64,000 bases of DNA, from assembly GCF_030814815.1 (NCBI RefSeq), contig NZ_JAUSVR010000002.1:434001-498000 (forward strand), in the 5' to 3' direction. How positions within the stretch are numbered: position 1 is the stretch's first letter; each line of letters opens with the position of its first letter. The DNA comes from Ancylobacter amanitiformis. GTDB taxonomy: Bacteria; Pseudomonadota; Alphaproteobacteria; Rhizobiales; Xanthobacteraceae. A model generated the notes under the pieces. That model had not been told where the DNA came from, did no database searches, and saw nothing but the letters and a program-made list of their open reading frames with translations. The position numbers and the translations under genes are program-made. Of the stretch, positions 1 to 64,000 are shown in pieces.

Positions 1-1
1 C

Positions 2-772
2 AGGAAGGGCGGCGAGCCGATCGTTTCGCTCACGGCCTATCACGCCCATACCGCGCGCCTCATCGACCCGCATGTCGATTTCATGCTGGTGGGCGATTCG
101 CTCGGCATGGTGATGCACGGCATGGAGACCACCGTGCCGGTCACGGTGGAGATGATGATCCTGCAGGGGCAGGCGGTGATGCGCGGCTCCTCCCGCGCGC
201 TGGTCGTGGTGGACCTGCCCTTCGGCTCCTATGAGGGCTCGCCGCAGCAGGCCTTCGCCACCGCCTCCCGCGTGCTGAAGGAGACCGGAGCCGGCGCGGT
301 GAAGCTCGAAGGCGGGCGTCGCATGGCCGAGACCGTGCGCTTCCTCGCCGATCGCGGCGTGCCGGTCATGGGCCATGTGGGCTTGACCCCGCAGGCGATC
401 AACACGCTCGGCTCCTTCAAGGCGCTGGGCCGCGACGAGGCGAGCGCCGCGCTCATCCTCGACGACGCGCGCGCGATCGCCGAGGCGGGTGCTTTCTCCA
501 TCGTGCTGGAGGCGATCAGCGAGCCGCTGGCCCGGCAGATCACGCAGGAGGTCGCCCCGCCCACGATCGGCATTGGCGGGTCCTCCGCCTGCGACGGCCA
601 GATCCTCGTGCTGGAGGACATGCTCGGCCTGTCCGACCGTGTGCCGCGCTTCGTGAAGAAGTTCGCCGATATCGGCCCGGCCATCGGCGCGGCGGTGGAA
701 TCCTATGCCAGCGAAGTGCGCGCCCGCGCCTTCCCCGGCCCGGAGCACGTCTACGCGCCGAAGAAGGGGTGA
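2..772 (+). CDS. panB: 3-methyl-2-oxobutanoate hydroxymethyltransferase (5' end outside window)
   Basis: Transfers a hydroxymethyl group from 5,10-methylene-tetrahydrofolate to 2-oxoisovalerate to give ketopantoate, the first committed step of pantothenate/CoA synthesis, in the cytoplasm. The frame is open from base 2 with no start codon, so the first residues lie outside the window; 256 residues are visible against roughly 265-280 for the family. Seen: LVGDSLGMV with the metal-binding aspartate, [20 protein letters not shown] with the expected catalytic glutamate, and IGIGGS near the end. The frame continues upstream of the first in-window ATG (83) with family-like sequence, so 83 is not the true start. 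No panC follows; the next gene is 224 bases away. Confidence 0.93.
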
Positions 773-884
773 GGCGCTCGCCTCCTCCCGCCTCCCCGGT
801 GGCATGACGCCGGGAGCGCCCCTCCACGTCTCGGCCTCACCTTCGGGCGGGAGGGCGGCGCGCGCGTCCTGTCGTCCTGCCGAT

Positions 885-913
885 TTGCCTTGTTGAAGCC
901 GCATCGCTAGTTT
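885..913 (+). promoter_or_regulatory. Candidate sigma-70-type promoter ahead of the yfgM-like/der unit
   Basis: TTGCCT at 885-890 and TAGTTT at 908-913 are 17 bases apart and lie about 85 bases before the ATG at 997. Both boxes are imperfect; this is the best match I see in the 773-996 spacer. Confidence 0.25.
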
Positions 914-996
914 ACGCGCCTTTCCGATACCGCCGCACGCGCCCGCGTGCCGGCGGACCGGAACATTCGTCCCGATTCCTTGCCCACGGATCCGCA

Positions 997-1770
997 ATGG
1001 CTGACATCTTCCACGAGATCGACGAGGACCTGCGTCGGGAGCGGTTCAGCCGCCTCTGGAGCCGCTACGGCCTCTATGTCGTCGGCCTCGCCGTGCTCAT
1101 CGTCATCGGCGTCGCCGCCTGGCGCGGCTATGAGTGGTGGAAGCTGAGGCAGGATCAGGCGGCCGGCGCGCGCTTCGAGGCCGCGCTGCAACTCGCCACC
1201 GAGGGCAAGCCCGCCGAGGCGGAAGCCGCTTTTGCCGCCATCGCCAAGGATGGCCCGGCGGGTTATCGCATGCTGGCCCGCTTCCGCTCGGCGGCCGAAC
1301 TCGGCGCCACCGACCCGAAGGCGGCCGTTGCGGCCTATGACGCGCTCGCCGCCGATGCCGCGATCGGCCGGCTGATGCAGGACGTGGCGCAGATCCGTGC
1401 CGGGCTGCTGCTGGTCGACACAGCCCCGCTCGCCGATGTGGAGCAGCGCATCAAGCCGCTCGACACGCCCGAGGGCGCGTTCCGCCATTCGGCGCGCGAG
1501 ATCCTCGGCCTTGCCCAGTACAAGGCCGGTGATTTCAAGGCGGCAACCGAGACCTTCGCGTCGGTGCTGAACGATGCCCAGACCCCGCCCGGATTGCGGC
1601 GGGTCGCCGAACTGATGCGCACCCTCGCCAGCGGACAACTGCCGCCCGCGGATGCCAAGCCTGCGGATGCCAAGCCGTCTGACGTTAAGCCGGCTGATGC
1701 TTCGCCCGCGATCGCCGCCCCTGCGGCTTCCACGCCCGCGGCGCCGGCTGCCGCTCCGGCGGTTCAGTGA
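997..1770 (+). CDS. YfgM-like tetratricopeptide membrane protein
   Basis: 257 residues: a short charged cytoplasmic N-terminus, one membrane segment at about residues 25-45, then an alanine-rich helical domain with TPR-like helices, and an Ala/Pro/Lys-rich tail from about residue 215. This layout and the position two genes before der match the YfgM family, ancillary SecYEG partners and periplasmic chaperones in E. coli (yfgM-bamB-der). The tail carries a five-residue repeat (ADAKP, ADAKP, SDVKP, ADASP) encoded by 15-bp units at 1648-1707. The start is the first ATG in frame, with only a weak GGA ahead of it. The product class is fairly secure; the exact function in this organism is inferred. 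Confidence 0.75.
   Translation: MADIFHEIDEDLRRERFSRLWSRYGLYVVGLAVLIVIGVAAWRGYEWWKLRQDQAAGARFEAALQLATEGKPAEAEAAFAAIAKDGPAGYRMLARFRSAAELGATDPKAAVAAYDALAADAAIGRLMQDVAQIRAGLLLVDTAPLADVEQRIKPLDTPEGAFRHSAREILGLAQYKAGDFKAATETFASVLNDAQTPPGLRRVAELMRTLASGQLPPADAKPADAKPSDVKPADASPAIAAPAASTPAAPAAAPAVQ
1648..1707 (+). repeat. 15-bp tandem repeat, four copies, inside the YfgM-like gene
   Basis: Units at 1648-1662, 1663-1677, 1678-1692 and 1693-1707. The first two differ only at the last base; the third and fourth are diverged. Each unit encodes one pentapeptide of the ADAKP type in the C-terminal tail. Confidence 0.8.
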
Positions 1771-1781
1771 GGGAGGTCGAG

Positions 1782-2105
1782 ATGAACCCTGTCGCGCCCC
1801 ACACGCGTTCCCGGCGCATGAGCGCACTGCGCCGCGCCCTTCTGCTCGCGCCGGTTCTCGCGCTTGTCTTCGCGACAGCGGGTTGCGAGACGCTCGACAA
1901 GATGAACCCCTTCGCCGAGAAGGAAAAGAAGCTGCCGGGCGCGCGCCAGTCCGTCTTCCCCGAAGGCGTGCCCGGCGTCGACTACAACGCCGCCCCGCCG
2001 CAGCCGGCCAATTCCGCCAAATATGAGACGCCGGCCGAGCCCGCCGCGGCCCCGGCTGCCGCTTCCTCCTCGTCGCGGACCCCCGCGCCGCTGACGCCGC
2101 AGTGA
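1782..2105 (+). CDS. Small lipoprotein between the YfgM-like gene and der
   Basis: 107 residues from the ATG at 1782, which has GGGAGG at 1771-1776; an upstream GTG at 1767 in the same frame overlaps the previous stop and is less likely. A basic N-terminus and hydrophobic stretch lead to ATAGC with Cys35 as the likely lipidated residue (the -3 position is Thr, not the usual Leu). After it come [17 protein letters not shown] and VFPEGVPGV, then an Ala/Pro/Ser-rich tail. In many relatives this slot holds BamB, whose alphaproteobacterial N-terminus has a similar NPF...LPG pattern (from memory), but no beta-propeller repeats are present here. It could be an independent small lipoprotein or a BamB lacking its propeller. 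Function unknown. Confidence 0.7.
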
Positions 2106-2127
2106 GCGGCGCGAGAGCACATTCGCC

Positions 2128-3471
2128 ATGACCTTCACCGTCGCCATCGTGGGCCGGCCCAATGTCGGCAAGTCGACGCTGTTCAACCGCCTCGTCGGCA
2201 AGCGGCTCGCGCTGGTCGATGACAGGCCGGGCGTGACGCGCGACCGGCGCGAGGGCGAAGGCCGGCTCGGCCATCTGTCCTTCCGCGTCATCGACACGGC
2301 AGGTCTGGAAGAGGCGAAGGTCGAATCGCTCGAAGGCCGCATGCGGGCACAAACCGAGGCGGCGATCGACGACGCCGACGTGCTGCTGTTCCTCATCGAC
2401 GCCAAGGCCGGCGTGACGCCGAGCGACCAGATCTTCGCCCATCTGGCCCGGCGCTCCGGCAAGCACACCATTCTCGTCGCGAACAAGGCCGAGGCACGCG
2501 GCTCCGAGGGCGGCACGCTGGATGCCTATGCGCTCGGCCTCGGCGATCCCGTGGAACTCTCCGCCGAGCATGGCGACGGCATGGGCGACCTCGTGCGGGC
2601 GCTGGCCGAGGTGGTTCCCGACGACGGGGACGAGATGGACCTCGACAATGAGGGCGGACGGCGCATCCGCGTCGCCGTGCTCGGCCGCCCCAATGCTGGC
2701 AAGTCGACTTTGATCAACTCCCTGCTCGGCGAGGACCGGCTGCTCACCGGGCCCGAGGCCGGCATCACGCGCGATTCCATCGCCGTCGATGTCGAGCGCC
2801 ATGGTGTCGAGCTGCGCGTGTTCGACACGGCGGGCATGCGCAAGCGCGCCCGCATCGACGACAAGCTGGAGAAGCTTTCCGTCGCCGACGGCCTGCGCGC
2901 CGCGCGCTTCGCCGAAGTGGTGGTGGTTCTGATGGACGCCACCCATCCCTTCGAGGAACAGGACCTGCGCATCGCCGACCTCGTCGAGCGCGAGGGGCGG
3001 GCGGTGGTGCTGGCGATCTCCAAGGCCGACCTCGTGAAGGACCAGCCCGGCTTCGTCACCCGCATGCGCGAGGAAGCCGACCATTCGCTGCCGCAGGTCA
3101 AGGGCGCGCCGGTGGTGCTGGTCTCCGGCCTCACCGGCGAGGGGCTGGACCGGCTGGTGCGGGCCATCGCGCAGGCGCATGAGGTGTGGAACCGGCGTGT
3201 GGCGACCAACCCGCTCAACCGCTGGCTGGGCGAGACCACCGACCAGCATCCGCCACCGGCGGTGTCGGGCCGACGCATCAAGCTGCGCTACATCACCCAG
3301 CCCAAGGCCCGCCCGCCGAGCTTCGTGCTGTTCTGCTCGCGCGCCGACGCGGTGCCGGAGAGCTATGTGCGCTATCTCGTGAACAACCTGCGCACCAGCT
3401 TCGACCTGCCCGGCGTGCCGATCCGCCTGACCCTGCGCGAGAAGGACAACCCTTACGCGGAGAAGGAGTAG
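2128..3471 (+). CDS. der: Ribosome-assembly GTPase Der (EngA)
   Basis: Essential GTPase needed for maturation of the 50S subunit. 447 residues with the two tandem G domains that define Der: the first P-loop GRPNVGKS at residues 9-16, DTAG and NKAE; the second P-loop GRPNAGKS near residue 187, DTAG and SKAD. A KH-like domain forms the last ~100 residues. Length is normal. The gene starts 22 bases after the lipoprotein stop, so the three genes 997-3471 look like one operon. Confidence 0.97.
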
Positions 3472-3576
3472 CTCCTGGAGCGGGCTTCACTCCGCGCCAC
3501 GCACAAGTGACGCACCTCGCTCATCCCGCATCCGGCGACGCGCCCCTCGGCGCGGCTGCCTTCATCGGTTTTCGCC

Positions 3577-4512
3577 ATGCTGATCGGCCTTCTTGCGGGC
3601 CTCATGACCGGGGCCCTGTGGGGGCTCACCTTCATTGCGCCGCGCGCCATCCTGCCCTTTTCCGCCTTTGATCTCTCGGTGCTTCGCTACCTGATCTTCG
3701 GGCTGGTGAGTGTGGCGCTGATGGTCATTCCGCGCTTCCGTCCCACGGGCCTGTCGCCCCGCATGCTGGGCACGGGGCTGCTGCTCGGGGCCTTCGGCAC
3801 GTTCGGCTATTTCCTCTCCATCTCCTATGCCGTGCTGCTCGCCGGCCCCGTGCTGCCGCCGCTGATCGCCGGGACCGCGCCGGTGCTGCTCGCCATCGTC
3901 GCCAATTTCCACGAACGTTCGCTGCCCTGGCGGCGCCTTGCCTGGCCGCTGGCGCTCATCGTGGCGGGGCTCGGCGTGGTCAATGTGGCGAGCCTGCAGG
4001 AGGCGCATGCGAATGAGGCCAGCGCCATTCTCGCCGGCGTCGGCCTGTCGGTGGTGGCGCTGCTGTTCTGGGTCGCCTATGGCCTCGTCAATGCAATGGT
4101 GATGCGCGGGGCGGATGCGCCGGACGCGCTGCGCTGGACGGGTATCCAGGGGCTGGGCTGCGGGGGGCTGGCGCTGCTGCTGCTGCCGCTGCTCTCCGGC
4201 GCGCCGGCCCTGGTGGATTTCAACAGCGCGGCGACGCAGCGCTTCTTCATCTGGGTGGTGGCGCTGGGCGTGGTCGTGTCCTGGCTGGGGACCTTCGGCT
4301 GGGTGGTGGCGTCCGAGCGCCTGCCCATGGCGCTCTCCGCGCAGCTCATCGTGGCGGAGACGGTGTTCGGCCTCGTCTATGGCCTCGCCTTCGAGCGGCG
4401 CCTGCCGACCGCCCCGGAAGCGGTGGGCACGGCGCTTCAGCTCGTCGGCGTCGTGGTGGCGGTGGCGATCTTCTCCCGCCGCCGGATCATGCCGGAACCG
4501 GGAACGCCCTGA
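3577..4512 (+). CDS. DMT-superfamily transporter (EamA domains)
   Basis: 311 residues, almost entirely hydrophobic, with about ten predicted membrane segments in two five-segment halves, as in the EamA drug/metabolite transporters of the inner membrane. Seen: the N-terminal LLAGLMTGALWGLTFIAPR stretch and a second half beginning near GVGLSVVALLFWVAYGLV. No substrate can be read from the sequence. The start is the first ATG, 105 bases after der; no clear ribosome-binding site is visible. The 3' end overlaps the end of the convergent SDR gene by 26 bases. Confidence 0.85.
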   Translation: MLIGLLAGLMTGALWGLTFIAPRAILPFSAFDLSVLRYLIFGLVSVALMVIPRFRPTGLSPRMLGTGLLLGAFGTFGYFLSISYAVLLAGPVLPPLIAGTAPVLLAIVANFHERSLPWRRLAWPLALIVAGLGVVNVASLQEAHANEASAILAGVGLSVVALLFWVAYGLVNAMVMRGADAPDALRWTGIQGLGCGGLALLLLPLLSGAPALVDFNSAATQRFFIWVVALGVVVSWLGTFGWVVASERLPMALSAQLIVAETVFGLVYGLAFERRLPTAPEAVGTALQLVGVVVAVAIFSRRRIMPEPGTP

Positions 4513-5257
4513 GGCTGCCCGTCGGGAAATCGTAGAGCTTGCCGGTCTCCTCGAAGCTGGGCAGGCACAGGGCGAGGATGGCAGTGGCGATGTCCTCGGG
4601 GGCCGGCAGCGTCTGCGGATCCTCGCTCGGGAACGCCTTGGCCCGCATGCGGGTCCGCGTCGGGCCGGGATTGATGAGATTCACCCGCAGGTTGGAGATG
4701 TTGGCCACCTCGTTCGCCCAGGTGCGCGCCAGCATTTCCACCGCCGCCTTGCTGATGGCATAGGTGCCCCAGAAGGCGCGGGCCTTGTGCGCGGCTCCGG
4801 AGGAGACCAGCACGGCGCGGCCGGCGGTGGAGAGGCGCAGCAGCGGATCGAGCGAGCGCACCAGCCGCCAGTTGGCGGTGAGGTTGACGGCGAGCGCGTC
4901 ATCCCACTCCTTCGGCTCCACCTGCGCCAGCGGCGTCATGGGTCCGAGCACACCGGCATTGCCGATGAAGATGTCGAGCTTGCCGAAACGCTCATAGAGC
5001 GCGCCGCCCAGCCGGTCGATGGCGGGGAAGTCCTTGATGTCCATCGGCACCAGCGTGGCGGTGGAGCCGGCCGCCACGATGGCGTCGTCCAGTTCCTCCA
5101 GCGCGCCGGCCGTGCGCCCGAGGGCGATGATATGCGCGCCAGCCTCGGCAAGGGCGAGGGCGGTGGCCTGCCCGATGCCGCGCGTGGCGCCGGTGACGAG
5201 GGCGATGCGTCCGGCGAGCGGGCGCGCGGACGGCTCCGGCGCGGCGAGGTCGGTCAT
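4487..5257 (-). CDS. SDR-family NAD(P)-dependent oxidoreductase
   Basis: 256 residues with the short-chain dehydrogenase fold: the nucleotide motif TGATRGIG near the N-terminus, NAG in mid-protein, and the catalytic Tyr and Lys in YAISK preceded by a conserved serine region (VSSGAAH). Start chosen at 5257 because GGAGGATCCCC sits directly upstream; the longer open frame to 5362 has no family-like sequence. It lies downstream of purF and a VOC gene on the same strand, as in several Hyphomicrobiales. Substrate unknown. Confidence 0.88.
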   Translation of the reverse strand: MTDLAAPEPSARPLAGRIALVTGATRGIGQATALALAEAGAHIIALGRTAGALEELDDAIVAAGSTATLVPMDIKDFPAIDRLGGALYERFGKLDIFIGNAGVLGPMTPLAQVEPKEWDDALAVNLTANWRLVRSLDPLLRLSTAGRAVLVSSGAAHKARAFWGTYAISKAAVEMLARTWANEVANISNLRVNLINPGPTRTRMRAKAFPSEDPQTLPAPEDIATAILALCLPSFEETGKLYDFPTGSLRAFPVPA

Positions 5258-5383
5258 GGGGATCCTCCGAATTTTGCCGAAACCTAGAGCCATTCGCCGC
5301 GCGAGGAAACCCGCAGCGCGCGGGAAGGCTCTCCCCCGCCGACAATGACCCCGCCTGTGCACAGGCCGAGCACGGTCCGCCCG

Positions 5384-5800
5384 CTAGGAGGGGTCGGTCA
5401 TCACCACGGAGGGAGCCGATCGCGTGGCGGGGCCGTGATAGACGGCCTCGATATTATTGCCGGCGGGATCCAGCACGAAGGCGGCGTAATAGCCGGGATG
5501 GTAGTCCCGCTCGCCCGGCGCGCCATTGTCGTGCCCGCCATGGGCGAGGGCGACCGCGTGGAAGCGCTGGACCATGGCTTCATCCGCCGCCTGGAAGGCA
5601 AGGTGCGTGCGCCCGGTGATCGGCTCGCCGGGCGTCACATACAGTTCATCGGCGAAGAAGTAGCCCTCGCCCTCGATCAACGGCACGCCAATGACCTCAA
5701 GCACCGCCTTGTAGAAGCGCAGGCAGCCCTCGTAATCGGCGACGACCAGCTGGAGATGATCGATCAGCCGCCCGCGATGCCATTCCTTTAGCTCGACCAT
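5384..5800 (-). CDS. VOC-family (glyoxalase/dioxygenase-like) protein
   Basis: 138 residues in the vicinal-oxygen-chelate fold: two beta-alpha-beta-beta-beta modules with an early HLQLVV strand containing a likely metal histidine, a central HLAFQA strand, and a late DPAGNNIEAVYH strand with a glutamate and histidine. The family includes glyoxalases, ring-cleaving dioxygenases and resistance proteins; nothing here identifies the substrate. It starts 18 bases after the purF stop and may be cotranscribed with purF. Confidence 0.85.
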   Translation of the reverse strand: MVELKEWHRGRLIDHLQLVVADYEGCLRFYKAVLEVIGVPLIEGEGYFFADELYVTPGEPITGRTHLAFQAADEAMVQRFHAVALAHGGHDNGAPGERDYHPGYYAAFVLDPAGNNIEAVYHGPATRSAPSVVMTDPS

Positions 5801-5818
5801 AGCGCTCCCCGCGTCGCC

Positions 5819-7318
5819 TCAGCTGGCTTCGGCCAGCAGCGAGAGCTGGCGCGGCGCCACCTCGCTCGAACGGTCGGTGAGCGGCGTCGGGTACTCGCCG
5901 GTGAAGCAGTGATCGGTGAACTGCGGATGCACGGGATCGCGTCCCTCGAAGCCCATCGACTTGTAGATGCCGTCGATGGAGAGGAAGGCGAGGCTGTCCG
6001 CACCGATATAACGGCGCATGCCTTCGAGGTCGTGCGTCGCGGCGAGCAGCTTGTCGCGGTCCGGCGTGTCGATGCCGTAATAGTCGGGATGAGTGATCGG
6101 CGGCGAGGAAATGCGGAAATGCACCTCGCGGGCACCGGCCTCGCGCATCATGCGCACGATTTTGACAGACGTTGTTCCACGAACAAGACTGTCGTCGATC
6201 AGCACGATGCGCTTGCCCTCGACCACCGCGCGGTTGGCGGAGTGCTTCATGCGCACGCCCTGGTCGCGCACCGACTGGGTCGGCTGGATGAAGGTGCGCC
6301 CGACATAATGGTTGCGGATGATGCCGAGCTCATAGGGCAGGCCCGAGGCCTGCGAATAGCCGATGGCCGCCGGTACGCCCGAATCGGGCACCGGCACCAC
6401 GAGGTCGGCATCGGCCGGCGCCTCGGCGGCGAGCTGGAAGCCCATCTTCTTGCGCACATCATAAACCGAGCGCCCGCCGACGACCGAATCCGGCCGGGCG
6501 AAATAGATGTACTCGAAGATGCAGGGACGCGGACGGACGGTGCCGAAGGGACGTAGCGTCTCCACCTTGTCGGAGGAGAACACGATCACCTCGCCGGGAT
6601 CGATGTCCCGCACGTGGCGCGCACCGATTATGTCCAGCGCGCAGGTCTCGGAGGTGAGGATCGGGTGGCCGTCGAGTTCGCCGAGCACCAGCGGGCGGAT
6701 GCCGAGCGGGTCGCGCGCGCCCACCAGCTTCTTGTTGGTGAGTCCCACGAAGGCGTAGGCGCCCTCGATGACCCGCAGCGCGTCGATGAAGCGCTCGGTG
6801 AAGCGCGGGCGCTTGGAGCGGGCGACGAGGTGGAGCATCACCTCGGTATCGGAGGTCGACTGGCAGATGGCGCCGTCGCGGATGATCTGGCGGCGCAGCG
6901 TCAGGCCATTGGTGAGGTTGCCGTTATGGGCGATGGCGAAGCCGCCGCCATCCAGTTCGGCGAAGAGCGGCTGCACGTTGCGCAGAATGGTTTCGCCGGT
7001 GGTCGAATAGCGCACATGACCGACCGCGATGCGGCCCGGCAGACGCTTGATCGCCTCGCCGTCGGAGAAGGCGTCGGACACCAGGCCGAGACGACGCTCG
7101 GAGTGGAAACGCTGGCCATCATAAGTGGTTATGCCCGCCGCTTCCTGGCCGCGATGCTGCAGGGCGTGCAGGCCGAGAGCGGTGATGGCGGCGGCGTCGG
7201 GGTGCCCGTAAATGCCGAACACGCCGCACTCCTCGCGCAGCGTGTCCCCGTAATCATCGTAGAAATCGTTCGCGTCGACCGATTTCGGCACCACGTCATC
7301 AACGGCAAAATTGGCCAT
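5819..7318 (-). CDS. purF: Amidophosphoribosyltransferase
   Basis: First step of purine synthesis: glutamine plus PRPP to phosphoribosylamine. 499 residues from the ATG at 7318. Cys31 in EECGVFG is the expected N-terminal nucleophile after removal of a ~30-residue propeptide, as in the B. subtilis-type enzyme. The PRPP loop IVLIDDSLVRGTTS is intact. Two of the positions that hold Fe-S cluster cysteines in the B. subtilis enzyme appear changed here (THPDYYGID; TDHCFTG), so I infer no cluster. An in-frame extension to 7378 is possible but lacks family similarity. cvpA lies upstream, as in E. coli. Confidence 0.96.
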   Translation of the reverse strand: MANFAVDDVVPKSVDANDFYDDYGDTLREECGVFGIYGHPDAAAITALGLHALQHRGQEAAGITTYDGQRFHSERRLGLVSDAFSDGEAIKRLPGRIAVGHVRYSTTGETILRNVQPLFAELDGGGFAIAHNGNLTNGLTLRRQIIRDGAICQSTSDTEVMLHLVARSKRPRFTERFIDALRVIEGAYAFVGLTNKKLVGARDPLGIRPLVLGELDGHPILTSETCALDIIGARHVRDIDPGEVIVFSSDKVETLRPFGTVRPRPCIFEYIYFARPDSVVGGRSVYDVRKKMGFQLAAEAPADADLVVPVPDSGVPAAIGYSQASGLPYELGIIRNHYVGRTFIQPTQSVRDQGVRMKHSANRAVVEGKRIVLIDDSLVRGTTSVKIVRMMREAGAREVHFRISSPPITHPDYYGIDTPDRDKLLAATHDLEGMRRYIGADSLAFLSIDGIYKSMGFEGRDPVHPQFTDHCFTGEYPTPLTDRSSEVAPRQLSLLAEAS

Positions 7319-7419
7319 GTGACCATCGCTCCGCTCTGCGCAGTTCAAGGCTGCGCCGCTTCCCAAGCTGACTTGCAACGCACGCTGCCCGGACGGAATG
7401 TCCCGCAGGCGCGGTGAAA

Positions 7420-8031
7420 TTATGGCTTCGCTGGAGACGCCGGCGCCGGGTTGAACGGCTCGGGTGGCGGCTCCGTCGGCTCGGCATCCTTCGAGCTGCG
7501 AATATCGCGGATCAGCTTCTCGGGATCTTCCGGCAACACGGAGATGAGCCAGTCACCCGCACTTTGCAAGACCACTTTGGAACGCGCGTCGCGAATCCAG
7601 TTGGGCTGCCCCTGTTCGTTCTGGACCAGCCAGTTGAAGAACAGGAAGGCGACCACCATTATAAGGAATCCGCGTGCCAGCCCGAACAGGAAGCCGAGCG
7701 TGCGGTCCAGCGCGCCGATGCGGCTGTCCAGCACCATGTCCGAGATACGGACGGTGATGATCGAGACGATCAGCAGCGTGAGCAGGAAGACGCCGCCGAC
7801 GCTGGCCGCCATGGCGAACGTGTCGTTGGCGATGTACTGCTTGGCGAAGGGCAGGACCAGCGGATAGGCGTACAGCGTCACGCCGGCGGCGATGACCCAG
7901 GACGCGATGGCGAACACTTCGCGCACGAGCCCGCGCACCATGGCGAGCAGGCCGGAGATCACCATCACGGCGATGAGAATGATGTCGAGCAGCGTCAAGA
8001 CTATCGCACCGTGACCGTGGCGGATTTGCAA
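7420..8031 (-). CDS. cvpA: CvpA-family inner-membrane protein
   Basis: 203 residues with about four membrane segments, beginning LTLLDIILIAVMV, and the family's GLVREVF motif after the first segment; a Pro-rich cytoplasmic tail follows. CvpA was named for colicin V production; relatives are needed for envelope stress tolerance, but the mechanism is unsettled. It sits between radA and purF, the common arrangement. The start is uncertain: the longest frame begins at a TTG (8031), and another TTG lies eleven codons inside (at LTLLD); neither has a strong ribosome-binding site. Confidence 0.88.
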   Translation of the reverse strand: MQIRHGHGAIVLTLLDIILIAVMVISGLLAMVRGLVREVFAIASWVIAAGVTLYAYPLVLPFAKQYIANDTFAMAASVGGVFLLTLLIVSIITVRISDMVLDSRIGALDRTLGFLFGLARGFLIMVVAFLFFNWLVQNEQGQPNWIRDARSKVVLQSAGDWLISVLPEDPEKLIRDIRSSKDAEPTEPPPEPFNPAPASPAKP

Positions 8032-8149
8032 GGGAAGAACGGCGAATCCGCAGGCTCAAGACGCCCGGCAGTCGCCGAGCGACGTATAGCGCGGCCCGGG
8101 CAAGCCGTCATCCCTCTTGACCGACCCGCGCGCAACTCGCCGGGGGCAA

Positions 8150-9619
8150 CTAGCCCTCCTGCCGCTCGCGGGCCCCCCGCCGGGGCGCCTTGGAGGCGAT
8201 GCCGGCCACGATATCCCCTAGCGAGGTGACGGATTCGACCGCGAGCGGGTGCTCCGCCGCGTCGCCGGCGCCACCCTTGGCTCCCGCATTCGTGCTCGTC
8301 GCATTGGTGCTCATCGGATTCTTGCTCGTCGCATTCTTGCTGGCGGGCGCGACGGCGCGGTTGAAGCCGAGCTTGGCCGCCTCCTTCAGCCGCGCCGGCG
8401 CATGCGGCACTGGCCGCACCGCGCCGGTGAGGCTGACCTCGCCGAAATAGACGCTGTCGGGCGGCAGCACCGCCCCCGACAGCGAGGAGATGAGCGCGGC
8501 GGCGACCGCGAGGTCGGCCGCCGGCTCGGAAATGCGGAAACCGCCGGCGACGTTGAGATGAACGTCATGCGCGCCCAGCTTGATGCCGCAGCGCGCCTCC
8601 AGAACGGCCAGCACCATGGACAGGCGCGAGGGATCCCAGCCCACCACGGCGCGGCGCGGCGTGCCAAGGCTGGTCGGCACCACCAGCGCCTGGATTTCCA
8701 CCAGAACGGGGCGCGTGCCCTCCATGCCGGCATAGACCGCGGTACCCGGCGCGCCGACATCGCGATTGGAGAGGAACAGCGCGGAGGGGTTCGCCACCTC
8801 GCCGAGGCCGAGGCTGGTCATCTCGAACACGCCGATCTCGTCGGTCGGCCCGAAGCGGTTCTTCTGCGCCCGCAGGATGCGGAAATGATGCGCGCCGTCG
8901 CCCTCGAAGGACAGGACCGCGTCCACCATGTGCTCGACCACGCGCGGGCCGGCGATCTGGCCGTCCTTGGTGACATGGCCGACCAGGATGACCGCGGCGC
9001 CGGCGCGCTTGGCGTAGCGGATCAGGATCTGCGCGGAGGAGCGCACCTGCGTCACCGTGCCGGGGGCCGATTCCACCGTGTCGCTCCACATGGTCTGGAT
9101 CGAATCGATCACCACGAGGGCGGGCCGCCGCCCTTCCGCGAGGGTGGCGACGATGTCCTCGACATTGGTCTCGGCGGCGAGTTCGACCGCCGCACCCGAC
9201 AGGCCCAGCCGCTCCGCGCGCAGGCGCACCTGCGCCACCGCTTCTTCGCCCGAGACATAGATGACGCGATGGCCCGCCACGGCGAGAGCGGCCGAGGCCT
9301 GGATCAGCAGGGTCGACTTGCCGATGCCGGGATCGCCGCCGATCAGCAGAACCGAGCCCGGCACCAGCCCGCCGCCGGCCACGCGATCGAATTCGGCGAT
9401 GCCGACGCGGGTGCGGGGCGCGTCCTGCGAGGTGCCGGCGAGGCTCTCCAGCGCGATCAGTCGCCCCTTGCGCCCGCCACGCTGCGTTGCGGGAACAGCG
9501 TCGCCCGCCGCCTCCTCGACAATGGTGTTCCAGCCGCCGCAGGAATCGCAGCGGCCCTGCCAGCGCGAATGCACCGCCCCGCAGGCCTGGCAGATGAAGG
9601 AGGCAGTGCGTTTGGCCAT
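8150..9619 (-). CDS. radA: DNA repair protein RadA
   Basis: Branch-migration helicase related to RecA, acting in recombination and fork repair. 489 residues from the ATG at 9619, preceded by AGGGA. Order: a four-cysteine zinc finger (CQAC...CDSC) at about residues 10-28, Walker A GGDPGIGKST, the RadA-specific KNRFG motif, and a C-terminal Lon-protease-like domain. Near the C-terminus a Ser/Asn/Thr-rich pentapeptide repeat is inserted before the last helix, encoded by a 15-bp tandem repeat at 8286-8345. The last residues end in a basic RRGAR tail. Confidence 0.96.
   Translation of the reverse strand: MAKRTASFICQACGAVHSRWQGRCDSCGGWNTIVEEAAGDAVPATQRGGRKGRLIALESLAGTSQDAPRTRVGIAEFDRVAGGGLVPGSVLLIGGDPGIGKSTLLIQASAALAVAGHRVIYVSGEEAVAQVRLRAERLGLSGAAVELAAETNVEDIVATLAEGRRPALVVIDSIQTMWSDTVESAPGTVTQVRSSAQILIRYAKRAGAAVILVGHVTKDGQIAGPRVVEHMVDAVLSFEGDGAHHFRILRAQKNRFGPTDEIGVFEMTSLGLGEVANPSALFLSNRDVGAPGTAVYAGMEGTRPVLVEIQALVVPTSLGTPRRAVVGWDPSRLSMVLAVLEARCGIKLGAHDVHLNVAGGFRISEPAADLAVAAALISSLSGAVLPPDSVYFGEVSLTGAVRPVPHAPARLKEAAKLGFNRAVAPASKNATSKNPMSTNATSTNAGAKGGAGDAAEHPLAVESVTSLGDIVAGIASKAPRRGARERQEG
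8286..8345 (-). repeat. 15-bp tandem repeat, four copies, in the 3' part of radA
   Basis: Units at 8286-8300, 8301-8315, 8316-8330 and 8331-8345, two to four base changes between neighbours. Read on the coding strand they give ASKNA, TSKNP, MSTNA and TSTNA. The repeat lies in a loop of the Lon-like domain, so copy number could vary without breaking the frame. Confidence 0.85.
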
Positions 9620-9799
9620 GTCGTTTATCCCTGGAAGACACTTCTTGATGCGTGATGGGGGTGCGTGATCACCCCGGTGTGCAATCCATCCGCATGGCGC
9701 CAAGTCAAGTTGGCATCATTTATGCCTCTCAAAAAAAATCCTACCAATTTTGAATTATGACGCTTATCTAACGGTACGCGGATATTGAAGGTGCTGGCC

Positions 9800-10186
9800 A
9801 TGGTTCCGGTTGTTGCCCACCTGAACAGTCGATTTCGAATTACGTTTCTCATTCTTATTCCAGCAACGCTTGGAATAGGAAGTCTGTTGCTGTGGCTCTG
9901 GCGTCGATCATTCGTGAAGAAAATCGATAGTCAGGGTCTTTATCTTTGGTCTGGCCGCATTGTTCCCTGGGAAAACGTGCAGAGCCTGAGTGCGCGCAAG
10001 GCTAGTGGCGAGCGTGCCGGAGAAGTGTTGCGGCTTGAAGTGGATTTCGAGGGGGGCAGGGCTGTCGTCGCTCCCCTCTGGCTGGAAAATGGTGCCGAGG
10101 TCGCTGCCGCGTTACGCTCCAAGCTGCGTCGCTCCCGCTCCAGCGATACCGCCATGCGCGTGCATTACGTTCAGAAGCTGCGATAG
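9800..10186 (+). CDS. Small membrane-anchored protein with a PH-like domain
   Basis: 128 residues from the ATG at 9800 (in-frame GTG at 9791 and TTG at 9785 are alternatives). A short N-terminus is followed by one membrane segment (about residues 15-36) and RRSFVKK. The rest resembles bacterial PH-like domains: IDSQGLYLW, GRIVPWENV and a strand-rich region ending in a helix. I do not recognise a specific family or function. The upstream spacer and first ~150 coding bases are visibly richer in A and T than neighbouring genes. It is convergent with alr and divergent from radA. Confidence 0.6.
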   Translation: MVPVVAHLNSRFRITFLILIPATLGIGSLLLWLWRRSFVKKIDSQGLYLWSGRIVPWENVQSLSARKASGERAGEVLRLEVDFEGGRAVVAPLWLENGAEVAAALRSKLRRSRSSDTAMRVHYVQKLR

Positions 10187-10270
10187 ATCAGGTCCTACCG
10201 GTTTCTTCCGCAGCGCAATATCGGCCTCCGGCGCGGGGCCAGTCGCCTGCGAGACGCCAGCCGCATTCGC

Positions 10271-11407
10271 TCACGCCCAGAGGCGACGGTAGCGGCGGCC
10301 GAGCGAGGTCAATATCTCGTAATCGATGGTCTGCGAATGGCGGGCAAGGTCGTCCAGCCCGAGCCCGTCACCGAGCAGCACGGCCCAATCGCCGGCCGCG
10401 ACGGCATCGTCCGGCACATCCGTCACGTCAACCGCCAGCAGGTCCATCGAGATGCGTCCGATCAGCGGGCAGCGGTGCCCCGCGATCACCGCTTCCGCGC
10501 CGGGGCGCAGGTCCGAGGCGCCGGCGCGGCGGGGAATGCCGTCGGCATAGCCGGCGGACAGGATGGCCACCCGGCTCGCACGCAGCACCGTATGCGCGCC
10601 GCCATAGCCCACCGTCTCCCCGGCATGGACATGGCGGATCTGCACGATGCGCAGTTCGAGCCGCACCACCGGGCGCAGCGGGGCGATATCCGCGCGCGGA
10701 CGCCCGCCATAGACGGCAATGCCCGGCCGCACGAGATCGAAATGATAGGCCGGGCCGCTCATGACGCCGGCGGAATTGGCCAGCGAGGCCTTCACGTCCG
10801 GAAACAGGCCGGCAATGGCGCGAAAATCCTCCAGCTGCCGCGCGGCGAGCGGATGGCCTGGCTCGTCGGCGCTGGCGAGGTGGCTCATGACCAGCGCGAT
10901 GGGAAAATGCAGTTCATGGCGCATCTCCGCGAGGCTCACCGCCTCGGTGGCGGAAAGGCCGAGCCGGTTCATCCCGGTGTCGACATGCACGGCGGCGGGC
11001 AGGGGCTGGCCGATTTCCGCGCAGAATCCGTTCCAGCGGGCGATTTCAGCCTCGCTACCCAGCACCGGATGGAGCCGCAGCGCGCGATAGAGGGGCGGGG
11101 ATCCCTCGAACAGGCCGTTCAGCACATGGATCGTCGCGTCCGGCAGGGTCTCGCGCAGGGTGCGGGCCTCGCCCGGCAGCGCGACGAAGAAACTACGCGC
11201 GCCGGCGTCCCACAGGGCTGACGCGACGGGGGCGAGCCCGAGGCCGTAGCCGTCGCCCTTCACCACGCCGGCCGTCTCGGCCGGGCCGACGCGGCGGGCG
11301 ACCTCCTGGTAGTTGGCGCGCAGGGCCGCGAGGTCGATGGTGAGGAGGCCGCCGGCTTCCTCCAGCGGAACCGAGGCGTCTTTCACGACAGGAGCGCCCT
11401 TCACCAT
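10271..11407 (-). CDS. alr: Alanine racemase
   Basis: PLP enzyme that converts L-alanine to D-alanine for peptidoglycan. 378 residues: N-terminal TIM barrel with the PLP lysine as Lys50 in VVKGDGYGLG (most family members have VKANAYGHG), the D-Ala/phosphate region GVMSG, and a C-terminal beta domain holding the second catalytic base in AGYADGIPR, with the ISMDLLAVDV strand after it. It starts 7 bases after the dnaB stop, so the two are likely cotranscribed, the usual alphaproteobacterial arrangement. Confidence 0.95.
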   Translation of the reverse strand: MVKGAPVVKDASVPLEEAGGLLTIDLAALRANYQEVARRVGPAETAGVVKGDGYGLGLAPVASALWDAGARSFFVALPGEARTLRETLPDATIHVLNGLFEGSPPLYRALRLHPVLGSEAEIARWNGFCAEIGQPLPAAVHVDTGMNRLGLSATEAVSLAEMRHELHFPIALVMSHLASADEPGHPLAARQLEDFRAIAGLFPDVKASLANSAGVMSGPAYHFDLVRPGIAVYGGRPRADIAPLRPVVRLELRIVQIRHVHAGETVGYGGAHTVLRASRVAILSAGYADGIPRRAGASDLRPGAEAVIAGHRCPLIGRISMDLLAVDVTDVPDDAVAAGDWAVLLGDGLGLDDLARHSQTIDYEILTSLGRRYRRLWA

Positions 11408-11414
11408 GGCCGGC

Positions 11415-12899
11415 TCAATGCTCGGGCAGCCGGTCGCCCGAGGCCAGCGTGGAGAAGCGCGTGTACTGGGCCTCGAAGGCGACTTTCACCGTGCCGGTGG
11501 GGCCGTGGCGCTGCTTGCCGATGATCACCTCGGCGAGGCCCTGGGCCGCCTTCATGTCCTGGTCCCACTTGAACCATTCCTCGGTGCCTTCCTTCGGTTC
11601 CTTGCTCTTGAGGTAATATTCCTCACGAAACACGAACATCACCACGTCGGCATCCTGCTCGATCGAGCCGGATTCGCGAAGATCGGACAATTGCGGACGC
11701 TTGTCATCGCGCGACTCCACCTGACGCGAGAGCTGGGAGAGCGCCATGATCGGCACGCCCAGCTCCTTGGCCAGCGCCTTGAGGCCGGTAGTGATCTCGG
11801 TGATTTCCTGCACGCGGCCCTGCGAGGAGCTTTTGGACGAGCCGGTCAGCAGTTGCAGATAGTCCACCACCATGAAGTCGAGGCCGCGCTGGCGCTTCAG
11901 CCGGCGGGCGCGGGCGCGCAACTGGGCGATGGAGATGCCGCCGGTGTCGTCGATATAGAGCGGGATGGTCTGCATCATCTGGGCGCAGCTGGCCAGCTTG
12001 TCGAACTCGTGCTCGGAAATGTCGCCGCGGCGGATCTTGTAGGAGGCGATCTCGGCCTGTTCGGCGAGAATACGCGTGGCCAGCTGCTCGGCCGACATTT
12101 CCAGCGAGAAGAAGCCGACCACCCCGCCGTCCACCGCGCGGATCGAGCCATCGGGCAGCGTCTCCGACCGGTACGCGGCGGCGACGTTGAAGGCGATGTT
12201 GGTGGCGAGCGAGGTCTTTCCCATCGCCGGCCGGCCGGCCAGGATGATGAGGTCCGACGGCTGCAGTCCGCCCATCATCTGGTCGAGATCGTCGAGGCCG
12301 GAGGCGGTGCCCGACAGGTGGCCATCGCGCTGGAAAGCGCGGCTGGCCATGTCGACCGCTTCCTTCAGCGCATCGTTGAAGCGCATGAAGCCGCCATCAT
12401 AGCGGCCGGTCTCGGCCAGTTCGTAGAGCCGCTTCTCGGCCTCCTCGATCTGGTTCTGCGGGGTGGCGTCGATCGCCGCCTCATAGGCCTCGTTGACGAT
12501 CTCCTCGCCGATCTGGATCAGGTCGCGGCGCACCGACAGGTCGTAGATGGTGCGCCCGTAATCCTCGGCATTGATGATCGTGGTGGCTTCGGCCGCAAGG
12601 CGCGCGAGATATTGCGCCGGCGTCAGCCCGGCGACATCGAACTCGGTCGGCAGGAACGTCTTCAGCGTGATCGGGGTGGCCACCTTGCCGGCGCGGATCA
12701 GCGCTGCCGTCGTCTCATAGATGGCGACGTGGATCGGCTCGAAGAAGTGACGCGGCTCGAGGAAGTCGGAAACCCGGTAGAACGCCTCGTTATTGACCAG
12801 GATCGCGCCCAGCAGCGCCTGTTCCGCCTCGATGTTGTGAGGGGCGGTGCGGTACGTCGTTTCGGACTCCGCCACAGTGCGGAGGGGAGAATCGAGCAT
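11415..12899 (-). CDS. dnaB: Replicative DNA helicase DnaB
   Basis: Hexameric 5'-3' helicase at the replication fork. 494 residues: N-terminal primase-interacting domain beginning at HNIEAEQALLGAIL, linker, and a RecA-like C-terminal domain with Walker A AGRPAMGKTS, Walker B MVVDYLQLL, the QLSR region and LRESGSIEQDAD. Length is normal and no intein is present. The downstream alr gene follows within 8 bases. Confidence 0.97.
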   Translation of the reverse strand: MLDSPLRTVAESETTYRTAPHNIEAEQALLGAILVNNEAFYRVSDFLEPRHFFEPIHVAIYETTAALIRAGKVATPITLKTFLPTEFDVAGLTPAQYLARLAAEATTIINAEDYGRTIYDLSVRRDLIQIGEEIVNEAYEAAIDATPQNQIEEAEKRLYELAETGRYDGGFMRFNDALKEAVDMASRAFQRDGHLSGTASGLDDLDQMMGGLQPSDLIILAGRPAMGKTSLATNIAFNVAAAYRSETLPDGSIRAVDGGVVGFFSLEMSAEQLATRILAEQAEIASYKIRRGDISEHEFDKLASCAQMMQTIPLYIDDTGGISIAQLRARARRLKRQRGLDFMVVDYLQLLTGSSKSSSQGRVQEITEITTGLKALAKELGVPIMALSQLSRQVESRDDKRPQLSDLRESGSIEQDADVVMFVFREEYYLKSKEPKEGTEEWFKWDQDMKAAQGLAEVIIGKQRHGPTGTVKVAFEAQYTRFSTLASGDRLPEH

Positions 12900-13060
12900 G
12901 GCGGTCCCGGGTGCGCGTGTATGGGGAAACAGCTAACGCCACGTCGTCAGCCGAGTCCGGGCGATTCGCGCACCCGGTATTTTGTCCTGTGGAGGACCTG
13001 TGGAAAGCACAATCGTGCTTGACGCGTTCCGGCTCGCCCGAGGCCTTGCCGCGCAAGCCT

Positions 13061-14320
13061 TCACTCGCCGGCGAGTCGCAGCCCCGGCCGGTTGTTCTTC
13101 TCCATGCGCATCAGCGCCGCCTCGGCCTGTGGAATATAGGTGCGGGTCAGCGGCACCACGCCCTCGCGCTTGGCGAGCTGCACCTGGAAGACCATCATTC
13201 CCTGATGGCGGAACGCCATTTCCGACGCGGCGAGGTAGAATTCGAACATCCGCACGAAGCGCGCATCATAGAGCCGCTCCACCTCCTCGCGATGGGCGAG
13301 GAAGCGCTCGCGCCACGCCCGGAGCGTCTCGGCATAGTGCAGGCGCAGGATCTCGATATCGGTGACGAACAGGCCCGCCCGCTCGATGGCCGGCAGCACC
13401 TCCGACAGCGCGGGAATATAGCCGCCGGGGAAGATATACTTGGCGATCCACGGATTGGTGATGCCCGGCCCTTCCGAGCGTCCGATGGAGTGGATCAGCG
13501 CCACGCCGTCATCTGCCAGCAGCTGCGCCACCTTGGTGAAATACTCGTCGTAATGGCCGATGCCGACATGTTCGAACATGCCGACCGAGACGATGCGGTC
13601 GAACGGCCCTGGCGCGTCGCGATAATCCTGCAGGCGGAAATCGGCGCGCTCGGCGAGACCCTTTTCCTGCGCCCGCGCCCGGGCGACGCCGAGCTGCTCC
13701 TCCGACAGAGTGACGCCGGTGACGCGCGCGCCGGCATTCTCGGCGAGATAGAGGCCCATGCCGCCCCAGCCGCAGCCAATGTCCAGCGCGGTCAGGTCGG
13801 CCCGGTTGAACTGCAGCTTGGCAGCGATGTGCCGCTTCTTGGCGAGTTGCGCGTCGTCGAGCGACTGGCCGGGATGCTCGAAATAGGCGCAGGAATATTG
13901 CCGGTCGGCATCGAGGAACAGCGAGTAGAGCCGCCCGTCCAGATCGTAGTGGTGGGCGATGTTGTCCTTGGCCTTGCCGGGCGGGTTGAACTGGGCGAGG
14001 CGCCGAAACAGGAAGCGCAGCTTCATCATGAGCTTGGCGCTGGCGCTGGGCACCTGGAGGCCGACCTGCGCCATCATCAAGGCCAGTATCTCGGCTATGT
14101 CGCCCCGCTCGATGACGAGGCCCCCATCCATATAGGCCTCGCCGAATTTCAGCTCGGGATCGAGCACGATGTGGCGTTGCCACGCCGGGGAGGTGAAGCG
14201 GAACGCCAGTGGCATTCCCGTGCCGTCACCGAAGGTGACGCGTCGTCCTGAAGTGAAGGTGATGGTGAGCGAACCGCGGGTGACAACCCGCGCAATGACC
14301 TTTGCGAGCAACCATTCCAT
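13061..14320 (-). CDS. Cyclopropane-fatty-acyl-phospholipid synthase family methyltransferase
   Basis: 419 residues. N-terminal lipid-binding domain (about 1-120) followed by a SAM-dependent methyltransferase domain with motif I LDIGCGWGG near residue 175, GVTLSEEQ, YRD and SVGMFEHVG. CFA synthases use SAM to add a methylene bridge to unsaturated acyl chains of membrane phospholipids. The C-terminal third (YIFPGGYIP, LRLHYAETL) fits the family. Other Hyphomicrobiales carry several paralogues, so cfa versus a related lipid methyltransferase cannot be settled here. It lies between the rplI terminator and dnaB, on the same strand as both. Confidence 0.88.
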   Translation of the reverse strand: MEWLLAKVIARVVTRGSLTITFTSGRRVTFGDGTGMPLAFRFTSPAWQRHIVLDPELKFGEAYMDGGLVIERGDIAEILALMMAQVGLQVPSASAKLMMKLRFLFRRLAQFNPPGKAKDNIAHHYDLDGRLYSLFLDADRQYSCAYFEHPGQSLDDAQLAKKRHIAAKLQFNRADLTALDIGCGWGGMGLYLAENAGARVTGVTLSEEQLGVARARAQEKGLAERADFRLQDYRDAPGPFDRIVSVGMFEHVGIGHYDEYFTKVAQLLADDGVALIHSIGRSEGPGITNPWIAKYIFPGGYIPALSEVLPAIERAGLFVTDIEILRLHYAETLRAWRERFLAHREEVERLYDARFVRMFEFYLAASEMAFRHQGMMVFQVQLAKREGVVPLTRTYIPQAEAALMRMEKNNRPGLRLAGE

Positions 14321-14456
14321 CGGCCAATCCCATAGTGCCGGAACCTCCCACCGGATGGAAGGTGCCTGCCCAATGCCTGGGCATGTATGAGTTGTTGCAA
14401 ATCATTGCATCACAACATTGGCGGTGTCGCAATATTCCTTCCAGTGAAATCGCACG

Positions 14457-14493
14457 CAAAAAAGCCCGGTCGTTGCCGACCGGGCTTTTTCAC
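14457..14493 (-). terminator. Intrinsic terminator of the rpsF-rplI operon
   Basis: Nine-base GC stem gcccggtcg/cgaccgggc with a short loop (arms about 14463-14471 and 14477-14485), flanked by A-run on one side and T-run on the other. On the minus strand it ends in a run of T and lies about 30 bases past the rplI stop. It could work in both directions. Confidence 0.85.
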
Positions 14494-14519
14494 AGCAGAT
14501 ATGCCGCTGCGTCAGGCTA

Positions 14520-15086
14520 TCAGGCTTCCTCGGTCTCGTCGGAAGCTTCGGTCTCGTCCGCGACGTCTTCGAAGGCTTCCTCGTCTTCTTCGTCACGCCG
14601 CACGGAGAGGTCCTCGCCACGCGACTGGCGCACGGCCTCGTCGGCGCTGCGGGCCACGTTGGCGTGAACGATCACCTCAACCTCGGGATGCAGCGACACC
14701 GGAACGTCATGCAGGCCGATCGTCTTGATCGGCTGATTGAGCACGACCTGGCTGCGCGAGACGGTGAAGCCGGCCGCGGTCAGCGCTTCGGCGATATCGC
14801 GGGTGGACACCGAGCCGTAGAGCTGGCCGGTTTCGCCGGCCTGACGCACCAGCACCACTTCGGTACCGGCGAGCTTCTCGCCGACCTTGGTGGCCTCGGC
14901 CTTCAGCTCGAGGTTGCGGGCCTCAAGCTGCGACTTCATCGAGTCGAAGCGCGTCTTGTTGTCCTTGGTGGCGCGCAGCGCCTTGCCGGAGGGCAGCAGG
15001 AAGTTGCGGGCGAACCCGTCCTTGACGCGGACGATTTCACCGATCTGGCCGAGCTTGGCCACGCGCTGAAGCAGAATGACTTCCAT
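14520..15086 (-). CDS. rplI: 50S ribosomal protein L9
   Basis: 188 residues. The family's start MEVILLQRV fixes the initiation at the ATG 15086, with GGAGAA six bases upstream; the in-frame GTG two codons earlier is unlikely. N-terminal rRNA-binding domain with [20 protein letters not shown], long connecting helix, and C-terminal domain with the [12 protein letters not shown] strand. After about residue 150 there is a ~35-residue acidic tail ([11 protein letters not shown]...), beyond the ~150 residues of the E. coli protein; such extensions are common in alphaproteobacteria. Confidence 0.97.
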
Positions 15087-15137
15087 TTTCACTTCTCCAT
15101 TCGTTCGTTGATTGGGTTCGTTCGATTCGAAAAAATA

Positions 15138-16085
15138 TCAGCCGTCATTGGCGGCGGGAGGCCGGTTGCGGCGCGGGAAGCGGGCGCGGATGCCGAACAG
15201 CGTCTCGACAATGCCGAGCACCGCCAGCACCGCGAACGGCCAGCCGAGCGTCAGGGCGGCTATCCACACCGTGGCGATGACCAGCGTCCGCCCCGCCGCG
15301 CCGCGCGTGACCCAATGGATGACGGCGAGGCCGATAAAGGCGAAGGCCATCAGCAGGGTGGCGCCCAGCAACTCGCAGATCAGGCCGATGAAGCCATCCG
15401 CGAGCATTCCGCCAAGGATGGCGCCCGCGACGAGGGCGACGGCGCCGCGCGGCACGGTGATGGCCGCCAGATCCGGCCAGGGACGCACGAGCCGGCCGGA
15501 CACGCGGGCCACATGCGCGGCCAGCCAGAGATTGCCGACCTGCGTCAGCATGGTGACGACCGCCGCCGCCGGCGGCATCACGGTGATCAGCAGATCGATC
15601 AGGCGCTGGGTGTCGTCGCTGGCCGCATTCGGGTTCTCGGCGAACATCGCCTCGAACAGCGAGCGCAGCGCCGCCTGATAGTCGGCGAAGGAGCCGGCGA
15701 CGAGCGGAATGAGGGCGGCCACCGCGAGGCAGCCGAGAATGGCGGCGGCCAAGACGATGCGCCCGACCGGAAACCATTCCAGCGGTCCGTCCGGCCGCTC
15801 CTGCCGCGCCATCAGAACGAGATAGGCGAGCACATAGGCCGGCAGGCCGACGCCGGCGATATAGGCAAACAGCAGCTCGACGCCGAGAAACAGGCCGATC
15901 GCCACGGCCGCGGCCGAGGCGGCGATCAGCGCCGCCAGCTGCGACCAGCCAAGGCCGACAATGAGCACGGGCAGCGGGGCAAGATAGAACAGCGGCACAG
16001 CCAGAGCGCTGCCGGTCGCGACGGATGCAACCAGCAGGGCGGACGCCGCACCGGCGCCAAGGGCTATGATCCAGAGCTGTATCAT
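15138..16085 (-). CDS. DUF2232 multi-spanning membrane protein
   Basis: About 315 residues with roughly eight to nine hydrophobic segments, the first directly at the N-terminus (MIQLWIIALGAGAA). The location between rpsR and rplI and the overall pattern match the DUF2232 family found in this operon in Hyphomicrobiales. Function unknown. The start at 16085 is chosen because it places the first membrane segment at the terminus; an ATG-equivalent start at 16106 is also open. No strong ribosome-binding site is visible. Confidence 0.8.
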   Translation of the reverse strand: MIQLWIIALGAGAASALLVASVATGSALAVPLFYLAPLPVLIVGLGWSQLAALIAASAAAVAIGLFLGVELLFAYIAGVGLPAYVLAYLVLMARQERPDGPLEWFPVGRIVLAAAILGCLAVAALIPLVAGSFADYQAALRSLFEAMFAENPNAASDDTQRLIDLLITVMPPAAAVVTMLTQVGNLWLAAHVARVSGRLVRPWPDLAAITVPRGAVALVAGAILGGMLADGFIGLICELLGATLLMAFAFIGLAVIHWVTRGAAGRTLVIATVWIAALTLGWPFAVLAVLGIVETLFGIRARFPRRNRPPAANDG

Positions 16086-16261
16086 CGACGAGCTGTCCCG
16101 CTCCACGCGGTTAGGAACGGATCCGAGCCCGTCCCAGCGAAGACCTCGGGAGGAGTCCCGTGGCCTGTCGGAATATGTGTCGTTCGAGAGCGTTCCCGGC
16201 GCGCGGCCGGGGCGCTTGCCGAACCATCCCGGCCAAGGCCGGGATGGAGAGCGTCACGCGA

Positions 16262-16531
16262 TCAGCGGATCACGAAGGGCAGCAGGCCGAGGAAGCGCGA
16301 GCGCTTGATGGCCTGGGCCAGTTCGCGCTGCTTCTTGGCGGAGACCGCCGTGATGCGCGAGGGAACGATCTTGCCGCGCTCGGAAATGTAGCGCTGCAGC
16401 AGCCGCACGTCCTTGTAGTCGATCTTCGGCGCATTGGCGCCGGAGAACGGGCAGGTCTTGCGACGACGGAAGAAGGGACGACGGGCGCCCGTCGTATTGG
16501 CGGAAGGACCGCCGGTGCCACCGAAAGCCAT
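16262..16531 (-). CDS. rpsR: 30S ribosomal protein S18
   Basis: 89 residues with the S18 core: [34 protein letters not shown], and the C-terminal [12 protein letters not shown]. It pairs with S6 on the 30S platform. The ATG at 16531 shares one base with the rpsF stop (TGATG), indicating coupled translation of the two partners. Confidence 0.97.
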
Positions 16532-17025
16532 CACTCAGTCTCCACGTTGGCCGGAGCCTCTTCACGATCACGGCGCGGGCCACGATCGCCACGGTCGCCG
16601 CGATCCCCACGGTCGCCGCCGAAGCTGCGCCCGCCGCCGCCGAAGCCACGGTCGCCGCCGAAGCCGCGATCCCCGAAGCCGCGGTCGCCGCGGTCGTCAC
16701 GGTCGCGCTTCTGCAGCATGACCGACTGGCCTTCCTCGAGCTCCTCGACGCGGATGGTGAGAACGCGCAGAACGTCCTCGTCGATCCGCTGCTGACGCTC
16801 GAGCTCGGCCACGGCCGGGGCGGGGGCGTCGATGTTGAGGAGCGAGAAGTGCGCCTTGCGATTCTTGCGAATGCGATAGGTGAGGGTCTTCACACCCCAA
16901 TACTCGGCCTTGGTGACCGAGCCGCCATTCGCCTCGATGACGCCCTTGAACCGGGCGGTGAGTTCCTCGACCTGCTGCGCCGTCAAATCCTGGCGCGCGA
17001 GGAACACGTGCTCATAAAGAGCCAT
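16531..17025 (-). CDS. rpsF: 30S ribosomal protein S6 with Arg/Gly/Asp-rich tail
   Basis: 164 residues from the ATG at 17025, preceded by GGAAAGG; the frame runs further upstream but without family sequence. The S6 core (residues ~1-100) has [23 protein letters not shown] and the AHFSLLNI strand. The last ~60 residues are low-complexity RGDRG, GDRGF and GGG units ending in an acidic/Pro-Ala segment. E. coli S6 ends in glutamates extended by RimK; a glycine/arginine tail of this kind is known in Hyphomicrobiales, role unclear. Confidence 0.96.
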
Positions 17026-17046
17026 GTCTCGTACCTTTCCATTGTT

Positions 17047-17122
17047 TCCGCACGATTGCGGACCGCCTCCCCGGCGCCGAGCCCTTCGAGCCCCGGAAAG
17101 GCTCGAACAATCTCGAAGGCGG
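17047..17122 (-). promoter_or_regulatory. Structured rpsF leader, candidate S6:S18 autoregulatory element
   Basis: In transcript order: an outer stem (17117-17122 with 17063-17068), an inner perfect 8-bp stem (17100-17107 with 17085-17092) closing a seven-base loop that reads TTTCCGG, then immediately a 6-bp hairpin (17057-17062 with 17047-17052) ending 21 bases before the start codon. rpsF leaders in several bacteria contain a hairpin with an exposed CCG that binds the S6:S18 dimer (established for other species); the CCG in this loop makes that a reasonable guess here. Confidence 0.4.
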
Positions 17123-17224
17123 GGACACGGGACGGCGGAAATCCATGGATTGCCTGCCACGCCGCTGGCAAAAGCCAAAGCGTAGCCGTCCGTTCAGCCC
17201 CCGGCCGGGACTGACAGTGGCGCG

Positions 17225-17252
17225 CTTATACGGGGAATGGCCGGAAAATCAA
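17225..17252 (-). promoter_or_regulatory. Candidate promoter of the rpsF-rpsR-DUF2232-rplI operon
   Basis: On the minus strand TTGATT (17247-17252) and TATAAG (17225-17230) are 16 bases apart, a good sigma-70-type match. It would give a leader of about 190 bases ahead of rpsF containing the two hairpins described separately. Confidence 0.5.
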
Positions 17253-17492
17253 GGTCTCTCGCATCCCCCGCGTCCGGCGGGCGTCGAGCCGGCGACGCCG
17301 CATCCTCCATCCTGGCACACAGGTCGACTGAGGGCGGGTCTCGAATTCAAGGCGGGTGCGCCCCCGAACCGGCCACCCGCGCGGGCGCCCGTGGGCACTT
17401 GGCCAGCATGTGGCCCGCATGCTGCTTGACACCGGGCGCGGGCCGGTGTCACTGCCGGCCGCCAATTCTTAACGAGCGGATTGCGTCAGGTC

Positions 17493-18443
17493 ATGAGCAG
17501 CGCCTTTGTTTTTCCCGGTCAGGGCAGTCAGGCGGTCGGCATGGGCCGTGGGCTCGCCGACAATTTCGCCGTCGCCCGCGACGTGTTCGAGGAAGTCGAC
17601 GCGGCGCTGGGGGAAAAGCTCTCGGCCATCATGTGGGATGGGCCGATCGAGACGCTGACGCTCACCGCCAACACCCAGCCCGCGCTGATGGCCGCCTCGC
17701 TGGCGGCGCTGCGTGTGCTGGAAAGCGAGGCCGGGCTGGATCTGGCGCGCGACGCGGCTTTTGTCGCCGGCCATTCGCTGGGCGAATATTCCGCGCTGGC
17801 GGCGGCGGGTAGTCTTTCGATTGCCGACACCGCCCGCCTGCTGCGCCTGCGTGGCTCGGCCATGCAGGCGGCGACGCCGGTCGGCACCGGCGCCATGGCC
17901 GCGATCCTCGGCCTCGATTTCGATAAAGTGGCCGCCGTGGCCGCCGAGGCTGCCGAAGGGGGCGAGGTCTGCGATGTCGCCAACGACAACGCGCCCGGCC
18001 AGGTGGTCGTTTCCGGCCACGCGGCGGCGGTGGAGCGTGCCTGCGAGATTGCCAAGCGCGAAGGCGCTTCCCGCGCGATCCTGCTCACGGTTTCGGCACC
18101 CTTCCATTGCAGCCTGATCGCGCCAGCGGCGGATGCGATGCGCGAGGCGCTGGCCAAGGTCGCCGTCCATGCGCCCAAGGTGAAGCTCATCGCCAACGTG
18201 ACCGCCGCCCCCGTGACGGATCCCGAGCAGATCCGCGCGCTGCTGGTGAAGCAGGTCACGAGCACGGTGCGCTGGCGCGAATCGGTCGCCTTCATGGCGG
18301 GCGAGGGCGTGACCCGGCTGGTCGAGGTGGGCACCGGCAAGGTGCTCTCCGGCCTCACCAAGCGCATCGCCCGGCAGGTGGCCTCCATCAATGTCGGGAC
18401 GCCCGAAGAGGTTGCCGCCTTCGCCGCGGCGCCGAAGGCTTGA
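17493..18443 (+). CDS. fabD: Malonyl-CoA:ACP transacylase
   Basis: Loads malonyl groups from CoA onto acyl carrier protein for type II fatty-acid synthesis. 316 residues: N-terminal FVFPGQGSQ, the catalytic serine in GHSLGE at about residue 95, and the second catalytic histidine in the APFHC motif. Start at the ATG 17493, immediately before the conserved FPGQG; an in-frame TTG at 17481 is less likely. fabG begins 25 bases after its stop. Confidence 0.97.
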   Translation: MSSAFVFPGQGSQAVGMGRGLADNFAVARDVFEEVDAALGEKLSAIMWDGPIETLTLTANTQPALMAASLAALRVLESEAGLDLARDAAFVAGHSLGEYSALAAAGSLSIADTARLLRLRGSAMQAATPVGTGAMAAILGLDFDKVAAVAAEAAEGGEVCDVANDNAPGQVVVSGHAAAVERACEIAKREGASRAILLTVSAPFHCSLIAPAADAMREALAKVAVHAPKVKLIANVTAAPVTDPEQIRALLVKQVTSTVRWRESVAFMAGEGVTRLVEVGTGKVLSGLTKRIARQVASINVGTPEEVAAFAAAPKA

Positions 18444-18468
18444 CGCTACCGGAAATCAGGAGAAGCCC

Positions 18469-19206
18469 GTGTTCGATCTGACTGGCAAGACCGCTCTCGT
18501 CACTGGCGCCACCGGCGGAATTGGCGGTGCCATCGCCCGGGCGCTGCATGCCCGGGGCGCCACCGTCGCGCTCTCGGGCACGCGCCGCGAGGTGCTGGAA
18601 ACCCTCGCCGGCGAGCTGGGCGAGCGCACCCATGTGCTGCCCGCCGACCTCTCCAACATGGAGCAGGTCGAGCAGCTGGTTCCCCAGGCCGAAGAGGCGA
18701 TGGGCGTGCTGGACATTCTGGTGAACAATGCCGGCATCACCCGCGACGGGCTGTTCGTGCGCATCACCGACGAGATGTGGGATACGGTGATCGCCGTGAA
18801 CCTCACCTCCGGCTTTCGCCTGGCGCGGGCGGCCGCCCGCTCCATGATGCGCCGGCGCACCGGCCGCATCATCGGCATCACCTCGATCATCGGCGTGACC
18901 GGCAATGCCGGGCAGGGCAATTATGCCGCCGCCAAGGCGGGCATGATCGGCATGTCGAAGTCGCTGGCCAAGGAAGTCGCGGCGCGCGGCGTGACCGTGA
19001 ACTGCATCGCGCCCGGCTTCATCGCCACGCCGATGACCGACGTGCTGAACGAGAAGATTCGCACGACGATTCTCTCCGCCGTCCCCGCCGGGCGCCTCGG
19101 CACGCCGGAAGACATCGCGACGGCGGCGGTCTATCTTGCTTCGGACGAGGCTGGTTATGTCACCGGCCAGACGTTGCATGTAAATGGCGGGATGGCCATG
19201 ATCTGA
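18469..19206 (+). CDS. fabG: 3-oxoacyl-ACP reductase
   Basis: NADPH-dependent reduction of 3-oxoacyl-ACP. 245 residues from the GTG at 18469, which has AGGAGAA just upstream; the open frame reaches back into fabD but that part is unrelated. SDR motifs: TGATGGIG near the N-terminus, NNAG, a catalytic serine in ITSI, and YAAAK; the C-terminal VTGQTLHVNGGMAM fits FabG. Operon with fabD upstream and acpP downstream. Confidence 0.97.
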   Translation: MFDLTGKTALVTGATGGIGGAIARALHARGATVALSGTRREVLETLAGELGERTHVLPADLSNMEQVEQLVPQAEEAMGVLDILVNNAGITRDGLFVRITDEMWDTVIAVNLTSGFRLARAAARSMMRRRTGRIIGITSIIGVTGNAGQGNYAAAKAGMIGMSKSLAKEVAARGVTVNCIAPGFIATPMTDVLNEKIRTTILSAVPAGRLGTPEDIATAAVYLASDEAGYVTGQTLHVNGGMAMI

Positions 19207-19467
19207 TAGGCAGGATCTTCTTGATCCGCTAGGAAAGACATGCGAGTCGACGATTCCGCACGCGTCCCCGGGGCGCTGGTCTTGCCGATTGAAGTATGCT
19301 AACGACCGGCTCGGCTCGCAGGTTACGGACGCTGCTCAAGTGATGCAGAAACGTCCGGAAAGTTCCTGTACTCGGAGCAGTAAATTAAGCCGCCAGACCG
19401 CGCTTGCGCGCGGCTAGGCAGATTGAAAAACGTAGCAACCTCCGAACATTCGGACGAGGGTGAACCG
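19207..19467 (+). other. Spacer between fabG and acpP
   Basis: 261 bases without a gene. It holds ggatc/gatcc arms near 19213-19228 and a ccgcgc/gcgcgg hairpin near 19397-19412. acpP often has its own promoter at this place, but I could not pick convincing boxes. Confidence 0.4.
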
Positions 19468-19704
19468 ATGAGCGACATTGCCGAGCGCGTGAAGAAGATC
19501 GTGACCGAGCACCTGGGCGTTGAGCCCGAGAAGGTCACCGAAGGTGCCAGCTTCATCGACGATCTCGGCGCTGACAGCCTCGACACCGTCGAGCTGGTCA
19601 TGGCCTTTGAAGAGGCTTTCAACTGCGAAATTCCGGACGATGCCGCCGAGACCATCCTGACGGTCGGCGACGCGATCAAGTTCCTGGAAAAGAACGCGGC
19701 CTGA
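19468..19704 (+). CDS. acpP: Acyl carrier protein
   Basis: 78 residues, strongly acidic, carrying growing acyl chains on a phosphopantetheine attached to Ser37 in GADSLDTVE. Start at the ATG 19468 with GAGGG upstream. Helix pattern and length are those of AcpP. It lies between fabG and fabF as in most proteobacteria. Confidence 0.98.
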
Positions 19705-19777
19705 GGCTGCGTTTTGCTGCTGCGATGGCAGGGTCCATCGCGGCAGCTTACGTTTTGAGTGTATCCGGAGATATCGG

Positions 19778-21040
19778 ATGAGGCGCGTCGTCGTTACCGG
19801 CCTCGGCATGGTGACGCCGCTTGGATGCGGCGTGGACGTTACCTGGGAGCGGCTTCTGGCCGGGGCAAGCGGTGCACGCCGCGTCGCGAATTTCGACGTG
19901 TCGGACCTGCCCGCCAAGATCGCCTGCCAGATCCCGCGTGGGGATGGCACCGAAGGCACCTTCAATCCCGACCAGTGGATGGAGCCGAAGGAGCAGCGCA
20001 AGGTCGACGAGTTCATCGTCTATGCGATGGCCGCCGCCACTCAGGCGCTCAATGATGCGGATTGGCATCCCTCGACCTATGAGGACCAGTGCGCCACCGG
20101 CGTCATGATCGGTTCGGGCATTGGCGGCCTGCAGGGCATCGCCGAGACCAGCCTCGTGCTGCAGGAGCGGGGCCCGCGCCGCGTGTCCCCTTTCTTCATT
20201 CCCGGCCGCCTGATCAACCTTGCCGGCGGCTATGTCTCGATCGAGCACGGTCTCAAGGGGCCGAATCATGCCGTCGTCACGGCCTGCTCGACGGGCGCTC
20301 ACGCCATTGGCGATGCCTCGCGGCTCATTGCGCTCGGCGATGCCGACGTGATGGTGGCTGGCGGAACCGAATCGCCGATCAATCGTCTGGCGCTGGCCGG
20401 CTTTGCCGCCTGCCGCGCGCTCTCGACCGGCTATAACGACACGCCCGAGAAGGCCTCGCGCCCCTATGACAGGGACCGCGACGGGTTCGTGATGGGCGAG
20501 GGCGCCGGCGTGGTCGTCGTCGAGGAACTGGAGCACGCGCTGGCGCGCGGCGCCAGGATCTATGGCGAGATCGTCGGTTACGGTCTGTCGGGCGACGCCT
20601 ACCACATTACCGCGCCCTCCGAGGATGGCGACGGCGCTTTCCGCAGCATGCAGGCGGCGCTGAAGCGGGCGGGCATCACCCCCTCCGAGGTGGACTACAT
20701 CAACGCGCACGGCACCTCGACCATGGCCGACGGTATCGAGCTGGGCGCGGTGGAGCGCCTGCTCGGCAATTCCGCGGCGACGGTGTCGATGTCCTCGACC
20801 AAGTCGGCGATCGGGCATCTGCTCGGCGCGGCCGGGGCGGTCGAGGCGATTTTCTCGCTTCTGGCCATCCGCGACCAGATCGCGCCTGCCACGCTCAACC
20901 TCGACAATCCCTCGGTCGAGACGCCGATCGACCTCGTGCCGCACACGCCGCGCGAGCGGTCCATCGATTATGCGCTGTCGAACTCCTTCGGCTTCGGCGG
21001 CACCAATGCGTCGCTGGTCTTCAAGCGCTATGCGAACTGA
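19778..21040 (+). CDS. fabF: 3-oxoacyl-ACP synthase II
   Basis: Condensing enzyme that elongates acyl-ACP, including unsaturated chains. 420 residues with the Cys-His-His triad: TACSTGAHA (about residue 170), NAHGTST and the KSAIGHLLGAAG loop, plus the glycine-rich SFGFGGTNA near the end. N-terminal VVVTGLGMVTPLG is typical. Follows acpP by 73 bases. Confidence 0.97.
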   Translation: MRRVVVTGLGMVTPLGCGVDVTWERLLAGASGARRVANFDVSDLPAKIACQIPRGDGTEGTFNPDQWMEPKEQRKVDEFIVYAMAAATQALNDADWHPSTYEDQCATGVMIGSGIGGLQGIAETSLVLQERGPRRVSPFFIPGRLINLAGGYVSIEHGLKGPNHAVVTACSTGAHAIGDASRLIALGDADVMVAGGTESPINRLALAGFAACRALSTGYNDTPEKASRPYDRDRDGFVMGEGAGVVVVEELEHALARGARIYGEIVGYGLSGDAYHITAPSEDGDGAFRSMQAALKRAGITPSEVDYINAHGTSTMADGIELGAVERLLGNSAATVSMSSTKSAIGHLLGAAGAVEAIFSLLAIRDQIAPATLNLDNPSVETPIDLVPHTPRERSIDYALSNSFGFGGTNASLVFKRYAN

Positions 21041-21152
21041 GCGTTCGCGGGAACAGGTGCGGTTTCCCTATCGTACCGATTCCCGCTTTCGCCATATTTG
21101 CGGATAGTCTGCCTGTGCGTCGCACTGCCGGCGGACGCCAGGCGAGACCCAG

Positions 21153-22364
21153 ATGACCGATCAGACACCTGAGGAGCGCGCGCTCGCGTCGCCCGCCCCA
21201 TCCAACGCTCCGCCCGCTCCGGGCGAGGCCATGTCGGCTCACGCGCCACCTCCGCCGCCCCCCGTCTGGAAAGGCAAGCCGAAGCGGGTGCGCAAGCCGT
21301 CCCGCTGGGCCAATCATCCCCTTGTCGTCGCCGGCAGCATGGTCTTCACCCTGCTCGTCGTCGGCATCATCGTGGGCGGCGGCGCGCTGTGGTTCGGCCT
21401 CAAGCGCTTCCAGTCGCCCGGTCCGCTCGCCCAGGACACGGCCATCGTCATTCCCGGCGATTCCGGGGTGATCGACATTGCCGACCTGCTGGTGAAGCGC
21501 GGCGTCATTACCGATAAATGGGTGTTCGTCGGCGCGGCGGTCAGCACCCGTTCCTCCGGGAAGCTGAAGGCGGGCGAGTATGAATTCGCCCAGAACGCAT
21601 CGATCCGCCAGGTGCTGGACACGATCGTGTCCGGCAAGGTGATCGAATATAACGTGACCATTCCCGAAGGGCTGACCAGCGACCAGATCGTCGAGCGCCT
21701 GCTGGCGGTGGCCGAACTGGCCGGCGGCATCCGGCAGGTGCCGCGCGAGGGCAGCCTGATGCCGGACACCTACAAGGTCACGCGCGGCACCACGCGCGAG
21801 GACCTGCTGCGCCGCATGGCGCGCACGCAGGATGTGACGCTCAAGGATGTCTGGGCCAGGCGCGATCCCAGCCTGCCGCTCAAGTCGCCGGACGAACTCG
21901 TCATTCTCGCGTCCATCGTCGAGAAGGAGACCGGCGTTCCCGAGGAGCGGCCGCAGGTGGCGGCCGTGTTCGTCAACCGCCTGAACAAGAAGATGCGGCT
22001 GCAGTCGGACCCGACCATCATCTATGGCCTGGTGCGCGGCAAGGGGCGGCTCGACCGCCCGATCACCCGCACCGACATCACCACGCCGACGCCGTTCAAC
22101 ACCTATACGATTCCCGCCCTGCCGCCGGGGCCGATCGGCAATCCCGGCAAGGCTTCGCTGGAGGCCACGGCCAATCCGGCCAAGACGCGCGACCTCTATT
22201 TCGTGGCGGACGGCACGGGCGGCCATGCCTTCGCCGAATCGCTGGACCAGCACAACAAGAACGTCGCGCGCTGGCGGCAGGTTGAGCGCGACCAGAAGAT
22301 CGACCCCTCGCGCCTGCCCGCGGGCACCTCGGGGACGACCGGGGTAACCCCGTCGGTCGACTGA
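21153..22364 (+). CDS. mltG: Endolytic murein transglycosylase MltG
   Basis: Cuts nascent glycan strands in the periplasm and so sets their length. 403 residues: a Pro-rich cytoplasmic N-terminus of ~60 residues, one membrane segment (about 62-85), then the YceG domain with ASIVEKETGVPEERP containing the catalytic glutamate, VFVNRL, LQSDPTIIYG and a C-terminal YFVADGTGGHAF motif. A flexible Ser/Thr/Gly tail ends the protein. Between fabF and yicC. Confidence 0.95.
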   Translation: MTDQTPEERALASPAPSNAPPAPGEAMSAHAPPPPPPVWKGKPKRVRKPSRWANHPLVVAGSMVFTLLVVGIIVGGGALWFGLKRFQSPGPLAQDTAIVIPGDSGVIDIADLLVKRGVITDKWVFVGAAVSTRSSGKLKAGEYEFAQNASIRQVLDTIVSGKVIEYNVTIPEGLTSDQIVERLLAVAELAGGIRQVPREGSLMPDTYKVTRGTTREDLLRRMARTQDVTLKDVWARRDPSLPLKSPDELVILASIVEKETGVPEERPQVAAVFVNRLNKKMRLQSDPTIIYGLVRGKGRLDRPITRTDITTPTPFNTYTIPALPPGPIGNPGKASLEATANPAKTRDLYFVADGTGGHAFAESLDQHNKNVARWRQVERDQKIDPSRLPAGTSGTTGVTPSVD

Positions 22365-22462
22365 GCGGACGAACCTTCCATCTTGTCGCCCGTTCCGCTT
22401 GAGGGGCGGGCGCCCGCTCGTTATGTTCCGCCCGCCGCGCGCATTGCGGCAGGGGAGAGAGC

Positions 22463-23350
22463 ATGGCGCTTGCCAGCATGACGGGCTTTGCCCGCACCCA
22501 GGGAAGCGCCGGCGCGTGGAACTGGGCCTGGGAACTCAAGTCGGTCAACGGCAAGGGGCTCGACATCCGCCTGCGCCTTCCCGGCGGATGGGAGGGGCTG
22601 GAAATCGGCCTCAAACAGGTGGCCGGCCGGGCGCTCGCCCGCGGCAATGTCAACGCCACCCTTTCCATGACCCGCACCGATTCGGCCGTGAGCGTGCGCG
22701 TCAACGAGGACATGCTGCGGGCTGTGGCCGCCTCGGTCAGCACGGTAGCCGCGGGGCTGGGCGCGCCGCCGGTACATCTGGAGAGCCTCCTCAACATCAA
22801 GGGCGTGATCGAGATCACCGAGGCCGAGGACAGCGAGGACCAGCGGCGTATCGTCGAGGCGGCGATCATCGCCGGCTTCGAGACCGCGCTGGCCGATCTC
22901 GTCACCATGCGCGCCCAGGAGGGGGCGGCGCTCGGCCTCGTGCTGAACGAGCGGCTGGACGGCATCGCCGCCCTCACCGCGCGGGCGGAGGCCAATCCCA
23001 CCCGCCAGCCCGAGGCGATCCGCGCCAAGCTCGCCGAGCAGATCCGCGTGCTGACCGAGACAGCCGTGAATTTCGATTCCGACCGGCTGCATCAGGAGGC
23101 GCTGCTGATAGCCGCCAAGGTCGATGTGCGCGAGGAACTCGACCGTCTCGTCGCCCATGTCGCGGCCGCGCGTGCCATGCTGGGCGAGGGCGGCGCGGTC
23201 GGGCGCAAGCTCGATTTCCTGGCGCAGGAATTCAACCGCGAGACCAACACGCTCTGCTCGAAGGCGAACGACGTCTCGCTGACCGCCATCGGCCTTGAGC
23301 TCAAGGGGCTGGTGGAGCAGTTCCGCGAGCAGGTCCAGAACATCGAGTGA
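22463..23350 (+). CDS. YicC-family endoribonuclease
   Basis: 295 residues. Begins MTGFART and continues with the family's [18 protein letters not shown]; the C-terminal DUF1732 part has [32 protein letters not shown] and TNTLCSK. YicC proteins form hexamers with RNase activity and affect small RNA turnover in E. coli. Immediately upstream of gmk, overlapping or nearly so, a conserved pairing. Confidence 0.92.
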
Positions 23351-23355
23351 GGCGC

Positions 23356-24009
23356 ATGAAGCACTCCCACGTCGCCCGCCGGGGCCTTATGCTGATTCTT
23401 TCCTCGCCCTCGGGCGCAGGAAAGTCGACGCTGGCGCGCCTGCTGCTGGAGCAGAATCCCGACATCTACCTCTCCGTCTCGGTGACGACCCGCGGCCGGC
23501 GGCCGAGCGAGGTGGAGGGGGTGCATTATCACTTCCACTCGCGGGATCGTTTCGAGCGCATGCGCGATGCCGGCGACCTGCTGGAGCATGCCGAGGTGCA
23601 CGGGAATTTCTACGGCACGCCGCGCGAGCCGGTGGAGAACGCGCTGGCGTCGGGTCGCGACGTGCTGTTCGACATCGACTATCAGGGAGCGGAGCAGCTC
23701 TACGCCAAGATGCGCGAGGATATCGTCGGCGTGTTCATCCTGCCGCCGTCCGCCGCGGAGCTGAAGACGCGGCTGGAGCGGCGGGCCGAGGATGCGTCGG
23801 GCGTGATCGAGAAGCGGCTGAAGAACGCCCGCACCGAGATCGCCCACTGGCAGGATTACAATTACGTGCTGGTCAACGAGGATCTGAACAGCACCTTCGC
23901 CAATCTGCGCAACATATTGCTGGCGGAACGGCTGCGCCGCGAACGTCAGGTCGGGCTGGCTCCCGTCATCGCGCGGCTCGACGAGGAACTCGCGACGCTG
24001 ACGGATTGA
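23356..24009 (+). CDS. gmk: Guanylate kinase
   Basis: ATP-dependent phosphorylation of GMP. 217 residues from the ATG at 23356; a GTG at 23347 overlapping the yicC stop is an alternative. P-loop [10 protein letters not shown] at about residues 16-25, the GMP-binding [19 protein letters not shown], and the lid-region [15 protein letters not shown]. Normal length. Confidence 0.96.
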
Positions 24010-24187
24010 CCGCCCGGTCGTCCGTTTCGTCGAATCGAACGACCTCATCTGGGGCCCGACCCATAAGCGTCCTCATCCCGCGTGTCTGGCGCGTCCTTCC
24101 CTCTCCCAGTTGAGCAGAGGTGGCACGCGGAGCGGGTCGGTGAGGGGCTCCAGCGATTGCGAAGCGTCGAAGACCCCTCAACCCCAA

Positions 24188-24273
24188 CCCTCTCCGTCAA
24201 ACTCGGCTGTTGCCGAGTTTGACCTTCCAAGAGATCGAACCCGGCAACAGCCGAGTTCGATGCGGGGAGAGGG
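24188..24273. repeat. Nested inverted-repeat block (possible MITE-like or REP-like element)
   Basis: Outer arms ccctctccg and cggggagaggg enclose two adjacent hairpins: 24197-24222 with perfect 11-bp arms around tgtt, and 24234-24261 with 12-bp arms and one mismatch around aaca. The core of the second hairpin is close to the reverse complement of the first. Such intergenic palindromes are common in GC-rich Hyphomicrobiales. Confidence 0.65.
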
Positions 24274-24351
24274 AGGAAAATCATCGTTCCCGTGCACATT
24301 TGCAATTGCGAGCGAGATACTGAGGGGCTCGTTCGAGTACACCCGGACGAG

Positions 24352-24391
24352 CATCCTTCGAGGCCCGGCTTCAGCCGGGCACCTCAGGATG
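24352..24391. repeat. Intergenic palindrome, possible bidirectional terminator
   Basis: About 40 bases, imperfect palindrome running from catcct to aggatg with a cccggc/gccggg core and a tca loop. It resembles the catccttcgag...ctcaggatg elements scattered between genes in many Hyphomicrobiales (from memory). Confidence 0.55.
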
Positions 24392-24415
24392 AGGGAGCGT
24401 TATCGGTCGGCGCCG

Positions 24416-25276
24416 TCAGGACGCGCCCGCCCGCATCGCGGCCCAGGTGTTCGCCAGCGCGACGAAGCCCTCGACCGGCACCTGCTCGGCGCGTTCGGTC
24501 GGGGCGATGCCGGTTGCTTCGAGCAAGGCCAGCGTGTCGACGCCGAGGCTCTTGAGGCTCTGGCGCAGCATCTTGCGCCGCTGGCCGAAGGCGGCCTCTG
24601 TCACCTTCTCCAGCATCTTCAGGTCGCAGGGCAGGGGCGCGGCGTGCGGCACGATGTGCACCACAGAGGATGTGACCTTGGGCGGCGGTACGAAGGCGGA
24701 GGCGGGCACGTCGAAAGCGATGCGCGCGCTCGCCCGCCATCCCGTGAGGATGGCGAGCCGGCCATAATGATTGGTGCCCGGCGCGGCGACGATGCGCTCC
24801 GCCACCTCGCGCTGGAACATCAGCGTCAGGCTCTCATACCAGGGCGGCCACGGGTCCGACGACAGCCAGCCGATCAGCAGCGGCGTCGCAATATTATACG
24901 GCAGGTTGGCGATGATCGCGGCGCGGCCGCCCGCCGGCACCAGCGCGCGGTAATCCGCCTCCAGCGCGTCGCCCTCGATCACCTCCAGCCGTCCGGGATA
25001 ATGCGCCGCGACCTCGCCCAGCGCTTGGATGCAACGCGCGTCGCGCTCGATGGCGACGACCTTGTCCGGGCCTAGCGCGAGAATCGCGCGGGTGAGCCCT
25101 CCGGGGCCGGGCCCGACCTCCACCACCGTCACGCCGTCGAGCCGGCCGGCCGTGCGGGCGATCTTCGAGGTGAGGTTGAGGTCGAGCAGGAAATTCTGGC
25201 CCAGCGACTTGAGGGCCGAGAGGCCGTGCGTGCGGATGACCTCGCGCAGCGGCGGAAGTTCGTCGACGGCGCTCAT
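24416..25276 (-). CDS. rsmA: 16S rRNA (adenine(1518)-N(6)/adenine(1519)-N(6)) dimethyltransferase
   Basis: KsgA/RsmA dimethylates two adenines in helix 45 of 16S rRNA, a late check on 30S assembly. 286 residues from the ATG at 25276 with GAGGG upstream; the open frame to 25372 is unrelated pdxA overlap. Motifs: [21 protein letters not shown] (SAM), [15 protein letters not shown] (catalytic), and a C-terminal helical domain with [11 protein letters not shown]. It starts 10 bases after pdxA ends. Confidence 0.96.
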
Positions 25277-25286
25277 CGGCGGGCCC

Positions 25287-26375
25287 TCATGCGCAGCGCG
25301 CGGCGGCGGCGCGCCGGGGCTCGGCCTCCGCGCGTGCGGGATTGTGCGTGGCCTGGCGCCGCGCGTCGGCATCGGCCAGCCTCCGGGCGAGGCGCAGAGC
25401 CTCGATCAGGCTGGAGGGATCGGCCTGGCCGGTGCCGGCGATGTCGAAGGCGGTGCCGTGGTCGGGCGAGGTGCGCACGAAGGGCAGGCCGAGCGTGACA
25501 TTCACCGCCCGTTCGAAGGCGAGCGTCTTCACTGGCGCCAGCACCTGGTCGTGATAGGCGCCGATGACGACGTCATATCCCGCGCGTGCCCGGGCGTGGA
25601 ACAGCGTATCGGCCGGGAACGGCCCGCGCGCATCAATGCCCTCGCGCTGCAACGCCGCGACGGCCGGGCGGGTGATTTCCTCGTCTTCGCGGCCGATCGT
25701 GCCCTGTTCGCCGGCATGGGGATTGAGGCCGCAAAAGGCGAGGCGCGGGCGCGCCAGCCCGAAGCGCTCGGTGAGGTCGCGCGCGGCGATGCGGCCGGTC
25801 TCCATGAGCAACTCGCGGGTGAGCCGGTGGACGATCTCGGCCACCGGAATGTGGATCGTCGCCGGGATCACCGCGAGTTCGGGAGACCAGATCATCATCA
25901 CCGGCTGCAGCGCCGGGCTGCCCGCCAGATGCGCCAGATATTCGGTATGGCCGGGAAAGGTGAAACCGTCGGCATAGAGCACCGACTTGGCGATGGGGTT
26001 GGTGACGATTGCCGCCGCCCGCCCGGCCTGCACGAGGCCCACGGCGGCGTCGATGGCGGCGCGGGCGGCGGGTCCGCTGGTCGCATCCGGCAGGCCGGGC
26101 TCGGCGGTGGCGGAAGGGCCGGCTGCGACGACAGGCAGTGCCTCGCGAAAGCACCCGACCGCCTCTTCCGGCGCGCAGGGCTGCACCGGCACGGCGAGAC
26201 CGAGCCGCGTGGCCCGCCGGCGCAGCACATCCGCATCGCCGGTGACGAAGAAGGCGGGCAGGCCCAGCGCGTGGCGGCCCACCCATGCCAGAAGCACGAT
26301 ATCCGGGCCGATGCCCGCCGGCTCACCCAGCGACAGGGCGAGGGCGGCAGACGGGGGCGCGGTGCGGAGGGGCAT
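25287..26375 (-). CDS. pdxA: 4-hydroxythreonine-4-phosphate dehydrogenase
   Basis: Oxidises 4-phosphohydroxy-L-threonine in the DXP-dependent vitamin B6 pathway. 362 residues: N-terminal [15 protein letters not shown] (most members have GDPAGIG), the FPGHTEYLA motif with a metal histidine, [10 protein letters not shown], and the [12 protein letters not shown] loop. The C-terminal ~30 residues are an Ala/Arg-rich extension. Between surA-like and rsmA, the conserved enterobacterial and alphaproteobacterial order. Confidence 0.95.
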
Positions 26376-26421
26376 CGATGTCTCACGCGGTCGGAGGCGA
26401 TAGGCGCAGGCAGACAGCCGA

Positions 26422-27420
26422 TCAGCGATACTGGATCATCGAGGATCGGCGAGCTTCTTCCAGCAGGCGTTTGGACAGCGAATCGAACTGCTTGTCCTGC
26501 AGTTGCGAGCGAACTTCCTTCTTCTGCGCGCTCTCGCCCACCACTTCGCGCCGATTGCAGATGGCCACCATCTCGATGCCGGCGCGCGTGACTTCCGGGG
26601 GCGTGGTCTGGCCGACCGGTGTGTCGCTCATCACCTTGCGCACCGGCGCGCTCATATCCGCCGAGGTGCGGACCACGGGCTCACGGACCACCACTTCGCG
26701 CATGCCGCGCGCAACGCCGACGCCGGTGTCGCAATCGGTGAACTTGCGGCGCAGTTCATTCGCCTCGGCAAGACGCTGGCCACGGACAGAATCGGGCGCG
26801 GTGCGCGAGACGACCAGCACGATCTGGCGAATGGTGAATTCGGTGGTGCGCTGGGCCTGGGTGATATCCTCGCCCTTGGTCTGCAACTCGGCGAAAATGT
26901 CGGAATCGCGCACCGTGGTGGCGGAGGAGAAGCGCCCGCGCACGTAGGAGTTCCACACATAGTCCGCGCGCATCTTCTGCTTCATCGCAGTGGCGGTGAT
27001 GCCGGACTGGGCGAGGGCCTGGGTCAGCTGGTCCGCCGTGCGGCCACCGCGCGAGGCCATCTGCGTGAACATTTTGTTGATCTCGTCATCATCCGCCGTG
27101 ATGCCGTAGCGCTGGGCGGTGAAGATCTTCAGCCGTTCGTCGATCAGTTCGTCCAGGGCCTGCTTCTGGCTCGGCGAGCGGCGCTCGGTCAACTGGTCAA
27201 GCTTGATGCGCTGCGAGACGTCGAAATTGGTGATCGGCTGGCCTTGCACCATCACGAGGATCTGCTGCGCGGCGGCCGGTGAGGGGGACAGCGCAACGGG
27301 AAGGGCGAGCGCGCCGGCCAGCAGCAGCGGGGCGACCACGCGGGCGAGGGTGCCCGAACGGCGTTCAGAGCGGGGCCCGGATATGCCCCGCCGGCAGGCG
27401 ATCTTCAGCATGTCGCGCAT
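26422..27420 (-). CDS. SurA-like periplasmic chaperone / peptidyl-prolyl isomerase-type protein
   Basis: About 332 residues. Basic N-terminus and hydrophobic stretch end in SPAAAQQ, a likely signal peptidase site. The mature N-terminal domain matches SurA: MVQGQPITNFDVSQRIKL, ALDELIDERLKI. A second domain from about residue 205 is only weakly parvulin-like, so isomerase activity is doubtful. It lies directly downstream of lptD, the usual surA position, and likely assists outer-membrane protein folding. Start uncertain among 27423, 27420 and 27411, because AGGAGG directly abuts the first ATG. Confidence 0.82.
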   Translation of the reverse strand: MRDMLKIACRRGISGPRSERRSGTLARVVAPLLLAGALALPVALSPSPAAAQQILVMVQGQPITNFDVSQRIKLDQLTERRSPSQKQALDELIDERLKIFTAQRYGITADDDEINKMFTQMASRGGRTADQLTQALAQSGITATAMKQKMRADYVWNSYVRGRFSSATTVRDSDIFAELQTKGEDITQAQRTTEFTIRQIVLVVSRTAPDSVRGQRLAEANELRRKFTDCDTGVGVARGMREVVVREPVVRTSADMSAPVRKVMSDTPVGQTTPPEVTRAGIEMVAICNRREVVGESAQKKEVRSQLQDKQFDSLSKRLLEEARRSSMIQYR

Positions 27421-27561
27421 CATCCTCCTCTCGCCGTCGGCGCCGGGCGGTCCTGCGACCATCGGCAGCTCGCGACGAACCCGATCTGCCCGCACTTCTG
27501 AGGAGCGCTTGTGGCACCAATGCGACGCGCAGGGCATCCGCGTCGCCAGTTCACGCGGGTT

Positions 27562-30027
27562 TTAGTTCGAACTCGTTCCCGAGCCAACCCCGGACGAGAA
27601 GCCCGCAGAACCCAGCGTGCGCAGGGTGACCGTCACCAGCACGGTGTCGACCCGCTGGCGATTGGTGCTTTCAGTGTAGTCCGAGCGGTAGCTCAGCGCG
27701 ATACCGAAGCAGTCATCGGCATAGGAGACGCCGATCAGCGAATAATCGATCTCTTCAAGCTGGATATTGTAGCGGGCGCCCGCCATCAACTTCCAGTTGT
27801 CGTTGATCTTGTATTCGCCGGTTCCCAGCACGCCTTCGCGCGCCTCGTAATAGCCGAGCAGCGGCTGGGCGGCGTAGAGGCCATAGGTCGCCGACAGGCT
27901 AAGCTGCTTCCAGGAAGCGCGGCCCTCAAGCTCGTAGCGCTCGACTTCCCAGTCGTCCTTGTCGAAGCGGAAGCGGTTGATCAGCGCGAAATCGCTGGTG
28001 GGCGCGTAATAGAGGCGGGCCACATAATCCGAGGCCGTGTCCTCCAGCCCGGATTCCGCCCCGGTATTGGCCATGTCGAGATAGGCGTAGGAGTTCTGTC
28101 CCGCCAGCTGGTACGACTGGCCGAACAGCGCATTGATCTGGCCGGCGCCCTGGATGTTGGCGGTGTACTGGATGCCGACATTGGCGCGGGTGCCGCCCTC
28201 GACGCGGTCATAGCCGGAATATTTGTTGATCTCGAACAGGTTCGTGTCGTCGAAGACCAGGCTCTGGGCGTCCTCGTTGGGGAACTTGCCGATATCGGTC
28301 TCGTTCGGTCGCACGATGATCTGGGCGATCGGCTCGATGGTCTGCGTGCCCCATTTCTCGACCGAGAGGAAGGGGTAGCGGTATTCGAGGCCCATGGCCG
28401 GCATGGCGCGGTACAGCTGCTCGCTGTCCGATTGCAGCCAGGGATAATCGACCGGATCCGCGTTGACCGCGGCAACGTCGAGCTGGACGTTCAGGAACGG
28501 CGTCCAGGACTGGCCCAGGTCGTCGATCAAGGTCTTGCGCCAGTTCGCGACGCCCGACAGGCGCGTGTAATTGCCCTGCATGCCGCGCATCAGGCACTCC
28601 GCCCGCGCCACCGCCGGATCGGCGCTCAACAGCGCGGTGTTGCAGCCATTGGAGGGGCCGTCCGAGCCATAGGGCACGGCCATCGCCTCGGACGTGGCAC
28701 GCAGGTCGATCTGGTTGCGGCTGAGGCTGGTCAGGTTGAAGTCGTAGCTGAACTCGCCGCCCATCACCGACTCGCCCAGCGTCTTGCTGTAGTCGATCAC
28801 CGGCGCCACGACCGGCTGCTGGTCCTGGATGTCGTAGGAGGTCAGGCCCGTGAAGTACTGCAGGCGGGCGTCGAAATAGCTGCGATCGCCCTGGCCCACG
28901 AGATAGAGCTGCGAGGTGACGGTCTTCGAACCGTCGTTCACCAGCTTGTAGTTCTGCAGGAATGTCTGGTCCGAACTCAGCCAGCCGTCCCAGCCCCAGT
29001 ACCATTGCTGGTTCAGGTTGAAGCGGCCATGCGTCTCGATCATGCCGCGCTGTTCGCGATAGCCGGGCTGGCCCTGGAACTCGTCCTTGTCCAGCTGGTC
29101 GATGCCGGCGGCGCGGATCGAGTACATGCCGGTATCGAGGCGATGGCGGAATTCGCCGTCCAGCAGCACACCCTGCTTGCTCAGGAACAGCGGCGAGAAC
29201 GTCACGTCCATGTTGGGCGCGATGTTCCAGAAATAGGGCACGGTCGCGCCGGTGCCGATCTGGCTGGAGCTGACGAATTTCGGGATGAGGAAGCCGGACT
29301 TGCGCTTCACCGTGGGATCGGGCGCCGACATATAGGGCACCCACGCCACCGGCACGCCCAGGAACTCAAGCCGGGCGCTCTCGAAATAGATCGTCTGCTC
29401 CTTTTCCTTGTGAATGATCCGCTCGGCCCGGATTTCCCACATGGGAGGCTTCGTGGGATCGGTCTTGCAAGGTTCGCAGGGCGTGTAGGCGCCGCTGGTG
29501 AGCACGGTCGTGTCCCCGCCCGACCGGTCGGCGCGGGCGGCGGTGAAATGCATGTTGTCGGGCGTGTCGATGCGCAGCGAGTTCACGAAGCCGTCCGTGA
29601 ACTGCTGGGACAGGTCGAGATTGTCCGCGGCGATGACCTTGCCGTCCTTGTCCTTCAGCCGGACGCCGCCTTCCGCGCGCAGCCGGCTGTTGGCGCGGTC
29701 ATAGACCACGCGCTTGGCCTCGAGCACGGCACCGTCGAAATAGATCTGGACGTTGCCGTTCGCGATGACCTCATTGCGATTGTAGTCGTAGACCAGCTCA
29801 TCCGCGGTCACGAGCATCTTCGCATCCGGGTCGACCTCGCGCTGGGCGAGCAATTGGCCCGCCGCACCAGTTCCACCCTGAGCAAGCGCCCGCCCCGCCG
29901 GAATCAACGTTCCGAGCGCGCCTGAAACTACCGTAAAGAACAGCCAACAAGCGGAGATGCCCAAACGGCGCTTGTGCCGCTCCACCATCCGGCCCGCTTG
30001 GCCGGCCACGACGCCGCCGACCTTCAT
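27562..30027 (-). CDS. lptD: LPS-assembly outer-membrane protein LptD
   Basis: Beta-barrel translocon that inserts lipopolysaccharide in the outer leaflet, with LptE. 821 residues from the ATG at 30027, which overlaps the lptG stop as ATGA and has GGGAGGACGG upstream. Signal peptide up to about GRALAQ; then an OstA/LptA-like N-terminal domain (LVTADELVYDYNRNEVIANG; RVVYDRANSRLRAEGG), then the C-terminal barrel. The conserved PYFWNIAPNMD and YRYPFLS strands are visible. Length is typical. Last or near-last gene of the lptF-lptG-lptD unit. Confidence 0.95.
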   Translation of the reverse strand: MKVGGVVAGQAGRMVERHKRRLGISACWLFFTVVSGALGTLIPAGRALAQGGTGAAGQLLAQREVDPDAKMLVTADELVYDYNRNEVIANGNVQIYFDGAVLEAKRVVYDRANSRLRAEGGVRLKDKDGKVIAADNLDLSQQFTDGFVNSLRIDTPDNMHFTAARADRSGGDTTVLTSGAYTPCEPCKTDPTKPPMWEIRAERIIHKEKEQTIYFESARLEFLGVPVAWVPYMSAPDPTVKRKSGFLIPKFVSSSQIGTGATVPYFWNIAPNMDVTFSPLFLSKQGVLLDGEFRHRLDTGMYSIRAAGIDQLDKDEFQGQPGYREQRGMIETHGRFNLNQQWYWGWDGWLSSDQTFLQNYKLVNDGSKTVTSQLYLVGQGDRSYFDARLQYFTGLTSYDIQDQQPVVAPVIDYSKTLGESVMGGEFSYDFNLTSLSRNQIDLRATSEAMAVPYGSDGPSNGCNTALLSADPAVARAECLMRGMQGNYTRLSGVANWRKTLIDDLGQSWTPFLNVQLDVAAVNADPVDYPWLQSDSEQLYRAMPAMGLEYRYPFLSVEKWGTQTIEPIAQIIVRPNETDIGKFPNEDAQSLVFDDTNLFEINKYSGYDRVEGGTRANVGIQYTANIQGAGQINALFGQSYQLAGQNSYAYLDMANTGAESGLEDTASDYVARLYYAPTSDFALINRFRFDKDDWEVERYELEGRASWKQLSLSATYGLYAAQPLLGYYEAREGVLGTGEYKINDNWKLMAGARYNIQLEEIDYSLIGVSYADDCFGIALSYRSDYTESTNRQRVDTVLVTVTLRTLGSAGFSSGVGSGTSSN

Positions 30028-31109
30028 CCGTCCTCCCGGTGAAGCAGGATGAGAACCCCCATCAATGCCCCAACGACTGCTGGAAACCACGCTGCCATGA
30101 CGGGGTGAACTGCCCCGACCTCCCCGAGATCCTCGGCGAGCTTGGTGAAAACATAAAGCAGAAACCCGGCGACCACGCCACCGAGAATCGTCTGTCCGAT
30201 GCCGCCGAAGCGGAATACCCGCAGGCTGACCGAGGCGGCGATCAACACCATCGCCAGCAGCAGCATGGGGCGGGCCAGCAGGCTCTGGTACTGCAGCCGA
30301 TAACGATCGGCCCCGAAACCGATCCGGGTCGCCGCATCGATGGCGGCCGGAAGATCCCAGAAAGACACCGTCTGCGCCTGCAGCCGGTCCTGGATCTGAT
30401 TCGGGGTGAGGTTCGTTGCAACCATGTAGGTATCGTACGCCTGCAGTCCTATTTCCGGAGTTAAGACCCGCACGTCGCTGAGACGCCAGGCACCTTCCTC
30501 GAGAGTAGCCGTTCGCGCCTCGATGCGCTCCAGCAACTTGCCATCCCCACCAAACAAGAAAACGTTAACGCCGGAGAGCTGGCGGCCGCGATCGCTCTGC
30601 GCGGCGGCCTGGATGATCGCCTCGCCGTCGACGCTTTGCTGGCGAATCCAGTAGCCGCCGGTGGTCGAGGCGAAAAGGCCGGTCTGGCGATTGAAGATTT
30701 CCGCCTCGATCCGGCTCGCGCGCTCCTTGAACTCCGCCGAAAGCGGATTGTAGACAGTTGTGGAAAACACCCCGAGCAGCAGCGCGAGGATGCAGGCCGG
30801 CGCGATGAATTGCCACGCCGAGACGCCGGCCGAGCGCGCCACCACGAGTTCCAGCCGGCGCGACAGCGTGAGGAACGTGCCGATGGCACCGAACAGCACC
30901 GCGAAGGGCAGCAACTGCTCGGTGAAATACGGCACGCGATAGAGCACCAGCAGCAGCAGGGTCGCGGAATCGACGTCGCGCTCGCCCACGCGGCGGGAGA
31001 GTTCGAGGAAGTCGATCAGCATGATCAGGAAGGCGCAGCCGATGAAGATCCCGAGCACGGAGGTGAGGAAGCGCCGGCCGAAATAGATGGCGAGGGTGCG
31101 GCCTATCAC
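30024..31109 (-). CDS. lptG: LPS export permease LptG (YjgQ type)
   Basis: Inner-membrane subunit of the LptB2FG ABC transporter that extracts LPS. 361 residues with six membrane segments, three on each side of a periplasmic beta-jellyroll. N-terminal IGRTLAIYFGRRFL and the coupling-helix region LSRRLELVVARSAGVSAW fit the YjgP/YjgQ family. Assigned LptG rather than LptF from its position just before lptD and overlap with it by four bases; the two paralogues are not reliably told apart by eye. Confidence 0.9.
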   Translation of the reverse strand: MIGRTLAIYFGRRFLTSVLGIFIGCAFLIMLIDFLELSRRVGERDVDSATLLLLVLYRVPYFTEQLLPFAVLFGAIGTFLTLSRRLELVVARSAGVSAWQFIAPACILALLLGVFSTTVYNPLSAEFKERASRIEAEIFNRQTGLFASTTGGYWIRQQSVDGEAIIQAAAQSDRGRQLSGVNVFLFGGDGKLLERIEARTATLEEGAWRLSDVRVLTPEIGLQAYDTYMVATNLTPNQIQDRLQAQTVSFWDLPAAIDAATRIGFGADRYRLQYQSLLARPMLLLAMVLIAASVSLRVFRFGGIGQTILGGVVAGFLLYVFTKLAEDLGEVGAVHPVMAAWFPAVVGALMGVLILLHREDG

Positions 31110-31149
31110 GACGGGACCTCCCGGCTGGAGCGCGCGTTGAGGGCTGCCA

Positions 31150-32307
31150 TCAGTTCACCGTGGCCCGCACGACGCGCTGCGCCATCTTGTCGATATAGCG
31201 ACCGATCGCCCGCGGCATGCGCGGCCTGAACCGCGCGCTGAGCGAAAGCGCCGAGCCGATGATGAACACGACCGGCACGAGATAGACGAACGGCACCAGG
31301 CCGGCATTGTTGCGCACCTGGTTGATCAGCCCGAAGCTCACGACCTGTAGCACGATCACGAAGGGCGCCGTGGCCGCGAGAGCGAGCCCGCGTCCCTCGC
31401 GGGTCGTTCGCGGCTCGGCCAGCGCGGCCACCGCGATGGCGAAGAACGCCAGCACATAGAGTGGCAGCGACAGCCGGCGGTGGATCTCCTCGGTGAAGCG
31501 TCCGGGATCCAGCTTGTAGGCGAGGTCGTTGGGGTCCGGGCTGAGCAGTTCGCGGAACGAGCGCTCCGGCGCCCGGTAGATCGTGTTGTCGCTGTTCGAG
31601 GTGAAGGGCGACAGGTCGAAGGCGTAGCGCTGGAACTCCACCACGTTGGTGTCCGGCTTGCCCGTGGAGCGGCGGTGGATCGCCCCATGCTCCAGCACGA
31701 GGAAGGTACCTTCGGGGCTGTCCACCACCTGCCCGCGTTCGGCGAGATAGGTGCTGACCTGGTCGGGATTGCGCGCGTCGTTGATGAAGATGCCGCCCAG
31801 CACGCCGTTGGCGTTGCGCTCGCGCACGTTGAAGACCATGCCGGGCGCCAGATTGGTGAAGCGGCCGGGCTGGGCGATGAAGCCGACGAAATCGGCCCGC
31901 ACGCGGCTGATCTCATAGCGGAACTGCCGCATCGCGGCGGGCACCAGCTCCAGCGAGAGCGCCGCACATCCGGCGGCCACCAGCAGCGCGAGGATGACGA
32001 GCGGCCGCAGGAATCGCCAGGTCGAGAGCCCGGCGGAACTCGCCACCACGATTTCCGAATCGCTGTTCATGCGGAAGAGCGTGTGCGCGACCGCCATGAA
32101 CAGCGCCGAGGGCGCGAGGCCGAGAATCAACGCCGGCAGGGCGAGGCTGGTGATGAAGACGAAGGCCAGGATGGTCTGGCCCTGCGTCGTCATGATGTCG
32201 AGTTCACGCAGCGCCTGCGTCACCCAGATCATGCCGGCAAGCACGAGAAGGGTTCCAAGGAAGGCGATGAAGGCCGTGCGGAACACGTAGCGGTCCAGTC
32301 GGGTCAT
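31150..32307 (-). CDS. lptF: LPS export permease LptF (YjgP type)
   Basis: Partner of LptG in the LPS exporter. 385 residues from the ATG at 32307 (MTRLDRYVFRTAFIAFLG); upstream in-frame sequence to 32400 is not family-like. Six membrane segments and a central periplasmic domain; coupling-helix region MNSDSEIVVASSAGLSTW. Separated from lptG by 40 bases. Divergent from pepA, as in E. coli, where lptFG and pepA are also back to back. Confidence 0.92.
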   Translation of the reverse strand: MTRLDRYVFRTAFIAFLGTLLVLAGMIWVTQALRELDIMTTQGQTILAFVFITSLALPALILGLAPSALFMAVAHTLFRMNSDSEIVVASSAGLSTWRFLRPLVILALLVAAGCAALSLELVPAAMRQFRYEISRVRADFVGFIAQPGRFTNLAPGMVFNVRERNANGVLGGIFINDARNPDQVSTYLAERGQVVDSPEGTFLVLEHGAIHRRSTGKPDTNVVEFQRYAFDLSPFTSNSDNTIYRAPERSFRELLSPDPNDLAYKLDPGRFTEEIHRRLSLPLYVLAFFAIAVAALAEPRTTREGRGLALAATAPFVIVLQVVSFGLINQVRNNAGLVPFVYLVPVVFIIGSALSLSARFRPRMPRAIGRYIDKMAQRVVRATVN

Positions 32308-32539
32308 CGAGCGGCGGTCCTCTGCTGCCTTGCGACATGTCCGCCGCCCCGGCGTGACCATCGTCGCCAGATGAATAATTGGCCTCGGGCTTCCGTGCAA
32401 ATCGGGCGATCGGGCGGGCGGTTCACCATGTGCGCCGCCGGGCCTCGTCGGCGTGCCCGCATTGGGCTAAAGATGATGGTCCAGAACGTCTCCCGCGCAG
32501 AATGACGTCCCGCGCGGACGACGCCAGCCAAGGTGCCCC

Positions 32540-34045
32540 ATGCCCGATACCGTGAAGTTCAGTTTCGCCAAGCTCCCCGCCGCGCTGGAGGGCATCACCG
32601 TCCTTCTCGCCGCCGAAGGGGCCGATGGCGTGCCCGCCCTGGCGCCCGCGGTCGAGGCGCTGCTCGCGCCGGCCGGCGACCTGTTCGCGCGGGCGGCACA
32701 GGCGGACCGTTTCGACGGAAAGTCCGGCACCTCGCTCGAACTGATCGCTCCGACCGGGCTCGGCGCCTCGCGGCTCATCGTGCTGGGCGTAGGCAAGCCC
32801 GCCGAACTGAAGACATTCGACTGGCTGAAGCTGGGCGGGACCGCGGCCGGCAAGCTGCCCGGCTCCGCCAAGGAGGCGGGCATCGTTTTCGCTCTTCCGG
32901 GCGGTGAGGTTGCCCCGGAAGCCGCGGCCGAGTTCGCGCTGGGCGTGCGCCTGCGGGCCTATTCCTTTGATCGTTACAAGACCAAGAAGAAGCCGGACGA
33001 CAGCGCGTCCAAGCTGAAGGTCACTCTTTATATAGAGGACGACGCGGCGGCGAAGCGCACCTTCCGGAAGCGCGAGGGGATCGGCGAGGGCGTGGTCATC
33101 GCCCGTGATCTGGTCAACGAGCCGGCCAACGTGCTCACCCCGACCGAGTTCGCCCGGCGCACCGGCGATCTCGCCAAGGTTGACGTCGAGGTCGAGGTGC
33201 TGGGCGAGAAGGAATTGCGCAAGCTCGGCATGGGCGCGCTGCTCGGCGTCGGGCAGGGCTCCGTGCAGGAGAGCCGCGTCGTCGTCATGCGCTGGCGCGG
33301 CGGCAAGGAAGACGAGGCGCCCGTCGCCTTCATCGGCAAGGGCGTGGTGTTCGACACCGGCGGCATCTCGATCAAGCAGGCCGCCGGCATGGAGGACATG
33401 AAGGGCGACATGGGCGGCGCGGCCTGCGTGGTCGGCCTCATGCATGCGCTGGCCAGCCGCAAGGCCAAGGTCAATGCGGTCGGGCTCATCGGCCTGGTCG
33501 AGAACATGCCCGACGGCAACGCCCAGCGCCCGGGCGATATCGTCACCTCCATGTCGGGGCAGACGATCGAGATCATCAACACCGATGCCGAGGGCCGGCT
33601 CGTGCTGGGCGATGTGCTCTGGTACGCCAAGGAGCGCTTCAAGCCGCGCTTCATGATCGACCTCGCGACGCTGACCGGCGCCATAATGGTGGCGCTGGGC
33701 ACCGAACATGCCGGCCTGTTCTCCAATGACGACACGCTGGCCGAGCGCCTTGCCTCCGCCGGGCAGGCGACGGGTGAGAAGGTGTGGCGCATGCCGCTCT
33801 CGCCCGACTACGACAAGATGATCGATTCGAAGTTCGCCGACATGAAGAACACCGGCGGCCGATTCGGCGGCTCGATCACCGCGGCGCAGTTCCTCAAGCG
33901 TTTCGTCGCGGATGTGCCGTGGGCGCATCTCGACATTGCCGGCACCGCGATCAATTCCCCGTCGACCGAGTTCAACCGCAGCTGGGGCGCGGGCTGGGGC
34001 GTGCGGCTGCTCGACCAGCTGGTCGCCGATCACTACGAATCCTGA
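32540..34045 (+). CDS. pepA: Leucyl aminopeptidase (M17 family)
   Basis: Hexameric two-metal aminopeptidase that removes N-terminal residues; in E. coli it also binds DNA. 501 residues: an N-terminal alpha/beta domain, then the M17 catalytic domain with [10 protein letters not shown] (metal lysine/aspartates), DMKGDMGGA, the signature [10 protein letters not shown] and a C-terminal DIAGTA. Start ATG 32540 with AAGG upstream. holC follows after 12 bases, the same pairing as in E. coli. Confidence 0.96.
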
Positions 34046-34057
34046 CGGGCGCAGGCT

Positions 34058-34516
34058 GTGGCCGACGGTTTGACCGAGGTGTTCTTCTATCATCTGCAGG
34101 GGCGGCCCATGGAGGCCGCCCTTCCGCAATTGCTGGAGAAATGCCTCGAGCGCGGCTGGCGCTGCGTGGTGCAGGCCGCCTCGCCCGAGCGGGTGGACGC
34201 GTTGGACCAGCTTCTGTGGAGCTTCGACGAAGCGTCCTTCCTGCCGCACGGCACGGATCGCCAGCCGGATCCGGCCCGTCAGCCGATTCTCCTCACGACT
34301 TCCGATTCGAATCCGAACGCCGCGGCCGTGCGCTTCCTCGTGGAAGGTGCCGTCCTTGAAGGGTTTGCCGGCTATATCAGGGTCATTCACCTGTTCGACG
34401 GCGCCGATCCCGACGAACTGGAACGGGCGCGCGCGCAATGGCGCGTGGCCAAAAGTGGCGGCCATGCGGTCGCATATTGGCAGCAGACCCCCGAGGGGCG
34501 CTGGCAGCAGCGCTGA
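34058..34516 (+). CDS. holC: DNA polymerase III chi subunit
   Basis: 152 residues, GTG start. The family pattern is clear: EVFFYHLQGRPMEAALPQLLEKCLERGWR, a DALDQLLWSF helix, FLPHGT, PILLTT and a C-terminal WRVAKSGGHAVAYWQQ. Chi bridges the clamp loader (via psi) and SSB at the fork. Located after pepA as in many proteobacteria. Confidence 0.94.
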   Translation: MADGLTEVFFYHLQGRPMEAALPQLLEKCLERGWRCVVQAASPERVDALDQLLWSFDEASFLPHGTDRQPDPARQPILLTTSDSNPNAAAVRFLVEGAVLEGFAGYIRVIHLFDGADPDELERARAQWRVAKSGGHAVAYWQQTPEGRWQQR

Positions 34517-34818
34517 TCACGCCCGCGCCGCAAAAGCGCCGGCCCGCCGCCATCCCGACATCTCATGACATTTCGTTAAGCCTTGATTCACCATGTGTTT
34601 TCCGCATGGTGGCTATGGCGTCGCGGCGCTGGCGGAGTGTGTGAGAATTGTGTCTACATGGCAACACTCCCCTGCCGAATGCCCTGAGGGGCCGCTTCTG
34701 GGCCACTTTGGCTTTGCACGGACCAGGGCTTTCCAACAATATCGTCTGCGGATGCCGCGGTTGCGGTGGGTCCTGACAAGCGAAAACCCAACATTGGTCC
34801 AATTTGGGGGAGAATGAA
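34517..34818 (+). other. Spacer upstream of the porin gene
   Basis: 302 bases without a gene. An A/T-richer patch at about 34560-34610 may hold the promoter, but I found no pair of boxes worth naming. A strong Shine-Dalgarno, GGGGGAG at 34806-34812, ends the leader. Confidence 0.4.
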
Positions 34819-36072
34819 GTGAAGACGGTCATCAAGAATGTGCTGCTCGGCTCGGTCGCTGGGCTTGCCATGGTCGGGACTGCTGCGGCGGCCGATCTGC
34901 CTGTGAAGGCGAAGGCTGCGGAATATGTGAAGATCTGCTCCACCTATGGCGCGGGCTTCTACTACATTCCCGGCACTGACACCTGCCTGAAGGTCGGCGG
35001 CTTCGTGCAGGCCGACTACTACTGGCAGGATTACGACTACCTGCCGAGCGGCGACTTCCAGTCGACGTACTTCCGCGCTCGTGGCGCTATCCGCCTCGAC
35101 GCCCGCACGCAGACCGAATACGGCACCCTGCGTTCGTTCATCGACCTGCGCGCCACCTACGGCGACGGCCTCGGTAACGTTTACGGCGACGGCGGCGATT
35201 CGACCGCGATCAACCTCGACAAGGGTTACATCCAGTTCGCTGGGTTCACCTTCGGTAAGGTTCAGTCGTTCTTCGACTACTACGCCGACAACAACGTGTG
35301 GGGCTTCGACTCGGTCTACCTGACGGCCGACACGAACGTCACCGCTGCTGCCTACACCGCGGACTTCGGCAACGGCTTCACCGCCACGATCTCGGTGGAA
35401 GACGACTCGAACCGCTCGAACGGCGACAGCCTCGGTCAGACCGCTCAGCCGGATATCCCGGCCCTGATCGGTAACATCAACTACGAAGGCGAGTGGGGCG
35501 GCTTCCAGATTTCGGGCGCGGTCCGTCAGCTGGACGACAGCTACTACAACACCCAGGGCATCACGACCGCCGACTCGGTTGGTTGGGCTGTTCTCGGTGG
35601 CGTGAAGTTCAACCTGCCGATGCTCGGCGAGGGTGACACGCTGTACCTCGAAGGCGCCTATGGCAGCGGTGCTACCGGCTACACCGGTATCAACGGCAAC
35701 TACTCCTCGATCTATTCGATCCAGGACCTCTACTACAACCCGGTCACCAACGAGCTCGAGTCGTCTGACGTTTGGACGATCGCTGCCGAACTGACCCACT
35801 ACTTCACGCCCCAGGTCTTCGGCGTGCTGTACGGCAACTACGGCGAAGCGGATGTCCCGGCTGCCAACACGGCTGCTTACGGCACTCCCGGCCTGAACAT
35901 GTGGACTGCTGGTGCCAGCCTGAACTGGACGCCGGTCAAGAACCTCCTGTTCGTGGCGCAGTACACCTACGGCGCGTCTGATTACAACGCTCCCGTCACC
36001 GACGCTTTTGGCAACCTCACCAATTCGTCGAACTTCAATCAGGTGCTGCTCTCGGTTCGCCGCACCTTCTGA
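34819..36072 (+). CDS. Outer-membrane porin (Hyphomicrobiales porin family)
   Basis: 417 residues from the GTG at 34819 with GGGGGAG before it. Signal peptide (MKTVIKNVLLGSVAGLAMV...AAA) is cleaved before ADLPVKA. Mature protein begins with the family's EYVKICSTYGAGFYYIPG and two early cysteines, then amphipathic strands rich in Tyr, Gly and Asp, and ends LSVRRTF with the terminal Phe that BamA recognises. Codon choice is much more uniform (for example GAC, TAC, AAC) than nearby genes, as for a highly expressed protein. Single-gene unit with its own terminator. Confidence 0.95.
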   Translation: MKTVIKNVLLGSVAGLAMVGTAAAADLPVKAKAAEYVKICSTYGAGFYYIPGTDTCLKVGGFVQADYYWQDYDYLPSGDFQSTYFRARGAIRLDARTQTEYGTLRSFIDLRATYGDGLGNVYGDGGDSTAINLDKGYIQFAGFTFGKVQSFFDYYADNNVWGFDSVYLTADTNVTAAAYTADFGNGFTATISVEDDSNRSNGDSLGQTAQPDIPALIGNINYEGEWGGFQISGAVRQLDDSYYNTQGITTADSVGWAVLGGVKFNLPMLGEGDTLYLEGAYGSGATGYTGINGNYSSIYSIQDLYYNPVTNELESSDVWTIAAELTHYFTPQVFGVLYGNYGEADVPAANTAAYGTPGLNMWTAGASLNWTPVKNLLFVAQYTYGASDYNAPVTDAFGNLTNSSNFNQVLLSVRRTF

Positions 36073-36097
36073 TCTCTTCCGAGATCGGATTGAATGG

Positions 36098-36127
36098 AAA
36101 CCCCGGCCTTGTGCCGGGGTTTCTTTT
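36098..36127 (+). terminator. Intrinsic terminator of the porin gene
   Basis: Stem aaccccggc/gccggggtt around a cttgt loop, then ttctttttg. A smaller hairpin gatctc/gagatc at 36071-36086 precedes it at the stop codon. Confidence 0.9.
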
Positions 36128-36734
36128 TGCGTTCAGTTTTGTGCGTTGGGACGTTCGATGGTCATCGTCGATCCACCCGAGGCAAGCGTCGCGCTCGTTG
36201 GCGCGGACGACCCTATCGGCCATGCCGATGATGCACCGCCCCTCGTCGCCAGCCATGGATGGGGGACAGATATCGCGGAGCGAGACCGCACCCGGCGCCC
36301 CGCGCCAGACGGCCGGCGCCCGAGGCGCCGCAAGCTCTGTCCGCGCGCAAGCGCGATACGCTCCCGCGCGCAAGCGCGACACGCTCATGTGTGGGGGAGG
36401 GGAGGCTCCGAGCCTGTCCGTGGCCGCGCCTCCTCCGGCAGGCTTTCTCCGGCAGTCTCTTGCTCCCGCGCCACGCGCTCGATTGCGGCCGCGAGACCAG
36501 ACCACGCCTGCCAGGGCGGGTACGGAAACATCCGATCAGTTTGTTGAGTGCAGGTTTGCATCGCGGCGCCCGCCGCGACAGGCCAAGCGGCGTGGCTTCG
36601 GGGGCCGTATCCAGCCGGCGCTTTCGCGGATGCCGACCACGTCCGGCGAGCCGCCGTTCCGTGGCACCCTCCATCGCCGAGCTTTTGCGTGCCTTTATGT
36701 GGAGCCGGCGCTTTCCGGCGCTGGCCGCGAAGAG
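36128..36734. other. Spacer between porin terminator and ABC-F gene
   Basis: 607 bases with no convincing gene on either strand: the open frames lack family features and look like GC-rich noncoding reading. It contains a tandem direct repeat of about 22 bases (36341-36362 and 36364-36385) with an internal cgcgcgcaagcgcg palindrome, and two copies of agccggcgctttc near 36612 and 36703. Confidence 0.5.
36341..36386 (+). repeat. Direct repeat of about 22 bp, two copies
   Basis: ccgcgcgcaagcgcga is present in both copies, followed by tacgct in the first and cacgct in the second; one intervening base. The core gcgc-gcaa-gcgc is self-complementary. Confidence 0.7.
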
Positions 36735-38606
36735 TCAGGCGCCGCCGGCCTCGATCCGCTCGACCTCGCCCGAAAGTGCGATCCAGCGCTCCTCTTCGCT
36801 GGCCAGCTTGACGGCAAGTTCCGCGCGGGTGGAGGAGAGCCGCGCCGCCTCGCGCGGGTCCTTCTCATAGAGGCCGGGGGCGGCGAGCTTGGCGTCCAGT
36901 TCGACCAGCTGGCGCTCCATCTTGGCGATGGCGCTCTCGGCTTCCTTGATCTGCTTGCGCAAGGGGCCGAGCGCCGGTCGCTTCGAGGCTCCATCGCGCG
37001 AGCGCGTATCGGAAGCCGTCTTGTCGCCGCGCGACTTTTCCGGCCCGCGCCGCAGCACCAGTTGCTGGTATTCGTCGAGATCGCCCTCATAGGGCCGCAC
37101 CGTGCCATCGCCTACCAGCCACAGCCGCTCGGCGGCGGCGTCGAGCAGCGAGCGGTCATGGCTGATGAGAATCACCGCGCCGGGAAAATCATTGAGCGCC
37201 TCGACCAGCGCCTGACGCGCGGCAATGTCGAGATGGTTGGTCGGCTCGTCGAGAATCAGCAGATGCGGGCCGCGAAAGGCGGCAAGGCCGAGCAGAAGCC
37301 GTGCCTTTTCACCACCCGACAGGCTGGAAATCCGGGTATTGGCCGGCTCGCCCGAGAAGCCCATTTCCGCGGCGCGCGAGCGCACCCTGGCTTCCGGCGC
37401 GTCGGGCATCAGCCGGCGCACATGGTCATAGACCGTGTCCTCGGCCACCAGTTCGTCCAGCTGGTGCTGGGCGAGATAGGCGATTTCCAGGCCGGGCGCC
37501 CGCACCACCTGCCCGCCGAGCGGGGCCAGCCGGTCGGAGATCAGCTTGGCGAAGGTTGACTTGCCATTGCCGTTCGGGCCGAGCAGGGCGATGCGATCGT
37601 CATGGTCGATGCGCAACGTCAGATTGCGCAGCACAGCGCGCCCGTCATAGCCGGCGGACACCCCGTCGAGGGTGAGGATGGGCGGGGAGAGCAGGCGCTC
37701 GGGATGCCGGATGGAGATGGCGGCCGCCGCCTCGCCGACCACTTCCGCGATCGGCGCCATGCGCGCCAGCGCCTTCAACCGCGACTGCGCCTGCCGCGCC
37801 TTGGTTGCTTTCGCGCGGAAGCGCTGCACGAAGGATTCCATGTGCTTGCGCTTGGCATCCTGCTTGGCGCGCGCCTTCTGGTCCAGCGCCAGCTTTTCCG
37901 TGCGCTGCCGCTCGAAGGAATCATAGCCGCCGCGCCACAAGGTCAGCTTGCGCTGATCGAGATGCAGGATGAACGAGACCGACTGGTTCAGCAACTCGCG
38001 GTCATGGCTGACGATCAGCACGGTGCGCGGATAATGGGCGAGATAATCCTGCAACCACAACGTGCCTTCGAGGTCGAGATAATTGGTCGGCTCGTCGAGC
38101 AGCAAAAGGTCGGGCGCCGAGAACAGCACGGCGGCGAGGGCTACGCGCATGCGCCAGCCGCCGGAAAATTCGGCGCAGGGCCGCTGCTGCGCGGTCTCGT
38201 CGAAACCGAGCCCGGCAAGGATGCGTGCCGCGCGCGCCGGCGCGGAATGCGCGTCGATATCGACCAGCCGCAGTTCGATATCGGCGATCCGCCCGGGATC
38301 CTCCGCGCTCTCGCGCTCGCGCAGCAGGGAGGCGCGCTCCACGTCCGCGGCCAGCACCACGTCGATCAGCCGCTCCGGCCCGGCGGGTGCCTCCTGCGCC
38401 ACCTGGCCGATGCGCGCATTGCCCGGCATGCGGATATCGCCGCTTTCCAGAGCGAGATCGCCGGTGATGGCACGGAACAGCGTGGTCTTGCCGGTGCCGT
38501 TGCGGCCGACGAGGCCAACCCGGCCGCCCTCGGGAATGAAGACCGAGGCATGCTCGATGAGAAGCCGCCCGGCGACGCGCAGCGAGATATCGTCGAAAGT
38601 GATCAT
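36735..38606 (-). CDS. ABC-F family ATPase
   Basis: 623 residues, no membrane segments, two ABC cassettes in one chain joined by a charged linker: first Walker A GRNGTGKTT, FSGGWRMR signature and DEPTNYLD; second GPNGNGKST, LSGGEKARLLL and DEPTNHLD. The C-terminal ~90 residues form a charged coiled coil. ABC-F proteins act on the ribosome (translation factors or antibiotic protection); the C-terminal coil suggests the Uup/YheS-type housekeeping group. Start at 38606 (MITFDDISLRV) is set by homology; 12 upstream codons are open. Confidence 0.93.
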   Translation of the reverse strand: MITFDDISLRVAGRLLIEHASVFIPEGGRVGLVGRNGTGKTTLFRAITGDLALESGDIRMPGNARIGQVAQEAPAGPERLIDVVLAADVERASLLRERESAEDPGRIADIELRLVDIDAHSAPARAARILAGLGFDETAQQRPCAEFSGGWRMRVALAAVLFSAPDLLLLDEPTNYLDLEGTLWLQDYLAHYPRTVLIVSHDRELLNQSVSFILHLDQRKLTLWRGGYDSFERQRTEKLALDQKARAKQDAKRKHMESFVQRFRAKATKARQAQSRLKALARMAPIAEVVGEAAAAISIRHPERLLSPPILTLDGVSAGYDGRAVLRNLTLRIDHDDRIALLGPNGNGKSTFAKLISDRLAPLGGQVVRAPGLEIAYLAQHQLDELVAEDTVYDHVRRLMPDAPEARVRSRAAEMGFSGEPANTRISSLSGGEKARLLLGLAAFRGPHLLILDEPTNHLDIAARQALVEALNDFPGAVILISHDRSLLDAAAERLWLVGDGTVRPYEGDLDEYQQLVLRRGPEKSRGDKTASDTRSRDGASKRPALGPLRKQIKEAESAIAKMERQLVELDAKLAAPGLYEKDPREAARLSSTRAELAVKLASEEERWIALSGEVERIEAGGA

Positions 38607-38856
38607 GCGTCGTCTTCTGCCGCGCATGCGCCGGGCCGGCAAGAGCGATCACGCCTTCCGCGGGCGCATGTGGCGCGATCCGCTCCCCATCGATCGGTTC
38701 CGGCCATGGTCCGAGCCGGGGAACCGCGCGCCGGCCCACGACTGGCGCGGGAAGCGGCCTATGCATTACCTTGGGGTAGAGGCGGCGTCATACGCGTGCG
38801 AAATAATACACCATGTGAGTAGAATATAGAATCGACACAATGGAGAGGTGGAAGCC

Positions 38857-39675
38857 ATGTGCGTGCCCGGATGTCAGGAAGCGGTTGCCCAGCGCCTCTC
38901 GCGGCGTGGTCTTTTCAAAGGGGCGGCGGGAGCGGCGGCGCTGGCCGCCTTTTCGGCGGCGCCCGTGGGAGGCGCCTTCGCGGCGCCGGTGAGTTTCACC
39001 CGGGTGGTCGACCTCACCCATGTGCTGGACCCGGCCTTCCCGACCTTCTTCGGCAAGCCGCAGCTGGAAGTGCGCAAGCTGTTCACCTTCGACAAGGACG
39101 GCTTCAACCTCAACGAATGGGTGGTGAACGAGCATACCGGCACCCATCTCGACACGCCCTTCCACTTCAGCAAGGACGGCCCGAGCGCCGACGCGCTGGC
39201 GATCGAGAATCTGGTCGTGCCGCTGGTGGTCATCGACGTCTCGGCCAAGGCGGGCGGCGATCCAGATTATCAGGTGACAGCCGCCGATATCGCCGCCTAC
39301 GAGGCGGTGAATGGCGCCGTGCCGCCCGGTGCGGCGGTCGCGCTCTATTCGGGTTGGGAGAAGCATCTCGGCACCGACATGTTCCGCAATGCCGACGCCG
39401 CCGGCACGATGCATTTTCCCGGCTTCCATCCCGATGTCGCGGCCGTGCTGGCGGAGAAGGGGGCGTCCGGCGTGGTGGTGGATACGCTCTCGCTCGACCA
39501 CGGCGCCTCGAAGGATTTCGGCTTCCACTACAAGTGGCTCGGCTCCGGGCGCTGGGGCGTGGAAGCGGCCGCCAATCTCGGCACGCTGCCGCCGAAGGGC
39601 GCGACGCTGGTCGTGGGCGGGCCGAAAATCAAGGGTGCCTCGGGCGGGCCCAGCCGCGTTCTGGCGCTGGTCTGA
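38857..39675 (+). CDS. Cyclase-family metal hydrolase with Tat signal
   Basis: 272 residues. The start is the ATG 38857, eight bases after GGAGAGG; an in-frame GTG at 38848 lies on the ribosome-binding site. A twin-arginine signal SRRGLFKG and hydrophobic Ala-rich stretch lead to GAFAAP, so the protein is probably exported folded. The cyclase/kynurenine-formamidase domain has HTGTHLDTPFHF with metal ligands, and VDTLSLDHG. An unusual MCVPGC begins the n-region. Substrate unknown. Preceded by an A/T-rich segment (tagaatatagaat near 38820-38832) that may hold its promoter. Confidence 0.87.
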   Translation: MCVPGCQEAVAQRLSRRGLFKGAAGAAALAAFSAAPVGGAFAAPVSFTRVVDLTHVLDPAFPTFFGKPQLEVRKLFTFDKDGFNLNEWVVNEHTGTHLDTPFHFSKDGPSADALAIENLVVPLVVIDVSAKAGGDPDYQVTAADIAAYEAVNGAVPPGAAVALYSGWEKHLGTDMFRNADAAGTMHFPGFHPDVAAVLAEKGASGVVVDTLSLDHGASKDFGFHYKWLGSGRWGVEAAANLGTLPPKGATLVVGGPKIKGASGGPSRVLALV

Positions 39676-39696
39676 ACGCGGTGCAGGGGCGAGGCC

Positions 39697-40242
39697 TCAC
39701 GCCGCGGCGGCGAGGCCCGTTTCCCGCTGATACTGGATGAGGTCGAGCGAGGGTGCGGCGCCCTTGCCGAGAAAGCCGCTGATCAGGCAATGAACCTGCC
39801 CGCGATGGTGGGTCTGGTGGTTGAACAGGTGGTCCAGGACGGTGGCGAGCGGCTGCTCGAATAATTGCCCGGCCGTGTTGGCATAGGCGAGCGGCGCCAC
39901 CAGATCGGCCTCGCCGAGCCCCATGATGAACGCCAGAAGACGGGTATCCTCGGCCTCGCGCGCCGGGGTCAGCGCAGCGAGTGTCTCGAACAGGATCGTG
40001 TCGAGCCGGGAGGGCGACTCGCCCGCGCCGGTGAGGCGGCGCATCCAGATCCGGTCCGTCACCAGAAGATGATTGAGCGTGCCGTGAACGGAGCCGAAGA
40101 AGGCGCCGCGCTCCGCCTGGTATTGATCTTCCGCGAGGCCGGCGGCGGCGGCATACAGGCGCTGGTTGGCCCAGCCATTATAGCCGGCCATCTGGCGATA
40201 TCGCGCAATGAAAAGGCCCACAGCTGTGGATGGAAGGGGCAT
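39697..40242 (-). CDS. DinB-family protein
   Basis: 181 residues, four-helix-bundle DinB/YfiT fold: N-terminal YNGWANQRLY, a first metal histidine in GTLNHLL, and the paired histidines of HLFNHQTHHRGQV. Such proteins bind a divalent metal and include thiol transferases; the substrate cannot be told. Convergent with the cyclase-family gene (21 bases apart). Confidence 0.88.
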   Translation of the reverse strand: MPLPSTAVGLFIARYRQMAGYNGWANQRLYAAAAGLAEDQYQAERGAFFGSVHGTLNHLLVTDRIWMRRLTGAGESPSRLDTILFETLAALTPAREAEDTRLLAFIMGLGEADLVAPLAYANTAGQLFEQPLATVLDHLFNHQTHHRGQVHCLISGFLGKGAAPSLDLIQYQRETGLAAAA

Positions 40243-40472
40243 GAGCGCGGCTCCGGCGGTCTCTGGTGCGGGCTATCATGCGCGCCGCGCTGCGCGCCCG
40301 CCAATTCCCAATGGTGATGGGCGACACCACGCGGGCCGATCGATGGCGCCCGTCCTTGCTGCGTCGCACAACCCTTGACTGTGCTTGACGGCGCCGGGTT
40401 GTGGGTATGTCCTCCACCTGCGGCGCTTTGGCGCAATGGATGCGTCGAGACGCGTCCGCGTTGGGGTGGGTT

Positions 40473-41165
40473 ATGAAGAAGTACGTTGCGGAATGTCTAG
40501 GCACCGCCGTGCTGGTGCTGTTCGGCTGCGGCTCGGTCGTCGTCACCGGCTTTGCCGAAGCGTCTCCCGTCTGGTTTCTCGCCGTGGCTTTTGCCTTTGG
40601 CCTCTCGGTGACGGCCATGGCCTATGGCATCGGGCCGATTTCGGGATGCCACATCAATCCGGCCGTGAGCATCGGCGTCTGGGCCGCCGGGCGGCTGCCG
40701 GCCGGCGATCTCCTCGGCTACATCGTCGCGCAGGTGATCGGCGGCATTGCCGGCGCGGCCCTGCTCTACCTCATCATGTCCGGCAAGATCGGTGGCTATG
40801 ACGTCGCCGCCTCCGGCCTCGGCCAGAACGGGTGGGGGGAGGGCTATGGCCGCAATTTCGGCATCAGCACCGCCATCATCGCCGAACTGGCCGGTACTTT
40901 CGTGTTCCTGGTCGTGATCCTCGGGGCGACCAGCGCGGCGGGAACGGCGCCCGTCGCCGGGCTCGCCATCGGCCTCACCCTGGTGCTGATCCATATCGTG
41001 TTCATCCCGGCGACCGGCGTATCGGTCAATCCGGCGCGCAGCATCGGGCCCGCACTGTTCGTCGGCGGCACGGCGATGGAGCAACTCTGGCTGTTCGTGG
41101 TGGTGCCGCCCATCGGCGCCCTGGTCGCCGGCCTGCTGTTTCGCGCCAAGGTGCTGGAAGACTGA
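40473..41165 (+). CDS. aqpZ: Aquaporin Z
   Basis: Water channel of the inner membrane. 230 residues from the ATG at 40473 (MKKYVAECLGT), six membrane segments and both half-helices with NPA motifs (HINPAVS and SVNPARS). Aromatic/arginine filter residues fit a water-selective type (Arg after the second NPA). Upstream in-frame sequence to 40401 is not family-like. A TTGACG at 40385-40390 with tatgtc 15 bases on is a weak promoter candidate. Confidence 0.95.
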   Translation: MKKYVAECLGTAVLVLFGCGSVVVTGFAEASPVWFLAVAFAFGLSVTAMAYGIGPISGCHINPAVSIGVWAAGRLPAGDLLGYIVAQVIGGIAGAALLYLIMSGKIGGYDVAASGLGQNGWGEGYGRNFGISTAIIAELAGTFVFLVVILGATSAAGTAPVAGLAIGLTLVLIHIVFIPATGVSVNPARSIGPALFVGGTAMEQLWLFVVVPPIGALVAGLLFRAKVLED

Positions 41166-41172
41166 AGCAGGC

Positions 41173-41202
41173 CCCCGGCCCCACGACATGGCGGGGCCGG
41201 GG
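41173..41202 (+). terminator. GC hairpin after aqpZ, possible terminator
   Basis: Perfect 10-bp arms ccccggcccc/ggggccgggg around ten bases, starting 8 bases after the aqpZ stop. No T-run follows, so it may stabilise the 3' end rather than terminate. Confidence 0.5.
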
Positions 41203-41390
41203 ATGCCGAACGCGGCGCCGGGTCGGCGGGAACGGGCCGGTTCAGGTGTTCCGGAAAAGCCGGAGCGAGGTCAGCTTCGCCCATGCCGCCGCAATCCCGG
41301 CTGAACGGCTCGTTGGCCGCCATTCATCTCGCGCCTGCCGGCGGGTCGTTCATGCCGCCTGTGGCCGGAAGACCCGGCAACCAGCGGAGC

Positions 41391-41431
41391 GGGCAAAAAA
41401 ATGCCCCGGCTCCTGGGGAGGGAGCCGGGGC
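41391..41431 (-). terminator. Intrinsic terminator for the minus-strand small-protein transcript
   Basis: Eleven-base arms gccccggctcc/ggagccggggc (41403-41413 and 41421-41431). On the minus strand the stem is followed within a few bases by a run of six or more T. It lies about 190 bases past the stop of the gene at 41620. Confidence 0.75.
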
Positions 41432-41482
41432 GCTATGGGCTCGCGTGGGGCTTGGGGGAGTGGGGATGCCGCGAGCCTAAGT

Positions 41483-41516
41483 CCTGAAAACGATAAAACC
41501 CTGAAAACGATAAAGT
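41483..41516. repeat. 17-bp A-rich direct repeat, two copies plus a fragment
   Basis: cctgaaaacgataaa occurs at 41483 and again at 41500, followed by a third partial cctgaa at 41517. The A/T content is unlike the flanks. Confidence 0.75.
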
Positions 41517-41619
41517 CCTGAAGTCACGCAGCCTTCGATTTCGACAGTCCGGATCGGCGGGACGGGTGAAACCGACGGAATTTCATCGAAGTCCATCGCC
41601 GGGAACTGCCGGCGGGCAC

Positions 41620-41838
41620 TCAGTAGCAGACCGGGCGCTCGACCCGGACCATGCGGCCCGCATCGCTCATCCACCGCGCCTGCATCACGCAATCGCCCGC
41701 CACCGGCTCCGCCGGAATTTCCACGGTCGCCACCGTCGGCTGGCGCTTGAAGTAACCCGTCGCCGAGGCCGCGCCGCCGAACAATGCGCCGAAAGCCATC
41801 AAGGCGGCGATCATGCTGAGAGCGATTGTCTTCGACAT
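41620..41838 (-). CDS. Small exported two-cysteine protein
   Basis: 72 residues from the ATG at 41838 (upstream in-frame codons to 41874 are not needed). Signal peptide MSKTIALSMIAALMAFGAL, with likely cleavage in the SATG region. The mature part, about 45 residues, ends GDCVMQARW...RVERPVCY, with two cysteines about 21 residues apart that could form a disulfide. I do not recognise a named family; its C-terminal pattern matches the neighbour at 42075-42290. Confidence 0.6.
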   Translation of the reverse strand: MSKTIALSMIAALMAFGALFGGAASATGYFKRQPTVATVEIPAEPVAGDCVMQARWMSDAGRMVRVERPVCY

Positions 41839-42074
41839 ATCCGATCCCCTTTCCACCTTCCGGTGAAAAGTCACCGGACAGTTAGACCGTCATCATTCCA
41901 TTCTCTACTCTGGATACACGACGCCACCTGTCATCCCGCTGTCGGGACGACCTTGCAGAACGTTCCAAAACGCGTTCCTGCATCCGTGGGAGCCTCATGC
42001 GATCCGTTAACGTGGTCTTAACGTATGTAGTGCCGATAAAGTTCCAAGCGCCACTCATGAAGTCGTGAAGATAC

Positions 42075-42290
42075 CTATTCATCGAATACACAGCGGCGGG
42101 CCATCTCGATCCGCGGCTGGCCAGTCGACACCAGACGCCGCTCCATGAAGCAGGTGCGGTAACCTTGTCGCATCGCAGCATCCGCACTTGCCGCCACCGC
42201 CGAGGTGTCCGACAGCACCACCTGGGGAAGCAGCATCGCCGCCGCCAGAACGAAGGCCGCTGCACCGGCCGTGAGGATCAGCTTGGACAT
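42075..42290 (-). CDS. Small exported two-cysteine protein, possible paralogue
   Basis: 71 residues from the ATG at 42290, with GGAAG upstream. Signal peptide MSKLILTAGAAAFVLAAAML; mature part ends YRTCFMERRLV...IEMARRCVFDE. The spacing C-x-M-x-x-R...R-x-C and the MSK start resemble the protein encoded at 41620-41838, 236 bases downstream on the same strand. Function unknown. Confidence 0.6.
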   Translation of the reverse strand: MSKLILTAGAAAFVLAAAMLLPQVVLSDTSAVAASADAAMRQGYRTCFMERRLVSTGQPRIEMARRCVFDE

Positions 42291-42533
42291 GTTCGACTTC
42301 CGTTGCGGCTCGGCCGGGCGTTGCGACCCCATCGCCATCAACCAGATGCGCCCGCCGCGGTTCCGCCACAAGTGTGGTTCGAACGCTCCTTGCGCAGGAG
42401 CACGCTGACGTGATCGGGCCTCGCTCTCCCGCGGGCGGGGGAAAACCTCGCGGGCTTCATCTTGTCGTGATGGGGCGCCACCGTTATAAGCCGCAGCGAA
42501 TTCGCCCCCTCACAACTTCAAGGAACGAACGCC

Positions 42534-42956
42534 ATGGCGCTCGAGCGTACCTTTTCGATCCTCAAGCCCGACGCGACCCAGCGCAACCTGACGGGCGCCA
42601 TCAACAGCTACATCGAGAAGGCGGGCCTGCGGATCGTCGCCCAGAAGCGCATCCTGCTGACCCGCGGCCAGGCCGAGGCCTTCTACGCCGTGCACAAGGA
42701 GCGCCCCTTCTTCGGCGAGCTGGTCGAGTTCATGATCTCCGGCCCCATCGTCGTGCAGGTGCTCGAGGGTGAGAACGCTGTCGCCAAGCATCGCGAAGTG
42801 ATGGGCGCCACCAACCCGGCCAATGCCGCCGAGGGCACCATCCGCAAGGACTTCGCCCTGTCGGTGGGCGAAAACTCGGCGCATGGCTCGGACAGCCTTG
42901 AGAACGCGCAGATCGAGATTGCCCAGTTCTTCGCGGGCAACGAGATCGTCGGCTGA
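42534..42956 (+). CDS. ndk: Nucleoside diphosphate kinase
   Basis: Balances nucleoside triphosphate pools through a phosphohistidine. 140 residues: [15 protein letters not shown] at the start, the GTIRKDFA segment and the active histidine in ENSAHGSDS. Length and all motifs are standard. Single-gene unit ended by a strong terminator at 43017-43055. Confidence 0.97.
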
Positions 42957-43016
42957 TCGCCGAGGTCCCTCGCCGGGCCTTCGCCGCAGTCTTTCACTGC
43001 GGCTTCCGCTGAGTTC

Positions 43017-43055
43017 ACACCCCATCTGGGTAGCCAGGTGGGGTGTTCTGTTTTT
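43017..43055 (+). terminator. Intrinsic terminator of ndk
   Basis: Thirteen-base-pair stem (43017-43029 with 43034-43046, one G-T pair) around gtag, then tctgttttt. A smaller gccgcagt/actgcggc hairpin at 42983-43003 precedes it. Confidence 0.9.
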
Positions 43056-43349
43056 GCACAGCGGCGTAAGCTCACGCAGCGCAGCACAGTCAATTCAACA
43101 AAATGCGAGCCATGGGGTTGGCTGCCTCATGGAATATTATGTATGTTGTCGTCTTGGGCGCTGCGGGGGTCCGGCCACGGAGAAGTGGCCCGCAGCGGGG
43201 AAGCCGTTATGGCGCGCCAAGAGCGCCCGGGAGTGGGCCCGCCGGAGCCACCTCCTCTTGCCTCACCGTTTCACGGCGCGCCAACGCCGAACGAGCCACA
43301 AATGAATCCCGTCCGCACGTGCGGACGGGGGTGAGGGAAAATCAAGCCG
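43056..43349 (+). promoter_or_regulatory. Structured leader of the first TerC gene
   Basis: About 290 bases without a gene (392 counting from the ndk stop). It folds a two-part hairpin (7-bp outer arms 43159-43165/43191-43197, a 5' bulge, 6-bp inner arms 43173-43178/43185-43190) and ends in a perfect 22-bp palindrome at 43308-43329, immediately before GAGGG and the ATG at 43350. TerC/YkoY-type genes are often under the Mn-sensing yybP-ykoY riboswitch; I do not see its GGGGAGTA core, so the class is open. Confidence 0.4.
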
Positions 43350-44045
43350 ATGAGCTACCTTGAGCCGCTATTCTGGCTAGCGCTGCTGAAAATCATCTGG
43401 ATCAACGTCCTGCTGTCGGGCGACAACGCCGTGGTGATCGCCATGGCCTGCCGCTCGCTGCCCGACCGCATGCGCAGGACCGGCATGGTGCTGGGCGCGG
43501 CTGTCGCCGTCGGCATGCGCATCGTCTTCACGGCCATCATCGCCGTGCTGCTGGGCCTGCCGTGGCTGCGGGTCATCGGCGCGCTTGCGCTTATGTATAT
43601 CGCCGTCGACCTCGTGGTTCCCGAGGCGGAAGGCGAGGAGGGCGGCGTCACCGCTCATGACAGCCTGTGGCGCGCCGTCGGCACCATTGCGGTGGCCGAT
43701 CTCGTCATGAGCCTCGACAATGTCGTCGCCATCGCCGCGGTGGCGGATGGCAACTGGGTGCTGATCATCATCGGCCTGGTCATTTCCATCCCGATGATCA
43801 TCGCCGGCGCGGCCCTCATCATGAACCTGCTGTCGCGCTTCCCCTTCCTGGTCTGGGCCGGCGCGGGCCTGCTGGGCTGGGTGGCCGGCGAGATGTTCCT
43901 GTCGGACATCAAGGTGGTCGAGTTCCTCGGCGAGGCCTCGGTGCACAGCCTGGAATATGTGGCCGCCGCCGCCGGTGCGGCGCTGGTGCTGCTCATCGGC
44001 TGGACGATGACGCGGCTGCGGCGCCCGAGCCAGCCGCACGCCTGA
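43350..44045 (+). CDS. TerC-family membrane protein (first of a tandem pair)
   Basis: 231 residues with about seven membrane segments. The family's two acidic motifs in membrane segments are present: LLSGDNAVVIAMA and MSLDNVVAIAAVADGN. TerC-type proteins (YjbE, Alx, MeeY) export Mn2+ or load metal onto exported proteins in other bacteria. It shares N-terminal sequence and layout with the next gene, 284 bases downstream, so the two arose by duplication. Ends with a short cytoplasmic RRP tail. Its own terminator lies at 44073-44110. Confidence 0.9.
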   Translation: MSYLEPLFWLALLKIIWINVLLSGDNAVVIAMACRSLPDRMRRTGMVLGAAVAVGMRIVFTAIIAVLLGLPWLRVIGALALMYIAVDLVVPEAEGEEGGVTAHDSLWRAVGTIAVADLVMSLDNVVAIAAVADGNWVLIIIGLVISIPMIIAGAALIMNLLSRFPFLVWAGAGLLGWVAGEMFLSDIKVVEFLGEASVHSLEYVAAAAGAALVLLIGWTMTRLRRPSQPHA

Positions 44046-44072
44046 TCGCTTGAGGCGTTCCCTCGCCTGAAG

Positions 44073-44110
44073 GCGCCCGCGACCTCGTTGAGGCGCGGGC
44101 GCTTTCAGTT
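44073..44110 (+). terminator. Intrinsic terminator after the first TerC gene
   Basis: Nine-base arms gcgcccgcg/cgcgggcgc (44073-44081 and 44094-44102) followed by tttcagttt. Confidence 0.7.
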
Positions 44111-44151
44111 TGGCAACACCGGTCTGGAGTACATTATAAAGTATTCCAGAC
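44110..44151 (+). promoter_or_regulatory. Candidate promoter with overlapping operator for the second TerC gene
   Basis: Inverted repeat gtctggagtac/gtattccagac (one mismatch, arms 44122-44132 and 44141-44151) around attataaa. The centre reads TATAAA on the plus strand and TATAAT on the minus; TTGGCA at 44110-44115 lies 19 bases before TATAAA. A repressor bound to the dyad would cover the -10 region. Confidence 0.45.
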
Positions 44152-44329
44152 AAAAACCGCGATCCTCGTGAGGGGAGGCGGGCGGGGCGCGCGTGCCGTA
44201 TCCTGTCCCGCATCCCGCTCGCCGCCGGGCTCTCGCCTGATGTTCATGTGCGTTATCATGCCGGCCGGTGCCCGCCGCGCCCGAAAACGCCGTTACGCTG
44301 CTGTCATTTCGACGATCTGAGAGGACAAG

Positions 44330-45079
44330 ATGGATTTCACCAGCCCGATTTTCTGGGTGGCGCTGCTGCAGATCATCTGGATCGATCTGCTGCTCTCCGG
44401 CGACAACGCCGTCGTCATCGCCCTTGCCTGCCGCTCGCTGCCGGAGAAGCAGCGCAAATGGGGCATCCTGCTCGGCGCCGGCGCGGCGGTATGCCTGCGC
44501 ATCGTCTTCGCGCTGGCGGTCTCCTATCTGCTGGGCGTGCCGCTGCTGAAGGTGGTGGGCGCGCTGCTGCTGTTCTGGATCGCCGTCAAGCTGGTGCTGG
44601 ACGAGGGCGGCGAAGCGCATCACATCGAGGGCGCGGACAGCCTGTGGAAGGCCGTTCGCACCATCGCCATCGCCGACGCGGTAATGAGCCTCGACAATGT
44701 GGTGGCCATTGCCGCCGCGGCGCGCGGCCATGCCGAGCTGTTCATCTTCGGCCTGCTGCTGACCATTCCGCTGATCATCTTCGGCTCGCAGCTGATTCTG
44801 AAGCTCATCTCGCGCTTCCCGATCCTCATCTGGTTCGGCGCGGCGCTGCTCGGCTGGATCGCCGGCGAAATGCTGGTGGGCGACAAGGTGGTGCTGGAGA
44901 CGCTGCAGGGCTTCGCGCCGGCAATGGTCGAGACGATCGAGGATCCCGCCGATCCGATCGGGCTGAAGCCCGCGGCGCTGCCGCATTACCTCATGGCGGT
45001 GCTGGGCGCGGTCTTCGTGGTCGGGTTCGGCTGGATCGTGAAGAGCCGCCGCGCGACCGCCACGGTCGGCTCGCACTGA
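44330..45079 (+). CDS. TerC-family membrane protein (second of a tandem pair)
   Basis: 249 residues, about seven membrane segments, acidic motifs LLSGDNAVVIALA and MSLDNVVAIAAAARGH. Compared with the first copy it has an extra ~25-residue loop before the last segment (IEDPADPIGLKPAAL). Likely a manganese or other divalent metal transporter by family. The ribosome-binding site GAGAGGA lies just before the start. The different leader from the first copy suggests separate control. Confidence 0.9.
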   Translation: MDFTSPIFWVALLQIIWIDLLLSGDNAVVIALACRSLPEKQRKWGILLGAGAAVCLRIVFALAVSYLLGVPLLKVVGALLLFWIAVKLVLDEGGEAHHIEGADSLWKAVRTIAIADAVMSLDNVVAIAAAARGHAELFIFGLLLTIPLIIFGSQLILKLISRFPILIWFGAALLGWIAGEMLVGDKVVLETLQGFAPAMVETIEDPADPIGLKPAALPHYLMAVLGAVFVVGFGWIVKSRRATATVGSH

Positions 45080-45112
45080 GCGCTCGACGCGCCGACGACT
45101 GTCAAATGAAGG

Positions 45113-45147
45113 GGCGCTCCGCTAGGATACTGGCGGAGCGCCTTTTT
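45113..45147 (+). terminator. Terminator hairpin that also carries the downstream gene's Shine-Dalgarno
   Basis: Perfect 10-bp arms ggcgctccgc/gcggagcgcc (45113-45122 and 45133-45142) followed by five T (45143-45147). One base later begins the ATG of the molybdopterin oxidoreductase. The only SD-like stretch for that start, GGAG, lies in the 3' arm. Confidence 0.85.
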
Positions 45148-45148
45148 C

Positions 45149-47239
45149 ATGAATCAGCACATATCCCCGACCGGCACCGGTTATTCCGCCTGCCCGCATG
45201 ATTGCCCCTCGACCTGCGCGCTGGAGATCGACATTTCCGGCGGGCGTATCGGCCGGGTGCGTGGATCGAGCGGCAACAGCTACACGGCCGGCGTCATCTG
45301 CGCCAAGGTGGCGCGCTATGGCGAGCGGGCCAACCATCCGGATCGGCTGACCCAGCCGCTGCGCCGCATCGGGCCGAAAGGCGAGGGCGCCTTCGCTCCC
45401 ATCTCCTGGGACGAGGCGCTGGACGAGATAGCCGAGCGGTTCAAGGCGGCCGAGAGCCGCCATGGCGCGGAGAGCGTGTGGCCCTATTACTATGCCGGCA
45501 CCATGGGGCTGGTGATGCGCGATGGCATCAACCGGCTGACCCACGCCAAGGGCTATTCGCGCTTCTTCTCCTCGATCTGCGTCAACCCCGCCTGGGGCGG
45601 CTTCATGGCCGGCACCGGCAAGCTCGCCGGGCCGGACCCGCGCGAAATCGGCAAGGCCGATCTCGTGGTGATCTGGGGCACCAACCCCGTGGCGACGCAG
45701 GTCAACGTGATGACCCATGCCATCCGCGCCCGCAAGGAACGCGGGGCGAAGATCGCCGTCATCGATGTCTATCGCTCGCCCACCATGGAATTGGCCGATA
45801 TCCCCGTGCTGATCCGCCCCGGCACGGATGGCGCGCTGGCCTGCGCCATCATGCATGTGCTGTTCCGCGACGATCTTGCCGATCGCGCCTATCTCGCGCG
45901 CTATGCCGACGATCCGGCCGGGCTGGAGGCGCATCTGGCGACGCGCACGCCGGAATGGGCGGCGGCGATCACCGGCCTGCCGGCGAACGAGATCGAGGCC
46001 TTCGCCCACGCCATCGGCCGCACGCCGCGCACCTTCATCCGTGCCGGCTACGGCTTCACCCGCTCGCGCAACGGCGCGGTGAACATGCACGCGGTCAGTT
46101 CGATCGCCACCGTCGCCGGCCTCTGGCAGCATGAGGGCGGCGGCGCCTTTCACACCAATGGCGCGATCTTTCGCTGGAACAAGCAGATGATCGAGGGGCT
46201 GGACATTCCCGGCATCGCCGCCCGCCGGCTCGACCAGTCCCGCATCGGCGACATCCTCGCCGGCGATGCCGATGCGCTGCTCGGCGGGCCGCCCGTCTCG
46301 GCCATGCTGATCCAGAGCACCAACCCGGTATCGGTGGCGTCCGATCAGGACAGGGTGCGGGCCGGCTTCGCGCGGGAGGACCTGTTCGTCGCCGTGCACG
46401 AGCAGTTCATGACCGAGACCGCGCGCATGGCCGACATCGTGCTGCCGGCGACCATGTTCACCGAGCATGACGACCTCTACCAGGGCGGCGGCAACCAGTA
46501 TGTGATCCTGGGCCCCAAGCTGGTGGAGCCGCCGGGCGAATGCCGCTCGAACCATGATGTGGTGTGCGCCCTGGCGCCGCGCGTGGGTGCCGAGCATGCG
46601 GGCTTCCACAAGTCCTCGCGCGAGATCGTCGACTGGACCCTGCAGGCGACCGGGCGCGGCACGGTGGACGAACTGGAAGCCGCGCGCTTCCTCGACGTGC
46701 AGCCTGATTTCGAAACCGCGCATTATCTCAAGGGCTTCAACTGGCCGGACGGCAGGTTTCACCTGAAACCGGACTGGGCCAGCGTGCCGTTCTCCCGGCC
46801 GGACAAGGCGTGGGCACACGCGCCGATGCCGGAATGGCCGGACCATTGGGATGTGATCGAGGAGGCGACCGCGGAATTCCCCTTCCGGCTGGTGACGTCG
46901 CCGGCCCGCTCTTTCCTCAATTCCAGCTTCACCGAGACGCCCAGTTCCACCAAGCGCGAGAAGCGGCCGGAACTGATGATCCACCCGGAGGACGCCGCCG
47001 CGCTTGGCATCGCCGACGGCGATCTGCTGCGCGTGGAGAGCCCGCGCGGGGCGGTGCTGTTGCATGCAAGGCTGTTCGACGGGGTGCGCCGGGGCGTGGT
47101 CGTCGCGGAATCGATCTGGCCGAACCGCGCGCATGAGGGCGGGCGCGGCATTAACAGCCTCACCGGCGCCGATCCGGTGGCGCCGTTCGGTGGCGCGGCG
47201 CTGCACGACAATCGGGTGCGGATCACGCGGCAGGGTTGA
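45149..47239 (+). CDS. Molybdopterin oxidoreductase, stand-alone catalytic subunit
   Basis: 696 residues, DMSO-reductase-family fold. N-terminal 4Fe-4S motif CPHDCPSTCALEI...GVICAK, then the three molybdopterin domains, with VIWGTNPVATQVN and LIQSTNPVSVASD, and a C-terminal dinucleotide-binding domain (IHPEDAAALGIADGD). A cysteine in FFSSICVNPAWGG may be the metal ligand. No Tat signal, so probably cytoplasmic; no electron-transfer or membrane-anchor subunit beside it. Substrate unknown. ATG 45149 is the only start ahead of the Fe-S motif. Confidence 0.92.
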   Translation: MNQHISPTGTGYSACPHDCPSTCALEIDISGGRIGRVRGSSGNSYTAGVICAKVARYGERANHPDRLTQPLRRIGPKGEGAFAPISWDEALDEIAERFKAAESRHGAESVWPYYYAGTMGLVMRDGINRLTHAKGYSRFFSSICVNPAWGGFMAGTGKLAGPDPREIGKADLVVIWGTNPVATQVNVMTHAIRARKERGAKIAVIDVYRSPTMELADIPVLIRPGTDGALACAIMHVLFRDDLADRAYLARYADDPAGLEAHLATRTPEWAAAITGLPANEIEAFAHAIGRTPRTFIRAGYGFTRSRNGAVNMHAVSSIATVAGLWQHEGGGAFHTNGAIFRWNKQMIEGLDIPGIAARRLDQSRIGDILAGDADALLGGPPVSAMLIQSTNPVSVASDQDRVRAGFAREDLFVAVHEQFMTETARMADIVLPATMFTEHDDLYQGGGNQYVILGPKLVEPPGECRSNHDVVCALAPRVGAEHAGFHKSSREIVDWTLQATGRGTVDELEAARFLDVQPDFETAHYLKGFNWPDGRFHLKPDWASVPFSRPDKAWAHAPMPEWPDHWDVIEEATAEFPFRLVTSPARSFLNSSFTETPSSTKREKRPELMIHPEDAAALGIADGDLLRVESPRGAVLLHARLFDGVRRGVVVAESIWPNRAHEGGRGINSLTGADPVAPFGGAALHDNRVRITRQG

Positions 47240-47360
47240 GCAGCGCCCCCTTTCGGCCGGCGTTCGCGCGAAAGAGCGGGCAGCTGCGGTATCGGAGGGA
47301 ACCGATTGCCGGCCGGCGCGTCATATCGGCGACGCCGCCCATCAACCGGATCCCCTTGCC

Positions 47361-48188
47361 ATGAAATTCTCCGTCGCCGCCCGGCTCGCCTATGAGGTGC
47401 GCGAGACCACCGTCTTCATCCTCAACATCGAGGCGGCGGCTCTGCGCAACCAGAAGATCCTCTCCGAGACGCTCGATCTCACGCCCGCCGTCGCGGTGGA
47501 TCGCCATGAACTGGAGGGCGGCACGCGGCTGGTGCGCGTGGTGGTCGAGCCCGGCACGTTCGAGGTGGCCTATGACGCCGAAGTCGAGCTCGCCATGCAT
47601 GATGCCGATCCCTCCAGCGTCGGCGAGACGCCGGTGGCGCAGCTGCCGCTCGATGTCGTGCCCTTTCTCAACCCCAGCCGCTACTGCCAGTCCGACCGGC
47701 TGGCGCGCTTCGCCTATCGCGAGTTCGGTGCCCTGCCGCCGGGCCATGCGCGCGTGACCGCGATCTGCAACTGGATCCACGACCACGTCGATTATCTCAG
47801 CGGCAGTTCGACATCCGAGACCTCGGCCTATGACACGATGGTGCAGCGCGCCGGCGTCTGCCGCGACTTCGCCCATCTCGGCATCGCCTTCTGCCGGGCG
47901 CTGGCCATTCCCTCGCGCTTTGCCAGCGCCTATGCGTGGCAGCTCGATCCGCCCGATTTCCACGCCGTCTTCGAATGCTATCTCGACGGCGCCTGGTATC
48001 TGTTCGACCCGACGCGCAAGGCCGCGCTGCAGGGGCTGGTGCGCATCGGCGTGGGCCGCGATGCCGCGGACGCCGCCTTCGCGACGATCTACGGCAATGC
48101 CGAGATGAATTCGATGGCGGTGACCATCGCGCCGCTTGACGAGGTGGCGGAGGAGGAGCCCACCGTGCGCGCGGTGGGCATTGCGTGA
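47361..48188 (+). CDS. Transglutaminase-like family protein
   Basis: 275 residues from the ATG at 47361; the open frame further upstream overlaps the previous gene. An N-terminal beta domain (about 1-125) precedes a transglutaminase-like protease fold with the catalytic cysteine in RAGVCRDFAHLGIAFCR, histidine in DFHAVFECYL and aspartate in WYLFDPTRK. No signal peptide is evident. Proteins of this type hydrolyse or transfer amide bonds; partners unknown. 121 bases after the molybdoenzyme gene. Confidence 0.88.
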   Translation: MKFSVAARLAYEVRETTVFILNIEAAALRNQKILSETLDLTPAVAVDRHELEGGTRLVRVVVEPGTFEVAYDAEVELAMHDADPSSVGETPVAQLPLDVVPFLNPSRYCQSDRLARFAYREFGALPPGHARVTAICNWIHDHVDYLSGSSTSETSAYDTMVQRAGVCRDFAHLGIAFCRALAIPSRFASAYAWQLDPPDFHAVFECYLDGAWYLFDPTRKAALQGLVRIGVGRDAADAAFATIYGNAEMNSMAVTIAPLDEVAEEEPTVRAVGIA

Positions 48189-48198
48189 GCGCGCCCGA

Positions 48199-48681
48199 TC
48201 AGGCGTTCTTCCGGCGCGCCAGCACGTACAACACCGGCAGGAGCACGGCATAGATCAAGGTGATGACCAGCAGGAGCCCGAAATTGTTCTTCGAGGTGTC
48301 GCCCGCTTCGAAGGCCTCGCGAAAATGCCCGTAGGCGACGCCGAAGGAAAACAGGCTGTAATAGCCGACGACCGGCGCCTTGAAATCCAGCGGGCGCCAG
48401 AACGACAGGATCGCGACGATGCCGATGGCGGCGTCCGCGACGCCGATCTCGAACTGGAACGGGCTGACCTCCCAGCCGATGCTCGCCGCCGCCATATGCG
48501 GGAACACGATGTGGAAGAAGCCGGCCCACACATACGCAATGCCGGCCGAGAGCAGCAGCCATCCCAGCAGCCGGGCGGGATAATAGGCTGGGCTCTTCGT
48601 CAGCGCCGCCGCAAGGAAGGCCGACACGAACAATATTTCTGGCAGATTACCCAGAATGAACGCGATCACCGCCTGAATCAT
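48199..48681 (-). CDS. Small integral membrane protein (DUF6790-like)
   Basis: 160 residues from the ATG at 48681, with GGGGGAAG before it; upstream in-frame codons to 48774 are not family-like. Four to five membrane segments; the motifs FHIVFP and FSFGVAYGHFREAF recur in DUF6790 proteins as I recall them. Function unknown. Convergent with the transglutaminase-like gene, 10 bases apart. Confidence 0.7.
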   Translation of the reverse strand: MIQAVIAFILGNLPEILFVSAFLAAALTKSPAYYPARLLGWLLLSAGIAYVWAGFFHIVFPHMAAASIGWEVSPFQFEIGVADAAIGIVAILSFWRPLDFKAPVVGYYSLFSFGVAYGHFREAFEAGDTSKNNFGLLLVITLIYAVLLPVLYVLARRKNA

Positions 48682-48985
48682 GAACTTCCCCCTGCCACAG
48701 ATTGCATGTCGATGACCCCCCTCCGCCTGGGGGAGAGCCTTGGACGTCCCCATGCACCCGGCGGAGCCGTGCATGAAAGCACGATGTCACTCTCGGTTGC
48801 CTTCGCGACGACGGGTCTTGTCCGCGATCGCGAGGCAAGCCTGGTGTTCTGCAAACGACCTTGCCGCTTCGGCCGGAACGCGCCGGCACAGTTGCCCGCC
48901 TCAGCGGGCGCCCTTTTCCGCCGCCGGCGCGTCGGATTGAAATGGTATTGACGTAATTCTCGTGTGACGCAAGCCCCGGCGCGTT
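48682..48985. other. Spacer between the DUF6790-like gene and purN
   Basis: 304 bases without a gene. It holds gcccgc/gcgggc around ctca at 48894-48909, followed by gccctttt on the plus strand, terminator-like but with no plus-strand gene ahead of it. Confidence 0.4.
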
Positions 48986-49639
48986 TCAGCCCGCCGGCGG
49001 CACGACCAGCGCGGGCGGTGCCAGCATGAATTCGTCGATCACGACCCGGCCCTCGCGCAGCATGGCGCGGCGTTCCACCACGAGGCGCAGCGCGGCCGGA
49101 TAGATCACGTGCTCCTGCGCCAGCACGCGGGCGCCCAGCGTGTCGGGCGTGTCGGTGTCGAGCACCGGCACGGCGGCCTGCATGAGGATGGGGCCGACAT
49201 CCATTTCCGGCGTCACGAAATGCACGGTGCAGCCATGGATTCGCACGCCCTCCGCAAGGGCCCGCTCATGCGTGTGCAGCCCCTTGAAGCTCGGCAGCAG
49301 CGCCGGGTGGATATTGATCATCCGCCCCCGCCAATTCTCGACGAAGGGCCCGGTCAGCAACCGCATGAAGCCGGCGAGACAGACAAGGTCGATCTGCTCC
49401 TCCACCAGCACGGCGTGGAGCGCGGTATCGAAGCTGGCGCGGTCGGCATGGGCCTTGTGATCGACCATGCGCGTGGGGATGTTGGCCGCCTGCGCGCGGG
49501 CGAGGCCGTGGGCGTCGGGGCGGTTGGAAATGACCACGGCGATTTCCGCCGGGAAGTCCGGCGCGGCGGCCGCCTCGATCAGCGACATCATGTTGGAGCC
49601 GCGTCCGGAGATGAGAATGGCGACGCGCGGCCGTGTCAT
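48986..49639 (-). CDS. purN: Phosphoribosylglycinamide formyltransferase
   Basis: Adds a formyl group from 10-formyl-THF to GAR in purine synthesis. 217 residues: VAILISGRGSNMMSL phosphate loop, the catalytic Asn-His-Asp set with NIHPALLPSFKGLHTHERAL and HFVTPEMDVGPI. Starts 12 bases after purM ends; purM-purN is the usual pair. Confidence 0.96.
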   Translation of the reverse strand: MTRPRVAILISGRGSNMMSLIEAAAAPDFPAEIAVVISNRPDAHGLARAQAANIPTRMVDHKAHADRASFDTALHAVLVEEQIDLVCLAGFMRLLTGPFVENWRGRMINIHPALLPSFKGLHTHERALAEGVRIHGCTVHFVTPEMDVGPILMQAAVPVLDTDTPDTLGARVLAQEHVIYPAALRLVVERRAMLREGRVVIDEFMLAPPALVVPPAG

Positions 49640-49651
49640 GGTGTCGGGCCC

Positions 49652-50731
49652 TCAGAGCGGGGTGTCGAGGCCGAGCATGCCGTCATACACGACATGCGCC
49701 GGGCCCTCGCCCGGCTCGATGGAACCCAGATGCACGACCTCTTCGCCCGCGTCGGCGAAGGCATCGGCCACCGTCTCGGCATCTTCGGCCGCGACGACCA
49801 CCACCATGCCGATGCCGCAGTTGAAGGCGCGCAGCATCTCGTCCGGCGCCACCTTGCCGACCTGCGCCAGCCAGCGGAACACTGGGGGCACGGGCAGGCC
49901 ATCAAGGTCGATGCGCCCGATCGTGTGCTTGGGCAGCACGCGCGGCAGGTTCTCGGTGAGGCCGCCGCCGGTAATATGGGCGAGCGCCTTCACCTTGCCG
50001 GTCGCGCGGATGACCGACAGCGCCGACTTCACATAGAGCCGGGTCGGGGTGAGCAGCGCTTCGCCCAGCGCATGGCCGCGGGCGAACGGGGCGGGCTCGT
50101 CCCAGCCGAGGCCGGACAGTTCGACGATGCGGCGCACCAGCGAATAGCCGTTGGAATGCACGCCCGAGGAGGCGAGGCCGAGCAGCACGTCGCCCGGCCG
50201 CACATTGGGGGAGGGCAGCAGTTCGCCGCGCTCCACCGCGCCGACCGAGAAGCCGGCGAGGTCGTAATCGCCCTCGGCATACATGCCGGGCATTTCGGCG
50301 GTCTCGCCGCCGATCAGCGCGCAGCCGGATTCCCGGCAGCCCTTGGCGATGCCGGCGACGATCGTCGCGCCAACCTCGGGGGCCAGTTTGCCGGTGGCGA
50401 AATAATCGAGGAAGAACAGCGGTTCGGCGCCCTGCACCACGAGATCGTTGACGCACATGGCGACAAGGTCGATGCCGATGGTCTCGTGCCGGCCGGTCTC
50501 GATGGCGATTTTCAGCTTGGTGCCGACGCCATCGGTGGTGGCGACGATCAGCGGATCCTTGAAGCCGGCGGCCCTAGGGTCGAATACCCCGCCGAAACCG
50601 CCAATATCCGCGTCCGCGCCGGGCCGGCGGGTCGCCTTGACCAGCGGCTTGATGAGATCGACCAGCCGGTTGCCGGCGTCGATGTCGACACCCGCGTCGC
50701 GATAGCTGAGGCCTTTTTCCGTCCCGGTCAT
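49652..50731 (-). CDS. purM: Phosphoribosylformylglycinamidine cyclo-ligase
   Basis: AIR synthetase, fifth step of purine synthesis. 359 residues: [48 protein letters not shown] and [16 protein letters not shown]. Two adjacent ATGs (50734 and 50731) are equally possible. Upstream of purN in one operon. Confidence 0.96.
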
Positions 50732-50808
50732 CATGCATCCTCGAACAATGCTCGCGGATTAGCCGCTAATGAGCGCCCCCGCAAGCCGAAGCGGAGCCGG
50801 CGCGCGGG

Positions 50809-51954
50809 TCAGCGCCGCCCCGCATGGTCGATGCCGAGCGCCACCAGCCCGGCCACCAGCCCCCAGAAGGCGGAACCGATGCCGAGCAGCGAGACCCCCG
50901 AGGCCGTCACCGCCAGCGTCAGCACGGCCGGAAAGCGGCGCGGCGCATCGGCCATCGCCGTGCCCAGCGCATTCACCAGCGGCCCCAGCAGGGCGAGGCC
51001 GGCGAAGGTGGCCACCAGCCCCGGCGGCAGCGCGGCGATCAGCGCCACTACCGAGGCGCCGCCCGCCGCCAGCACCAGATAGGACAGCGCGTAGAAACTC
51101 GTCGCCGGCCAGCGTTTTGCCGGGTCGGGGTGGGTGTCCGGGCCGGTGCAGATCGAGGCGGTGATGGCGGCGAGGTTGGAGGTGAGCGAGCCGATCGGCG
51201 CCGTCACCAGCGAGGCGATGGCCGTCACCGCGAGGATCGAGGGCGCCGGCGGCTTGTAGCCGGCCGCCTGCAACACCGCGAAGCCGGGCAGGTTCTGCGA
51301 GGCCATGGTGACGACATAGAGCGGCAGGCCGATGCCGATCAGCGCCTGCAGTTCGAAGCGCGGCATCACCCATTCGACGGTCGGCAGCGGGATGCCGGCG
51401 GGCAGGGGGCCGACCCGCCCGAGGAAGAAGGCCAGCGCGATGCCGATCACCAGCACCGCCAGCACCGCGCCGAACGGGCTGATGCGCCGCGCGACGAGGA
51501 AGAGCAGGACGAGTGGCAGCACCAGCAGCGGATCGACCTGCCCCGCGGTGAATACTGCCGTGCAGAAGCGGAACAGCACGCCCGCCAGCATGGCGGCGGC
51601 GATGGCGACCGGCAGCCGCTGCACCAGCGCGCCGAGCGGCTTCACCGCCGCCGTGACGAGCAGCAGCACGCCGGCCAGCAGGAAGGCGCCCACCGCCGTT
51701 TCGATGACCAGCCCGTGCGAGCCGGCGATCAGCGCCGCGCCCGGCGTCGACCACGCGGTGATGATCGGCATGCGGTGGCGCCAGCCGAGGAAGGCCGAAC
51801 TCGCCGCCATCGACAGGCACAGCCCGATGACCGCCGAGGAGGTCTGCGCCGGTGTGGCGCCGACCGCCTGCGACGCCGCGACGATGAGGGCAAGAGTGCC
51901 GCCAAAGCCCACGAGGGCGGCGACGACGGCGGAGGTGATGACGGAAGAGCGCAT
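50809..51954 (-). CDS. BenE-family benzoate/H+ symporter-like protein
   Basis: 381 residues from the ATG at 51954, about eleven membrane segments; AALVGFGGTLALIVAASQAVGATPAQTSSAV and the GSLTSNLAAITASICTG motif place it in the BenE/YdcO family (proton-coupled uptake of aromatic acids in some members). The ATG has no purine-rich site in front; a GTG at 52044 with AGG upstream would add 30 residues including a DPAKR repeat. No aromatic-degradation genes are nearby, so the substrate is open. Confidence 0.87.
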   Translation of the reverse strand: MRSSVITSAVVAALVGFGGTLALIVAASQAVGATPAQTSSAVIGLCLSMAASSAFLGWRHRMPIITAWSTPGAALIAGSHGLVIETAVGAFLLAGVLLLVTAAVKPLGALVQRLPVAIAAAMLAGVLFRFCTAVFTAGQVDPLLVLPLVLLFLVARRISPFGAVLAVLVIGIALAFFLGRVGPLPAGIPLPTVEWVMPRFELQALIGIGLPLYVVTMASQNLPGFAVLQAAGYKPPAPSILAVTAIASLVTAPIGSLTSNLAAITASICTGPDTHPDPAKRWPATSFYALSYLVLAAGGASVVALIAALPPGLVATFAGLALLGPLVNALGTAMADAPRRFPAVLTLAVTASGVSLLGIGSAFWGLVAGLVALGIDHAGRR

Positions 51955-51959
51955 GGGAG

Positions 51960-52004
51960 GGTCACGCTTGGCAGGGTCACGCTTGGCAGGGTCGCGCTTG
52001 GCAG
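51960..52004 (-). repeat. 15-bp tandem repeat, three copies, at the 5' end of the BenE-like gene
   Basis: ggtcacgcttggcag at 51960-51974 and 51975-51989, and one copy with a single change at 51990-52004. If the upstream GTG is used it encodes three DPAKR units; otherwise it lies in the leader. Confidence 0.85.
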
Positions 52005-52074
52005 GATCACAGGGCCGGCAGATCAGGACACCGCCTTGTGCCACGCCAGCCTGTGTTTCGCTATGGCCCGCGCG

Positions 52075-52854
52075 TCACGCTCCCTCGTACGCGGGCCCGG
52101 GATCTGCCCGCCCGCCGGCCGCGAGATGGCCCAGCGCAATGATCTCGGGAGCCGTCTCGGTGAAGGGGCGCCCCGTCCAGTCGCCGAGCCAGCGCTCGAC
52201 CGCGAGGCCCGCCTCCGCCAATCGTCCGGCGAGTTCCGCCCGCTCGGTGAAGCGGATGCGGCTGGAGGCGCTCAATTCGCGGCCATCGGCGAGGCGATAG
52301 AAGGTCTGGTAGGTGACGATGCCGCTCGCGGCCGCGTGCTCGGCCGCGTTCCACGCCTCGACCGCGCCGTGCTGCGGATGGTCGATCCGGCGCCGGGAAT
52401 TGTGCGGCTGCCACTCCTCCCATTCCCGGCAGGCCGGGTTCCGGCTGTCGAAGATGAAGCGTCCGCCGGGGGCCAGATGGCGGGCAATGGCGGCGAGCGC
52501 GGCGCGCTGGTCGTGCGCGTCGAGGAAAACCTGGAAGGCATGGCCGGTCATCACGATGAGATCGAAGCGCCGGCCGAGATCGAGATGGCGGGCATCCGCC
52601 TCGATCCATTCGACGCTCTCGCCGCCGGGCCGGGCGCGCGCCACATCCAGCATGGCGCGCGCGGGATCGACGCCGACCCGCACGGGCGCAGCGATCCCCG
52701 CGAGGAAGGCGCCGGTACCGCAGCCCAGATCGAGCACCGAGCCGACGCCGCGGGCAAGGGCGGCGCAACAGGCGCGATCCTCGCCCCAATCGTTCTCGGC
52801 GTCATAGAACGCGACCAGCGCCGCATCGGTGTAGAGCGGGTCCTGCTGCTGCAT
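52075..52854 (-). CDS. Class I SAM-dependent methyltransferase
   Basis: 259 residues. Rossmann methyltransferase with motif I VLDLGCGTGAF near residue 45, GVDPARAMLDVAR, DLIVMTGHAFQVF and a C-terminal beta-rich half (RFIFDSRNPACREWEEW). Substrate unknown. Divergent from perM. The start ATG 52854 follows a moderate AGGAGGAAG-like stretch (GGAGGAAGACAAC). Confidence 0.88.
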   Translation of the reverse strand: MQQQDPLYTDAALVAFYDAENDWGEDRACCAALARGVGSVLDLGCGTGAFLAGIAAPVRVGVDPARAMLDVARARPGGESVEWIEADARHLDLGRRFDLIVMTGHAFQVFLDAHDQRAALAAIARHLAPGGRFIFDSRNPACREWEEWQPHNSRRRIDHPQHGAVEAWNAAEHAAASGIVTYQTFYRLADGRELSASSRIRFTERAELAGRLAEAGLAVERWLGDWTGRPFTETAPEIIALGHLAAGGRADPGPAYEGA

Positions 52855-53058
52855 GTTGTCTTCCTCCGCGCGGAGGGCGAAGGGGAGGTCGCGGCGGCCG
52901 CGATGTCAATCGCCGCAGGGCGCGCGCGGCCATGTTGCTTTTTGCGGATGCCGAAGCGGCAGTTCGGCCGTTGAATTGCGGGGAGATGCAATCGCCCCGC
53001 CAGAATTTTCCTGTATCTATGGATGCGTGACGCGGATGGTTCGCGCGAAGAGGTTTGG

Positions 53059-54180
53059 ATGGCCTGGCACAAGCAGGTGACGTTCTGGGTGGTGATGCTG
53101 GCGGTGTTCGTCGCGGCATCCTGGCTGCTGTCGAGCGTGCTGCTGCCGTTCGTCGCCGGCCTCGCGCTGGCCTATTTCCTCAACCCGGTCACGTCGCGGC
53201 TGGAAGGCTGGGGCGTCAGCCGGCTGGTCGCCGCGCTGGCCACGATCAGCTTCACCCTGCTGATAGGCATCCTCCTGATGCTGCTGGTGGTGCCGATCTT
53301 CGGCTCCCAGCTTGCCGCCTTCATCCAGCGGCTGCCGGAATATATCGTCAAGCTGCAGCATCTGATGACTGGCGAGCGGGCGGAATGGCTGCGCGACTTT
53401 GTCGGTGATCGCATGCCCTCCATCCAGCAGGGGCTGGGCGACCTCGTCTCGCAGGGCGCGGCCTACATGCTGACCCTGATCCAGGGGCTGTGGACCGGCG
53501 GGCAGGCGCTGATCTCGCTGTTCTCGCTGCTGGTCATCACGCCGGTGGTGGCCTTCTACATCCTGAACGACTGGAACCACATGGTGGTGAAGGTCGATTC
53601 CTGGGTGCCGCTCAAGCACCGCGAGGTGGTGCGCGGCCTCGCCCGGCAGATGGACCAGGCCATTTCCGGCTTCGTGCGCGGCCAGTCGATGGTGTGCGTC
53701 ATCCTCGGCAGCTTCTACGCCATCGGCCTCACCATGACCGGGCTGAATTTCGGCTTCGTCATCGGCTTTGTCTCCGGCATCATCACCTTCATTCCCTATG
53801 TCGGCTCGCTCACCGGGCTGGTGCTGGCGGGCGGCGTCGCCATCGTGCAGTTCTTCCCGGACTACTCGATGATCGGGCTGGTGATCGGCATCTTCGTTCT
53901 CGGCCAGTTCCTCGAAGGCTACGTGCTCTCGCCCAAGCTGGTGGGCGAGAGCGTCGGCCTGCACCCGGTCTGGCTCATGTTCGCCCTGCTCGCCTTCGGC
54001 TATCTCCTGGGCTTCCTCGGCCTGCTGCTGGCCGTGCCGCTGGCCGCCGCCGGCGGGGTGCTGGTGCGCTTCGCCATCGACCAGTATCTCGAAAGTCCGC
54101 TCTATACCGGCGAGCCGGAACAACCCGTAGCGGTTCCGCCGCCGCAGGTGCCGGCCGTGCCGTCCCGGCAGCTTCGCTGA
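53059..54180 (+). CDS. AI-2E/PerM-family transporter
   Basis: 373 residues from the ATG at 53059, with AGAGG six bases upstream; an in-frame ATG at 53023 would add 12 residues. About eight membrane segments, with the family motifs PFVAGLALAYFLNPV, VVAFYILNDWN and the GFVSGIITFIPYVGS loop. Members include AI-2 exporters and Na+/H+ antiporters; no substrate can be read here. First gene of the perM-hdaA-ppk-ppx group. Confidence 0.9.
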   Translation: MAWHKQVTFWVVMLAVFVAASWLLSSVLLPFVAGLALAYFLNPVTSRLEGWGVSRLVAALATISFTLLIGILLMLLVVPIFGSQLAAFIQRLPEYIVKLQHLMTGERAEWLRDFVGDRMPSIQQGLGDLVSQGAAYMLTLIQGLWTGGQALISLFSLLVITPVVAFYILNDWNHMVVKVDSWVPLKHREVVRGLARQMDQAISGFVRGQSMVCVILGSFYAIGLTMTGLNFGFVIGFVSGIITFIPYVGSLTGLVLAGGVAIVQFFPDYSMIGLVIGIFVLGQFLEGYVLSPKLVGESVGLHPVWLMFALLAFGYLLGFLGLLLAVPLAAAGGVLVRFAIDQYLESPLYTGEPEQPVAVPPPQVPAVPSRQLR

Positions 54181-54205
54181 AGCTGCGCTGAAAGGTTCGC
54201 CGAGC

Positions 54206-54988
54206 ATGCCCGCCCCTTCTGCAGCCAAGGTTGCAGCGCCGTCTGCGCCGCTCTCCGCCGTCGCCCCCGAGGCGCGCCAGCTTGCCCTCGACCTGCCGCA
54301 TCACGACAGCCGCGCGCGCGACGATTTTCTGCCCGGCCCGGCCAATGAGGCCGCGCTGGCGCTCATCGATGCCTGGCCGCGCTGGCCCGCGCCGGTTGTG
54401 GCGCTGGTCGGCCCGGAAGGTTCGGGAAAATCTCATCTCGCCGCCCTGTTCGCGCAGGCGAGCGGGGCGAGCGTGGTCGAGGCCCGCGCGCTCGACATTG
54501 CCGCGCTGCCGGGCCTGCTCGCGGGTGGCGCGCTGGTGGTGGAGGATCTCGGCGAGGGCGCGGTGCCGGAAGCCGCGCTGTTCCATCTGCTCAACCTCGC
54601 CGCCGAGCAGCGCGCGCATGTGCTTGTCACCGCGCGCCGTTCGCCGGCCGCGCTGGCTGAGCATTGCGCCGTCCGCGACCTTGGTTCGCGCCTGCGGGCC
54701 ATGCCCGCCGTCGCGCTCGGCGCGCCGGACGATGCGCTGCTCGCGGTGGTGGCGCTGAAGCTGTTTGCCGACCGGCAGATCGTGCCCGACGAAGGGCTGC
54801 TGAGCTATCTCCTGCCACGGGTCGAGCGCTCGATCGCCGCGCTGCGCGAGGTCATCGCGGCTTTGGACCGCGAGGCGCTGGCGCGCAAGCGGCCCTTGAC
54901 GCGGACGCTCGCTTCCGAGCTCCTGCGGGCCCGAGAGGAAGCGGCAAGCGGTCCGCTCGATTCGCCCCGCGACCACTCGGCAAGTTAA
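54206..54988 (+). CDS. hdaA: DnaA-inactivation protein HdaA (Hda-like AAA+)
   Basis: 260 residues. An N-terminal clamp-binding sequence RQLALDLP (about residues 24-31) precedes a DnaA-like AAA+ domain: Walker A GPEGSGKSHLA, ALVVEDL in place of Walker B, and RLRAMPAVALGAPDD with the sensor region. Hda with the sliding clamp stimulates DnaA-ATP hydrolysis and so limits initiation. The position before ppk is conserved in Hyphomicrobiales. Confidence 0.9.
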   Translation: MPAPSAAKVAAPSAPLSAVAPEARQLALDLPHHDSRARDDFLPGPANEAALALIDAWPRWPAPVVALVGPEGSGKSHLAALFAQASGASVVEARALDIAALPGLLAGGALVVEDLGEGAVPEAALFHLLNLAAEQRAHVLVTARRSPAALAEHCAVRDLGSRLRAMPAVALGAPDDALLAVVALKLFADRQIVPDEGLLSYLLPRVERSIAALREVIAALDREALARKRPLTRTLASELLRAREEAASGPLDSPRDHSAS

Positions 54989-54996
54989 GGTAATTC

Positions 54997-57297
<2,301 letters not shown>

Positions 57298-57300
57298 AGC

Positions 57301-58815
57301 ATGAATGATGTTTCCCACGAGGCCCATATGGGCCTCGTTTCCGGCGCGCCGATCGCCGTCATCGATATCGGCTCGAACTCGGTCCGCCTTGTCGTCTATG
57401 AGCGCCTGTCGCGCAGCCCGACGCCGATCTTCAACGAGAAGGCGTCCTGTGGGCTGGGTCGCGAAGTGGCGACCACCGGGCGGCTGAACCCGGATGCGGT
57501 GGCCAAGGCGCTGTCGACGCTCAAGCGCTTCCGCGTTCTGTGCGATCGGATGGGTGTCGGCCGGCTGTTCGTGCTGGCCACGGCCGCCGCACGCGATGCC
57601 GCCAACGGCCCGGAATTCGTCGCCGCCTGCGCGGACATCTGCCGCACCGAGGTCGGCCTGCTCTCCGGCAAGCGCGAGGCGCAGCTTTCCGCGCTCGGCG
57701 TGCTCTCGGGCGTGCACCATGCCAATGGCGTGGTGGGCGATCTGGGCGGGGGCTCGCTGGAGCTTGCCGACCTGCACGGTCAGCGCATCGGCTCCGGCGT
57801 CACCTTCCCGCTCGGCGGCCTCGCCCTGCAGGACACGTCCGGCCGCTCGCTGAAGAAGGCCGCCAAGATCGTCAAGGATGCGCTCGCCAGGGAGACGCAT
57901 CTCGAACATCTCAAGGGCCGCACCTTCTACGCGGTCGGGGGTACCTGGCGCGCGCTGGCGCGCCTGCACATGTTCCAGCGCGGCTATCCGCTGCATGTGA
58001 TGCACGGCTACATCATTCCCGCCAGGGAGGCGCTGGAATTCGTGCGCCTGGTGCAGCGCGTGCCGGTCGATACGCTGTCGCGCATCGAGACGGTGGCGGA
58101 GGGCCGCCGGCAGTTGCTCGCCTATGGCGCGCTGGTGCTGGAGCAGATCCTGCGCGTCGGCAAGCCCGCCAATGTCTTCATCTCGGCGCAGGGCGTGCGC
58201 GAGGGCCTGCTCTACGAATTGCTCGACGAGGAGGAGCGGGTGATCGATCCGCTCGTCGCCGCCACGGCCGAACTCAACGAGGTGCGCTCGCGCTCGCCGA
58301 AGCACGGCTGGGAACTGGTGGAGTGGACCGACCGCTTCATGGCCTCCAGCGGCATCGACGAGGGCGTGGAGGAAAAGCGCCTGCGTCACGCCGCCTGCCT
58401 GCTGTCGGATATCAGCTGGCGGGCGCATCCCGATTATCGCGGCGAGCAGAGCCTCAATCTCATCACCCACGCGGCGTTTATCGGGGTGGATCATCCCGGG
58501 CGGGCATTCCTCGGCCTCGCCATCTATTACCGCCATGTCGGCCTGATCGACGAGGACCTTTCCCCGCGCATCCGCGAGCTGGTTTCCGCGCGCATCCTCG
58601 ACCGCGCGCGCATCCTCGGCGCGGCGCTGCGGGTGGGCTACATCCTCTCTGCGGCAATGCCGGGCACCTTGCCCACGGCGCCGCTGGCGGTGGATCACGG
58701 CAAGCTGGTGCTGAAGCTGCAGGGCGACCTCGCCCCGCTCGGCGGCGAGCGCGTGGCCAACCGCCTGCGCACGCTCGCCCGGCTGATCGGCCGCGAGCCG
58801 CTCATCGTCACCTAG
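57301..58815 (+). CDS. ppx: Exopolyphosphatase / guanosine pentaphosphatase (Ppx/GppA)
   Basis: 504 residues, ASKHA fold: VIDIGSNSVRLVVYE phosphate-1, GVVGDLGGGSLELA phosphate-2, and a C-terminal HD-like domain (LRHAACLLSDISWRAHP). Degrades polyphosphate made by Ppk, or pppGpp in some members. Begins three bases after ppk. Convergent with rnd, 9 bases apart. Confidence 0.93.
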   Translation: MNDVSHEAHMGLVSGAPIAVIDIGSNSVRLVVYERLSRSPTPIFNEKASCGLGREVATTGRLNPDAVAKALSTLKRFRVLCDRMGVGRLFVLATAAARDAANGPEFVAACADICRTEVGLLSGKREAQLSALGVLSGVHHANGVVGDLGGGSLELADLHGQRIGSGVTFPLGGLALQDTSGRSLKKAAKIVKDALARETHLEHLKGRTFYAVGGTWRALARLHMFQRGYPLHVMHGYIIPAREALEFVRLVQRVPVDTLSRIETVAEGRRQLLAYGALVLEQILRVGKPANVFISAQGVREGLLYELLDEEERVIDPLVAATAELNEVRSRSPKHGWELVEWTDRFMASSGIDEGVEEKRLRHAACLLSDISWRAHPDYRGEQSLNLITHAAFIGVDHPGRAFLGLAIYYRHVGLIDEDLSPRIRELVSARILDRARILGAALRVGYILSAAMPGTLPTAPLAVDHGKLVLKLQGDLAPLGGERVANRLRTLARLIGREPLIVT

Positions 58816-58824
58816 AAGCGGCGA

Positions 58825-59985
58825 TCACTCGGTCGCCGTCCGCTCCAGCGCGATCACCCGGCCGCGCTGCATGGCGAGGGCGAGGCGGCCGGCTTTCAGG
58901 GCCAGCGCCCGCTCGCCGAACAGCTCGCGCCGCCAGCCGTGCAAAGCCGGCACGTCCGGCTCGTCATCGGAGGCGATCATTTCGAGGTCGTCCATGGTGG
59001 CGATGACCTTGGCGGCAACGCCATGCTGCTCCGATGTCATGCGCAGCAGAACCTTCAGCAGTTCGACCGTCGCCGAGGCGCCGTTGGAGAGCGGCTTGTC
59101 GCGCTCGATGCGCGGCAATGTCTTGGGGTCGAGCGCGAGCCCGGCCTTGACCGCCTCGATGATCTGCTCGCCTACGCGGGAGCGCTCGAACCCCTTGGGC
59201 ATCGAGCGCAACTGGCCGAGCCGTTCGATCGTGGTCGGGTGCTGCGAGATGATCTCGGCGATCACGTCGTCCTTGAGAATGCGCGAGCGCGGAATGTCGC
59301 GCGACTGCGCCTCCTGCTCGCGCCACGCGGCGACCGACATCAGCACGGCGAGGTCCTTGGGCTTGCGCGCGCGCGAGCGCAGGCGCTCCCAGGCCCGGCC
59401 GGGCTCCTGCCGGTAGGTGTCGGGCGAGGTCAGCACCGCCATTTCCTCGCCCACCCAGTCGGCGCGCCCGCGCTTGGTGAGGTCGGCATCGAGCTTGAGG
59501 AACACGTCGCGCAGATGCGTGACGTCGGCTTCGGCATAGGCGATCTGGGCGGCGGAGAGGGGACGGCGCGACCAGTCGGTGAAGCGCAGCGACTTGTCGA
59601 GCAACTGGCCGGTGAGGCGCTGCACCAGCTGGTCATAGGAGATGGAATCGCCATGGCCGAGCACCATGGCAGCGACCTGCGTGTCGAAGACCGGACGCGG
59701 GATGATGCCGGCGAGGTGCCAGACGATCTCGATGTCCTGCCGGCCGGCATGGAACACCTTCAGCACCTGTTCATTCGCCATGAGGGCGAAGAACGGGGCA
59801 AGGTCCAGCCCGTCGGCAATGGCGTCGATCACGATCGCCTCGTCCGGGCTGGCGATCTGCACGACGCAGAGTTTCGGCCAGAACGTGGTCTCGCGCAGAA
59901 ATTCCGTGTCGACGGTGATGAAGCGATGGCGGGCGAGCCGCTCGCAAGCCGCAATAAGGGCGTCAGTTGTCGTGATCATGTTCAT
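58825..59985 (-). CDS. rnd: Ribonuclease D
   Basis: 3'-5' exoribonuclease for tRNA and small RNA maturation. 386 residues from the ATG at 59985 (a second ATG at 59979). DEDD exonuclease motifs: [24 protein letters not shown], and [13 protein letters not shown]; then two HRDC-like helical domains. The open frame to 60051 is not needed. No strong ribosome-binding site visible. Confidence 0.94.
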
Positions 59986-60149
59986 GTCCGACGTTTCATA
60001 ACGGAGTCGGAGCCGCGAGACGACACAGAATCGTGACGCAATTTGCAGCAAGCGTTACCCCTGTGTCGTCACGGTCGCGGTGTGATTCGCCCGGACCGGA
60101 TGGACGGCAGGATTTGCTCGGCCGGCGTGGCCGGCCATAAGGGGGTTTC

Positions 60150-60623
60150 ATGAAGAACACGCTCTTCGCGATCGCGGCCATCGCTCTTGCCGGCTCGGCT
60201 TCGCAGGCCGGCGCGGCCGATCGGTTCAATGCCGGCGTTCTCGTGTGCAATGCCGGGTCGAGCATCGGCATGATCGTCGAATCCAAGCAGGAACTCGCCT
60301 GCACCTTCACGCCTTCCGACAATTCGGCGGTGCAGCACTATGCCGGCACCATCACCACCATCGGCATCGATCTCGGCGTGACCGGCAGCGGCGTGATGAC
60401 CTGGGGCGTGCTCGCCGTGACCAAGGATCCGGTGGTGGCTGGCGCGCTGGCGGGCCCTTATGGCGGCGTCACCGGCAATGTCGCCGTCGGCGTCGGGGTG
60501 GGTGCCAACGTGCTGGTCGGCAATTCCAACTCCTTCGCGTTGAATCCGATCTCGGTCGAGGGCAATGTGGGTGCCTCGCTCGCGCTCGGCGTCGCCGGCC
60601 TGACGCTGGTGTCCAAGCCGTGA
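60150..60623 (+). CDS. DUF992-family secreted protein
   Basis: 157 residues: signal peptide MKNTLFAIAAIALAGSASQA-GAA, then FNAGVLVCNAGSSIGMIVESKQELACTF, two cysteines, and a glycine-rich strand-forming remainder (GIDLGVTGSG, LAGPYGG, VAVGVGVGANVLVGNS). The pattern is that of DUF992, common and unstudied in Hyphomicrobiales. Strong SD GGGGG before the ATG. Confidence 0.9.
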   Translation: MKNTLFAIAAIALAGSASQAGAADRFNAGVLVCNAGSSIGMIVESKQELACTFTPSDNSAVQHYAGTITTIGIDLGVTGSGVMTWGVLAVTKDPVVAGALAGPYGGVTGNVAVGVGVGANVLVGNSNSFALNPISVEGNVGASLALGVAGLTLVSKP

Positions 60624-60632
60624 TGTAGAGAC

Positions 60633-60685
60633 GGTCCCCCGCGCGGGGGACCGGGAGTGACGGCCCGGTCCTTCTGGCCGGGCCG
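60633..60685 (+). repeat. Two palindromes between the DUF992 and MgtC genes
   Basis: A perfect 20-bp palindrome at 60633-60652 (ggtccccc...gggggacc) and cggcccgg/ccgggccg at 60661-60668 and 60678-60685. No T-run follows the first, so termination is uncertain. Confidence 0.7.
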
Positions 60686-60704
60686 CATCCATCGGGGGAT
60701 GCGC

Positions 60705-61478
60705 ATGTTCTCGCTTGCCATTCCCTCGTTGGCCATTCCCTCGTTGGCCATTCCCTCGCTTGCCAGTCCCGCGCTTGCGATCGGCCATGACGGACTGTCG
60801 ATCGCGCCGAGCCTGCTGCTGGCGGTGGCGCTCGGGGCGCTGGTCGGGCTTGAGCGGCAGTTTCGCCAGCGCTTCGTCGGGCTCACCACCCATGCGCTGG
60901 TCGCCCTCGGGGCGGCGGCCTTCAGTTCGCTCGCCCTCCTCATCGGCGATGGGCCCGAGTTGCGCATGGGCGCGCAGATCGTCACCGGCATCGGCTTTCT
61001 CGGCGCCGGCCTCATCATGCGCGATGGGCTCAGCGTGCGCGGCCTGTCCAGCGCGGCCACGGTGTGGGCGACGGGGGCGATCGGCACGCTGGCGGGATAC
61101 GGCCAGCCGATCGCGGCGATCGAGACCGCCGGCCTCGTCATCGCCATCAATCTGGTGCTGCCACGGTTGGGCGGCATGCTGGAGCGCTTCGCCCCGCAGC
61201 GCGAAGAGGTGGAGCGCTTCTATGTGATCGAACTGAAATGCGCCGCGCAGGACGAGGCCGATATCCGCGCCCGCCTGCTTGCGGCGATGCAGGTTCATGA
61301 GCTGCGCCTGCACGCGCTGGAGAGCCACGCCCTTGCCGCCAGCGGCTCCGTGGAGGTGGAGGCGATCGTCTATTGCGCGCGGGAGGAGGACGAGCTGGTG
61401 GAGCGGCTGGTGGGCGAACTCAGCGCCTCGCCGCAGATCTTCGCCGCGAAATGGACATCGACCGCGCCGCCGGAATAG
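60705..61478 (+). CDS. MgtC/SapB-family membrane protein
   Basis: 257 residues from the ATG at 60705, six bases after GGGGG; ATG 60699 and GTG 60657 are alternatives. N-terminal pentapeptide repeat SLAIP three times, then variants, directly before IGHDGLS. The MgtC membrane domain follows: LGALVGLERQFRQRFVGLTTHALVALGAA, IVTGIGFLGAGLIMR and SAATVWATGAIG, four membrane segments, and a C-terminal cytoplasmic ACT-like part. MgtC proteins affect Mg2+ limitation and F-ATPase in other bacteria. Confidence 0.88.
   Translation: MFSLAIPSLAIPSLAIPSLASPALAIGHDGLSIAPSLLLAVALGALVGLERQFRQRFVGLTTHALVALGAAAFSSLALLIGDGPELRMGAQIVTGIGFLGAGLIMRDGLSVRGLSSAATVWATGAIGTLAGYGQPIAAIETAGLVIAINLVLPRLGGMLERFAPQREEVERFYVIELKCAAQDEADIRARLLAAMQVHELRLHALESHALAASGSVEVEAIVYCAREEDELVERLVGELSASPQIFAAKWTSTAPPE
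60711..60785 (+). repeat. 15-bp tandem repeat, about five copies, at the 5' end of the MgtC gene
   Basis: Units at 60711-60725, 60726-60740, 60741-60755, 60756-60770 and a diverged fifth at 60771-60785. The second and third are identical. They encode SLAIP, SLAIP, SLAIP, SLASP and ALAIG in the first hydrophobic stretch. Confidence 0.85.
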
Positions 61479-61513
61479 TCCGCATGCCCCGTCCGGGACG
61501 CGGGGGCATTGCC

Positions 61514-61549
61514 GCTTGGATCGACGCTTGGACAGACGCTTGGACATTG
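61514..61549 (+). repeat. 12-bp tandem repeat, three copies, upstream of aspS
   Basis: gcttggatcgac, gcttggacagac and gcttggacattg at 61514-61525, 61526-61537 and 61538-61549, in the noncoding spacer between MgtC and aspS. Confidence 0.75.
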
Positions 61550-61570
61550 ACAAAACGCCTGCCTGCATGC

Positions 61571-61627
61571 ACCCCTCCGCGCGCCCCGCGAGAGGGGTGT
61601 TGACCTTTGACGGCCCGGCAAGGGCCG
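61571..61627 (+). promoter_or_regulatory. Two hairpins in the aspS leader
   Basis: acccctc/gaggggt (61571-61577 and 61592-61598) and cggccc/gggccg (61611-61616 and 61622-61627). TTGACC at 61600-61605 lies between them. A leader control element is possible; no known class recognised. Confidence 0.35.
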
Positions 61628-61649
61628 GAAGCAGCCTCGGGAATAAGCC

Positions 61650-63536
61650 ATGCATCGCTATCGCACGCACACCTGCGGGGCCCTTCGCGCGAGCGAAATC
61701 GGCGAAACCGCCCGCCTCTCGGGCTGGTGCCACCGCATCCGTGACCATGGCGGCGTGCTGTTCATCGATCTGCGCGACCATTATGGCCTGACGCAGGTCG
61801 TGGTCGATCCCGACAGCCCGGCCTTCAAGCTGGCCGAAACCGTGCGCGCGGAATGGGTGATCCGCGTGGATGGCCGCGTGCGCTCGCGCCCCGCCGGCAC
61901 CGAGAACCCGGACCTGCCGACCGGGCAGGTGGAAATGTATGCCACCGAGATCGAGGTGCTGGGCCCCGCCGCCGAGCTGCCGCTCCCGGTTTTCGGCGAT
62001 GTCGAGTACCCGGAAGAGACGCGGCTGCGCTACCGCTTCCTCGACCTGCGCCGCGAGAAGCTGCACAAGAACATCATGACGCGCGGCGCCATCATCGACG
62101 CCATGCGCCGGCGCATGAAGACGCAGGGCTTCTTCGAGTTCCAGACGCCCATACTCACGGCGTCCTCGCCGGAAGGCGCGCGCGACTTCCTGGTGCCGAG
62201 CCGTCTGCATCCCGGCAAGTTCTACGCGCTGCCGCAGGCGCCGCAGCAGTACAAGCAGCTGATCATGATGAGCGGCTTCGACCGCTATTTCCAGATCGCC
62301 CCGTGCTTCCGCGACGAGGACCCGCGCGCCGACCGCCTGCCGGGCGAGTTCTACCAGCTCGACCTGGAGATGAGCTTCGTCGAGCAGGAAGACGTGTTCG
62401 CCGCCGTCGAGCCGGTCATCACGGGCGTGTTCGAGGAATTCGCCGAGGGCAAGCCGGTCACGCAAAACTGGCCGCGCATTCCCTATGCCGTGTCGATGCA
62501 GAAATACGGCACCGACAAGCCGGACCTGCGCAACCCGATCGAGATGCAGGACGTCTCCGAGCATTTCCGCGGCTCGGGCTTCAAGGTGTTCGCGCGGCTG
62601 CTGGAAGACCCGAAGAACCGCGTCTGGGCGATCCCCGGCACCGGCGGCGGCTCCCGCGCCTTCTGCGACCGCATGAATTCGTGGGCGCAGGGCGAAGGCC
62701 AGCCGGGCCTCGGCTACATTATGTTCCGTCGCGAGAAACTCTCAGACGAAGCGATGACTGATCCGACTCATATACAGTCGCAAATTGCGCTTCGTCAGCT
62801 TCATCCCGATCCTAAGAATGCAGACTACAAGCATGGCGGACTGGACTACGTCGCCGGTGGTGGGCCTGTCGCAAACAATATCGGGCCTGAGCGAGTTGAA
62901 GCCATTCGGCTGCAGCTCGATCTTAAAGAAGGCGACGCCGCCTTCTTCGTTGCCGGCAACCCGGAAAAGTTCGTCAAGTTTGCCGGTAGCGCCCGCACCA
63001 AGGTGGGCGAGGAACTGAAGCTGGTCGATTTCGACCGCTTCGAACTGGCCTGGATCGTCGACTTCCCGTTCTATGAGTGGAACGAGGACGACAAGCGGGT
63101 CGATTTCTCGCACAACCCCTTCTCCATGCCGCAGGGCGGGATGGACGCGCTGAACGGGCAGGACCCGCTGACCATCAAGGCGTTCCAGTACGATATCGCC
63201 TGCAATGGCTATGAGATCGCGTCGGGCGGCATCCGCAACCACCGCCCGGAGGCCATGGTGAAGGCGTTCGAGCTGGCCGGCTATGACGAGGAGACGGTGA
63301 AGGAGCGCTTCGGCGGCATGTACCGCGCCTTCCAGTATGGCGCGCCGCCCCATGGCGGCATGGCGGCGGGCGTGGACCGTATCGTCATGCTGCTCTGCGG
63401 CGTGACCAACCTGCGGGAAATCTCGATCTTCCCGATGAACCAGCAGGCGCAGGACATCCTGATGGGCGCGCCCAACGAGGCCAGCCCGAAGCAGCTGCGC
63501 GAGCTGCATATCCGCACCAACATCCAGGAAAAGTGA
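61650..63536 (+). CDS. aspS: Aspartyl-tRNA synthetase with an internal insert
   Basis: Class II synthetase charging tRNA-Asp (and possibly tRNA-Asn). 628 residues against about 590 in relatives. Order: N-terminal OB fold ([20 protein letters not shown]), motif 2 [19 protein letters not shown], the bacterial GAD insertion domain, and motif 3 [14 protein letters not shown]. After residue 362 (GYIMFRRE) come about 39 residues, where relatives have about four, before [14 protein letters not shown]. That stretch, 62736-62852, has lower GC, codons such as ATA and TCA, and nested inverted repeats. The frame stays open, so the protein is probably functional. Confidence 0.95.
62736..62852 (+). repeat. 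Palindrome-bearing in-frame insert in aspS
   Basis: Arms gacgaagcg at 62745-62753 and cgcttcgtc at 62788-62796 are exact complements; inside them gactg (62756-62760) and cagtc (62775-62779) also pair. GC over 123 bases here is about 51% by my count, against clearly higher values on both sides. Boundaries are approximate, set from the protein alignment I remember. Confidence 0.6.
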
Positions 63537-63610
63537 ACCGCGCGCGGGGGTGAGGCCAGGGCCCCACCTCTCGCCCCGGCCTTACTCAGCCTTACGATAT
63601 CACCCCAAGC

Positions 63611-64000
63611 TCACGGCTTCGCGGGCTTGGCCGGCAGCGCGGGCTTCGCCGGCTGGGCCGGTTTGGCGGGCGGCACGCCCGGCTGCGCGGGCTTGGCCGT
63701 GTGCACCGGCGGCGCGTCCGGCGCGATCACCGTGACGTTGATCTCGTCGATCAGGTCGAGCGGATCCTCGCCCTGCAGGGTCTCGATGATCATGCCGACC
63801 GGCAGCGCATCATTCCCGCGCGGAGTGATGCGCAAGGCCAGCGTGCCCAAGGGCCGTTGCAGGAAGCCGATGAAGCTCTGCGATGCCGCCTCCAGGTCCG
63901 GCCGGTCGGCGAGCGTGGCCGAGAACAGCAATTCGGCGAAGCCGGCCAGCAACTGGCGGGTTCCCTCGGGATCGAGGCCCTGTTCCCTAGCCGCCTCCTC
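63611..64000 (-). CDS. Conserved hypothetical protein (5' end outside window)
   Basis: C-terminal 129 residues of a gene whose start lies beyond the right edge; the frame is open to base 64000. A structured part (ATLADRPDLEAASQSFIGFL, GTLALRITPRGNDALPVGM, GEDPLDLIDEINVTVIAP) is followed by a Pro/Ala/Lys tail of KPAQP, AKPAQP and AKPALP units. I do not recognise a named family. Convergent with aspS, 74 bases apart. Confidence 0.6.
   Translation of the reverse strand, partial: EEAAREQGLDPEGTRQLLAGFAELLFSATLADRPDLEAASQSFIGFLQRPLGTLALRITPRGNDALPVGMIIETLQGEDPLDLIDEINVTVIAPDAPPVHTAKPAQPGVPPAKPAQPAKPALPAKPAKP

Follow-up and report, generated by a model that had tools for sequence, protein, structure and literature searches.

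The window analysed here is a stretch of 64,000 nucleotides from Ancylobacter amanitiformis (genome G000). It contains aspS, the gene of aspartyl-tRNA synthetase (AspRS), which is the one AspRS match in this genome at E <= 1e-50. The features of the locus are:

61650..63536, plus strand: aspS, aspartyl-tRNA synthetase, 628 amino acids (NCBIfam NF001750, E 4e-244)
62718..62933, edges approximate, plus strand: replaced, foreign-looking tract, comprising the insert and about 26 codons downstream (from codon use and from the density of mismatches to G028, a sister genome)
62730..62855, plus strand: stretch of extra residues in the hairpin of the GAD domain, with short helices predicted at low confidence (from the congener alignment and an AlphaFold2 model)
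62745..62796, no strand: exact 9-bp inverted repeat with arms at 62745-62753 and 62788-62796 and a 34-bp spacer, not clearly beyond chance

The aspS insert and the replaced tract

The original prediction, made from this DNA alone, had called attention to the unusual length of the enzyme. The length of 628 residues is confirmed, and the excess does lie between two conserved stretches: in the alignment the span from GLGY to ANN holds 58 residues in the window AspRS and 20 in most congeners, and the GAD hairpin of the window enzyme is longer by about 38 residues. The low G+C content claimed for the insert (about 51%) was likewise found, with 49.6% over 62736-62852 and a GC3 of 48.7% between flanks of about 90%; for the whole tract of about 215 bp, GC3 is about 50% compared with 90% around it. 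The codons ATA, TCA and ACT, described as rare in the flanks, are each used at most once in the remainder of aspS. The odd codon use extends to about 62930, close to the predicted end at 62935, and mismatches against the sister genome are at background again by 62950.

The 64-kb window and G028 align collinearly; the main blocks have 94-96% identity, and the last block, which starts inside the tract, has 88.6%. Three stretches of at least 30 bp are unaligned (24016-24412, 48189-48985 and 62725-62862), the third of which is the aspS insert and the one placed inside a conserved gene. The first and second overlap several open frames. Along aspS, mismatches per 25 bp are mostly 0-4 around the insert, 13-19 at 62725-62874, 6-8 at 62875-62949 and 0 just after; about 215 bp, that is the insert and some 26 codons downstream, have therefore been replaced. 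The AspRS flanks of the two genomes are 1.00 and 0.99 identical in amino acids, and the segments are unlike. In a second sister pair (G029 and G018, 95-96% identity over 15.5 kb from the first to the last aligned base) there is one unaligned stretch of at least 20 bp, and judged from coordinates its position matches the aspS insert of G029.

A short foreign-looking tract has replaced the native loop between two conserved stretches of AspRS. A recombined patch from another lineage, one of the two origins offered at the outset, is supported by the sharp edges, the foreign codon use and a sister genome that is nearly identical outside the tract, but no donor was found in 397 genomes of the order, 268 of which gave a match. 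Among the matches listed, only G173, besides the window's own, spans the whole tract, at 38% identity including the conserved tail. For the whole AspRS, the best identity is 69% in plasmids and about 51% in phages. Close relatives either lack the insert or carry other inserts at the site, which speaks against an old lineage feature that all of them would share with normal codon use.

The second origin offered was a palindromic mobile element. The 9-bp inverted repeat on which this was based is exact, but repeats of this length are not clearly more frequent here than by chance. When the codons of the insert were shuffled, 11 of 1000 shuffles contained one; this is nominally rare, but the repeat had been picked post hoc. 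Stretches as long as the insert also contain them, 8 of 171 when overlapping stretches of aspS outside the insert are taken and 29 of 544 when the remainder of the 64 kb is cut into non-overlapping pieces. The longest inverted repeats in other long inserts measure 4-8 bp. Further copies of the insert in other genes, proposed as a check, did not appear in a DNA search of the genome, which returned the self match and a next best hit with E 0.24 over 17 bases. No RNA family reached its gathering score in 61400-63600, where four matches with E up to 1 were obtained.

As to whether the insert is a surface loop, the AlphaFold2 model places it in the GAD hairpin, between strands 355-363 and 399-404, with a helix predicted at 372-384. 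Model confidence exceeds 90 in the GAD domain (blocks 251 to 360 and 401 to 480) and is 55-69 in the insert; parts of the catalytic domain were modelled poorly (blocks near 40), and local placement alone was used. The much longer insert of A. radicis, with 85 extra residues, is predicted to form mainly helices, also at low confidence. On its upstream side the tract follows a strongly conserved stretch. In its confident parts the model has the fold of bacterial AspRS with a GAD domain (E. coli, 1c0a and 1eqr; P. aeruginosa, 4wj3 and 4wj4), which are the same enzyme; in contrast, the solved chains whose alignments were compared (4wj3 and 4o2d) have only a short connection at the insert site.

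Two other peculiarities of the GAD domain were seen. A different insertion of about 40 residues lies further downstream in AspRS of several genera (L156, L157, L158, L159, L160 and L161). It is alike between genera, most copies containing NGRLG..VRVPVP...FP.EVAN.YRNLRP, and five of its six carriers form one clade of the AspRS tree. The insert-bearing locus L013 (genome G004) has a second unusual GAD loop, KHKSANEVGGTGPIARAFC, just before RAFCDRMN.

Distribution and composition of inserts at the hairpin

Long segments occupy the site in 6 of 30 Ancylobacter genomes (G000, G003, G004, G015, G028 and G029), and all of them are different. When the segment is disregarded, AspRS sequences of five named Ancylobacter species, and one from a record labelled Bosea sp. 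117, match sequences from genomes of the genus exactly. In the family sample 388 of 391 genomes gave an AspRS match, and a hairpin insert is present in at least 26 of the 388. Twenty-five of these belong to the 38 genomes with more than one match, and G004, with a single match, is the twenty-sixth. The remaining multi-match genomes carry a different insertion (six: G110, G137, G525, G537, G556 and G584), lack an insert (four: G451, G491, G530 and G627) or were left unassigned (three: G086, G488 and G504). Of the 141 order-sample genomes with a match, at least 7 have the hairpin insert, and among the 132 with a match in the class sample it is found at least in the window genome, in G333 (read) and in G336 (from a gap between matches); single-match genomes were read in part, so that the counts for family, order and class are minimum values. 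G488, a genome with 6% contamination, has aspS on both contig C104 and contig C77; one copy lacks an insert and the other apparently has one.

Segments were extracted from 155 loci, with L171 (G336) left out. They measure 20 residues in 103 loci, 19-25 in 14 more and 36-105 in 38, shares that are not frequencies, the set being enriched for inserts and holding some genomes twice. The 38 long-segment loci include two repeats of one species and thus represent 36 distinct inserts. On an AspRS tree calculated with the segment removed (FastTree; 161 rows, 39 with insert; L142, L143, L144, L152 and L163 left out as too short), which has many weak branches, the insert state requires at least 26 changes; 200 shuffles of the labels gave at least 30, with a mean of 35.

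Other genes provide a measure of how unusual this is. Among named loci, internal inserts of at least 12 residues are present in 4 of 80 AspRS, and in 1 of 68, 0 of 57 and 0 of 23 copies of three neighbour genes. Threonyl-tRNA synthetase (ThrRS) shows none within the matched part in 30 of 30 genomes of the genus (family-match span 1701-1713 nt), and neither does GatB in 29 of 29 (1410-1428 nt); both were judged by span, the GatB tail alone being read by residue. The inserts are scattered over the AspRS tree, and repeated replacement at this one site exceeds that in the control genes.

A. radicis, insert-free Ancylobacter and, on the upstream side, the window share the arrangement of genes around aspS. 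Within these comparisons among Ancylobacter neighbours, no gene arriving together with the insert was found in A. radicis. Several aspS neighbours are 80-91% identical between Ancylobacter species, and a minus-strand gene downstream of aspS (63611-64000 of the window; L062:10171-12189) is 31-65% identical; its copy in A. radicis has no Pfam match.

Four viral contigs carry aspS, and the same four were recovered with the GAD piece as query. One of them, L173, has an aspS insert and, 0.6 kb downstream, a gene of phage-repressor-like make-up, which recurs together with its neighbours beside aspS in two others; in the fourth, aspS is next to a gene with domains like those of RNase D. Given this recurrence and the RNase D-like neighbour, the genes next to aspS on these contigs were read as host flanks rather than phage genes.

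Low GC3 is general among the long segments. Of 45 genes with a long segment, 44 have a lower GC3 in the segment than in the flanks (the difference averages -0.30, compared with -0.05 in 116 genes with short segments), and the lowest 15-codon GC3 window falls in the segment in 40 of 45 long and 15 of 116 short cases; counted among the 45 are L173, the six genes that have the other insertion, and L062 and L078, which repeat one species. Net charge is zero or negative in 37 of the 38 long-segment loci. Ten of the 36 distinct inserts were compared with Pfam, where nothing passed a curated cut-off (lowest E 0.0045), and with PHROGs, where the lowest E was 0.017.

At BLASTP E <= 1e-3 three groups of inserts extend across genera or families: L040/L151/L154/L155; L045/L146/L148/L153, joined via L102 to L039/L044; and L048/L167. 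For 23 of the 36 distinct inserts, the window's included, no relative was detected at this threshold, and the window insert weakly resembles that of L048 (E 0.058). The inserts of L151 and L155 share 0.90 of their amino acids and 0.44 of their third positions, and their flanks 0.91 and 0.89 of amino acids and 0.70 and 0.72 of third positions; low insert GC3 alone lowers third-position identity and accounts for part of this contrast, so that synonymous divergence of insert and flank is not directly comparable. By the NG86 method, dS was saturated or above 1 in 19 of 19 pairs tried, some of which were not of one group. From these sequence comparisons the grouped inserts, and these alone, are taken to be protein modules under constraint, and not random sequence of recent origin. 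Different modules occupy this one site in related bacteria, and some types cross genera with constraint at the protein level.

Possible explanations of the variable hairpin

Repeated replacement of the loop in soil Hyphomicrobiales, mostly by unrelated foreign-looking DNA, suggests a pressure to keep changing. As a tentative best explanation, to which we give somewhat less than even confidence, we propose that a polymorphic module of the AspRS GAD hairpin is exchanged horizontally, that the window insert is one of its alleles, and that the module is swapped by recombination, with its variability selected by a putative binder. Homologous recombination in the conserved flanks would swap the tract, and the module would alter the surface that AspRS presents at the hairpin. 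Selection may then favour change as an escape from whatever binds there, a phage protein, an antibacterial toxin or another antagonist being candidates. The hairpin is probably kept variable by such a putative binding agent. Several points weigh against the exchanged-module reading: most lineages keep the short form, as the 20-residue majority of the extracted loci indicates; dips of GC3 are not confined to inserts, one of 0.55 in a neighbour gene of L079 and one of 0.39 in the AspRS of L111 occurring without an insert; the genomes searched yielded no donor, and in A. radicis no gene had arrived together with the insert; and the evidence of age and constraint is confined to the grouped inserts.

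A further step, which is possible but rather doubtful at present, would be to regard the GAD hairpin as an immunity determinant. A phage protein or toxin would bind it, bacteria would escape by importing ready-made modules, and AspRS would be a polymorphic recognition locus.

The main rival, which we regard as unlikely, is that the insert tunes AspRS itself. No match to asparaginyl-tRNA synthetase (AsnRS) exceeds the family cut-off in any of the 30 Ancylobacter genomes, and 29 of them have GatB; AspRS therefore presumably supplies both Asp-tRNA(Asp) and Asp-tRNA(Asn) in this genus, and hairpin variants could adjust its contact with tRNA or with GatCAB, for which it would also charge tRNA(Asn). 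Within the genus the GatB tail occurs in two forms (16 and 13 of 29 genomes, G024 being counted by span), one of which is present in 6 of 6 insert-bearing and 10 of 23 insert-free genomes (Fisher p = 0.02). This value ignores phylogeny, however, and only 2 to 5 independent pairs are available, which is not enough for a test. Across the family, GatB length class does not differ between insert-bearing (17 long, 2 short) and insert-free genomes (47 long, 7 short; p = 1), and with five genomes of other families the tendency is opposite (17/7 compared with 47/7, p = 0.11); types outside the genus were assigned by match length only, with 78 of 80 genomes counted and G043 and G103 left out for split matches. 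The GatB tail as covarying partner is hence suggested within the genus and not borne out by length class in other genera. Moreover, between sister genomes AspRS is nearly constant apart from the insert. The two tail forms (L200-L228) themselves differ in a middle tract and are alike on both sides, as if swapped.

A hairpin that is merely permissive, in which foreign tracts brought in by recombination would persist without conferring any advantage, also appears unlikely to us, though less so for the inserts that have no relatives. The poor order of the insert in the models and the 23 inserts without a detectable relative are in line with it. However, module groups keep their amino acids while third positions diverge, and the neighbour genes of the same set are nearly free of internal inserts, as GatB and ThrRS are of such inserts by span. 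Segment lengths also fall into two clusters, 19-25 and 36-105 residues, although split matches were one ground for choosing loci, a choice that favours long segments.

It is still less probable that the DNA rather than the protein is attacked, with a homing endonuclease or similar nuclease targeting a conserved stretch of aspS and recoded or interrupted alleles escaping. The recoded part of the tract beyond the insert and its position after a strongly conserved stretch would fit such a target, but the amino acids conserved inside the module groups suggest that the protein is what matters. A small mobile palindrome of the Rickettsia type is very improbable despite the in-frame position and the inverted repeat, since the insert exists in one copy, the repeat is near chance and has no counterpart of equal length in other long inserts, and the codons flanking the insert were replaced as well.

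Significance and comparison with known systems

Aminoacyl-tRNA synthetases are commonly taken as conserved housekeeping enzymes. An exchanged variable module in a single-copy synthetase would point to an antagonist or partner of the translation machinery, for which the hairpin offers a concrete bait, and would account for annotated aspS genes of unusual length. Synthetases with insertions are a known kind, as are recognition modules that recombine. For the two combined in a single-copy synthetase we found no description, and among the titles and abstracts listed by literature searches there was no account of a variable AspRS insert or of hypervariable AspRS in Alphaproteobacteria.

Rickettsia palindromic elements are in-frame extra residues within housekeeping genes, and the aspS insert resembles them in this respect. 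It differs in having no second copy, no clear palindrome and no shared repeat, on which grounds an element of this type was rejected. Synthetases are known targets in bacterial competition: agrocin 84 hits LeuRS, and microcin C mimics aspartyl-adenylate in the AspRS active site. With microcin C the target is AspRS, as would be the case here; in contrast to our proposal, the site is the active site and not the GAD hairpin.

Target recognition domains of type I restriction enzymes are exchanged specificity modules. Like the aspS segments, they have conserved flanks, unlike swapped segments, low G+C content and types distributed across lineages; unlike them, the aspS module lies in a single-copy translation enzyme without a known recognition role. 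By this analogy, the pattern of one site with unlike modules, replacement between sisters, constrained types that cross genera and low GC3 resembles that of recognition loci, which are traded because difference pays.
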